Source: an uncultured Synergistales bacterium (GTDB taxonomy: Bacteria > Synergistota > Synergistia > Synergistales > Aminobacteriaceae). Taken from it: DNA of 42,621 nucleotides. The position numbers and the translations under genes are program-made. Under the pieces are notes generated by a model that was given only the letters and a program-made list of their open reading frames with translations, had not been told where the DNA came from and did not search any database. Each line of letters opens with the position of its first letter. The first letter of the stretch is position 1. The stretch covers positions 1-42,621 of the forward strand of contig CAJODZ010000027.1 in NCBI GenBank assembly GCA_905233645.1, read 5' to 3'. Positions 1 to 42,621 of the stretch are shown piece by piece.

Positions 1-1
1 T

Positions 2-232
2 GACATTACGTCAAAAGATGTTGCTAATGGTGCAGTTGAAGCCTATCTTGTAATCGCCGCTACGGCAGGGACGACAGAAGCCGACCTTGCTACAGTAACA
101 GTTTCAAAGGACAACTCAGTAAATCCTGGTAACGCTACAGGTCCTGGTTCAAGTTCAGGCGGTTGCTCAGCGGCTGGATTATCCTCACTCGCGCTTATAG
201 CGGTTGCAGCTTTGCTCACTAAAAAGAAGTAA
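2..232 (+). CDS. C-terminal end of a secreted/surface protein with a Synergist-CTERM-like sorting tail (5' end outside window)
   Basis: Open frame from window start: DITSKDVANGAVEAYLVIAATAGTTEADLATVTVSKDNSVNPGNATGPGSSSGGCSAAGLSSLALIAVAALLTKKK*; Ser/Gly linker, GGC, TM helix, KKK end. Confidence 0.8.
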   Translation, partial: DITSKDVANGAVEAYLVIAATAGTTEADLATVTVSKDNSVNPGNATGPGSSSGGCSAAGLSSLALIAVAALLTKKK

Positions 233-266
233 TCGTATAGCGTAGTTTAAATCGATACGAATTTTT

Positions 267-299
267 GCCCTTGCTGTTTAAATACGGTGAGGGCTTTTT
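267..299 (+). terminator. Rho-independent terminator-like hairpin
   Basis: GCCCT...AGGGC stem followed by a T run, 35 bp after the upstream stop. Confidence 0.6.
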
Positions 300-386
300 A
301 TTGCGTTGTTAAAAACTTTAACTTTAATCAAGAAAAAGAATGAGTATTATTGAATTTATGGAATGAACGAAATTTTTTAATGAAAA

Positions 387-608
387 TTATTTCAACAGTG
401 CAATTATTATTTGAGTTACACCGATTATAACAGCGACTATTATTCCGTATATAGTAAGTCTATCTGAATAACTTGTTTGTAAATCATCAATGCGTTTATT
501 AAGTCCGTCATAAACAATACACATCGCCTCATCTAGTGATTTGATTTCAGCTTTCAATTCTGCAATTTGGGCGTCGTGAAGTTCCTTGCTTATATATTTT
601 TCGTCCAT
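387..608 (-). CDS. Small coiled-coil + C-terminal TM protein (hypothetical; XhlA/holin-like architecture)
   Basis: 73 aa: N-terminal heptad-like charged region then YGIIVAVIIGVTQIIIALLK TM segment. Confidence 0.5.
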   Translation of the reverse strand: MDEKYISKELHDAQIAELKAEIKSLDEAMCIVYDGLNKRIDDLQTSYSDRLTIYGIIVAVIIGVTQIIIALLK

Positions 609-610
609 AT

Positions 611-751
611 TTAACCTGTAATAATTTTAGCAATCAGAGTTCCTATAATATACCCGGAAATTATTATTAAACTAGTTTTCAACATAGCTTTATTAAAATC
701 TTTACGGTCGTCATATTTTTTATCAAGCTCTAGCTTTTTATTTATGTTCAT
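611..751 (-). CDS. Small single-TM protein (hypothetical)
   Basis: MNINKKLELDKKYDDRKDFNKAMLKTSLIIISGYIIGTLIAKIITG*; ends 2 nt before the 608..387 start codon; not in the supplied ORF track. Confidence 0.45.
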   Translation of the reverse strand: MNINKKLELDKKYDDRKDFNKAMLKTSLIIISGYIIGTLIAKIITG

Positions 752-863
752 TTCGCGTTCCCTTTCGTTAATGTTTATTATTGCAAAAATTTTATCATAT
801 GAAAAATGTCTAAATTGTCGTTGTGATAAACTTTGAACTCAATAATAAAATACATAAGGAGAT

Positions 864-989
864 AAACTTTTAGACGCTTTTAGGATTTATCGAGAAAAAG
901 TTCGACCTGCTGTTAAAAATATGCTTAAAAACGCGGAAAAGATAGCAACTGGTGAGGCAAAATTTTATACATTTGATGAAGTTTTTTGA
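864..989 (+). pseudogene. Possible antitoxin remnant (no normal start codon for the full frame)
   Basis: Frame reads KLLDAFRIYREKVRPAVKNMLKNAEKIATGEAKFYTFDEVF*, with a C-terminus typical of small type II antitoxins; AAGGAG at 856-861 but no ATG/GTG/TTG in frame next to it; only in-frame ATG is at 921. Confidence 0.5.
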
Positions 990-1003
990 GAAGATTAAAT
1001 TAA

Positions 1004-1297
1004 ATGTTTGAAATTAGATTTTCTCCGTCAGCGTTCAAATTTTTTAAAAAACTCAAAGATAAAAAGCTAAAAGAATTATTTAAAAATGCAATAAATGAAA
1101 TTAGCAAAAATCCATATATCGGCGAACCTAAAAAAGGAGATTTGACAGGAATATACGGATATGACGTTTATTATCATGGAACTAATTACGAAATTGCATA
1201 TGTCATAAAAAGTTACGATGCTGAAAATATTGTAATTATTATTATGGCCGGCACGAGAAAGAATTTTTATAATCAGTTAAAAAATTATTGGTTGTAA
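1004..1297 (+). CDS. Type II toxin, RelE/ParE superfamily
   Basis: MFEIRFSPSAFKFFKKLKDKKLKELFKNAINEISKNPYIGEPKKGDLTGIYGYDV..YEIAYVI..IIIMAGTRKNFY: RelE/ParE fold-like pattern. Confidence 0.8.
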   Translation: MFEIRFSPSAFKFFKKLKDKKLKELFKNAINEISKNPYIGEPKKGDLTGIYGYDVYYHGTNYEIAYVIKSYDAENIVIIIMAGTRKNFYNQLKNYWL

Positions 1298-1341
1298 AAT
1301 TTTTAAAATAGCACATTAAATTACAAGGATAGATTAAAATT

Positions 1342-2811
1342 ATGAATTATTATTTATGTTTTGACGCTGGTACTCAAAGTATTAAAGTCGCTGTTTATGA
1401 CGTTGAAGGGAATAATTACGCAACAGCCGTAAATCCAACAAGCCTGTTTTATCCAGATAATGGCTGGGTCGAAATGGACGTTGAAGAATATTACAAACTG
1501 GCTCTTGACGGAATTAAATCTTGCGTCGAACAGCTCAAAGAGAAAAATTTAAACCCTAACGATATTAAAGCAATTTCCGGCGACGGAATTATTTGCGGTA
1601 TAGCTGGAGTTGATGAAAGCGGAAAAGCTATCACACCGTTCATAAATTATTTGGACTCCCGCACTAAAAGCGATGCTGAAAATTTATCACGGCTAAATTT
1701 AAATATTTGGGCTAACGAAACTGGTAACCCTGAACCGCTGTGCTTATTCCCTGCTTTGTTCGCTCGTTGGTTTTTAAAAAATTCTCCGGTCGCTAGAAAT
1801 ATTAAAAAATTCGTCCACAATGCACCGTATGTTTTAATGCGTCTCGGCGGTTTGAAAGCGGATAAAGCTTTTATCGACAAAGGTACTATGTCGGGTTGGG
1901 GGCTTGGTTATGATGTAGTTAAAAAGATTTGGTCGGAAGTGCAATTAAAAGCTCTCCACATCGATAAAAATTTCATGCCCGAAATTAAAAACGCTTGGGA
2001 TATTACAGGTTATCTAACTCGCGAAGCAGCAAATTACACCGGTTTAAAAGCAGGTATTCCAATTTGCGCAGGAGCTGGAGATACAATGCAGTCGTTATTA
2101 GCGTGCGGAGTTTTTGAAGCGGGTCATGCTGTCGATGTTGCCGGAACGTGTTCAATGTTTTGTATTTCGACCGATAAAATTATTCCAGGTTTGAGCAAAA
2201 AAGGTACGGGCTTAATTTTTAATTCCGGAACGCTCGAAGACACTTATTTTTATTGGGGCTTTGTAAGGACGGGCGGACTTGCTTTACGTTGGTTCAGAGA
2301 TAATATTTGCGGACGCGTCGGTGATGATGAATATTATAAATATCTAAGCGAAGGGGCTGAAAAAATTCCGGCTGGCGCAAACGGTGTTAGATTTTTGCCA
2401 TACTTGACAGGCGGTTTTCAAGGCTCTGAAAATTTAAAAGGTTCGTTTATAAACGTCGGGCTTGATACAAATCAATTCACTTTATGGCGCGCTGTACTCG
2501 AAGCTATTGCCGGTGAATATTCTGAAATTGCGGAACGCTGTAGAAATGCCGGAACACCCGTTGACAAAATTATTATCACCGAAGGCGGCTCAAAAGATAA
2601 TTTATGGAACCAAATTAAAGCCGACTTAATTCAAGCTGAAACCGTAACTTTACAAACGGGCGGAGCTTTGGCGGTCAATGCTTTAATCGGTGCGTATGCT
2701 ACTGGCGAAATTAAAGACTTGAAGGAAAAATTACACAGCGTTTTAACTCAAACAGCCTCTTTTAAACCTGGCGAACCTTTGAAATTAAATACTCCGAAAA
2801 TTATTTTTTAA
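1342..2811 (+). CDS. FGGY-family carbohydrate kinase (xylulokinase-like)
   Basis: CFDAGTQSIKVAVYD N-terminus, GAGDTMQSLLACGV, FLPYLTGG, TEGGSKDNLWNQIKADL motifs. Confidence 0.85.
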   Translation: MNYYLCFDAGTQSIKVAVYDVEGNNYATAVNPTSLFYPDNGWVEMDVEEYYKLALDGIKSCVEQLKEKNLNPNDIKAISGDGIICGIAGVDESGKAITPFINYLDSRTKSDAENLSRLNLNIWANETGNPEPLCLFPALFARWFLKNSPVARNIKKFVHNAPYVLMRLGGLKADKAFIDKGTMSGWGLGYDVVKKIWSEVQLKALHIDKNFMPEIKNAWDITGYLTREAANYTGLKAGIPICAGAGDTMQSLLACGVFEAGHAVDVAGTCSMFCISTDKIIPGLSKKGTGLIFNSGTLEDTYFYWGFVRTGGLALRWFRDNICGRVGDDEYYKYLSEGAEKIPAGANGVRFLPYLTGGFQGSENLKGSFINVGLDTNQFTLWRAVLEAIAGEYSEIAERCRNAGTPVDKIIITEGGSKDNLWNQIKADLIQAETVTLQTGGALAVNALIGAYATGEIKDLKEKLHSVLTQTASFKPGEPLKLNTPKIIF

Positions 2812-2829
2812 TATATAAATTTAAAAATC

Positions 2830-4554
2830 ATGAATAAATTTTTAGCAACAGCTCGCGGTGAAATACCTGCTGAATTAGTTATAAAGAATGCAAGAATAGC
2901 CAACGTATTTTCTCGTGAATATGAATTAGCTGATGTCGCCGTGTATCAAAATAAAATCGCCGGTGTCGGTCAAAATTATGACGGCGTAGAAATTTTTGAT
3001 GCTCAAGGCGCGGTCTTAATTCCTGGAATGATTGACGGCCATATTCATATTGAAGACACGTTTATGATACCTCCGGCATTTGCTGATACGGTCGCTCAAA
3101 TGGGAACAAGCGCAGTTATGGCTGACCCTCACGAAATTTCTAATGCACTCGGAATTGCTGGGCTTGAATATATGTTTAAGTCCGGTTTAAATTTGCCGAT
3201 AGATATTTTTTGGGGTGCGCCGTCGTGTGTTCCTGCTTCGGAATTTGAAACGCCTTTTGAAGAGTTGGACATGCTCTCAATCAAAAATATGTTCGATAAA
3301 AATTTATGTCAGCATTTGGGCGAAGTAATGAATTTCCCTGCTGTCATTAACGGCGACCCTGATGTATGGGGAAAAATTACAGCCGCCGGTAACGTTCCTT
3401 TAACAGGCCATGCGCCAAATGTTACCGGTAAAAATTTAAATGCGTATTTGAGTTCCGGTATCTCGTCCGACCATGAATGCAATGATTTAAATGAGGCTCG
3501 TGAAAAATTAAGTCGGGGCATGTGGATTATGATTAGAGAGGGCGCGTCGTTCCCTAACTTAAAAATTTTGTTGCCGCTGATTTTTGAAAACGAATTAAAC
3601 GCCGCTCGTTGCATGGTCGTTAGTGACGATATTACTGCAAGATATTTATTAGAAACCGGACACATGGACGCTAAAATGAGAATTATGATTGAGGCGGGGC
3701 TAAATCCTTTTACGGCGTTGCGAATGGTTACGTTAAGTCCGGCTGAATATTTCAGGTTATATGACAGAGGAGGCATTGCGCCTGGAAGATTGGCCGATTT
3801 TGCATTACTTGACAGCGACGAAATGAATGCAAGCTTTAAAATTAAACACGTCTGGAAAAATGGCCGCAAAGTTATTAAAAATTCAAATTTATTTACAAAC
3901 GTTTTGAACGAAATTCCAGACTTGGCCTCTGATATAAAAATTACCCGTATCCCAACAGAAGAGCAAATTAAAATAAAAAGTTCCGGCGATTTTATAAATG
4001 TCATAGGCGTAACAGAAGGCACTGTCTTAACAAAAATGTTAACGCTTAAAATCAATCGCGATAAAAACGGTTATATTGCTCCTGATTTAGAAAATGACAT
4101 CGCAAAAATCGTAGTGCTTGAACGTCATCGTAACACAGGAAATTTTAGCGTCGGCTTCGTTAAAGGCTTAGGCATTAAAAAAGGCGCGGTCGGTTCATCG
4201 GTTGCACATGACGCTCATAATTTTGTAGTGGCTGGTGCTGATGATAAATCTATTATTACGGCATTAAATAAACTTGCTGAAATGGGCGGCGGGCTTGTTG
4301 TTACGGAGGGTGAAAATTTAATTTCGTCGTTCCCGTTACAAATAGGAGGTCTGATGCGTTTTGCAAGTCCTGAAAAAATTTCGAGCGATTTAATCTTACT
4401 TGAAAATTGCGCCGCTGATATTGGAATAAAAATTAAGCATCCGTTTATGGTTTTGTCATTTTTATGTTTATCCGTAATCCCCGAATTAAGAATTACTGAC
4501 AAAGGATATATTGATATTTCGCGCGGAGGTTTACAAAATTTAACAGCGCGATAA
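2830..4554 (+). CDS. ade: Adenine deaminase
   Basis: AVLIPGMIDGHIHIEDTFMIPPAFA, VMADPHEISNALG, SDHECN, PGRLADFALLD, VGSSVAHDAHNFVVAG: adenine deaminase signatures. Confidence 0.93.
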   Translation: MNKFLATARGEIPAELVIKNARIANVFSREYELADVAVYQNKIAGVGQNYDGVEIFDAQGAVLIPGMIDGHIHIEDTFMIPPAFADTVAQMGTSAVMADPHEISNALGIAGLEYMFKSGLNLPIDIFWGAPSCVPASEFETPFEELDMLSIKNMFDKNLCQHLGEVMNFPAVINGDPDVWGKITAAGNVPLTGHAPNVTGKNLNAYLSSGISSDHECNDLNEAREKLSRGMWIMIREGASFPNLKILLPLIFENELNAARCMVVSDDITARYLLETGHMDAKMRIMIEAGLNPFTALRMVTLSPAEYFRLYDRGGIAPGRLADFALLDSDEMNASFKIKHVWKNGRKVIKNSNLFTNVLNEIPDLASDIKITRIPTEEQIKIKSSGDFINVIGVTEGTVLTKMLTLKINRDKNGYIAPDLENDIAKIVVLERHRNTGNFSVGFVKGLGIKKGAVGSSVAHDAHNFVVAGADDKSIITALNKLAEMGGGLVVTEGENLISSFPLQIGGLMRFASPEKISSDLILLENCAADIGIKIKHPFMVLSFLCLSVIPELRITDKGYIDISRGGLQNLTAR

Positions 4555-4580
4555 TTTTTAATAGAGATTTTTAAAATAAG

Positions 4581-4618
4581 TCCGTCTGAAAATTTTATGG
4601 TATCAGGCGGATTTTTTT
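4581..4618 (+). terminator. Terminator-like hairpin
   Basis: TCCGTCTGA...TCAGGCGGA stem (one G-U) followed by 7 T. Confidence 0.7.
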
Positions 4619-4675
4619 GTGTTGTGAGATAATAACGGCTCACTCTTTTTATTTTAACAGGAGGTAAATTTTTTA

Positions 4676-6028
4676 ATGTTTAACATGAAAGAACGCGGCA
4701 GTAATTTTATAACCGAAGTTCTCGCAGGTATCACAACTTTTATGACGATGAGCTATATTATTTTTGCCAATCCTGGAATTTTAAGCAATGCCGGAATGGA
4801 TTTTGACGCTCTTGTTGTCGTAACATGTATATCGGCGGCGTTAGGTACGTTTTTAATGGCGATTTTTGCTAATTTGCCTGTTGCACTTGCGCCTGGTGTC
4901 GGACTTAATGCTTATTTTGCGTTTACGGTCTGTTTAGGAATGCAAGTCTCATGGAAAGTCGCATTAGCCGCAGTTTTTATCGAAGGTGTAATTTTTATCT
5001 TACTCACTTTAACAAATATCCGCACGCTCGTAATTAACTCGATACCAAAAAGTTTAAAGCTTGGAATTTCTGCCGGTATAGGATTTTTTATAGCGTTTAT
5101 CGGTTTGCAAAGCGCAGGCTTAATCGTAAACAGCGACGCGACACTCGTACAGCTTGGTGTTATTAAATTAGGAAGTGTAGCAGCTACGCACGATGTGAAC
5201 ACGCCTGTTGCATTCACGTTAATTAAAGACAACTTACCCGTTTTATTAGCCTTAGGCGGATTTTTAATCATGGCAATTCTCACGGCGTTAAAATTTCAAG
5301 GTGCTTTGTTATTTGGAATTATTGCCGTTACTGCCGCTGGAGTTGGTTTAGGCATGGTAACGCTCCCGACAGAATTTGTATCAATGCCGCCGTCAATTAA
5401 GCCGTTATTTTTGCAGTTAGACTTCTCGTTAATTAAATCGCTTGATTTCTGGATTGTCGTGTTTACGTTCTTCTTTGTTGACTTCTTTGACACAATCGGA
5501 ACGTTAATCGGTGTCGCAAGCAGAGGCAATTTAATCGATGAAAACGGTAATATCCCTTCAGCAAAAGGCGCGTTAATGGCTGATGCAGTTGCAACAGTTG
5601 CCGGAGCAGTTTTAGGAACGTCAACAGTAACATCATACGTTGAAAGTTCAAGCGGAATAGCTCAGGGCGGACGTACTGGTTTAGCGTCAATCGTAACAGG
5701 CTTATTATTTGTCGGAGCAATATTTTTCACGCCGCTTGTAAAAATCGTACCGTCATATGCGACCGCACCGGCTTTAATGCTTGTAGGCGTATATATGATG
5801 ATGGGGTTAAAAGACGTAAATTACGATGACTGGACAGAGTTAATACCGGCGTTCTTAGGATTTGTAATGATGCCGTTGAGCTACAGCATTGCGACGGGAA
5901 TTGAATTTGCTATCGTTGGTTATGTCGTTATTAAATTATTCTCAGGCAGATTTAAAGACTTGAACGTATTGCTTTTTATACTTGCGTTAATTTTCATGGC
6001 GAAAGAATTATTAACGATTGTCATGTAA
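4676..6028 (+). CDS. NCS2-family purine permease
   Basis: FMTMSYIIFANPGILS, APGVGLNAYFAFTVC, FVDFFDTIGTLIGVA, GTSTVTSYVESSSGIAQGGRTGLAS motifs; downstream of adenine deaminase. Confidence 0.92.
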   Translation: MFNMKERGSNFITEVLAGITTFMTMSYIIFANPGILSNAGMDFDALVVVTCISAALGTFLMAIFANLPVALAPGVGLNAYFAFTVCLGMQVSWKVALAAVFIEGVIFILLTLTNIRTLVINSIPKSLKLGISAGIGFFIAFIGLQSAGLIVNSDATLVQLGVIKLGSVAATHDVNTPVAFTLIKDNLPVLLALGGFLIMAILTALKFQGALLFGIIAVTAAGVGLGMVTLPTEFVSMPPSIKPLFLQLDFSLIKSLDFWIVVFTFFFVDFFDTIGTLIGVASRGNLIDENGNIPSAKGALMADAVATVAGAVLGTSTVTSYVESSSGIAQGGRTGLASIVTGLLFVGAIFFTPLVKIVPSYATAPALMLVGVYMMMGLKDVNYDDWTELIPAFLGFVMMPLSYSIATGIEFAIVGYVVIKLFSGRFKDLNVLLFILALIFMAKELLTIVM

Positions 6029-6102
6029 AAATAATCAGCGAATTTTTTAAAAGGCTCTCGAAAAAAATCGGGGGTCTTTTTTTATTGCACAAAACTTTTT
6101 AA

Positions 6103-6220
6103 CACGCCTCAAAAAATTTAACACTTTGTTTGAAAATCGATATGCTGAAAAATTTTGCGGCTGTTAAATTTTTAAAAGATTTTTTGTAGTGGTAAACGTA
6201 GTTGCAAAAAATAACAGCCC
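6103..6220 (+). repeat. 118-bp dispersed intergenic repeat, copy 1
   Basis: Matches 18821-18938 with 4 mismatches by eye over 118 bp: ACGCCTYAAAAAATTTAACACTTTGTTT...GTAGTGGTAAACGTAGTTGCAAAAAATAACAGCCC. Confidence 0.95.
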
Positions 6221-6320
6221 TCCAAATTTTAAAGGACTGTTTTAAACATGACTATTATACAAAAAAGAACGAGACTTGCGCCCCGTTCAAAATATTATTT
6301 AGAAGATGTCTCTCGAAAAA

Positions 6321-7031
6321 TTATTCTACAGGAAAATCAAAATATGTGTTAGGGTACGGCTCGTCTTTTAATGTAAAATGCCACCACTCACCCTCAAGCG
6401 GTTTAAAGCCATTTGCAATCATCGTTTCGCGTAAAATCATTCGATTATTATGCTGCTCGGGCGTAACATCTTTAAAAAACGGATCTGAACGACTGCCAAA
6501 ATAATCAAACGTTCCGCCCATGTCTAATTCTTTGCCCGTTGACATATCGAATAACGTTAAATCAACTGTGCTTCCGCGTGAATGACCTGAACGGCGAGCT
6601 ACGTAACCTCTATCAAAAATCGTCGGCTTATCGTTAATTTCGGGATAAAAATATTTTTGCATTTTCATGTCATCATTTTCGCCCCAACGCATAAAATGAT
6701 TTACGGCTGTCTGCGGTCTGTAAGCGTCATAAATTTTTAAACGATAACCCTTTTTAATAAATTCATCGCTTGCGGCTTTTAATGCTTTTGCGGCCTCTTT
6801 AGTCATGAGCGCGACAGGAGCTTTATAACCGTCAATACGTTCGCCCGTGAAATTGTAAGTCGTGTAATATCTAATCTCTAAAATTAAATCAGGAATATAT
6901 TCGCCTAAATTTACAAAGCCTGAAGCATCGAGCGGGTCGACTTTTGCATTAACTTTTTCGTTTTCAGCAGCGTTAGCAAAATTCGCAGCTACTAAAAATA
7001 ATGCAATGCACATAAGAAATCTTTTCAACAT
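6321..7031 (-). CDS. D-alanyl-D-alanine dipeptidase (VanX/DdpX, M15D), secreted
   Basis: Signal peptide; LKIYDAYRPQTAVNHFMRW, SGHSRGSTVDLTLFD, EGEWWHFTL zinc-peptidase motifs. Confidence 0.9.
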   Translation of the reverse strand: MLKRFLMCIALFLVAANFANAAENEKVNAKVDPLDASGFVNLGEYIPDLILEIRYYTTYNFTGERIDGYKAPVALMTKEAAKALKAASDEFIKKGYRLKIYDAYRPQTAVNHFMRWGENDDMKMQKYFYPEINDKPTIFDRGYVARRSGHSRGSTVDLTLFDMSTGKELDMGGTFDYFGSRSDPFFKDVTPEQHNNRMILRETMIANGFKPLEGEWWHFTLKDEPYPNTYFDFPVE

Positions 7032-7050
7032 AGTGTTTTAATACCTCCAA

Positions 7051-8689
7051 TTATTTAATTATAATCCTATTTTCAGGAGTGTTATATTTTTCGGGGACAA
7101 CTTGCAATTTTTTAAGATAATGTGAAATAGCTTCAGCATATAACATGTAAGCGTCTTCGATTACTTTTGAGTTATTAAATCTATAACCGTCTCCGCCAGC
7201 TCTTAAAGTGTAATCAGTGCCGGCGACTTTATAAATTTTTTCGGGGTCTAATTTTTCACCGTTCACAAAAACATCATAAACACGGCGTTCACCTTTGACA
7301 CCTAAAAATTCACCATGCTCACCAAAAATTACAGAAGTCGGGATGCTCGTATTAACTTTATAAGTCAAACCGGCCGTATGTAAAAATGCTCCGCTCTTTA
7401 CAGGTAAAAGCTTTGCTCCGAATTCTAACGCGTCTAAAATCGTTTGACCCGGCATTTCGATTATGCACATTAAATTAGAAAACGGTGCTACGTCTAAAAC
7501 ATCTCCAAAATTTATTTCACCGGCCTTAATATTTGCTCTGATACCACCGCCGTTACATATAGCGATATCGGCTTTGCCTGTTGGGGTTTCAGCAGCTGAA
7601 TTTAAAAATGCGTCTGTGATTAAATTGCATAAGCCAGTTTCAGCATTGCGTATAAGCCAATTATTTTGGTCATCTGTCGCACGTAAATCAAAACTAACGT
7701 AAGCAATTTTATTTTTCAACGTCTCTTCGTAACGCGCTTTTAATTCGTTTATAAAATTCGTAACATGCTCGTTGCGTCCTGAAATTTCATTTTTTGATAA
7801 TAATTGCGTTGTTAATTTGCCTTTGGTATTTATTACAAGCTTGCCCAAATAAATTAACTTCGTGCCTGTTTGAGTGATTATTACTTCTTGGCCGTCTAAA
7901 TTTTTAAGTTTTAAAGCCGGTGTAACTTCGTGTGAATGAGCGTCGATAACAGCATTTATTCCGCGTGTGTTCTCAGCAATAAACGGCGCACCCCACTCTT
8001 TAATTAAGCCGTCTTTATTTTCACCAAGATGAGCAACAAGAATTACATAATCAGCACCGTTACGTCTTGCTTCATCAACAGCATTTTGAACAGCCTGTAC
8101 TAATCTTTCACCTTTAACATCGCCGCACAAATCGTATATAAAATTTCCTTCGTCGTCCATAAAACTTGACGGCTTTGAGGCAAACAAATACGCTTGACGG
8201 TGTTGTAACCCCTACGAACGCGATTTTTGTATCACCGTAATTTAAAATCTTATACGCCGGCAAAATCGGTTTACCTGTTTTTAAATCGATTAAGTTACAA
8301 GCTAAATAGCCGCATTTTAAATTCTTAATATAATTTTCAAACACAGCCCAGCCGCTATCAAATTCATGATTTCCGGGTATAGCGATATCGTAACCGGTCT
8401 CGTTCATGATTTGAATTAAGTAGCGTCCGTTTGAAATTACACCAATTACACCGCCTGAAGTATGGTCGCCAGCGTCAACGAGTGTTACATAGGGCGTGAG
8501 CTTTTTCATCTCGTCAACATAGAATTTAACGCCAGCGTAACCGATACTTTCATCAACGGCGCAATGAACGTCATTCGTATATAAAATTACGATGTCATTA
8601 TCGGGTAAATTATTCGCAAAAACGTTCACGCTAAATAAAAACACGAATGCTAAAATCAAAAACAACTTCTTACAAAACCTAATACTCAA
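7051..8689 (-). pseudogene. 5'-nucleotidase/UDP-sugar hydrolase-type metallophosphatase, frameshifted
   Basis: N-terminal ORF 8689..8114 (DIVILYTNDVHCAVDE, PGNHEFDSGW) and C-terminal ORF 8187..7051 (DLCGDV..VILVAHLGE, ICNGGGIRANI) join as GVTTPSSVF|ASKPSSFMDDEGNF if one copy of a TTTG duplication at 8181-8188 is removed. Confidence 0.85.
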
Positions 8690-8757
8690 AATAAAATACT
8701 CCTTCTTAAAAATTTTGGTGCGCGTAAAATATAATTATTTTAACCCAAATTTATTTA

Positions 8758-9693
8758 ATGCTATTTAACGGAGATGTTTATATTTTGGAAAAAGATTTTG
8801 AAAAATACTTGAACGAATTAAAAAAACGCGCTGAAAAAATGTTAATGAGTTTTATGCCGGAAGCTGAAGGTTTTCAAAAGACTTTAATTGAGGCCATGAA
8901 TTATAGTTTATTAGCAGGCGGCAAACGTATAAGACCAGTTTTAATGCTTGAGACCTGGAAAATTTTTAACGGCCAAGACGAGAATTTAATAGCACCATTC
9001 GTCGCAGCTATTGAAATGCTTCACACATTCTCACTTGTCCATGATGATTTACCGGCGATGGATAATGATTTATACAGACGAGGCCGAAAAACTACACATG
9101 CTGTTTACGGAGCAGGAATGGCTACACTTGCAGGGGACGGGCTTTTAAATTTAGCATTTGAGACGGCGTTACAAGCTTCAGGCAAAAATCACGACGATAA
9201 AGTAATCGAAGCATTAAAAATACTTGCGCTTAAAGCTGGTATTTATGGCATGGCCGGTGGACAATGTGCTGATATCGAAAGTGAGAATTTAAGCAGCGTT
9301 TCAGATGAGTTAATTGATTTTGTAAACGAGCATAAAACAGCGTGCATGATTGAAAGCAGTTTAATGATTGGCGGAATTTTAGCAGGCGCAAATAAAAATG
9401 ATATCGCTAAACTTGAAACCGCCGGAAGTTATTTAGGGATAGCTTTTCAAATTCGAGATGACATTTTAAACAAGACAGGCTCAGAAAAAGAACTCGGCAA
9501 ACCTGTCGGCAGTGATGAGAACAAAGGCAAAAATAATTATGTTCATGTTCACGGCTTAGAGGACGCTCAAAAGAAGGTTTTAGAGTTGTCGCAGAAAGCA
9601 ATAGAAATTTTTAACGAGCTTTATCAAAATCACGGCATTGAATACGCTTTTTTAGCTGAGCTTACAAGAATAATGACCAAACGCAATAAATAA
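8758..9693 (+). CDS. ispA: Polyprenyl (farnesyl/geranyl) diphosphate synthase
   Basis: GGKRIRPVL, LVHDDLPAMDND, FQIRDDILN Asp-rich motifs. Confidence 0.9.
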   Translation: MLFNGDVYILEKDFEKYLNELKKRAEKMLMSFMPEAEGFQKTLIEAMNYSLLAGGKRIRPVLMLETWKIFNGQDENLIAPFVAAIEMLHTFSLVHDDLPAMDNDLYRRGRKTTHAVYGAGMATLAGDGLLNLAFETALQASGKNHDDKVIEALKILALKAGIYGMAGGQCADIESENLSSVSDELIDFVNEHKTACMIESSLMIGGILAGANKNDIAKLETAGSYLGIAFQIRDDILNKTGSEKELGKPVGSDENKGKNNYVHVHGLEDAQKKVLELSQKAIEIFNELYQNHGIEYAFLAELTRIMTKRNK

Positions 9694-9701
9694 TTAAAAA
9701 A

Positions 9702-9736
9702 ACTCACCATGCCTTTTACAACACGGTGAGTGATTT
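9702..9736. terminator. Bidirectional terminator between convergent genes
   Basis: ACTCACC...GGTGAGT stem flanked by A run and T-rich sequence. Confidence 0.75.
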
Positions 9737-9754
9737 TCAAATCGCAATATAAAT

Positions 9755-11545
9755 TTAATTCACGCTGTTCACAGTTATACGAGTTACATTACCGTTGCGG
9801 TCAGTCTGAATTAAAATCCCTGCTTTGTTGTTCTCGTTATATTGAATTGTGCGTTGTCCAACGTTCTGCGTTGTCGGATAGCCCAAAATATTTATAACTT
9901 CGTCGCGCGTCATTCCAGTTTTTAAACCGTTCTGTAATTCGTAACGCGCCGCGCTCAAAACTAATCTCGTAATTTCATCACCGCGTAATCCAGCACTTAA
10001 ACCAGGCCATTCGATTGAAGTTCCTGTGCTGCGGTCTGGCTGTCCTAAACTTTCGATTAACTCCGAGCGGTTATTCCCCAAACTCTTTAACAAAGCGTTT
10101 GAATATCCAGCCGGTAAATTTGCTCCCGTAGCTCTTAAATAATCACCAAAGACCCAACCTTCACGGTTATCAGGTGTACGAATTTGATACCATGTTCCGC
10201 TCTTAGCTCCTGCGTTACCTGCTGCTGAACCTAAAATATCAACGCGCGTATTATTTCTCAATTTTGTAACAGCACGTGAATTTGTCGTAGCCTCTGAACG
10301 CATATTAACTCCGTTCCCCGTGATAACACCAACGCTGGGAGTTGTGTTAGGCAATAAATCAGGCAAAACATTCTCTTTTATAGCCGGCTGTGCTATTGGT
10401 TGAGCGATGACGTTATTATTAGCTTGAGGTTTGTTCGCATTATTATTTTCGATTACGGGCAAATTATCAGTGTTATACAATCCTGGCAAATCTCCGGGCG
10501 GAAGCTTTCTTAATCCAAGCAGGAAGTACGTAGCTCCGGTTACGGCAATAATTAACAAAATAATATTCAAGAGTTTACGGCCAACTGATTTTTTAGGTTT
10601 TTTACCGCGACGGGCGTATTTTGATTTTGAAAAATTTTGGTAAGTCGCAACAGTTTTACGTCCTGAAAATTCATCGTTGTCAGAATTTGAATTTAATCGA
10701 TAACTATCACGCATTTTATTATTTTCTTCACCACCATAAAAATTATTATTTATATTCTCAGGCTCTGCCTCCGGTTTAACTCGTTCTTCAGCCGTGCCTG
10801 TATAAACTGGTTCGTATTCAACAACATGTAAAGGAGTTCCGCAACTTGGACAAAATCTATCGCTGCGAGCAACAATTTCGCCGCATTCAGGACAAGTCTT
10901 TGAAGTTCTGCGCCTGATTTTTGGAGCTGGAATATTTTCAGGAATTTGGTCAGCGTCGAGCGTTGGTCTTGTCGGCGTTAAATTGACTTCGGAATTTATG
11001 ACGGGCTTAATGTCAGCAGTGTAATCCTCTTGAGGCTCAAGCTCTTCATTTTTCGTTTCACCTGGATATTCATTAGCGTGAGCTTCTAAATCTCTGTTGA
11101 GCATAATATTAAAATCCCTGAAATCTTGTTGAGCGTCCGTTAAATTTGAATTTTGATTTTGATTTTCGTCGTAATCTTCGTAATCATAATCCTCATCGTC
11201 ATAACTATAATTTTCCTGCGGATACTCTTGAGGCCGTTTTAAAAAGAAGCATAATATCGCTACGAAAAAATATATTCCGCCATATAGCCAAATGTCCCGT
11301 CCGGCAGGTATACAAGCTCCAACAGCAAAGAATAAAAATAACGCTCCCCACTTGCTGTAATTAAACGCTATGACACCGCCGGTTAATGCAAGTATCGCTG
11401 AAATAACAGGAAGGCTCGCTACAAATGTTTGAGGTATTCCAGGAGCAACAGTCGAAGCCGCTAATGACCCAAAAAGCATAAAGACACCGTGTATTATTGA
11501 TGTTATAGATGCGCCTAACGTTAGTGCTAAAATTATCCAACGCAT
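9755..11545 (-). CDS. Membrane protein with zinc ribbon and bacterial SH3 domain
   Basis: N-terminal TM helices, CPECGEIVARSDRFCPSCG, GNGVNMRSEATTNSRAVTKLRNNTRVDILG..WYQI..GWVFGDYL, C-terminal GMTRDEVINILGYPT repeat region. Confidence 0.8.
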   Translation of the reverse strand: MRWIILALTLGASITSIIHGVFMLFGSLAASTVAPGIPQTFVASLPVISAILALTGGVIAFNYSKWGALFLFFAVGACIPAGRDIWLYGGIYFFVAILCFFLKRPQEYPQENYSYDDEDYDYEDYDENQNQNSNLTDAQQDFRDFNIMLNRDLEAHANEYPGETKNEELEPQEDYTADIKPVINSEVNLTPTRPTLDADQIPENIPAPKIRRRTSKTCPECGEIVARSDRFCPSCGTPLHVVEYEPVYTGTAEERVKPEAEPENINNNFYGGEENNKMRDSYRLNSNSDNDEFSGRKTVATYQNFSKSKYARRGKKPKKSVGRKLLNIILLIIAVTGATYFLLGLRKLPPGDLPGLYNTDNLPVIENNNANKPQANNNVIAQPIAQPAIKENVLPDLLPNTTPSVGVITGNGVNMRSEATTNSRAVTKLRNNTRVDILGSAAGNAGAKSGTWYQIRTPDNREGWVFGDYLRATGANLPAGYSNALLKSLGNNRSELIESLGQPDRSTGTSIEWPGLSAGLRGDEITRLVLSAARYELQNGLKTGMTRDEVINILGYPTTQNVGQRTIQYNENNKAGILIQTDRNGNVTRITVNSVN

Positions 11546-11648
11546 TTTAATTTATGTTTAGTCCTCCGATTTAATTTTTTACAAAATTTTTTATAAACCG
11601 CTTGAATTATAATATAAAATATTTTTGCTTAACTCGGCTTTGTTAATC

Positions 11649-13373
11649 TCAGGAAAAATAATTATTTAACGTTAAGACAGCGTTTAATTCGTTATTCGTA
11701 GCTTCGCCTTTGATTAACTTTGCATAAATATTTTTAAACGTATTTTGCTCGTTAGTCTCCTTTAATAATTTGCAAATCTTATCCCAACGTTCACTCTCTT
11801 TAATGCGTGAGCAATATCCTTCGCCAATCGCTATAAAATTCCTTGAAAACTCATCGTTAAATTCAAGCCAACGGGTTTTTAAAACGTCCGCTCCCTCGTT
11901 TAATATCGCAAAAGCAATTTCACGCGCCGATTTAGATTTTAATAACGTGTAAATCTCTTCGGGTTTTATCTTTTTAAGACAGTAAGGGTCATTCCAAAGT
12001 AACGCACAAAATCCGGCCTCAAGTTCATCAACTTCAACCCGTTCGCCATCGTTATTTAAAAGCGTCGTTTTGTGTAAAAAATTTTTAGCCGTGTCATTTT
12101 TAACGGGAGCGACAAAATTTTTATTGTGTATTAGCTTATTTTTTAAGACTAACGGGTCAATCATAAGCGTCTCACAAATCTTATTTTGATAAATATTTAT
12201 CTCGCGCGCGTCTAATTTTGAAAGCCCATCGAAAAATGATTTAACACCAACATTATATTTGGCCGGATTGTCAAGCATATTCTTTACAAAATCTAAATGC
12301 TTTAATACTAAAGGCTGTGCATTTTTTAAAGCGTCTTCAAATTTTTCAGGAGGATTTGCGCTTAAAAATTCGTCCGGGTCTTTGCCTTCAGGTAAACTCA
12401 CAACGCGAACGTCTAAACCGGCCTCACGCAAAATATACATTCCTCTTAATGCTGCCTCCTGGCCTGCTTTATCCGTGTCATAGCAAATATAACAGGTATC
12501 GCTGAAACGAGCCAATAAATTTGCCTGCTCACTCGTTAACGATGTTCCTAATGAGGCGACCGCTTCAGTAAATCCGCATTTGTGTAATCTTACAGCGTCC
12601 ATATAACCTTCAACTAGAATAGAACGTGCTTTTTTACGCATTGCGTTACGGGCTTCATACAATAAATATAAATTATTCTTTTTGCTAAAAATTTCGCATT
12701 CGGGACTGTTAATATATTTTGCTCCTTCACCGTCAATTAAACGCCCTCCAAATGCAATAACACGACCCGTAATATCTTTAACCGGAAAAATTAAACGGCC
12801 TCTGAACCTGTCATAAATATGATTTTTATTCTCGATGGCCAAGCCTGAATTTAATATTTGCTTTTCGGGAACGCCTGACTTTTTTAAATAGACGCTTAAC
12901 GCATCCCATGAGACAGGACTGTAACCAAGCATAAAATTTTCGATATCGTGTTCGTTTAAATTTCTGCGTTTCATGTAAGCTTGTGCGGCTGTGCCTTGAG
13001 GAGATTTTAAATTATTCTTGAAAAATTCCGCCGCCATTTCTGCAACGTCATATAAACTTTTTGCGCCCTTGTCCTTCTTTGAAAAAGAATAATTTATTCC
13101 GGCGCGCTTTGCTAAAAATTCTAACGCTTCGCGAAATTCAAGCCCTTCTGTTCTCATTACAAACGAAAAAATATTACCGCCCTTATGACAGCCGAAACAA
13201 TAATAACTCTGAGTGTCCGGAAAAACATGAAAAGAAGGAGTTTTTTCACTATGGAACGGGCATAAACCTTTATATGAATTTCCAGAGCGGATCAATCTCA
13301 CTTTTTCGCCTATAATTTCGACTATATCTAATGAATTTTGAATTTGATTTACTAAATCGTTATTACTCGGCAA
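11649..13373 (-). CDS. dnaG: DNA primase
   Basis: CPFHSEKTPSFHVFPDTQSYYCFGCHKGGNIFSFVM zinc-binding domain; FGGR, LVEGYMDAV, CYDTDKAGQEAALRG TOPRIM motifs. Confidence 0.97.
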   Translation of the reverse strand: MPSNNDLVNQIQNSLDIVEIIGEKVRLIRSGNSYKGLCPFHSEKTPSFHVFPDTQSYYCFGCHKGGNIFSFVMRTEGLEFREALEFLAKRAGINYSFSKKDKGAKSLYDVAEMAAEFFKNNLKSPQGTAAQAYMKRRNLNEHDIENFMLGYSPVSWDALSVYLKKSGVPEKQILNSGLAIENKNHIYDRFRGRLIFPVKDITGRVIAFGGRLIDGEGAKYINSPECEIFSKKNNLYLLYEARNAMRKKARSILVEGYMDAVRLHKCGFTEAVASLGTSLTSEQANLLARFSDTCYICYDTDKAGQEAALRGMYILREAGLDVRVVSLPEGKDPDEFLSANPPEKFEDALKNAQPLVLKHLDFVKNMLDNPAKYNVGVKSFFDGLSKLDAREINIYQNKICETLMIDPLVLKNKLIHNKNFVAPVKNDTAKNFLHKTTLLNNDGERVEVDELEAGFCALLWNDPYCLKKIKPEEIYTLLKSKSAREIAFAILNEGADVLKTRWLEFNDEFSRNFIAIGEGYCSRIKESERWDKICKLLKETNEQNTFKNIYAKLIKGEATNNELNAVLTLNNYFS

Positions 13374-13471
13374 AATGATAATACCCCTCCGAAATTTTTT
13401 AGTTTGAAAGTTTGAAAGCCTTATAATAATATCACTTGAAAATTTTAGAGAGCTTTATTTAATTAGAGAGG

Positions 13472-14230
13472 TTGCTTATGAAAAAATTTTTATGCGCTGT
13501 AATCCTAATGTTGCTGTTAAATTTCCCTGCTGTTAGTTTTGGAAGTACTGAGCGCGACATTCAAAATTTAATTAACTTTTATATAAACAAATTCACGCCA
13601 GAAAAAGCAGAGATGATGGCTTCAGAATTACCGGACGAAAATAACGAATTTCACGACGTTTATATGAACTTAACCGGAATTGTTGTCGAAGATGTCAGGC
13701 TTGATAGTTTGTGCGTGAGAATGACCGGCGTAAAATTTAATTCACCTAAAGAATGGGCGAACGGCAAAGTCGAATTTGACCGCGCATTACAAATTTACGG
13801 TTACGGAAGAATTTTAGAGAACGACATAAACCAGGCATTAAAAGCAAAAACTTTCGGCAAAGAAGACGTGTGGCACGATATGTCTATAAAAATTACACCG
13901 GCAGGCTTACAAGGCAAAGGCTATTATCGAGTGAACACGGCTTTATTAGATTTTGACATTTTGATTGAGATTAAGAGCGGTTTAAAAGTTGTCGGCGGCA
14001 AAGAGATTTGGCTTGATAAACCGGCTGTAAAAATTAACAGGCTCGATGTTCCTGACGGAATTACTAAGAAGGCGCTTGCGGATATTCAACCGTTGTTAGA
14101 TTTAAATCAGTATCCGGATTTGCCAATAAGATTAAATAAAATCGTTTTCAAAAACGGCGAAGCAATTTTATCAACAAAACGCGCACCAGAAATTTTAACG
14201 GACGGATATAAATATAATTACACGAAATAA
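13472..14230 (+). CDS. Secreted LmeA/DUF2993-like lipid-binding-type protein
   Basis: Signal peptide; beta-rich pattern with LTGIVVEDVRLDSLCVRMTGVKF and repeated IKITPAGLQGKG/VGGKEIWLD segments; likely start is the ATG at 13478. Confidence 0.5.
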   Translation: MLMKKFLCAVILMLLLNFPAVSFGSTERDIQNLINFYINKFTPEKAEMMASELPDENNEFHDVYMNLTGIVVEDVRLDSLCVRMTGVKFNSPKEWANGKVEFDRALQIYGYGRILENDINQALKAKTFGKEDVWHDMSIKITPAGLQGKGYYRVNTALLDFDILIEIKSGLKVVGGKEIWLDKPAVKINRLDVPDGITKKALADIQPLLDLNQYPDLPIRLNKIVFKNGEAILSTKRAPEILTDGYKYNYTK

Positions 14231-14265
14231 TTTTCAAGAGATATTTTTTAAGAGATATTTTAAAA

Positions 14266-15960
14266 ATGAATGAACAAAGACGTTTTGCATGGGTTATAGT
14301 TTCAGCGTTATTACAAGGAATTTTACTAGCTGTTTATGCTTTGGCGCGTTATGAATTTGTATCGTACATGCCTGTAAGTTTAATAGTGCTTTTGCCGTTT
14401 ACTTTTTGGCTTACGCAGGAGCATTGGGGACGGCGTTTAAATAATTTTATGATTGGCTTAACGATAGTTTTGCTAATTTTTTATTTATATCGTTTATGGT
14501 CATTGAACACGCCGGACGGAATTTTTTATCTTGAAAATTCTCAGCGTTCGGATTTAGTGAGAATAAGTATCGCTGTATTTTTACTAATTCCGTTTTTCCA
14601 GTGCCGAATTGTTTCATGGAGCTGGCGAATGCCGTACTCTGATATATTTTTTCAGCTTTGTCGAAATCTGTTTTTATTATTTCAAGCTTCAATCGTAATC
14701 GCTGTATTTTGGGGAATGTTAATAACGGCGGGCTTATTATTTGACATAGTAGGTTTAGAGATAGTGCCGTTTGTAATTTTAAATCCGTTTGTCGCAGTTC
14801 CTTTAACGAGTTTAATAATTGCAATTTCAATTTCCGTAGCAATAAGACATCCCGGAATAGATTCTCTTGGCCGTTGGTTATTATCAGTTTTAGCGTGGCT
14901 GTTGCCGTTTTTCTCGTTTATGTCTTTAATTTTCATGGCGTGTCTGCCGTTTTCCGGATTAAAAATGTTATGGAACACTGGCCAAGCGAGTACGTTAATG
15001 CTTTTATTGCAATTCGGAACGATAATTTTAGCGAATGCGGCATGGCTTGACGGTAGCAAAAACACTTTCACGAATAAATATATAAATTTTGCGGCAGAAA
15101 TTTCGTTATTATGTTTACCCGTATATTTTGGAATGTGTATTTATTCGGTCGGTCTAAGAATTGAACAATACGGCCTCTCAGTTGACAGAATACAAGCTAT
15201 GTTTTTAGTCGTTGTTACTGGAGTATGGGGAATGGGTTATGCTGGGGCTGTTTTATTAAGAGTATGGCCTTCAGCGATTGGGAAAGTTAATATCGCTTCT
15301 GTTTTGATAATGGCTGTAATTGTTGCGGCGATGAACTCACCATTGCTTGACCCTTACAAATTAGCGGCATTAAACCAAGCGGAAAGACTTTCGACGGGCG
15401 AGATTGAACCGGAAAGTTTTGATTATATTTATGCACGATTTAATTTAGGCCGTTACGGTAATGCGATGCTTAAAAAACTTGAACAGGACGAAAATTTATA
15501 CAAAGGCGAAATCAAACGAGGCATAACTTCTGCGATGTCAGTTGACCCCAAAGAGTACCGCAATTATCTTGAATATGGTGTACCGCCAATCATGAGACGC
15601 ACGAGAATTATTGATGCGGCTGAGATTTATCCTGAAGGAATGATTTTAAGCGACACGTTCAAAAAATATTTTTTGGAACACTGGTCGGAAAATCTAAAAT
15701 TTTTAAAAAATGTCAGTCGTCCTGGCGATTTAGCGTTTATATTAGCTGATTTTGAAATTGAGAAAAATAACATAACGGCTTTAACAGAAAATACAGGAAT
15801 TATTTTCAGCGTTAGCGGTGACGTTATTGAACGCAGGGGTGAATTTTCTGGAGTATTTGATTTAAAGAATATAATTTCGTTAGATATAAATATTATTGAG
15901 CCGACGTTTAAGGATTTAAAAATCAACGGTGAAAATATAAGAATAACGCCGCTCGATTAA
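14266..15960 (+). CDS. DUF4153-like polytopic membrane protein
   Basis: Multiple TM helices over ~390 aa followed by a soluble C-terminal region. Confidence 0.6.
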   Translation: MNEQRRFAWVIVSALLQGILLAVYALARYEFVSYMPVSLIVLLPFTFWLTQEHWGRRLNNFMIGLTIVLLIFYLYRLWSLNTPDGIFYLENSQRSDLVRISIAVFLLIPFFQCRIVSWSWRMPYSDIFFQLCRNLFLLFQASIVIAVFWGMLITAGLLFDIVGLEIVPFVILNPFVAVPLTSLIIAISISVAIRHPGIDSLGRWLLSVLAWLLPFFSFMSLIFMACLPFSGLKMLWNTGQASTLMLLLQFGTIILANAAWLDGSKNTFTNKYINFAAEISLLCLPVYFGMCIYSVGLRIEQYGLSVDRIQAMFLVVVTGVWGMGYAGAVLLRVWPSAIGKVNIASVLIMAVIVAAMNSPLLDPYKLAALNQAERLSTGEIEPESFDYIYARFNLGRYGNAMLKKLEQDENLYKGEIKRGITSAMSVDPKEYRNYLEYGVPPIMRRTRIIDAAEIYPEGMILSDTFKKYFLEHWSENLKFLKNVSRPGDLAFILADFEIEKNNITALTENTGIIFSVSGDVIERRGEFSGVFDLKNIISLDINIIEPTFKDLKINGENIRITPLD

Positions 15961-15981
15961 AAAATTTTTAAAAATATTTCA

Positions 15982-16015
15982 GGAGAGCAAACGCAAAAAT
16001 TGTTCTCCTGATTTT
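15982..16015. terminator. Terminator hairpin between convergent genes
   Basis: GGAGAGCAA...TTGTTCTCC perfect 9-bp stem followed by T run. Confidence 0.8.
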
Positions 16016-16028
16016 TTATTGCGCAAAA

Positions 16029-16829
16029 TTATTTTCGGCCAAGAATTTTTTTAACGATTTTTAATAATCCGGTCTTCGTTAAAAATATATACGTTAAATC
16101 ACTAAAGTGAACAGGACAAATATAATGCATTAACGCACTGAAAAAATTTGTCTTGGAATAATCGCAGCACGTCCTGATAAATTTAAAGTCGTGAGCGTAA
16201 AATCTTGATAATTTATAAAAACCTTTTCTAAAATCACCGTTTAAAGTTCCGGAGGAATAGTGAGTTAAATCTATATCACAGGCAAAAACTTTATTGTTAT
16301 TTTTACGGGCGTTCAAACACCTTTCAACAGAGTATAAATGCCAGTTATCACACAAAATCTCGTTAAAAGGATTGTTTAAAAAATTTTGCGTATAACCTCC
16401 AAAAAAACATTCATCAATAACGTCAAGCGCAATCATTTGATTTTTATCAATTCTATAATCGCCGGATATATCAGATTTTTTAAACTCATTATATAAACCT
16501 CTGATATTTGTAAAAACTCCGGGCTTGTCAATTTTCACACCGGCAACGCCTAAAATATCGTTACTGCCAATCTTATTAAGATAGCTTAAAAATTTTTCGA
16601 GCGTATCTTTTTGATTTAATAAAATATCCTGGTGCGAGTAAATTATAAATTTTGTGTCAACATTTTTCGTAGCCTGATTATAAGCCTGAGCACATGATTT
16701 AAAATTTGAATTACCTGTGTTATCAAGAGCAATGATTTTAAATTTGCAAGTCTGATTTTTAAGAGTGTCAAGGAATTTTTCATAAACATTTAATTTGTTA
16801 TAACAACATATAATCGTAACATCGCACAT
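16029..16829 (-). CDS. GT-A/family 2-like glycosyltransferase
   Basis: VTIICCYNKLNVYEKFLDTLKNQT..IIALDNTGNS..FIIYSHQDILL: GT2-like N-terminus. Confidence 0.75.
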   Translation of the reverse strand: MCDVTIICCYNKLNVYEKFLDTLKNQTCKFKIIALDNTGNSNFKSCAQAYNQATKNVDTKFIIYSHQDILLNQKDTLEKFLSYLNKIGSNDILGVAGVKIDKPGVFTNIRGLYNEFKKSDISGDYRIDKNQMIALDVIDECFFGGYTQNFLNNPFNEILCDNWHLYSVERCLNARKNNNKVFACDIDLTHYSSGTLNGDFRKGFYKLSRFYAHDFKFIRTCCDYSKTNFFSALMHYICPVHFSDLTYIFLTKTGLLKIVKKILGRK

Positions 16830-16847
16830 AATTTTAGCCTCCTGTTT

Positions 16848-18785
16848 TTATTGCGTTAATTTTAAATTCGCGTCTTCCCATTCTGAATATAAAACGTTTA
16901 AAATTTTCTCAGTGTTTTTGCGTTCAATCATAAGAGCTTGAATTTCGGATGAGTTATTTAAAAAATTTGGGTCGCATAATTTTTTATCAATGTCAGAGAT
17001 TTTCGCTTCGCATTCTGTAATTTTGTTCTCAAGTTCGGTGATTTGCTTTTTTAAAATTTTCGTTTCGGGCGAAATTAAGGGTTTTGATTTTTTAGCAGAC
17101 GATATCTTTTTAGCTGAAACGTCCGTTTTCTCGTTCGCATTAAAAAATTCTTCGCGCTTCTCCAAAAAGTAAGAGTAATTCCCTGCGTAATCGTATAAAA
17201 TTCCGTCGCGAATTTCTAAAACTCTTTCAGCTAAATTATCTAAAAAATGCCGGTCGTGCGAAACAATTAACAAAGTTCCTTGATATTTTAATAATGCACG
17301 TTCAACAATTTCGCGCGTCGATTGGTCTAAATGGTTTGTCGGTTCGTCCAAAATTAAAAAATTAGTCTCGGCTAACATCAATTTATATAATGACAATCTA
17401 GCTTTCTCACCGCCGGATAAAATGCTGATAGGTTTGAAAATATCATCGCCCGAAAATAAAAATGCTCCTAATAAATTTCTGCGTTGAGGCTCGTTTAATT
17501 TTGAATTAACGCTTTTTGCTTCATCCCAAACAGTATTTTTATAATTAAGATTTTTAGTATTGTCCTGTGAAAAATATGCCGCTTTGACGTTATGACCGTA
17601 TTTTATAATTCCAGCGTCCGGATTTTCATTCAAGCTTATTAAACGCAATAACGTCGATTTTCCAGCCCCGTTCACTCCAACTAACGCAACGCGTTCGCCC
17701 CTGTTTAAGACAAAATTAACATCGTGAAAAATATTTACGCCGTCGTAATTTTTAGCAAGTTTTTCAACTTTCAAAACTTCAAGTCCGCTCGCCGGAGCTT
17801 CGGGAATATCAAGTTTTAAACTTTTTTCGCGGCCAGTTAAATTTAATTCAAGCTTTTTGATTTTCTCAAGTTGTTTAATTCTGCTTTGAACTTGTGCGGC
17901 CTTTGTAGCTTTGTATCTGAAACGGGTAATAAAGCTTTCAATTTTTTGAATTTTATTCTGTTGAGCGGTTATATTCTTTTCGAGAATTTCGGTGTTCTTC
18001 TCTTTGACAATCAAATAATTTTCATAATCATACGGGTAAAAAATAATTTTGCCGTTATCAATATCAACAATGCTCGTCGCAATATTATCTAAAAATCTCC
18101 GGTCGTGCGAAATTGCTATGACACCGCCTTTGAAATTCATCAGCCAATTTTCAAGCCATTCCATACTCTCCGTATCTAAATGGTTTGTCGGCTCATCAAG
18201 CAATAAAAAATTATGCGGACTGACCAAAATTGCAGCGAGTGCAATTCTCATTTTCCAACCGCCTGAAAATTCATCGCAGCTTTTTAATTCATCGCCCTTC
18301 ACAAAACCTAAGCCGTGTAAAACTTTTAAGCAAATCGCTTCAAATTCAAAACCGCCTGCATTTTCAAACATGCGTTCTAATTTTGAATGTTGCGTTAATA
18401 AATTTTCAAGTTCAGGATTTTTATTGTCATTGAGATTTTCAAAGCTTGATAATTTATGCTCGACAGTCCTTAATTTATTTTCGATTTCAAGAATGCCCGC
18501 ACGAGATTTTAAATACTCAAGCAAATTTACAGGCTCAAGCTCCTTCATCAAGTCTTGCGGCAAATATCCTATATCTAAATTTTTTGAACGCGAAATCTCA
18601 ATACTGGAATTATAAAAATCATTTTCGCCGGCAATTATTTTTAAGAGAGTTGTTTTTCCAGTTCCGTTATTACCGACAATTCCGAGACGCGCATTATCTG
18701 GAATTTGAATAGCAGCGTTTTTAAAAATAATTCTTTCGCCGAACGATAAATTTAAATTTTTAATATCAATCAAAATCAGCTTCAC
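16848..18785 (-). CDS. ABC-F family ATPase (two NBDs)
   Basis: Two Walker A (GNNGTGKTTLL, GVNGAGKSTLL), FSGGWKMRIALA and LSGGEKARLSL signatures, LLDEPTNHLD twice, C-terminal coiled coil. Confidence 0.95.
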   Translation of the reverse strand: MKLILIDIKNLNLSFGERIIFKNAAIQIPDNARLGIVGNNGTGKTTLLKIIAGENDFYNSSIEISRSKNLDIGYLPQDLMKELEPVNLLEYLKSRAGILEIENKLRTVEHKLSSFENLNDNKNPELENLLTQHSKLERMFENAGGFEFEAICLKVLHGLGFVKGDELKSCDEFSGGWKMRIALAAILVSPHNFLLLDEPTNHLDTESMEWLENWLMNFKGGVIAISHDRRFLDNIATSIVDIDNGKIIFYPYDYENYLIVKEKNTEILEKNITAQQNKIQKIESFITRFRYKATKAAQVQSRIKQLEKIKKLELNLTGREKSLKLDIPEAPASGLEVLKVEKLAKNYDGVNIFHDVNFVLNRGERVALVGVNGAGKSTLLRLISLNENPDAGIIKYGHNVKAAYFSQDNTKNLNYKNTVWDEAKSVNSKLNEPQRRNLLGAFLFSGDDIFKPISILSGGEKARLSLYKLMLAETNFLILDEPTNHLDQSTREIVERALLKYQGTLLIVSHDRHFLDNLAERVLEIRDGILYDYAGNYSYFLEKREEFFNANEKTDVSAKKISSAKKSKPLISPETKILKKQITELENKITECEAKISDIDKKLCDPNFLNNSSEIQALMIERKNTEKILNVLYSEWEDANLKLTQ

Positions 18786-18820
18786 CTATGAAAATTTTAA
18801 CATGCATAATTTAAAATTTT

Positions 18821-18938
18821 ACGCCTTAAAAAATTTAACACTTTGTTTCAAAATCGATATGCTGAAAAATTTTGCGGCTGTTAAATTTATAAAAGCTTTT
18901 TTGTAGTGGTAAACGTAGTTGCAAAAAATAACAGCCCC
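18821..18938 (+). repeat. 118-bp dispersed intergenic repeat, copy 2
   Basis: Same length as copy 1 with 4 differences by eye; followed by TAACAGCCCCC...GAGCTGTTA hairpin and T run. Confidence 0.95.
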
Positions 18939-18995
18939 CTTCGTGTAAAAGAGCTGTTAAATTTTTAATCATTATAGCAAAATTATTTTCGCAAA

Positions 18996-20728
18996 TTATT
19001 TTTGAGGCGGCGTTATTCCTTGCGGGTATGCTGGCAACGGAGGCGTTACGTCTGAAAGTCCTTCCATGCCGCTCGTAATTAAACCGTCTAAAGTATTTCC
19101 GCGCCAAGTTTTTATATAATCATCAGCTTTCGCACCCGTGTAACCTAAAAATCTTACGTGATATTTTTTCAACATGGCTTGAAATTCTGCATTTTGGCCT
19201 GCTTTTTCATAAGCATCGCTCAAAGTTTTTATAAGTTCCGGATTTACATCGTCTTTTATAAAAATCCCGTAAAACGCTCCCCAAGGTAAATATTTAAAAA
19301 ATCCTGGATAATCTACAATTATGCTCGGCACTTCAGGAATATCCGGATCAGGTTCAGGCGCAATGACACATAAAAAACTGATGTTACCTTTTTGATATTC
19401 ACCTATTGCGTGCTGCAATAAACATATTGAACATTCTACTTCGCCGCTCTCAAATTTACTTGTTCAAATTCCGCGCCCGTTACGTCTTTCAAAAATGCGC
19501 ACAACGCCCAACCAGTACTCCCAAGTCCGGTAACAGCACATTTAATTTGTCTTGGGTGAGCTTTTGCGTCCTCGATTAAACCAGTCAAAGTCGTATATTT
19601 TGAACCTGGTCTAACGATAATTCCTGTTGTTAATTCGCCAATTAAATATATGCTTTTAAATTTTTCGTAACTCAAAGGGCTTAAACCGATTTTGTCATGC
19701 AAAGCCGCGTGTTCAGAACCCATTAAAATTGTATAGCCGTCTGATTTTGATTCGTAAACATAACGCATTCCGATTGCACCAGATTGACCGGCTATGTTAG
19801 TGATATTTATCGGCTGTCCTAATTCTTTTGCGGCAATCTCAGTTACAGCACGGCACAAAACATCTGTTGCACCGCCCTTACTCATTTGAACGATACCCGT
19901 AATTTCGTGTTCAGGATAACCGGATTTTTTAGGAGCTTGAGCTTTATTATCGGGTTTGCTTTCAGGTTTAGGGGTTGGGTTTGTTGACGGAGCTTTTTTA
20001 TCGGAAGGGGTATCAATTTTTTGAGCGACGTTTTGATTTTTGTTGTCATTAGGTTTAGCAAAGAAGTTATTAAAATTTCCGCCGCGCCACTTAATTAAAT
20101 AATCTTGAGCTTCAACGCTTGTTAATCCCAAAAATTTAACGTTATTTTTTTCGAGAGTGTTTTTAATTTTTGACGCTTCCGCAGCATTTTTAAAGGCTTC
20201 GGCCAATTTGTTTTTAATTTCGTCGGGCGTACCGTTTTTAACGTAAACACCATAAATAACGCCTTTTGAGAAATAATTAAATTTTTCGGGCGATGATTGT
20301 AAAATTTGCATCGACATATAGCCTTCAATAGGAATTATAAAAACACCTTCAGTTGCTTCACCAGTTAAAAATATACATTCAAAATCGTCATAATTTATAG
20401 CGTTTAAATTATTGGATTTTTCATCAACATTATTGCGCTCAATGCCCACGAAAAAAGTATAACCGTCAGCAGGCGATGAATTTAAATATTTTAAAGCCGC
20501 TGAATTTAAATTATTATCAAACGTCCAAACGCTTACAGGCTGTTCAAAAACTTTTTCAAGCCCTAAAATAAGTTCACGCGCAAAAAAATTATCTTCTCCG
20601 TTTTCGTCAAGTTGAACAACGCCCGTTACTTCATGTTCCGGAAAAGCAGCGAGCGCCGTTAAATTAGTATTTAATAAAAACATTGACAACACCGACACGC
20701 ATATTAAAAAATGTTTACGTAATCTCAT
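18996..20728 (-). pseudogene. Duplicated Bug/TctC-like solute-binding protein, frameshifted in the C-terminal unit
   Basis: Unit 1 FPEHEVTGVVQ...WRGGNFNNFF and unit 2 YPEHEITGIVQMSKGGATDVLCRAV...; unit 2 stops at NLRAAK* (19436) but another frame reads GEVECSICLLQHAIGEYQKGNISFLCVIAPEPDP...WRGNTLDGL. Confidence 0.8.
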
Positions 20729-20843
20729 TTCAAAAACCCGCCTCTTAAATAAAAAATTTTTTTAGAATTGTATTTGAAAAATTTTAACATGTTCGATTGA
20801 AAATATCGTTGAAGCGTTCATTTTTTGATTGGCAATATTTAAA

Positions 20844-20875
20844 AATTCCTCCAAGTCCTAAAACCCAGAGGAATT
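20844..20875 (-). terminator. Terminator of the DUF1919 gene
   Basis: AATTCCTC...GAGGAATT perfect 8-bp stem; T-rich 3' side on the minus strand. Confidence 0.65.
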
Positions 20876-20894
20876 GAATTAAAAAATTATTAAA

Positions 20895-21527
20895 TTATTC
20901 GGCGTTAAAAAATTTTATATAGTCCCAATCGTCAACAGCTTGCTTAAATGAGAATATTTCCGGCCAGCTAAAAACATGTGGCGCACCTATTCCGTTAGAG
21001 ACTGGATTTTTGATATTGAGCTTTACGGCTGATTTAACGTCTGGATAATCTTTATAAGTGAACAAAACTTTGTGCTTATAAGGTAATTCATCAAATTGTT
21101 TTACGATTTCGGGGCTTGAGTATTCACCGTCTGTCATCATTATGAATAAATTATCGAAGTCGATACGTTTTGAGCGTTCATACCATTTTGCAACGGCCTC
21201 GTCAAAATTTTGATAGTGCATAAAGTAAACTTTTATATCGTCCAAAATTCCGACTGGAAAATTTTTATCGTTTTCAAAATCCTGTACAACAGGCAATGAT
21301 AAATAACGCTTTAAATCAGCACAGAATTTTACAAAGTCGCCAGCTGTGAAATATAAATTAACTGTTGGTGAATTAAATTTTAAACCTAATTCGTGCAACA
21401 ACAAAGCTCCTGTGCAGTCTTTAGATATTACGGAAAAATTTTTGTTGGTAAGTTGTTTACTTTTGTTTCTTACATTTGCGCTACGGATAAATCTGCGGAA
21501 CTTGTTCCAAACTCTGAGGGCTATCAT
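20895..21527 (-). CDS. DUF1919-family protein (exopolysaccharide-associated)
   Basis: NKNFSVISKDCTGALLLHELGLKFNSPTVNLYFTAGDFVKFCADL..., HVFSWPEIFSF: DUF1919-like pattern. Confidence 0.8.
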   Translation of the reverse strand: MIALRVWNKFRRFIRSANVRNKSKQLTNKNFSVISKDCTGALLLHELGLKFNSPTVNLYFTAGDFVKFCADLKRYLSLPVVQDFENDKNFPVGILDDIKVYFMHYQNFDEAVAKWYERSKRIDFDNLFIMMTDGEYSSPEIVKQFDELPYKHKVLFTYKDYPDVKSAVKLNIKNPVSNGIGAPHVFSWPEIFSFKQAVDDWDYIKFFNAE

Positions 21528-21590
21528 GATTTTGTAAACCCTCTTTTGTTAAGAAGACGTATAGAATTTTTAGAAATAGTATACGCTACT

Positions 21591-21632
21591 GCGAACTGCG
21601 AACTGCGAACTGCGAACTGCGAACTGCGAACT
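21591..21632 (-). repeat. Heptanucleotide tandem repeat, 6 x GCGAACT (minus strand AGTTCGC)
   Basis: Direct reading: six perfect contiguous copies, 63 bp upstream of the DUF1919 ATG. Confidence 0.99.
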
Positions 21633-21669
21633 ATTATGTGCAAATTGCCGCACTTTTGTCAACCTCCTT
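21633..21669 (-). promoter_or_regulatory. Leader/promoter-like cassette upstream of heptad tract A
   Basis: Minus strand AAGGAGG-TTGACA-N18-CATAAT abutting the repeats; resembles the cassette at 41061-41100. Confidence 0.55.
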
Positions 21670-21770
21670 ATTGCTGAAAATATCGTGTAAATTTTTAAAT
21701 TCGTTTGTTGCAATACACGCCGTTGAATATTAGCATATCCTTTCTAAAAAATAATCGGAGTTGAAATTTT

Positions 21771-22640
21771 ATGCGAATAATTATTACTGGTCTCACAAGT
21801 TATATAGGCAATGCGTTAAAAAATTATTTATCGGCTTGGCCGGAATTTGAAATAAAATGCGTAAGCTTACGTGAAGATTTAAGCGCGCTCGATTTTAAGG
21901 GTTACGATGTAATTTTTCATGCGGCCGGAATTGCTCACGATAACGCTAAAAAAATCGCTGGCGATAAAAATAATTTGTATTACGAAATTAACACAGACTT
22001 GACTTTTAAAACGGCTCTTAAAGCTAAAAACGAAGGCGTTAAACAATTTATATTTATGAGTTCGGCGATTATATATGGAAATTCTGCACCAATCGGTGAA
22101 AATAAAATCATTACAACAAATACTCAGCCAGCTCCGCAAAGTGATTACGCTGAAAGTAAGTTACAGGCCGAAAATAAATTATTAACTCTCCAAAATGATG
22201 ACAGCTTTAAAATTTGTATCATACGCGCTCCAATGGTTTACGGGCAAAATTCAAAGGGCAATTATAAATTATTGTCGCGCCTCGCTAAATTAACTCCTCT
22301 ATTTCCCAAAATAAATAATTCGCGCTCGATGATTTATATAAAAAATTTATGTGAGTTCGTCCACTTGATGATTTTAAATAACGAACAGGGAATTTTTTGG
22401 CCGCAAAATTCTGATTACGTCTGTACAGCTAATTTAGTTCAGGCAATCGCAAAAACACACAACCGCAAAATATTTTTAATTCCGGGCTTTAAATTTATAT
22501 TAAAAATTTTGGCCAGGTTCACCCCGTTAATCAATAAAGCGTTTGGAAGTCTGGCCTATGATAAAAATTTAAGCGAATATAAATTCAATTACAATCTCGT
22601 GAATTTTGAGGACAGCATTAAAGAGAGCGAAAGCGTTTGA
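21771..22640 (+). CDS. NAD-dependent epimerase/dehydratase (extended SDR)
   Basis: IIITGLTSYIGNAL (modified GxxGxxG), DVIFHAAGIAH, FMSSAIIYG, DYAESKLQAE YxxxK, RAPMVYG. Confidence 0.9.
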   Translation: MRIIITGLTSYIGNALKNYLSAWPEFEIKCVSLREDLSALDFKGYDVIFHAAGIAHDNAKKIAGDKNNLYYEINTDLTFKTALKAKNEGVKQFIFMSSAIIYGNSAPIGENKIITTNTQPAPQSDYAESKLQAENKLLTLQNDDSFKICIIRAPMVYGQNSKGNYKLLSRLAKLTPLFPKINNSRSMIYIKNLCEFVHLMILNNEQGIFWPQNSDYVCTANLVQAIAKTHNRKIFLIPGFKFILKILARFTPLINKAFGSLAYDKNLSEYKFNYNLVNFEDSIKESESV

Positions 22641-22643
22641 TTA

Positions 22644-23752
22644 TTAAATTACGTCCTTAAAAATTTTGTCGTAATCATGAACGAACGCATTATTATATTT
22701 TTCGAGACAATTCGCGCTCATTGTAAATAATTTTTCGGGCGTTAAGGCTAAAATTTTCTCAACAGTCTCATCTAAATTTTCAGGATTTATATTTATGCCT
22801 AAGTCGTCATCTTCAACCATTGAGCGCATATCGCCTAAAGAATTATTCACAAACGGTAAACCCGAACGAATATATTCAACAGCTTTTAATGGCATAGTCG
22901 AATTTATCTCGCTTTTCGGAGTGCATAACCCTAAATCGCAGATTGAATATATTTTATTCTTCATTGCCGTGTCAAAAATTACACCGTGGCAAGTGCGCTT
23001 ATAAAATCATCAAGACCATTTCCAGCGCCGATGAAGTGTATATAAATTTTTTTGTGTTTGGCTAATTTAGAAAGCAACTTAACCGCTAAATCAGTATCAA
23101 CAATGTAATTCACATTGCCTAAATGACAGAACGTTATTTTATCCGCGATATCAAATTCGTGTTTAGGCAATTCTTCAACTTTAGCTGCGTCCGGTGAAGG
23201 GAATAAAATTTTCGTGTTTAAATTCGGGTGTGTAGTCTTTAAAAAATCTTCACAGGCTTTCGACACGCAAACTACTAAATCGGCTTCGGCAATATAATTT
23301 TCGCGCAAACCTTTCCATAATTTAAACGGCAGCGCAAATAATTTACTGTTTTTCAATTTAGGCATACTCTCAGGCCATGAGTCATACATATCAAAAATCA
23401 CGCGCGTGTTTTTAAAATTGCGTTTAAATTTAATAATTTCGCGTATCAAAATATTTGGCGGAAACATGCAATAAATTACGTCCGGCATCTTTTCGCACAA
23501 AATTTTATAAACACCCTTTGCAAATGCGTAATGCGAATATAATCTTGTGAAAGACATATTTTTTTTGTAAGCCGGAACGTGAATTAAAATTGTTCTGTCA
23601 TCTTGAATAATAGAAGCTTTGCCGCTGAAGTGATTATAATCAGGGATTAAATAGCTGGTATCAAAATTTTTAGAGCTGAAATAAATTAAAATACCCTTCA
23701 TTCTGATTGCGTAATAATCAAAACAGCTAACACACACACATTTTTTGCTCAT
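22644..23752 (-). pseudogene. GT4-like glycosyltransferase, frameshifted
   Basis: ORF 23752..22979 ends ..GAGNGLDDFISALATV*; an alternative frame continues HGVIFDTAMKNKIYSICDLGLCTPKSEINSTMPLKAVEYIRSGLPFV..., the normal GT4 C-terminus. Confidence 0.8.
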
Positions 23753-23755
23753 GTT

Positions 23756-24943
23756 TTAAGAATTTCCCCCTGTGACGAAATCGCGGTAACGTTTAAAAAA
23801 TTTTCGCCTGCGCTCATCAAGTTTATTAGCCTGATAATTTTTAGCGTGATTAAAATTTTGTTCAGCCTGTAATTTTAAATCTTCGGCCATGAAATTTTTA
23901 ATAACTCTAACTAAATCATTAACATCGCCGCGCTTGAAAATACAATTTGAATTTACGAGTTCAGGATTTCCGCCGGTACTTGAAGCAATAACGGGACATG
24001 CGCGGCTTAAAGCTTCGACAACAGCTCTCGATAAACCTTCCTGCATACTTGGCTGAATGTAAACATCAATGCTGTCAAGCCATTTAAAAACCTCTTCATG
24101 AGTTAATTCGCCGTTAAAAATCACTTTGTCGGTTAAATTATATTTTTGCGCCTGAGCTTTTAAAAATTCATCATTGCCGCCGCCGGTTAATTCGTATCTG
24201 ATATTAAATTCATCGCGTAATCTGTCCATAGCCTGAATAAAAAAGTGTTGGCCTTTAGCTTTGTTACCGATACCGCCAGTTGTGCCGAAGACTATTTGAT
24301 TTTGAGCTGACATGTTTTGAATTTTAACTAATCTATTTTTTAAAGCGTCTTCATCTATCTCATTTAACACAACGTCTGAAGCAAATTCTGAAATTCCGTT
24401 CGTAGGATATTTAGCTTGCAGCCATTTTTCCGTAACGTATAACACAAAAGCGGCGTTCTTAATAACTTTGCGTGAATTTAATTCCATAATCGGGGCTAAA
24501 AATTTTCCGAGCAAACTATAATTCCAGTATTCGTCCCATGCATAACCAGCCGCTTCTGCAAAATAAGGTTTATTCATTTTTAAAGCAATCCCAGCCGCCA
24601 TGACAGCAATAACTCCGCCGCGAACGAATATTAAATTTTTATCGCGCATATTTTCAGCAAGACGTTTTTTATGTTTAAGATATTGCGTTAAAAAGATTTT
24701 CGGGTTGCTTAAATTTGGAAACTCAAGAATTTTTACAGCCGGCAAATTTAAAACTTCCTGATGAGCTTTTTCAGCCGTAGTATTTAAATTATAAACGCGC
24801 GTCGCAACAGTCAATTCGTCGCAAACTTCTAAATAACGCGCGAATAAATCATTTGTCATTGTCGTACTGCAATAACTCCCGTTAATGTCTTTATAAAGCG
24901 GTAAATAATGGCAAAAAATACCTTTAATCAAATTTCTAATCAC
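23756..24943 (-). CDS. Glycosyltransferase family 4
   Basis: FGTTGGIGNKAKGQHFFIQAMDRLRDEF, YIQPSMQEGLSRAVVEALSRACPVIASSTGGNPELV. Confidence 0.9.
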   Translation of the reverse strand: MIRNLIKGIFCHYLPLYKDINGSYCSTTMTNDLFARYLEVCDELTVATRVYNLNTTAEKAHQEVLNLPAVKILEFPNLSNPKIFLTQYLKHKKRLAENMRDKNLIFVRGGVIAVMAAGIALKMNKPYFAEAAGYAWDEYWNYSLLGKFLAPIMELNSRKVIKNAAFVLYVTEKWLQAKYPTNGISEFASDVVLNEIDEDALKNRLVKIQNMSAQNQIVFGTTGGIGNKAKGQHFFIQAMDRLRDEFNIRYELTGGGNDEFLKAQAQKYNLTDKVIFNGELTHEEVFKWLDSIDVYIQPSMQEGLSRAVVEALSRACPVIASSTGGNPELVNSNCIFKRGDVNDLVRVIKNFMAEDLKLQAEQNFNHAKNYQANKLDERRRKFFKRYRDFVTGGNS

Positions 24944-25108
24944 CCATTTCTAGTTTTAAATAATAAGAATTTTAACAGCTCCAACGTCAAAAATTACCGG
25001 CATTCAAAAATAAGCTCTTTCATGAAAATTTCACATGATATGAATATAATCAATCACGAAAAATCTTAAAAATCATGTTAATTTTTCAGGGAGGAATTTT
25101 TAAAAGGA

Positions 25109-26428
25109 ATGCGCAAAATTGTTTTAACACTCGTAATTTTTATGACAACGCAAAATTTTTCAGCTTACGCTCAAGATTTAAATAATAATAATAATCAAAG
25201 CTTGCAAGGGTTATCCGTTCAGGAATGCATAATACTGGCTCTAAATAATCACCCGTCCTTGAGAAAAGCTAAAGGCTCAATCAGAGACGCAAAAGCTCAA
25301 CTCGAACAAATCCGCGTTTCAAACCGTATGACTTTAAATTTAACAGGCTCGTTACGATATGACGGCGATTATCAGGATTTTGACGAGAATTATCATTCTG
25401 AAGGTTTGACGATGACCGCGACTAAACTTTTATATGACACAGGACGCAATAAACTACAGCAGGAAATTAAAAATCAAACACTTAGCGGAACTCTTCAAAC
25501 TGAACAACAAACGAGAATTACTGTCGCCGCTGCCGCTAAACGTGCTTATTATGATTTAGTGTTAAAAGTTTTAAATTTAGATGTCGAACGCGAAAAATTA
25601 GCTAATCTTGAAAAACATTTAGAAAATGCCCGCGGCCTCTATGAAGTTGGTAACAGTGCTTTAATCGAAGTTACTAAAGCTCAATCAGACGTAGCAAGCG
25701 CAAAAGTTTCGATGTTAAAAGCTGAAAACGATATTTTAATCTCACAAGAGGCGTTACGTGTTGCAATGGGTGTTAATGCTGAAAATGTTTTTAATATCAC
25801 TCTGTCAACAAAATTATTATTGCCTTCGTCTGTTGATGGTGTTGATGATTTAATTCAAGACGCTTTAAACGACAGACCGGACTATAAAAAATTACTGCAC
25901 GACGAAAAATCTAATCAGCTCTCAATCACTAACGCGGCTCGTACAAGTTCACCGACTATTAACGGCTCAATCGGGAGTTCTGTCTCAAAACGTGAAGGCT
26001 CGTCATCAACAACTGATTATAATTTCGGAATTACTTTAAACATCCCTGTTGTTGACGGCGGAGCTAAAAAAGTTGCTTTAGAAAGTGCTTACGCTCAACT
26101 TGACCAGACTAACGCAGAAATTGACGCTCTAAAACAAGAGATTACTTACAGTGTTAGAAGTGCAGTGTTATCGCTTTCAAATGCTGTCGACCGAGTTAAA
26201 TCGTCTGAAATCAGCGTTAAATATGCCGAAGAGAATTTAAAATTAGCTCAAGGCCGTTACGAAGTTGGTGTCGGCGACCCAATAGAATTAAGCGACGCTG
26301 TATCGGATTTAGCGACAGCGCGTTACACTTTTTACCAGGCATTGTATGACGCTCAAACAGCACGTGCCGATTTAGACGAAGCGTTAGGACATTTGCCAAT
26401 CGAAATCGAAAACGCGGAGATGAATTAA
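25109..26428 (+). CDS. TolC-family outer membrane efflux protein
   Basis: Signal peptide; two repeats with YYDLVLKVLNLDVEREKLANLEKHLENARGLYEVGNSALIEVTKAQSDVASAK and LAQGRYEVGVGDPIELSDAVSDLATAR. Confidence 0.93.
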   Translation: MRKIVLTLVIFMTTQNFSAYAQDLNNNNNQSLQGLSVQECIILALNNHPSLRKAKGSIRDAKAQLEQIRVSNRMTLNLTGSLRYDGDYQDFDENYHSEGLTMTATKLLYDTGRNKLQQEIKNQTLSGTLQTEQQTRITVAAAAKRAYYDLVLKVLNLDVEREKLANLEKHLENARGLYEVGNSALIEVTKAQSDVASAKVSMLKAENDILISQEALRVAMGVNAENVFNITLSTKLLLPSSVDGVDDLIQDALNDRPDYKKLLHDEKSNQLSITNAARTSSPTINGSIGSSVSKREGSSSTTDYNFGITLNIPVVDGGAKKVALESAYAQLDQTNAEIDALKQEITYSVRSAVLSLSNAVDRVKSSEISVKYAEENLKLAQGRYEVGVGDPIELSDAVSDLATARYTFYQALYDAQTARADLDEALGHLPIEIENAEMN

Positions 26429-26431
26429 AAA

Positions 26432-27286
26432 ATGCCTTCAACGATTGATTTACACATTCATAGCGCAAATTCAGACGGTACAGATACGCCGGAAGAGTTA
26501 TTGAATAAAATTCGCCTGGCCGGAATTAAAATATTTGCTTTGACTGACCATGACACTATTAACGGCGCGATGACTTTAAAAAATTTGGGCGTTAAAAATT
26601 TTGTTGCCGGAATTGAATTTTCATGCATCACTCAAAATAATCATAAATGCCATATTTTGGGCTTAGGTTATGACGAGAATAATAATGACTTTAAAAACGC
26701 TTTGAAGGCCGGTGAAGATTTAAGACACGAAAAATTTTTCAAACGGATTAAGTTTTTAAATGATACGTTCAATATAAAATTCAGCGATGACGAAATTGAA
26801 GACTTATTAAAAATTCCTTCAGTCGGTAAACCGCATTTAGGTAATTTAATCGTCAAAAAGGGTTATGCTAAAACAAGAGTTGAGGCTATCGAAAATATTA
26901 TCGACAAAGCTAAAACAGGTAATGACAAAATAAGCGCGGAACTTGCAATCAAATCAATTTTATCAGCCGGCGGTATTGCAATTTGGGCGCACCCTTTAGG
27001 CGGTGAACGTGAAAAAGAATTGCCGCAAGAATTATTTTTAAAAATCTTGGCCGAATTGAAAAATTACGGATTAAACGGCCTCGAATGTTATTACTCAAAA
27101 TATAAATTCACTCAAACAGAATGGCTCGATGATGTTGCAAAATCTGAAGGGCTTTTAATTTCAGGCGGTAGCGATTATCACGGTGCTAATAAGCATATTC
27201 CGTTGGGGCGTTTAAATTCTGATGATGAAATAATTGCGCCTGAGCTTTTGACGGTGTTGAATAGATTAAAATTTGAAAGGAGTTAA
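26432..27286 (+). CDS. PHP-domain phosphoesterase
   Basis: IDLHIHSANSDGTDTPEEL, ALTDHDTINGA, GIEFSC, WAHPLGG, SGGSDYHG metal-binding motifs. Confidence 0.92.
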   Translation: MPSTIDLHIHSANSDGTDTPEELLNKIRLAGIKIFALTDHDTINGAMTLKNLGVKNFVAGIEFSCITQNNHKCHILGLGYDENNNDFKNALKAGEDLRHEKFFKRIKFLNDTFNIKFSDDEIEDLLKIPSVGKPHLGNLIVKKGYAKTRVEAIENIIDKAKTGNDKISAELAIKSILSAGGIAIWAHPLGGEREKELPQELFLKILAELKNYGLNGLECYYSKYKFTQTEWLDDVAKSEGLLISGGSDYHGANKHIPLGRLNSDDEIIAPELLTVLNRLKFERS

Positions 27287-27295
27287 TTTAAAAAG

Positions 27296-28627
27296 ATGCC
27301 TGGTTTGAAAAAATTATTTATCTTGCTTTTAATATGTGCGGCTGGATTTGGAGTTTATTATTTTCTATTTCGTGAAGAGCCTGTTAATTATGGTCTCACG
27401 ACTTCGGCAATCACGCGCGGCGATATAACTTCAACAGTAACGGCTACAGGAGAATTAAATGCTATCAGCGTCGTTGATATCGGAACTCAAGTTTCAGGGA
27501 CGGTGCAGGAGATTTACGTTGATTTTAATTCACCGGTTAAAGCTGGACAGTTAATCGCTTTGATTGACCCTTCTGTATTGCAGTTAACGCTAAACGAATC
27601 TGAAGCTACGCTAGCAGTTTATGAAGCCGGTGTAAAAAGCGCGCAAGCCTCGTTAATCGATGCTGAAAGACAATATAAACGCAACAAAGAATTATTCGAG
27701 AAAAATTTAATCGCACGCAGTACTGTTGATACAAGCGAGACAGACGTAATGTTAAAACGCGCGGCGTTACAGGAAGCTAAATCACGTGTTACTCAAAGCA
27801 AAGCCGCCGTCGCAAGAGCAAAAACTAATTTAAATTACACTCGTATTACTTCGCCGGTTAACGGTGTTGTAATTGACAGACAGGTCGACGCAGGACAGAC
27901 AGTGGCCGCAAGTTATCAAACCCCGACGTTATTTCAAATCGCTGAAGATTTAACGAGAATGCAAATCGAAACCAAAGTTGATGAGGCTGATATCGGAGCA
28001 GTTGCTGAAGGTCAAAACGTAACATTCAGGGTTGACGCATTTCCGGAAGAGATTTTTGAAGGCAAAGTCGTTCAGGTTAGAATTGCGCCTACGACTTCGG
28101 ACAACGTTGTAACTTACACTGTAATAATTCACGTTGATAACCCCGAATTAAAATTAAAACCAGGCATGACCGCTAACGTATCGATTGAGACAGCTAAAGC
28201 CGAAAACGTTTTAAGAATACCCGTCGCAGCATTGAGATTTACGCCGCCGGAAGATTTATTAGCAACAATTTCGTATGATGTCAGTGTAATCACCGGCAAA
28301 AAATCTTTAAATTCGGGTATAGTTTGGCCGGCGCATGATGATTTTTTAATGCCTCCTGTATTAGTCGAGACGGGAATAACTGATAACAGGTGGGTAGAAT
28401 TAAAATCAGATAAGGGAAGCGCAAACAGACCACCAAGACCAAACGGACAAGGCAGACCGGAAAATTTAAATGCTGATAATCAACGTCCGCAAAATTTAAA
28501 TTCAAATTCAAACGGAAGTATTTTGCGTGAAGGGATGGGCTTAGTTATAAATGCACAGGCCGGAACTTCAACTAGAAAGAGCGGCGGATTATTCGGAGCA
28601 TCACGCGGCGGAAGAGGGCCGAGATAA
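27296..28627 (+). CDS. MacA/HlyD-type periplasmic adaptor subunit
   Basis: Single N-terminal TM, GDITSTVTATGELNAISVVDIGTQVSGTV, long hairpin, YTRITSPVNGVVIDRQVDAGQTVAA. Confidence 0.92.
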   Translation: MPGLKKLFILLLICAAGFGVYYFLFREEPVNYGLTTSAITRGDITSTVTATGELNAISVVDIGTQVSGTVQEIYVDFNSPVKAGQLIALIDPSVLQLTLNESEATLAVYEAGVKSAQASLIDAERQYKRNKELFEKNLIARSTVDTSETDVMLKRAALQEAKSRVTQSKAAVARAKTNLNYTRITSPVNGVVIDRQVDAGQTVAASYQTPTLFQIAEDLTRMQIETKVDEADIGAVAEGQNVTFRVDAFPEEIFEGKVVQVRIAPTTSDNVVTYTVIIHVDNPELKLKPGMTANVSIETAKAENVLRIPVAALRFTPPEDLLATISYDVSVITGKKSLNSGIVWPAHDDFLMPPVLVETGITDNRWVELKSDKGSANRPPRPNGQGRPENLNADNQRPQNLNSNSNGSILREGMGLVINAQAGTSTRKSGGLFGASRGGRGPR

Positions 28628-28630
28628 AAA

Positions 28631-29353
28631 ATGCCAATCATAAAAATTAAAGACCTAGTAAAAATTTATAAGACCGGCGATATTGAGTTACGTGCGTTAA
28701 ATAATATTACGTTCAGCGTTGAGCACGGTGAATTTGTTTGTGTAATGGGGCCGTCCGGTTCCGGAAAATCTACGATGATGAATATTCTCGGCTGTCTTGA
28801 TGTCGCTACTTCCGGAACGTATGAATTAGACGGTGTAGACGTTAAAAATCAAACCCGTGCTGGATTAGCTGACATTCGCAACCGTGAGCTTGGCTTTGTC
28901 TTTCAGGGTTTTAATTTATTGCCGAGAGTTGACGCTGTTGAGAATGTTGAATTACCTTTGTTATATCGCGGCGTAAAAAGTTCAGAAAGGCGTAAAGCGG
29001 CGATTAAAGCTCTTGAGCGTGTCGGATTGGGAGGCCGTTTACATCATAGACCTTCACAAATGAGCGGAGGCCAGCAGCAAAGAGTAGCAATAGCGCGCGC
29101 AATAGTTGGAAACGCTCCGGTTATATTAGCTGATGAGCCAACGGGAAATTTAGACACAAAAACGACCGTTGAAATTATGAATATCTTTACGGATTTGCAT
29201 AAACAAGGCATTACGATAATTCTTGTAACTCATGAGCCTGATATAGCAACCTGGAGTCAACGTGTTTTAAGATTTCGCGACGGTGAGTTAATAGCAGATG
29301 AGGCCGCGCCGTCGGGAGTTCAATCAGATAACGAGATAAAACCTCAAGATTAA
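28631..29353 (+). CDS. ABC transporter ATP-binding protein (MacB/LolD-like)
   Basis: GPSGSGKSTMMNILGCLD Walker A, MSGGQQQRVAIARA signature, ILADEPTGNLDT Walker B. Confidence 0.93.
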   Translation: MPIIKIKDLVKIYKTGDIELRALNNITFSVEHGEFVCVMGPSGSGKSTMMNILGCLDVATSGTYELDGVDVKNQTRAGLADIRNRELGFVFQGFNLLPRVDAVENVELPLLYRGVKSSERRKAAIKALERVGLGGRLHHRPSQMSGGQQQRVAIARAIVGNAPVILADEPTGNLDTKTTVEIMNIFTDLHKQGITIILVTHEPDIATWSQRVLRFRDGELIADEAAPSGVQSDNEIKPQD

Positions 29354-29361
29354 AAATTTTT

Positions 29362-29405
29362 GGGCGATTGGATTATATTTTTATATATAGCATTCGCCCT
29401 TTTAA
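29362..29405. terminator. Terminator between convergent ABC operon and ECF operon
   Basis: GGGCGA...TCGCCC stem followed by TTTT. Confidence 0.5.
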
Positions 29406-29406
29406 A

Positions 29407-30069
29407 TTAAGCTAGTCCGTTTAATTCGAGTAAGTTTTTATCATTTAATAACGTTCGCAAATCTCCAGCCGCTGAAAATACACCGTGATTTAAAATTATC
29501 GCCTGCGTACAAATTTCTAATGTCATATCTAAATCATGCGTTGCTAATAAAATCGCTTTGTCCATGTCACGCAAAATATTTATTAAACGTTTTCGCGCTC
29601 GTAAATCTAATGAGGCTGTCGGTTCGTCAAGTAATATCAAGTCCGGTTCATTTATCAAAATTCCGGCTAACGAAACTATTTTTTTCTCACCGCCTGATAA
29701 TTTATGAGGAACGCGATTTTTTAAGTGTTCGATTTCTAATTCTTTTAAAATTTTTTCAGCGCGTTCGTGAGCTTGATTTATATTTACTCCGTCAGCTATT
29801 AAATTAAACGCAACGTCCTCGATTACGCTTGGCATTAAAATTTGGTCGTCTGCGTCCTGTAAAATTAAGCCCGAACTTCCATTTAAAATTATTTCGCCCG
29901 ATTGAATTTTTAACGCACCGGCAATTTGTAATAACAGCGTTGATTTTCCAGAACCGTTAGACCCGATTAACGCAACTTTTTCGCCGTGAGATATTTTTAG
30001 CGAAACGCCTTTTAATGCTTCGTTACCGTCCGGATATTTATATTTTAAATTTTTAATTTCAAGCAGCAT
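29407..30069 (-). CDS. ECF transporter ATPase (NikO/CbiO type)
   Basis: GSNGSGKSTLLLQIAG, LQDADDQILMPSV, KLSGGEKKIVSLAGILINEPDLILLDEPTASLD. Confidence 0.92.
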   Translation of the reverse strand: MLLEIKNLKYKYPDGNEALKGVSLKISHGEKVALIGSNGSGKSTLLLQIAGALKIQSGEIILNGSSGLILQDADDQILMPSVIEDVAFNLIADGVNINQAHERAEKILKELEIEHLKNRVPHKLSGGEKKIVSLAGILINEPDLILLDEPTASLDLRARKRLINILRDMDKAILLATHDLDMTLEICTQAIILNHGVFSAAGDLRTLLNDKNLLELNGLA

Positions 30070-30790
30070 TTAAAAAAATTAACACTCCTCCATAAATCAT
30101 AAATATTAAAATATAAATTAAATCACGCTTTTTAAATTTATCAGTAAATTCTTGATTGAAACCATTAAAACCGCCGCGCATTCCGATAACTTGATAAACA
30201 CGCTCCGCGCGTTCAGAACTTCTTAATAATCCGGACGCAATTAAATACGCTATCACTTTAAATTTTAAAAGCCCGTGTAAATTTTTAGCCCGTAACTTAA
30301 TCGAAATTAACGCCGCTGTAAATCGTTCGTGCATTATAAAAATTCCCCGTACGGTCATAATTATTAACACACGCATTTTTGAAGGCATAAAAGGAATGTT
30401 CAAGCCGGTGTTTAGCAAAATTATAAATATCAAATTCATTCGTATGATTATCAAAAGCGCAAATCTAAAACCTTCTTTTAAATCCGGCCATGTAATTATT
30501 ATCATGAACGCTACAAATAAATTTATTAAATTCAAGCGCACAAGCTTTTTTAAAATTACGGCTTTACGAATAATTAAGAGTATTGGTAATATCGACGCGG
30601 CTATTAAAGCTCTTGGGGCTGTCAAAAACGAGATAATACACGCTGAAATTATTAGACAGATTTTTAACGCTCCGCTCCTGAAATCAAAAATTATTTCGTC
30701 GGGGAGTTCATGTAATTTGAAATTTTCGCGCTCAAAATTTTCACACGGCATTACTTTTTTAAAAATTCCGGTGCGGTCTTTTTGAGCCAT
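30059..30790 (-). CDS. ECF transporter T component (NikQ/CbiQ type)
   Basis: Polytopic; SGLLRSSERAERVYQVIGMRGG matches the T-component AxRxRG-like coupling region. Confidence 0.85.
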   Translation of the reverse strand: MAQKDRTGIFKKVMPCENFERENFKLHELPDEIIFDFRSGALKICLIISACIISFLTAPRALIAASILPILLIIRKAVILKKLVRLNLINLFVAFMIIITWPDLKEGFRFALLIIIRMNLIFIILLNTGLNIPFMPSKMRVLIIMTVRGIFIMHERFTAALISIKLRAKNLHGLLKFKVIAYLIASGLLRSSERAERVYQVIGMRGGFNGFNQEFTDKFKKRDLIYILIFMIYGGVLIFLNAA

Positions 30791-31353
30791 AAAATTAAAA
30801 ACATGTTAATTAAGCCCTCGATTAACGCTAACGGAATATGTGCAAGCATTATAATTTTCGCCGTGCTTAAAAAATTCTCGTCAGTCGTGTATAAAAATAT
30901 ACTCAACATTAACGCTCCCATTAAAACAGCTAAAGCTCCGGCTATGAATGAAATCGTACTCGTAAAAATTTTGCTGCCGCTGTTCCTAATCATATTGCCG
31001 AAAATCAAATACACAACTAATCCGGGCAAAGCCATATCGCAAACATTTACGCCCAAGACTATAAGACCGCCAAACTGGAATAATAACGCCTGCAATAATA
31101 AAGCGACAAATACTCCTGGAAATATTGACCAGCCTAAAATTATCCCTGACGGCGCAATTAACGTTAAATGTGTTGAGGCCGCTCCTATTCTGATATTTAC
31201 GAGTGATGCTAAAAAGAATGCTGATGATAATAAAGCTACGCGCACTAATTTTTCAGGCTCAGTCTTTTTTAAACCAACAGCAACTCCAGCCGCACTCACA
31301 GCCCAACCGGTTATTAACGCCGCGCCTGATAAAACACCCTCACTAATATGCAT
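30751..31353 (-). CDS. ECF transporter S component (NikM/CbiM)
   Basis: N-terminal MHISEGVLSG (metal-binding M-H-I-x-E-G), multiple TM. Confidence 0.93.
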   Translation of the reverse strand: MHISEGVLSGAALITGWAVSAAGVAVGLKKTEPEKLVRVALLSSAFFLASLVNIRIGAASTHLTLIAPSGIILGWSIFPGVFVALLLQALLFQFGGLIVLGVNVCDMALPGLVVYLIFGNMIRNSGSKIFTSTISFIAGALAVLMGALMLSIFLYTTDENFLSTAKIIMLAHIPLALIEGLINMFLILWLKKTAPEFLKK

Positions 31354-31816
31354 TTTGATTTTTGCTCCTGAATTTTAAAAATAAGCAGACGTTAAAAATC
31401 AAACTCACTCCCAAAATTGCGCGTATAGCTAATTCAAACGGAGTGATTATTTTTTCGTTAATGTTTTGAGAATTATATTGCGTTTGATTTTCAGAAAGTG
31501 TTTTTATATCGATTTCCGCTGTGCATTGATGACCTTCGCCGTCTTTAACGATAACGCGCCAAATTCCCGGAGTATCTGCTACAAACGCGACACGACCATT
31601 TTCATCAGTACGGCCGCTTTGATAAGCAAATTTATTATCGTTAGGAGAGAATGTTTTAAACTCGCAATAACTCATTCTTTCGCCGGTCGAATAAAAAAAC
31701 TCAAGGGGTATAGCCTCGAATTTTGATTTTACATAGCCTACCCCATGAGCAAATAATATTTCAGGTGTTAATAAAAATATCGCTAAAAATATTGCCGCCA
31801 AAAATCTATTTAACAT
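31343..31816 (-). CDS. NikL-like small membrane-anchored subunit
   Basis: Signal/TM at N-terminus, Ig-like YQSGRTDENGRVAFVADTPGIWRVIVKDGEGHQC, C-terminal TM; overlaps CbiM start. Confidence 0.75.
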   Translation of the reverse strand: MLNRFLAAIFLAIFLLTPEILFAHGVGYVKSKFEAIPLEFFYSTGERMSYCEFKTFSPNDNKFAYQSGRTDENGRVAFVADTPGIWRVIVKDGEGHQCTAEIDIKTLSENQTQYNSQNINEKIITPFELAIRAILGVSLIFNVCLFLKFRSKNQNAY

Positions 31817-32591
31817 CGAACAACAAGAACGCGCGTAAATTTAAATGGTCATAATCGCCTTCAACGCCTGGTAAATTCCCTTGAGCCGCTCTAATTCCCC
31901 ACCAGCCGGCAGACGTAATTTTTATGAAAGCTTCTCCGTTTTCAGCTTCGGTGTAATAAGCGTAAGTGTTTTCGTGTTCAGGTGCGAAACCGTCATAACT
32001 TGCCCAAACAGCTCCGGTGTAAGGTTGGCCGTTCAATAAAATTTTTACATTCATGTAATCGCCGACTTTTAAATCAGCAGGATTTGTAACGGGAATAATT
32101 TCTAACGGGTGGCCTAAAACTTGAGCGTAATTTTTATCATCTTTGGAAGTATTAAAAATCGCTTTTGCGTACTTATCATATTTATTAGCTGATAAAACTT
32201 TTAAGCCCTGTTTTTCGAGTTCTGTGCGTGAGCCGGTTTTGCCGCCTTCGTTTGTGATTGACCAAGTCTCGCCGTCTTTAATAGCAACTAACATAATCGA
32301 GCCGTCATCATTTTTAGGAGTAACCGTGAAATTTATGCACAAGTTCTCTTCGTCTGGAGTTAAAGCACTTTCGATGAGCTTGCCATTTTCAATAATACCG
32401 GCTTTGACGCGCGATAAAACTTCGACTTCTTCAGGAACAATAAATTTATGAGCCGACTGTACCGTTAATTCGACTGCTTTATCTTTTTCGAGGGTTGTTC
32501 CTGCTTTTGGCTTAATCGTTAATTCATGAGCGAACGCTGTAGAATTTAAAGCCAACGTAAAAATTAGAGCTAACGTTAAAAACTTTTTCAT
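31806..32591 (-). CDS. DUF4198 / NikK-like periplasmic protein
   Basis: Signal peptide, AHELTIKPKAGTTLEKDKAVELTVQSAHKF, HPLEIIPVTNPADLKVGDYMNVKILLNGQPY..GWWGIRA. Confidence 0.85.
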   Translation of the reverse strand: MKKFLTLALIFTLALNSTAFAHELTIKPKAGTTLEKDKAVELTVQSAHKFIVPEEVEVLSRVKAGIIENGKLIESALTPDEENLCINFTVTPKNDDGSIMLVAIKDGETWSITNEGGKTGSRTELEKQGLKVLSANKYDKYAKAIFNTSKDDKNYAQVLGHPLEIIPVTNPADLKVGDYMNVKILLNGQPYTGAVWASYDGFAPEHENTYAYYTEAENGEAFIKITSAGWWGIRAAQGNLPGVEGDYDHLNLRAFLLFDVK

Positions 32592-32749
32592 ATTTAAAAA
32601 TTCTCCTTAGTTAAAAAATTTTCAAAAATTTCAAACGCGCGTAATTTATCATATGAACACGAAATTTTGAACGATAAAATTTACAGCGAAGATATTTTTT
32701 AATATAATTCCATTGGTCAAAAAAATCCTTTCAAATTTTTCAAAATATC

Positions 32750-32860
32750 ATTGATTTTTGCAACTACGTTTACAACTACAAAAAAGCTTTTATAAAATCA
32801 GACATCAAAAAATTTTTCAGCGTGTTAATTTTCAAACAAAGTGTTAAATTTTTTGGTCAG
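32750..32860 (-). repeat. Dispersed intergenic repeat, diverged copy 3 (inverted)
   Basis: Reverse complement contains CAAAAAATTTAACACTTTGTTTGAAAAT...GCTGAAAAATTTT...ATAAAAGCTTTTTTGTAGTTGTAAACGTAGTTGCAAAAA. Confidence 0.9.
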
Positions 32861-32996
32861 AGTTTTTTTAAAAAAATTTTTAATTTAATTCTATAGATTT
32901 TGCAAAATGATTTTTAAATTCTTAATCATGCTAAAATTTCAGGCTGTAATTTATCGAAATAAAACCCGCTGTTTTTTAAGGAGTGAAAATTTTTTC

Positions 32997-34355
32997 ATGA
33001 GGGTTCATTTAATGGGTTTGGGCGGTGCTGGGATTAGTGCGCTTGCTAAATTATTAGCTTCAGCAGGCCACGAGGTTACGGGTTGTGATTTGTCGCCTAA
33101 CCCTTATTATGAGAGCGAAAATATAAAATGTGAGCTTGGCCATTCAGAAGAACATATTAAAAAATATAATCCAGACGTTTTAATTTATACAAGTGCCGTT
33201 GACCAGAATTGCCCTGAATTAAAATTTGCGCGCGAAAAAAATATTGAGGTTATTCCGCGCGGTTTAGCCTTGAGTAAATTATTTAACGCTAAATCAGGCA
33301 TAGGCATAGCAGGTGCGCACGGGAAAACTACAACAAGCTCAATGACAGGTTTAATATTTCTCAAAGCTAATTTATCACCAACTGTTTATATTGGCGCGAA
33401 TGTCCCTGATTTTGGAAATACGAACGCTGTCGCTGGGGAGGGTGAATTTTTCATTGCAGAACTTGACGAGAGCGACGGTTCATTTGAATATTTCACACCG
33501 GCAACGACGATTATTACAAATGCTGACTGGGACCATGTTGACCATTTTCACACGCGCGATGATTTTATAAATGCTTTCACTAGATTTGCGGATGGCCGTA
33601 AAAATAATTCTCCGTTAATAATTTGTGCCGAAGACGAAGGAGCTAGCCTTGTAATCGAACGTTGTAATAAAAATCGCGGCAAAATAATTCGTTACGGTTT
33701 CGGCCAAAAATGGGAATGGGGCGCGGCTGAAATTGAACATCTTGACGGCGGCGGAAGTATCAGCAAAATTTTTCACGACGGCCAAGCAGTTGGATTTTTA
33801 AAATTGCGCGTTTCCGGAGAACATAATATATTAAATGCTCTTGCCTCGATTGCTGCTGCTCATGAAAATGGAATTGATTTTGAAAAATCAGCCAACATTT
33901 TAAAAGATTTTCACGGCTCGGAACGTCGTATGCAAATTAAAGGTGAAGTAAATAATATTCTCATAATCGATGATTATGCTCATCACCCTTCAGAGATGAA
34001 AGCAACGTTAAAAGCTATTCATGAAATTTATAAAGACAAGCGCGTTGTTTTAATTTATCAGCCTCACCGTTTTTCACGCACAGCACAATTTGCAAAAGAT
34101 ATCGCCGAAATCATGTGTGATAAAAATTTAGCGGCCAAGTCTTATTTAATGCCTGTCTATTCAGCTGGAGAACATGAGATTTCAAATTCAAGTTCTAACG
34201 AGATAATCAAAGCCAGTAATAATAAAATCGAACTCGTAAATTTTGACAACGCTGTTGAAATTTTGAAAAATGTAACGCTTCCGAATGATATTTTATTAAC
34301 GATGGGAGCTGGCGACGTTTATAAAATCGGAGAGGAATTTTTAAGCTATAATTAA
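32997..34355 (+). CDS. murC: UDP-N-acetylmuramate--L-alanine ligase
   Basis: MGLGGAGISALAKLLASAGHEVTGCD, GIAGAHGKTTTSSM, FIAELDESDGSF, IDDYAHHPSEMKATL; start chosen at ATG after TAAGGAG. Confidence 0.96.
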   Translation: MRVHLMGLGGAGISALAKLLASAGHEVTGCDLSPNPYYESENIKCELGHSEEHIKKYNPDVLIYTSAVDQNCPELKFAREKNIEVIPRGLALSKLFNAKSGIGIAGAHGKTTTSSMTGLIFLKANLSPTVYIGANVPDFGNTNAVAGEGEFFIAELDESDGSFEYFTPATTIITNADWDHVDHFHTRDDFINAFTRFADGRKNNSPLIICAEDEGASLVIERCNKNRGKIIRYGFGQKWEWGAAEIEHLDGGGSISKIFHDGQAVGFLKLRVSGEHNILNALASIAAAHENGIDFEKSANILKDFHGSERRMQIKGEVNNILIIDDYAHHPSEMKATLKAIHEIYKDKRVVLIYQPHRFSRTAQFAKDIAEIMCDKNLAAKSYLMPVYSAGEHEISNSSSNEIIKASNNKIELVNFDNAVEILKNVTLPNDILLTMGAGDVYKIGEEFLSYN

Positions 34356-34358
34356 AAA

Positions 34359-35255
34359 ATGTTAATGTCAGGATTGTTTTTCAATTTGGGTTTAAATTCT
34401 TCCAGTGTAATTCTTGAAAATCATCCGCTGAAAAATTATTGTACACTTGGGGCAGGCGGTAATGCTGAAATTTTTTGTGAGCCTTATAATATTGAGGACA
34501 CTATAAAAATTTTTAAATATTCCGTTCAAAATTTGTTTAATATAAATATTTTAGGCGGAGGCAGCAATTTATTATTTTCCGACGGAATTATAAACGGTGT
34601 AAAATTAAATCAAATTACATGGCCTCTTACTAATAATAAATATTTAATTGAAGTCGAGGCCGGTTTTAAATTAGCAGACCTTTTAAAATTCACACATGAA
34701 AATAATTTCGGCGGCTTTGATTTTACGGTTGGCATTCCTGGAACAGTTGGAGGCGCGGTCGTTGGCAATGCTGGAACTGTTGACGTTGGAATATGTGAAC
34801 TTGTTGAAGAGATTAAAACGATTGAGCCTGACGGAAATTTAAAAACATGGCACGCCGGAGAATTTAATTATTCATACAGGAAGAACGCATTGTTTGAAGA
34901 TAATAAAGCACGTTTAATTTTGTCATGTGTTTTAAAATTGCGCGACGCTTTACCAGACGATAAAACCCAGCTTGAAAATTTTATTGCACGCCGTTCAAAG
35001 CAACCAAAGGGCAAGACTGCCGGCAGTACTTTTAAAAATCCTGTTAATGATAGTGCCGGTCGTTTGCTTGAAATTTCTGGTTGTAAAAATTTTTCAGAGG
35101 GCGGCGCGGTTGTTTCAGATAAGCACGCTAATTTTATTATTAACTCAAATAACGCAACTGCGACGGATATCATAAATTTAATTCAAAGATGCCGCGAACG
35201 TGTTTTTGAATTTACGAATGTAATGCTTGAGCCAGAAGTGAGAATTATAAAATAA
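34359..35255 (+). CDS. murB: UDP-N-acetylenolpyruvoylglucosamine reductase
   Basis: YCTLGAGGNAEIF, LGGGSNLLFSDG, GIPGTVGGAVVGNAG, GSTFKNP, SDKHANFIIN. Confidence 0.96.
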   Translation: MLMSGLFFNLGLNSSSVILENHPLKNYCTLGAGGNAEIFCEPYNIEDTIKIFKYSVQNLFNINILGGGSNLLFSDGIINGVKLNQITWPLTNNKYLIEVEAGFKLADLLKFTHENNFGGFDFTVGIPGTVGGAVVGNAGTVDVGICELVEEIKTIEPDGNLKTWHAGEFNYSYRKNALFEDNKARLILSCVLKLRDALPDDKTQLENFIARRSKQPKGKTAGSTFKNPVNDSAGRLLEISGCKNFSEGGAVVSDKHANFIINSNNATATDIINLIQRCRERVFEFTNVMLEPEVRIIK

Positions 35256-35256
35256 C

Positions 35257-36054
35257 ATGGCCAAACGCGAATTTAGATTACGGGTAAAAATTTCGAGATT
35301 ATGTTTAATCGCATTATTATTGGGCGGTATTATGCGTTTTGTAAATTACAAGAGCTGGTTTGCATTGAGTAATTATAAAGTTGACGCAGAAGCCCCGATT
35401 TTAGAGGAGCGTTTATGGAAATTTTTCCCTGAAGACTGCGTTAAATTTTGGCCTTATTTTATAAATGAAGCTAAGGGGTTATCAGAATTTCTGGAACGTG
35501 ATTTACCGGTAAGCGTAAAAACAGAGATGCACGGTTTAGGGAATTTCACGACAAAAATTCGTTGGCTTGAAGCCTGGCTGAGTGTCGAATGGCGCGGCGA
35601 AATTTGGAATATCTCGCGTGACGGTAAGATGTGGGCTTTAAATCAAGAGGGCTTATCAGACAGCAAAAGCAGCATTCAAATAAATCCTGTCTGGAAAATT
35701 CCGGAGAATGCAAATCTTGACGGGAATGTAATTTTACAAGCCTCATCAATCGGAGTTTTTAAATCTCCAATTTCAACGGAAGTAATCGGCTCATTTATTG
35801 ATGAATTTCGCGGTTGTGAATGGTTTGATAATGCTGACAGTGTAACTTGGGAGCGTCGGGCTGGTCTTGATTTATTTGTATTACGTGTAACGCATGGCCG
35901 GCAAAATTTTGAGATTTTAATTCAGCGTGAAAAATATGCCGGTCAGGATTTGGGCGCGATAATTGGTGAAGTCTTTAATAAACTTTTAACGGAAGGCGGC
36001 AGCCATATTATTGATGCTACATATGAAGGTAAAATTTTATTGCGTAAATTATGA
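35257..36054 (+). CDS. FtsQ/DivIB-like cell division protein (position-based)
   Basis: Short cytoplasmic N-terminus, one TM, extracytoplasmic domain; located between murB and ftsA. Confidence 0.6.
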   Translation: MAKREFRLRVKISRLCLIALLLGGIMRFVNYKSWFALSNYKVDAEAPILEERLWKFFPEDCVKFWPYFINEAKGLSEFLERDLPVSVKTEMHGLGNFTTKIRWLEAWLSVEWRGEIWNISRDGKMWALNQEGLSDSKSSIQINPVWKIPENANLDGNVILQASSIGVFKSPISTEVIGSFIDEFRGCEWFDNADSVTWERRAGLDLFVLRVTHGRQNFEILIQREKYAGQDLGAIIGEVFNKLLTEGGSHIIDATYEGKILLRKL

Positions 36055-36214
36055 AAATCTATTTTAAGAATAATTGACGAAAAATATTATTCAAGGTTAT
36101 TATTGCGCATTAACGCTTCTAGCTTTATATCTTAAGGCGTGAAGTATACGAGATATATTATTATGATTGATTTTTTGATTAAATCATCGAGTTTGAAAGA
36201 GGGAATGAAACAAA

Positions 36215-37621
36215 ATGCCGGGTAAATCTGATAACCTTCTAGTTGGTCTCAGTATCGGTACAAGCAAAACTACTATGATAGTTGCTGAACGCGATTCGCG
36301 ATATCTTGACGGAGTGCATGTGATAGGCTTCGGCTATTCTCCTTCACGAGGTATTAACAAAGGAGTGATAAGCAACCATATTGCGGCGCGTCAGTCTGTA
36401 GAGAAGGCGTATCAAGATGCCCGAAGCATAACAGGTATCTCTCCTCGTCGTTTGAAAGATGTTGTCGTGGCATTCAATGCGATGGACGTTCAGACATCTT
36501 TAACAAATGGTCTTATAACTTTGGGAGGAATTGACAGTAAACCGGTTGAGGCAAGTGAGCTTGAACGTGTAATTGAGATTGCACGCAGTCATGTTGCTTT
36601 GCCTAATAACATGTATCCTTTGCATATGATACCTGTTAGATATGCAATTAACGGAGATGTTGTCGAAGAGCCTTTAAATATGAGCGGTTCCAGGCTTGAG
36701 ATAGACATGCAGACTATAGCCGTGCCAAGAATACATGTTGAAAATATCAAGCGTTGTGTTGAGAAAGCCGGTTTACACGTAAAAGGCTTAGTCTTAAAAC
36801 CTTTGGCTTCATCGTTAGGAGCTTTAACATCTGATGAGATGCGTGCCGGTTGTATATCAGTATGCATTGGCGGCGGCACGACTGGAATTGTTTTATACGA
36901 GGCAGGCCGGGCGATTGACATTATCAGCATTCCGATAGGCGGCGACCATATAACGAGTGATTTGTCTGCGGTCATGCAATTATCTTTACAAGAGGCTGAA
37001 CATTTAAAGCGCAGAATTTTTGACCCAAGATTTACTGATGAGACATTAGCGCGTGAAGGTTACAACCTTGATTTAGCTTCTGAAGTTATTATTGACAGAG
37101 TTGAAGAGTTATTCAGCGAATATATAAAGGCCGAATTAAGCAAATACAATCCGCAATTATTTCCGGCTGGTGTTGTTTTATCTGGCGGTGTCTCGTTTAT
37201 GGGCGGGCTTGATAAGATTTTAGCTGAAATTTTAAAAATGCCTGTTAGACGTGCAGACGAACCGATTTATAATATGCCGCCAAATTTAGACAACGCCGCT
37301 TTTGTGAGTTCAGCAGGAATTTTAAGATTTATGAGCGCGACGGAGGCAGACCCTTATTTATTTATGAGTGCTGATAAACCGTTACCAGGCGCGGACGCTA
37401 ATAATAAGCAAGATAAAGACCGTGATAATAATTCTGATGACGACGAAAATAACAATGACGACAATTATCATGATGACAACGAAGAATATAATAACGATAG
37501 AGATAATAATCGCTATGATGATTATGGGGATTATGGAGAAGAATATGAAGACGAACGCCCGCGTCGTAGAGTTGGCGATTTTTTCAAGAAATTAGGCGAG
37601 CGTTTTCAAGACTTGTTTTAA
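36215..37621 (+). CDS. ftsA: Cell division protein FtsA with acidic C-terminal linker
   Basis: VGLSIGTSKTTMIVAE, CISVCIGGGTTGIVLYE, VVLSGGVSFMGGLDKI; C-terminal amphipathic RVGDFFKKLGERFQDLF. Confidence 0.96.
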   Translation: MPGKSDNLLVGLSIGTSKTTMIVAERDSRYLDGVHVIGFGYSPSRGINKGVISNHIAARQSVEKAYQDARSITGISPRRLKDVVVAFNAMDVQTSLTNGLITLGGIDSKPVEASELERVIEIARSHVALPNNMYPLHMIPVRYAINGDVVEEPLNMSGSRLEIDMQTIAVPRIHVENIKRCVEKAGLHVKGLVLKPLASSLGALTSDEMRAGCISVCIGGGTTGIVLYEAGRAIDIISIPIGGDHITSDLSAVMQLSLQEAEHLKRRIFDPRFTDETLAREGYNLDLASEVIIDRVEELFSEYIKAELSKYNPQLFPAGVVLSGGVSFMGGLDKILAEILKMPVRRADEPIYNMPPNLDNAAFVSSAGILRFMSATEADPYLFMSADKPLPGADANNKQDKDRDNNSDDDENNNDDNYHDDNEEYNNDRDNNRYDDYGDYGEEYEDERPRRRVGDFFKKLGERFQDLF

Positions 37622-37661
37622 TATAAATTAAATTTTAAAAATCAGGAGGCCGGTTATAAAA

Positions 37662-38921
37662 ATGAATCAAGACCAGTTATTTAAAATAACAGCAGATACT
37701 GAAAGCAAACAAAATGAGCTCATAGTCGTGTTTGGTGTAGGCGGCGGAAATGCTTTAAACCACATAATTGAAAGTGGTGTACAGGGCGTTGATTTTGTTG
37801 CGGCCAACACAGATGCGAGAGCGTTAGATAATAATTTAGCACCCAATAAAATAATTCTCGGAGAAACTTTAACGCGCGGTCTTGGAGCTGGTGCAAATCC
37901 AAAAGTTGGAGCAGATGCCGCAAAAGAGAGCATAGACCGCATAAAAGAATATATTTCAGGCGCAGATATGTTATTTGTAACAGCAGGTATGGGCGGCGGA
38001 ACAGGAACAGGAGCAGCACCAGTAATAGCCGAAGCAGCAAGAGATATGCAAGTCTTAGTTGTTGGAGTTGTTACGTTACCGTTTGCATTTGAAATGGCTT
38101 TACGTCGTAAAACTGCGCTTGAAGGAATTGAACAGCTTAAAAAGAATGTTGACGCTCTTTTAATAGTCGAAAACGATAGATTATTAGACATAGCCGGCGA
38201 CAAGATGAGATTAGTTGATGCTTATAAAAAAGTTGATGAAGTTTTAAGGCAGGCTGTTCAAGGTGTTACTGACTTAATTACGAAATCAGGTTTTGTAAAT
38301 CTTGACTTTGCTGATATCAAAACAGTATTAACTAATAAAGGCATGGCCATAATGGGTATGGGTGAAGGCGAAGGCGAAAACAGAGCAGAGATAGCGGCAC
38401 GCAATGCTATAGAGTCTCCGTTAATGTCTGTCCAGTTAGACGGCGCGACCGGAATTTTAATGAATGTCAGCACCGGCACGGAGATTACTTTACGCGAAAT
38501 GTACGACGCTGCAAAAATTATCGAAGAGACAGCCGACCCCGACGCACAAGTTATTTGGGGACATGTTATTGATGATAGTTTAGGCGAAAAAGTTCACGTA
38601 ACTTTAATTGCTACTTTCCCGAATGACGGCAGAGGTCAAGGACAGAGACAATCCCGTAACACTACAAATACAAAGACAACAGATAATCAACAACGTCAGG
38701 GAATGGCTCAAAATCAGCAACAGCAGCAACAGCCTCCGCGTCAACAAACTGTCCCAACGTCTAGAAATTCTGCTTACGAAGTTTTTAAACATAGACACCA
38801 GTCCGGTTCGTTAGAGGAAGCACCATTAACGACCGCTGAAGAAGAGAACCGCCCGTTTGGAGGATTACCACGCACGCCATACGACAGACCTAGCTATTTT
38901 AGAAGGGGTGGGAGAAGTTAA
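37662..38921 (+). CDS. ftsZ: Cell division protein FtsZ
   Basis: VFGVGGGNALNHII, AGMGGGTGTGAAPVIAE tubulin signature, NVDALLIVENDRLL, Q-rich linker and basic C-terminal tail. Confidence 0.97.
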   Translation: MNQDQLFKITADTESKQNELIVVFGVGGGNALNHIIESGVQGVDFVAANTDARALDNNLAPNKIILGETLTRGLGAGANPKVGADAAKESIDRIKEYISGADMLFVTAGMGGGTGTGAAPVIAEAARDMQVLVVGVVTLPFAFEMALRRKTALEGIEQLKKNVDALLIVENDRLLDIAGDKMRLVDAYKKVDEVLRQAVQGVTDLITKSGFVNLDFADIKTVLTNKGMAIMGMGEGEGENRAEIAARNAIESPLMSVQLDGATGILMNVSTGTEITLREMYDAAKIIEETADPDAQVIWGHVIDDSLGEKVHVTLIATFPNDGRGQGQRQSRNTTNTKTTDNQQRQGMAQNQQQQQQPPRQQTVPTSRNSAYEVFKHRHQSGSLEEAPLTTAEEENRPFGGLPRTPYDRPSYFRRGGRS

Positions 38922-39698
38922 ATGCCGCGACGTTTATTTAAACAGGAAATGAAGCGCAGAGGTTTTTTACCGTCATTCGGCGATATAGTTTTACCTGTTG
39001 TCGGTATTGCTGGAGTAGCTTTATTAGGGATTGCGGGCTGGCACTTTTTTATAGACGGAATTAAAACTCAGCCCGGAATTTCGTCGACCAAAGCTTACGC
39101 TGAATCACCCGTTTTAATAGCCGAGCGCGAACGTGTAGCAGAAATTCAAAATGAGGCCGTTAAAGTTTCTGAACAATTAGAAAATCAAACAGGATTAACT
39201 CAAAATGCACAGACTAATCCTCAATCTGTGAATAATAACGCGCCTGAAAAAGTAAGTGTGCCGCAAAATCCTCAAGCAATTAAATCAAACACACTCGCTG
39301 CACCGTTACAAAATCAAAATAATAATCAGCCTCAAGCGCAACCCAAAACTCAAACGCCTGTTCAAAATAATAAAAATACTCAGGCCGTTAACTCAACTCC
39401 TGTTCAAACACCTGCATTAGCTGTTCAAGTTCCAGACCCTAAAGTACGCACGGATTACCCTTCAAATAAGCAATACCGCGTTCAAGTTGGTGCTTATGGT
39501 TCAAAGGACGGAGCTAACGCTGAAGCTAAAAAACTTACAAAAGCCGGTTTCCATACGACTGTATTTACAAATCCGGCCTCAAAACATGTACGAGTATGGA
39601 TTTTAGCTGGTAATTCAAAAACTAACGCCGAGAATATTTTAGAGCGCGCGAAGAGTTTAGGTTATAAATCGAGTTTTATCGTCTCACCCAGCAAATAA
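38922..39698 (+). CDS. SPOR-domain membrane protein
   Basis: One TM, N/Q/P-rich linker, YRVQVGAYGSKDGANAEAKKLTKAGFHTTVF..VRVWILAGNSKTNAENILERAKSLGYKSSFIV. Confidence 0.92.
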   Translation: MPRRLFKQEMKRRGFLPSFGDIVLPVVGIAGVALLGIAGWHFFIDGIKTQPGISSTKAYAESPVLIAERERVAEIQNEAVKVSEQLENQTGLTQNAQTNPQSVNNNAPEKVSVPQNPQAIKSNTLAAPLQNQNNNQPQAQPKTQTPVQNNKNTQAVNSTPVQTPALAVQVPDPKVRTDYPSNKQYRVQVGAYGSKDGANAEAKKLTKAGFHTTVFTNPASKHVRVWILAGNSKTNAENILERAKSLGYKSSFIVSPSK

Positions 39699-39714
39699 AT
39701 TTAATTTTTAAATT

Positions 39715-41019
39715 ATGACAACTTTTAATGACACCGAAGATTTTTTAAAAGCTCATTCATCGAACGAAATCAAGCCCGGCCTTGAAAGGATATCGACTTT
39801 ATTAAATGCACTTGATAATCCTCAAAATGGCCGGTCTTCTTTTCATATCGTCGGCACAAACGGCAAAGGTTCAACGGGCGCGTATATAACATCAATTTTG
39901 CAAGCTTCAGGTTATACGACTGCGTTTTATTCAAGTCCGCATTTAACATCACCAGGCGAAAGACTTTTAATTAACGGGCAGTCTTTAACTCCTGATGAAT
40001 GGCTAAACGCTTTAAAAACTGCGGCTGAAAAAATCGTTAAAGATTTTGAGCCGTCGTATTTTGAATTATTAACAGCGGCGGCATTCTTACTAATTCGCGA
40101 TAAAAATGTTGATGTTGAAATTATTGAGGCTGGACTTGGCGGAAGATTAGACGCGACAAATTTATTAAGGGACGTAATTTGCACGGTAGTAACTTCGATT
40201 TCAATGGATCACACGGAATTTTTAGGCGACACAATCGAAAAGATAGCCGGTGAGAAATTTGCGGTTGTCAAAAAGAATGTTCCTGCGTGTTTTTCGGGCG
40301 ACCCAGAATTTTTAATCCCGTTATTTAAAAAATTTTGTGCTGACGCTGGAGCAATTCCTTTTACACTTCCTGAAAACGTCAAGCTTGAAAATATAAGCAT
40401 TTCGCAAGACGGTTGTACATTTGATTTTTATTCGGACAAACTCGAAATTAAGAATGTTTTTACGCCTTTAACGGGACGTTTTCAAATTTACAATGCCGCG
40501 TTAGCCTTGAGTGCGATAGCAAATTCGCTTGACCATTTAAAAAATATAACGCCCGAAAAAATATTACTTGGTTTTAAAAATACTCAATGGCCTGGACGTT
40601 TTGAAATAATTTCAAAAAAGCCGCTTGTAATTCTTGACGGAGGGCATAATTTTGACGGTGTTAAAAAATTAGTGCAAAGTCTTCGCGACATATACCCTCA
40701 TAAAAATTTAGGAGTAATTTATGCGGCCATGCGTGATAAAGATTTTAGAGGTTGTTTAGAATTATTGAGCGAGAATTTAAATCCTTCGATATATTTCACG
40801 ACCGTCCCCGATATGAAACGCGCTTTAACGCCTGATGAATTATTAAAGGCCGGAAAAGATTTCAACTGGAGAAATAATCCGCAAGCTTTTATATTGCCCG
40901 AAGACGCATTAAATCAATCATTAAACGATAAAAATGACGTGAACATAATTTGCGGAAGTTTATATTTAATTGGCAATGTCCGCGAAAAATTATTAACACG
41001 CTTTAAAACCCCTGCCTAA
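39715..41019 (+). CDS. folC: Bifunctional folylpolyglutamate/dihydrofolate synthase
   Basis: FHIVGTNGKGSTGAYITSILQASGYTTAFYSSPHL, EAGLGGRLDATNLL, SMDHTEFLG, WPGRFEIISKKPLVILDGGHNFDG. Confidence 0.95.
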   Translation: MTTFNDTEDFLKAHSSNEIKPGLERISTLLNALDNPQNGRSSFHIVGTNGKGSTGAYITSILQASGYTTAFYSSPHLTSPGERLLINGQSLTPDEWLNALKTAAEKIVKDFEPSYFELLTAAAFLLIRDKNVDVEIIEAGLGGRLDATNLLRDVICTVVTSISMDHTEFLGDTIEKIAGEKFAVVKKNVPACFSGDPEFLIPLFKKFCADAGAIPFTLPENVKLENISISQDGCTFDFYSDKLEIKNVFTPLTGRFQIYNAALALSAIANSLDHLKNITPEKILLGFKNTQWPGRFEIISKKPLVILDGGHNFDGVKKLVQSLRDIYPHKNLGVIYAAMRDKDFRGCLELLSENLNPSIYFTTVPDMKRALTPDELLKAGKDFNWRNNPQAFILPEDALNQSLNDKNDVNIICGSLYLIGNVREKLLTRFKTPA

Positions 41020-41038
41020 ATTTTGGTGGGGCTTTTGA
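41007..41038 (+). terminator. Terminator after folC
   Basis: ACCCC...GGGG stem followed by CTTTT; overlaps the end of folC. Confidence 0.45.
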
Positions 41039-41060
41039 TATAATACATAAAATTTTTAGT

Positions 41061-41100
41061 AAGGAGTACTCTTGACAAAATGCAAAATCGCACAATAATT
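41061..41100 (+). promoter_or_regulatory. Leader/promoter-like cassette upstream of heptad tract B
   Basis: AAGGAGTACTC-TTGACA-N16-AATAAT abutting the repeats; ATG at 41080 opens a frame through the tract. Confidence 0.6.
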
Positions 41101-41163
41101 GAGCAACGAGCAACGAGCAACGAGCAACGAGCAACGAGCAACGAGCAACGAGCAACGAGCAAC
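41101..41163 (+). repeat. Heptanucleotide tandem repeat, 9 x GAGCAAC
   Basis: Direct reading: nine perfect contiguous copies. Confidence 0.99.
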
Positions 41164-41734
41164 GCTATTCTATTGTCCTTTCAAACGTAAACAGGAATGA
41201 TTATATTGACTTCTTAAAAGGTGTTCTTATTTGTCTTGTCGTTTGGGCACACTTGGATGGCGCGTTTTTTGAACATTCTGCTGACAGGTTAGATTTTAGA
41301 ATAGCTTATTCTTTTCATATGTTCATGTTTATGTTTGTGAGTGGCTGGCTTGTTAAAAGTCTTGGCCGAGAATTAAATTTAAAATGGTTATTAAAACGTT
41401 TTAGAAATTTGATGATACCGTACTTAGCATGGACTTTGATAAATATTTTTAGGCGTGGCAATACTGGAAACTTTTTATCTGAGTATGTGTATAGGGTTTT
41501 AAGCAATTCGTATTGGTTCTTAATTGTATTATTTTTTTGTGATTGCACGATATTTATAATTAACAATATAAAAATTAACAAATATTTTTCAGCAATTCTA
41601 TTCATAATTTTAAGTAATGCGATTTATGTAATATTCCCTCAACTAAGAGAACATGCTGGCGTAGCGTATCTAAGACTGTATGCGGTGCATATGCCGTTTT
41701 ATATGGCTGGATTTTTCATGGCAGATAAAAAACA

Positions 41735-41810
41735 TCTCGTGAATAAACTTTTTGACAGCAAAATAATTTACATGTAAATTATTTTGCTGTCAAAAAGTTT
41801 ATTCACGAGA
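41735..41810. repeat. Perfect 76-bp spacer-less palindrome
   Basis: TCTCGTGAATAAACTTTTTGACAGCAAAATAATTTACA | TGTAAATTATTTTGCTGTCAAAAAGTTTATTCACGAGA, arms of 38 bp exactly complementary. Confidence 0.98.
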
Positions 41811-42166
41811 ATGATATTGGCTAATTTGGGTTTAAGCAGCAGGTTAATTTACATAATCGTAACAACGTATAATCATTATATAGTGGCAACGTTAGGCTGT
41901 TGGTTTATTGCTACTCTCGTGAAATTTATTTATAAACACGAGTATTTTGATATCGTTCAAAAATTCCTGATATACATTGGGCAGTACACTTTGCTTATAT
42001 ATATACTTGACGGGACATTTCGTGTCAGATGTTTTGACAGTTTGCCGTTAAATTTTTTAATTTCGTTCATGCTGTCTATAACTTTGCCCGTATTTGTATA
42101 TAAAATTCTTGATAAATTTTCGCCGACAAGATTTTTGTTATTAGGCAAATCATATCGTTAAAATAT

Positions 42167-42213
42167 AACCCCGTAGGCTTTTATAACTTAAAAAATTTCC
42201 TGCGGGGTTTTGC
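42167..42213 (+). terminator. Terminator after the acyltransferase
   Basis: AACCCCGTAGG...CCTGCGGGGTT stem (one G-U) followed by TT. Confidence 0.7.
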
Positions 42214-42240
42214 TTTATTTTCTGAAGCCAGGTTTAAAAC

Positions 42241-42621
42241 AACCGACTTTTAGTAGGTTAGCTTTTAGCAAAAATTTTTGGTAAGTTATGTTATAGGTGA
42301 AAGGTGTAGAATATCAGACAACTGGACATTCAAAATTTGACATTAAGTATCATTTCGTTTGGTAAAAAATACCGCTATAAAATTTTAAATAGTGATGTAG
42401 GACAGAGATTAAAAATGTTACTGATACAAACTTGTCAAAGTGAAACATCACAATAATAAGCGGTCATATAGCAAAAGACCATGTACATATTCTTGTTTCA
42501 TGTCCTCCTAGCTTATCTCCAGCGAATATAGTGCAATATTTAAAAGGCAGAAGTTCTAAAATACTTCAGAGTGAATACCCACAATTAAGGAAACAATATT
42601 GGGGACAGCATTTATGGGCAC
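42241..42621 (+). mobile_element. tnpA: Decayed IS200/IS605-family element: possible left-end hairpin plus frameshifted tnpA, truncated by window end
   Basis: Hairpin AACCGAC-TTTTA-GTAGGTT at 42241-42259; tnpA pieces KYHFVW, KKYRYKILNSDVGQRLKMLLIQTCQSE, then after TAATAA: IISGHIAKDHVHILVSCPPSLSPANIVQYLKGRSSKILQSEYPQLRKQYWGQHLWA in different frames. Confidence 0.85.

Follow-up and report, generated by a model that had tools for sequence, protein, structure and literature searches.

The heptanucleotide tract upstream of a DUF1919 gene in an uncultured Synergistales bacterium is likely to be one copy of a genus-wide phase-variation module, in which gain or loss of repeat units moves the stop codon of a short leader open reading frame onto the start codon of the next gene. 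The sequence design of this module, its recurrence among related genomes, the statistics of its reading phases and a bias in RNA structure at the switched genes are shown below. Transcription across the tract, slippage of the repeats in cells and a resulting change in expression are inferred.

The locus was studied within a contig of 42,621 nt (CAJODZ010000027.1; hereafter, the window), which belongs to a 1.57 Mb, 80%-complete genome. As detected by TRF, the tract on the minus strand consists of 6.43 tandem copies with a 100% match (Table 1). The window has only one other 7-mer array with at least three exact copies, (GAGCAAC)9.14 at 41101-41164, and a search of the 1.57 Mb genome for a three-copy AGTTCGC unit, with one mismatch allowed, found no other site; the reversed control of that search gave 0 matches in the same genome.

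When units were added or removed in silico, the fate of the leader depended on the number of copies. With six copies, the leader ends at a TAA (21572-21570) that finishes 18 nt past the tract, and its peptide closes with SSVYYF. With seven copies it meets a TAG 2 nt past the tract, while with five or eight copies it stays open to a TGA (21526-21524) that overlaps the DUF1919 ATG (21527-21525) as ATGA. The assembled six-copy state is accordingly labelled here as the predicted OFF state for DUF1919, a label inferred from sequence alone, with expression itself inferred. The original prediction had described six heptamer copies (AGTTCGC on the minus strand) between a leader start of the form AAGGAGG-9 nt-GTG at 21653 and a DUF1919 ATG at 21527, together with the leader stops for five or eight, six and seven copies. 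The copies held base-exactly, both starts held, and all of the stops were recomputed and held as well. Its claim that this design would permit translational coupling is supported by the comparison across the genus, which shows that the layout is not the product of chance at a single locus; its suggested effect on expression was an inference and remains one. Absent from it were the TTGACA-N18-CATAAT sequence lying over the leader start and the recurrence of the layout across the genus.

Table 1. Coordinates, in window numbering, of the features of the DUF1919 locus and of the second element in the window
Feature	Position	Strand	Basis
DUF1919 gene, 210 aa, switched gene	20895..21527	-	PF08942 E=2.8e-60; profile to solved structure 2g6t E=1.9e-35
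Hairpin: DUF1919 SD (GAGGG) with codons just past ATG	21516..21543	-	MFE; z = -1.95 (50 nt), -2.40 (104 nt) vs dinucleotide shuffles
TGA met by leader at 5 or 8 copies, overlapping DUF1919 ATG (ATGA), predicted ON	21524..21526	-	Phase calculation
Six-copy leader ORF, MRQFAHNSSQFAVRSSQFAVRSSVYYF then stop, predicted OFF state	21570..21653	-	Translation
Tandem tract (AGTTCGC)6.43	21588..21632	-	TRF, perfect copies
P2, sigma-70 promoter-like: TTGACA (21662-21657), N18, CATAAT (21638-21633)	21633..21662	-	11/12 match
Leader start codon GTG, 9 nt after GGAGG	21651..21653	-	NTG at 8-9 nt in 51/56 elements
Leader Shine-Dalgarno AAGGAGG	21663..21669	-	Sequence; GGAGG 5' of the tract in 28/28 loci of the header-blind search
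Degenerate -10 of the upstream promoter, CGATATTTT (consensus in the genus, TGNTATAAT, at 19-22 nt 5' of GGAGG)	21677..21685	-	Near the P1 site of most relatives; 4/6 match, no TG
Second window element, AAGGAG...TTGACAAAATG...AATAAT(GAGCAAC)9.14, fused type into acyltransferase	41061..41164	+	TRF, translation

At least 56 copies of one element were found in 43 genomes of the genus, which belongs to the order Synergistales. The parts in order are an extended -10 promoter, which is often present, then TAAGGAGG, 8-9 nt, an NTG start, a tandem tract and a cluster of stops; the tract unit is a 7-mer, or rarely a 5- or 4-mer. The copies are related by descent, and the counts given here are not fully independent. 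A search with the header pattern matched 25 of the 43 genomes, with nearly all of the matches running directly into a tandem tract, while the reversed pattern gave no matches in the 43 genomes. Units linked to the header are mostly GTTCGCA, with at least seven other heptamers also represented. Because three loci (L042, L043 and L058) have the usual header in front of either a GAACA pentamer, at 11-13 copies, or a TGCT tetramer, the header appears to be tied to tandem tracts generally and not to one particular unit.

A second search, blind to the header and using the tract alone, recovered 30 loci. GGAGG was present in all 28 of those with enough upstream sequence, positioned 34-36 nt before the tract start, or farther away only at loci whose apparent start is displaced by a mutated copy, and these 28 loci also carry the same -35/-10 hexamers or close variants of them. 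Outside the genus, the header pattern yielded three matches, and the two that were read are tRNA promoters without tracts; no 4-copy tracts were found in other genera of the same family. Within the genomes searched, the element belongs to this genus.

Translation of the leader is inferred from three features of the sequences. The first is the conservation of its signals, with an NTG situated 8-9 nt after GGAGG in 51 of 56 elements (ATG 16, GTG 16, TTG 19, CTG 0). The second is the avoidance of a built-in stop, in that the leader frame misses the TAA inside TATAAT in every one of the 51 elements analysed in the frame table. The third is a set of eight further, fused loci, where leader and gene are joined in frame. 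At most of these, including four DUF1919 orthologues, the gene lacks a start codon of its own that could be used downstream of the tract, as exemplified by the DUF1919 orthologue L016 and by the acyltransferase of the window. The acyltransferase element is OFF as assembled, and with 10 or 7 copies its leader would be in frame with the gene.

The same acyltransferase ORF is cut, about 0.8 kb from the contig end, by a perfect 38-bp inverted repeat without a spacer (41735-41810). An assembly fold-back is one possible explanation for this repeat, and the ORF beyond it has no Pfam match. Elsewhere in the same genome, further elements lie on contigs G000:C2 (L101), C11 (L103), C55 (L115) and C42 (L114), and they include a 10-mer tract, (AAACAACAGC)2.8, with a frame-dependent fusion to a 391-aa ORF. 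Further fused elements also occur in this genome, two of which lead to apparent family-8 glycosyltransferases, as judged by inspection and with no profile match.

Support for a switch also comes from where the leader phases end. In 42 unfused elements, the gene start was chosen by its SD and start codon, independently of the leader, and the null was generated by dinucleotide shuffling of the interval between tract and gene. The longest leader phase ends between -1 and +4 nt from the gene start in 23 of the 42 (null mean, 5.9) and between -1 and +20 nt in 36 (null, 11.7), with the commonest offset, +4, corresponding to the ATGA-type overlap (21 loci). At unfused loci, two of the phases terminate shortly beyond the tract, usually 2 and 7 nt from its end and inside the conserved post-tract text TAGCTTAGTCTGTCC, while the third reaches the start codon of the next gene, usually as ATGA. 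Coupling of overlapping cistrons calls for an upstream stop at or near the downstream start, and this is fulfilled in one phase, by ATGA in the case of the window. As assembled, 14 of 51 elements are in the ON phase, which is near one third. Judging from this sequence comparison, the combination of leader ORF, phase and start-overlapping stop is not a single-locus coincidence.

It is conceivable that the tract is inert, and that the layout was merely inherited through duplication of a promoter cassette, with the overlap of stop and start arising by chance. In favor of this view, headers from one genome resemble each other more than they resemble those of other genomes (identity of 0.60 versus 0.45; 0/500 permutations), as would follow from copying or conversion. 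On the other hand, leader stops meet gene starts in many unrelated gene clusters, across intervals of 34-96 nt and far above the shuffled null, and an inert tract is very unlikely. The difference in header identity does suggest that copying or gene conversion takes place within genomes.

The genes placed under the phase-variation module are of a consistent kind. They fall into approximately 19 clusters, nearly all of glycan type, and include glycosyltransferases, methyltransferases, a cytidylyltransferase, TupA-type ATP-grasp, radical SAM and DUF268 proteins, a hexapeptide transferase and DUF1919. Dozens of genes for sugar modification within a single genus are preceded by the same switch, which therefore appears to be a reusable on/off module. 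Of the 42 congeners searched, 7 have relatives of the DUF1919 gene. Five other DUF1919 loci have 7-mer repeats directly 5' of the gene, with AGTTCGC, AGTCAGC or CTTGCGT as the unit and from 2.7 to 8 copies, and a sixth is truncated by a contig end within such a tract. Common to the five, 5' of the tract, is the arrangement (A)GGAGG/GGGGG-TTGACA-like-N17/18-TATAAT; no heptamer tracts were found at the DUF1919 genes of Haemophilus and others. At two loci, L019 and L044, an identical header and a similar GCAGTCA tract precede a DUF1919 gene at one and, in a different species, a methyltransferase gene at the other, as though the switch were a portable cassette.

Copy numbers differ among orthologues, in comparisons made between species only: they range from 2.7 to 8 for DUF1919, where the units also differ, and from 2.7 to 10 for a methyltransferase. 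Some contigs end in or beside tracts (G037 C95/C124, at L052 and L053; G010 C7/C11, at L066 and L093), and one genome has a pair of contigs with an exact overlap of 141 nt that ends inside the tract. Such an overlap at a tract break is as expected for a branching k-mer graph, and fits alternative copy numbers in the sample without proving them. Contig ends at tracts may thus point, if only indirectly, to mixtures of copy number in the sequenced samples.

Two promoter-like sequences accompany the element. The upstream one, P1, is an extended -10 (TGNTATAAT) that most elements carry at 19-22 nt before GGAGG; an exact TATAAT occurs in 31 of 56 versus 2.4 in shuffles, and P1 often lies just downstream of a terminator. 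Transcripts from P1 would be expected, from their inferred position, to include the leader SD. The second, P2, matches a consensus sigma-70 promoter of the form TTGACA-N16-18-TATAAT; in every element (56/56 for the spacing) it lies over the start of the leader and points into the tract. Its hexamers are conserved across elements while the reading frame of TATAAT varies, and they also precede tRNA genes in this genome. With no RNA data at hand, it is inferred from their position that P2 transcripts would begin within the tract and lack the leader start. The conservation of P2 is not explained by the leader-coupling model. The possibility that P2 is a by-product of GGAGGTTGACA copying was considered and found unlikely, with TATAAT being kept in two frames and the -35 varying mostly to weaker -35-like hexamers. 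At the window, the upstream -10 is degenerate and the inner promoter intact; because of this, the locus may be a weak or partly decayed switch, and the degenerate P1 is the main caveat to the reading of this locus given by the original prediction.

P2 also gives rise to another explanation, namely that the tract is an untranslated 5' spacer, with transcription starting from P2 inside the tract and copy number tuning the promoter or mRNA in a graded way, as proposed for hmw1A/hmw2A of Haemophilus. Supporting this idea are the conservation of TTGACA-N16-18-TATAAT across elements in both leader reading frames, the placement of the tract exactly where transcription would start, the fact that the P2 hexamers also drive tRNA genes, and the better match of P2 than of P1 to a promoter at the window. 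However, a 5' spacer fails to explain the conservation of NTG and SD, the pattern of two stop phases and one start-overlapping phase, and the fused loci whose gene has no other start. This explanation is considered unlikely.

RNA structure offers a further line of evidence for the phase-variation module. The start regions of switched genes fold more tightly than those of 81 control genes taken from these loci (MFE of -16.5 versus -12.5; GC-adjusted difference, -3.0 +/- 0.7 kcal/mol), and their SD is less often unpaired (0.28 versus 0.44; p=0.002). In the MFE structure of the window locus, the GAGGG in the SD of DUF1919 is paired with a CCCTC immediately after the ATG. When the sequence upstream of the SD was shuffled, SD accessibility was unchanged (mean z +0.25). 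Because upstream shuffling had no effect, the bias appears to originate in local hairpins that involve the 5' end of the gene itself, and masking of the SD by tract or post-tract RNA is not supported.

A different role for RNA structure would be attenuation, in which a long leader frame keeps a transcription terminator open. This has precedent in the pil1 locus of Streptococcus gallolyticus, where a phase-variable leader peptide of the same kind was shown experimentally (PMC3894217), and a weak stem-loop does lie between tract and gene in the window. Nevertheless, terminator-like hairpins between tract and gene were found in only 1 of 37 elements versus 2.1 expected in shuffles, while the same test upstream of the element was positive in 15 of 35; there is no terminator between the tract and DUF1919 in the window, and the long phase ends at the start codon and not at a hairpin. 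With terminators not enriched between tract and gene, attenuation is disfavored and must be regarded as very unlikely; polarity that depends on Rho would be a milder variant of it.

Under the favored model of leader coupling, the short leader ORF would start at the NTG 8-9 nt past GGAGG and be read through the non-triplet tandem tract, such that any unit gained or lost would move the downstream frame. In two phases, ribosomes would halt at the TAG/TTAG-type stops past the tract, and the hairpin-held RBS of the next gene would be poorly used (OFF). In the third, ribosomes would reach the stop over the next start codon and unfold the hairpin, after which they would re-initiate or pass on (ON); this opening of the hairpin is itself an inference. 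At the window, the ON state would be the ATGA reached with 5 or 8 copies, and in fused modules the leader would become the N-terminus of the gene itself. The OFF state may be leaky, since many switched genes retain a recognizable SD.

Among known systems, the closest in logic is the pil1 leader switch of S. gallolyticus, in which GCAGA repeats alter the length of a leader peptide and, consequently, read-through of a terminator (PMC3894217). Both pil1/pil3 and the module have non-triplet repeats inside a leader ORF with an SD and start, where copies modulo 3 set the stop and the expression of a downstream surface gene (PMC3894217); the window leader fits this pattern, its tract lying inside an ORF with its own SD and start, and its stop set by copies modulo 3. 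In pil1/pil3, however, the repeat is a pentamer and the leader acts on a terminator before the pilus genes, whereas the present module lacks terminators, has a leader stop that coincides with the gene start, occurs at many unrelated glycan genes, and contains a second, overlapping promoter. The window tract also fits what is expected of simple-sequence-repeat contingency loci, in being perfect, having a unit that is not a multiple of three and adjoining a surface-feature gene.

The heptamers of H. influenzae hmw1A/hmw2A modulate transcription from within the promoter by an exact mechanism that is unresolved (PMC2651432). Like the module, they are 7-base repeats, placed approximately 100 bp upstream of a surface gene, and two transcription starts have been discussed (PMC2651432), but they have no leader ORF with a start-overlapping stop. 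The repeats of H. influenzae lic2A/lex2A switch glycan genes by frameshift. Their position just after the translational start (PMC2651432) matches that of the fused elements, including the acyltransferase at 41101, yet they are mostly intragenic tetramers and not a shared promoter-leader cassette before many separate genes. Finally, the TAACTGA arrays of marine Beggiatoaceae are numerous heptamer arrays directly 5' of start codons, for which a translational role was proposed (PMC4679880); they differ in that the repeats carry stop codons, lack a leader frame and precede genes of all classes (PMC4679880). No further relevant papers on the combination of leader and tract, or on phase variation in Synergistetes/Synergistota, turned up in the literature searched, with subscription papers not excluded.

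A bolder reading is possible, though judged less likely than not, in which the 35-bp header is doubly coded, supplying both the SD and start of the leader and, as P2, a strong sigma-70 promoter directed into the tract. This promoter would then matter to the switch, either through more slippage via transcription of the repeat or through competition with the leader transcripts of P1, and the header-tract-stop unit would be portable, being copied or homogenized between glycan genes in each genome.

Few systems are known to achieve phase variation by means of a leader ORF, and the single example in the literature searched works through transcription termination. In the present case, an entire genus of Synergistales from animal guts appears to rely on a single standard module for switching many different glycan genes, mostly by moving the leader stop onto the next start codon, and contingency loci are thereby extended to a phylum for which the searched papers report none. 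The natural variants of the module offer a ready test of coupling, and its counting rule, copies modulo 3, would allow ON and OFF states to be predicted from metagenomes. If it is true that the embedded promoter affects slippage, the module would also bear on what sets the mutation rates of repeats.
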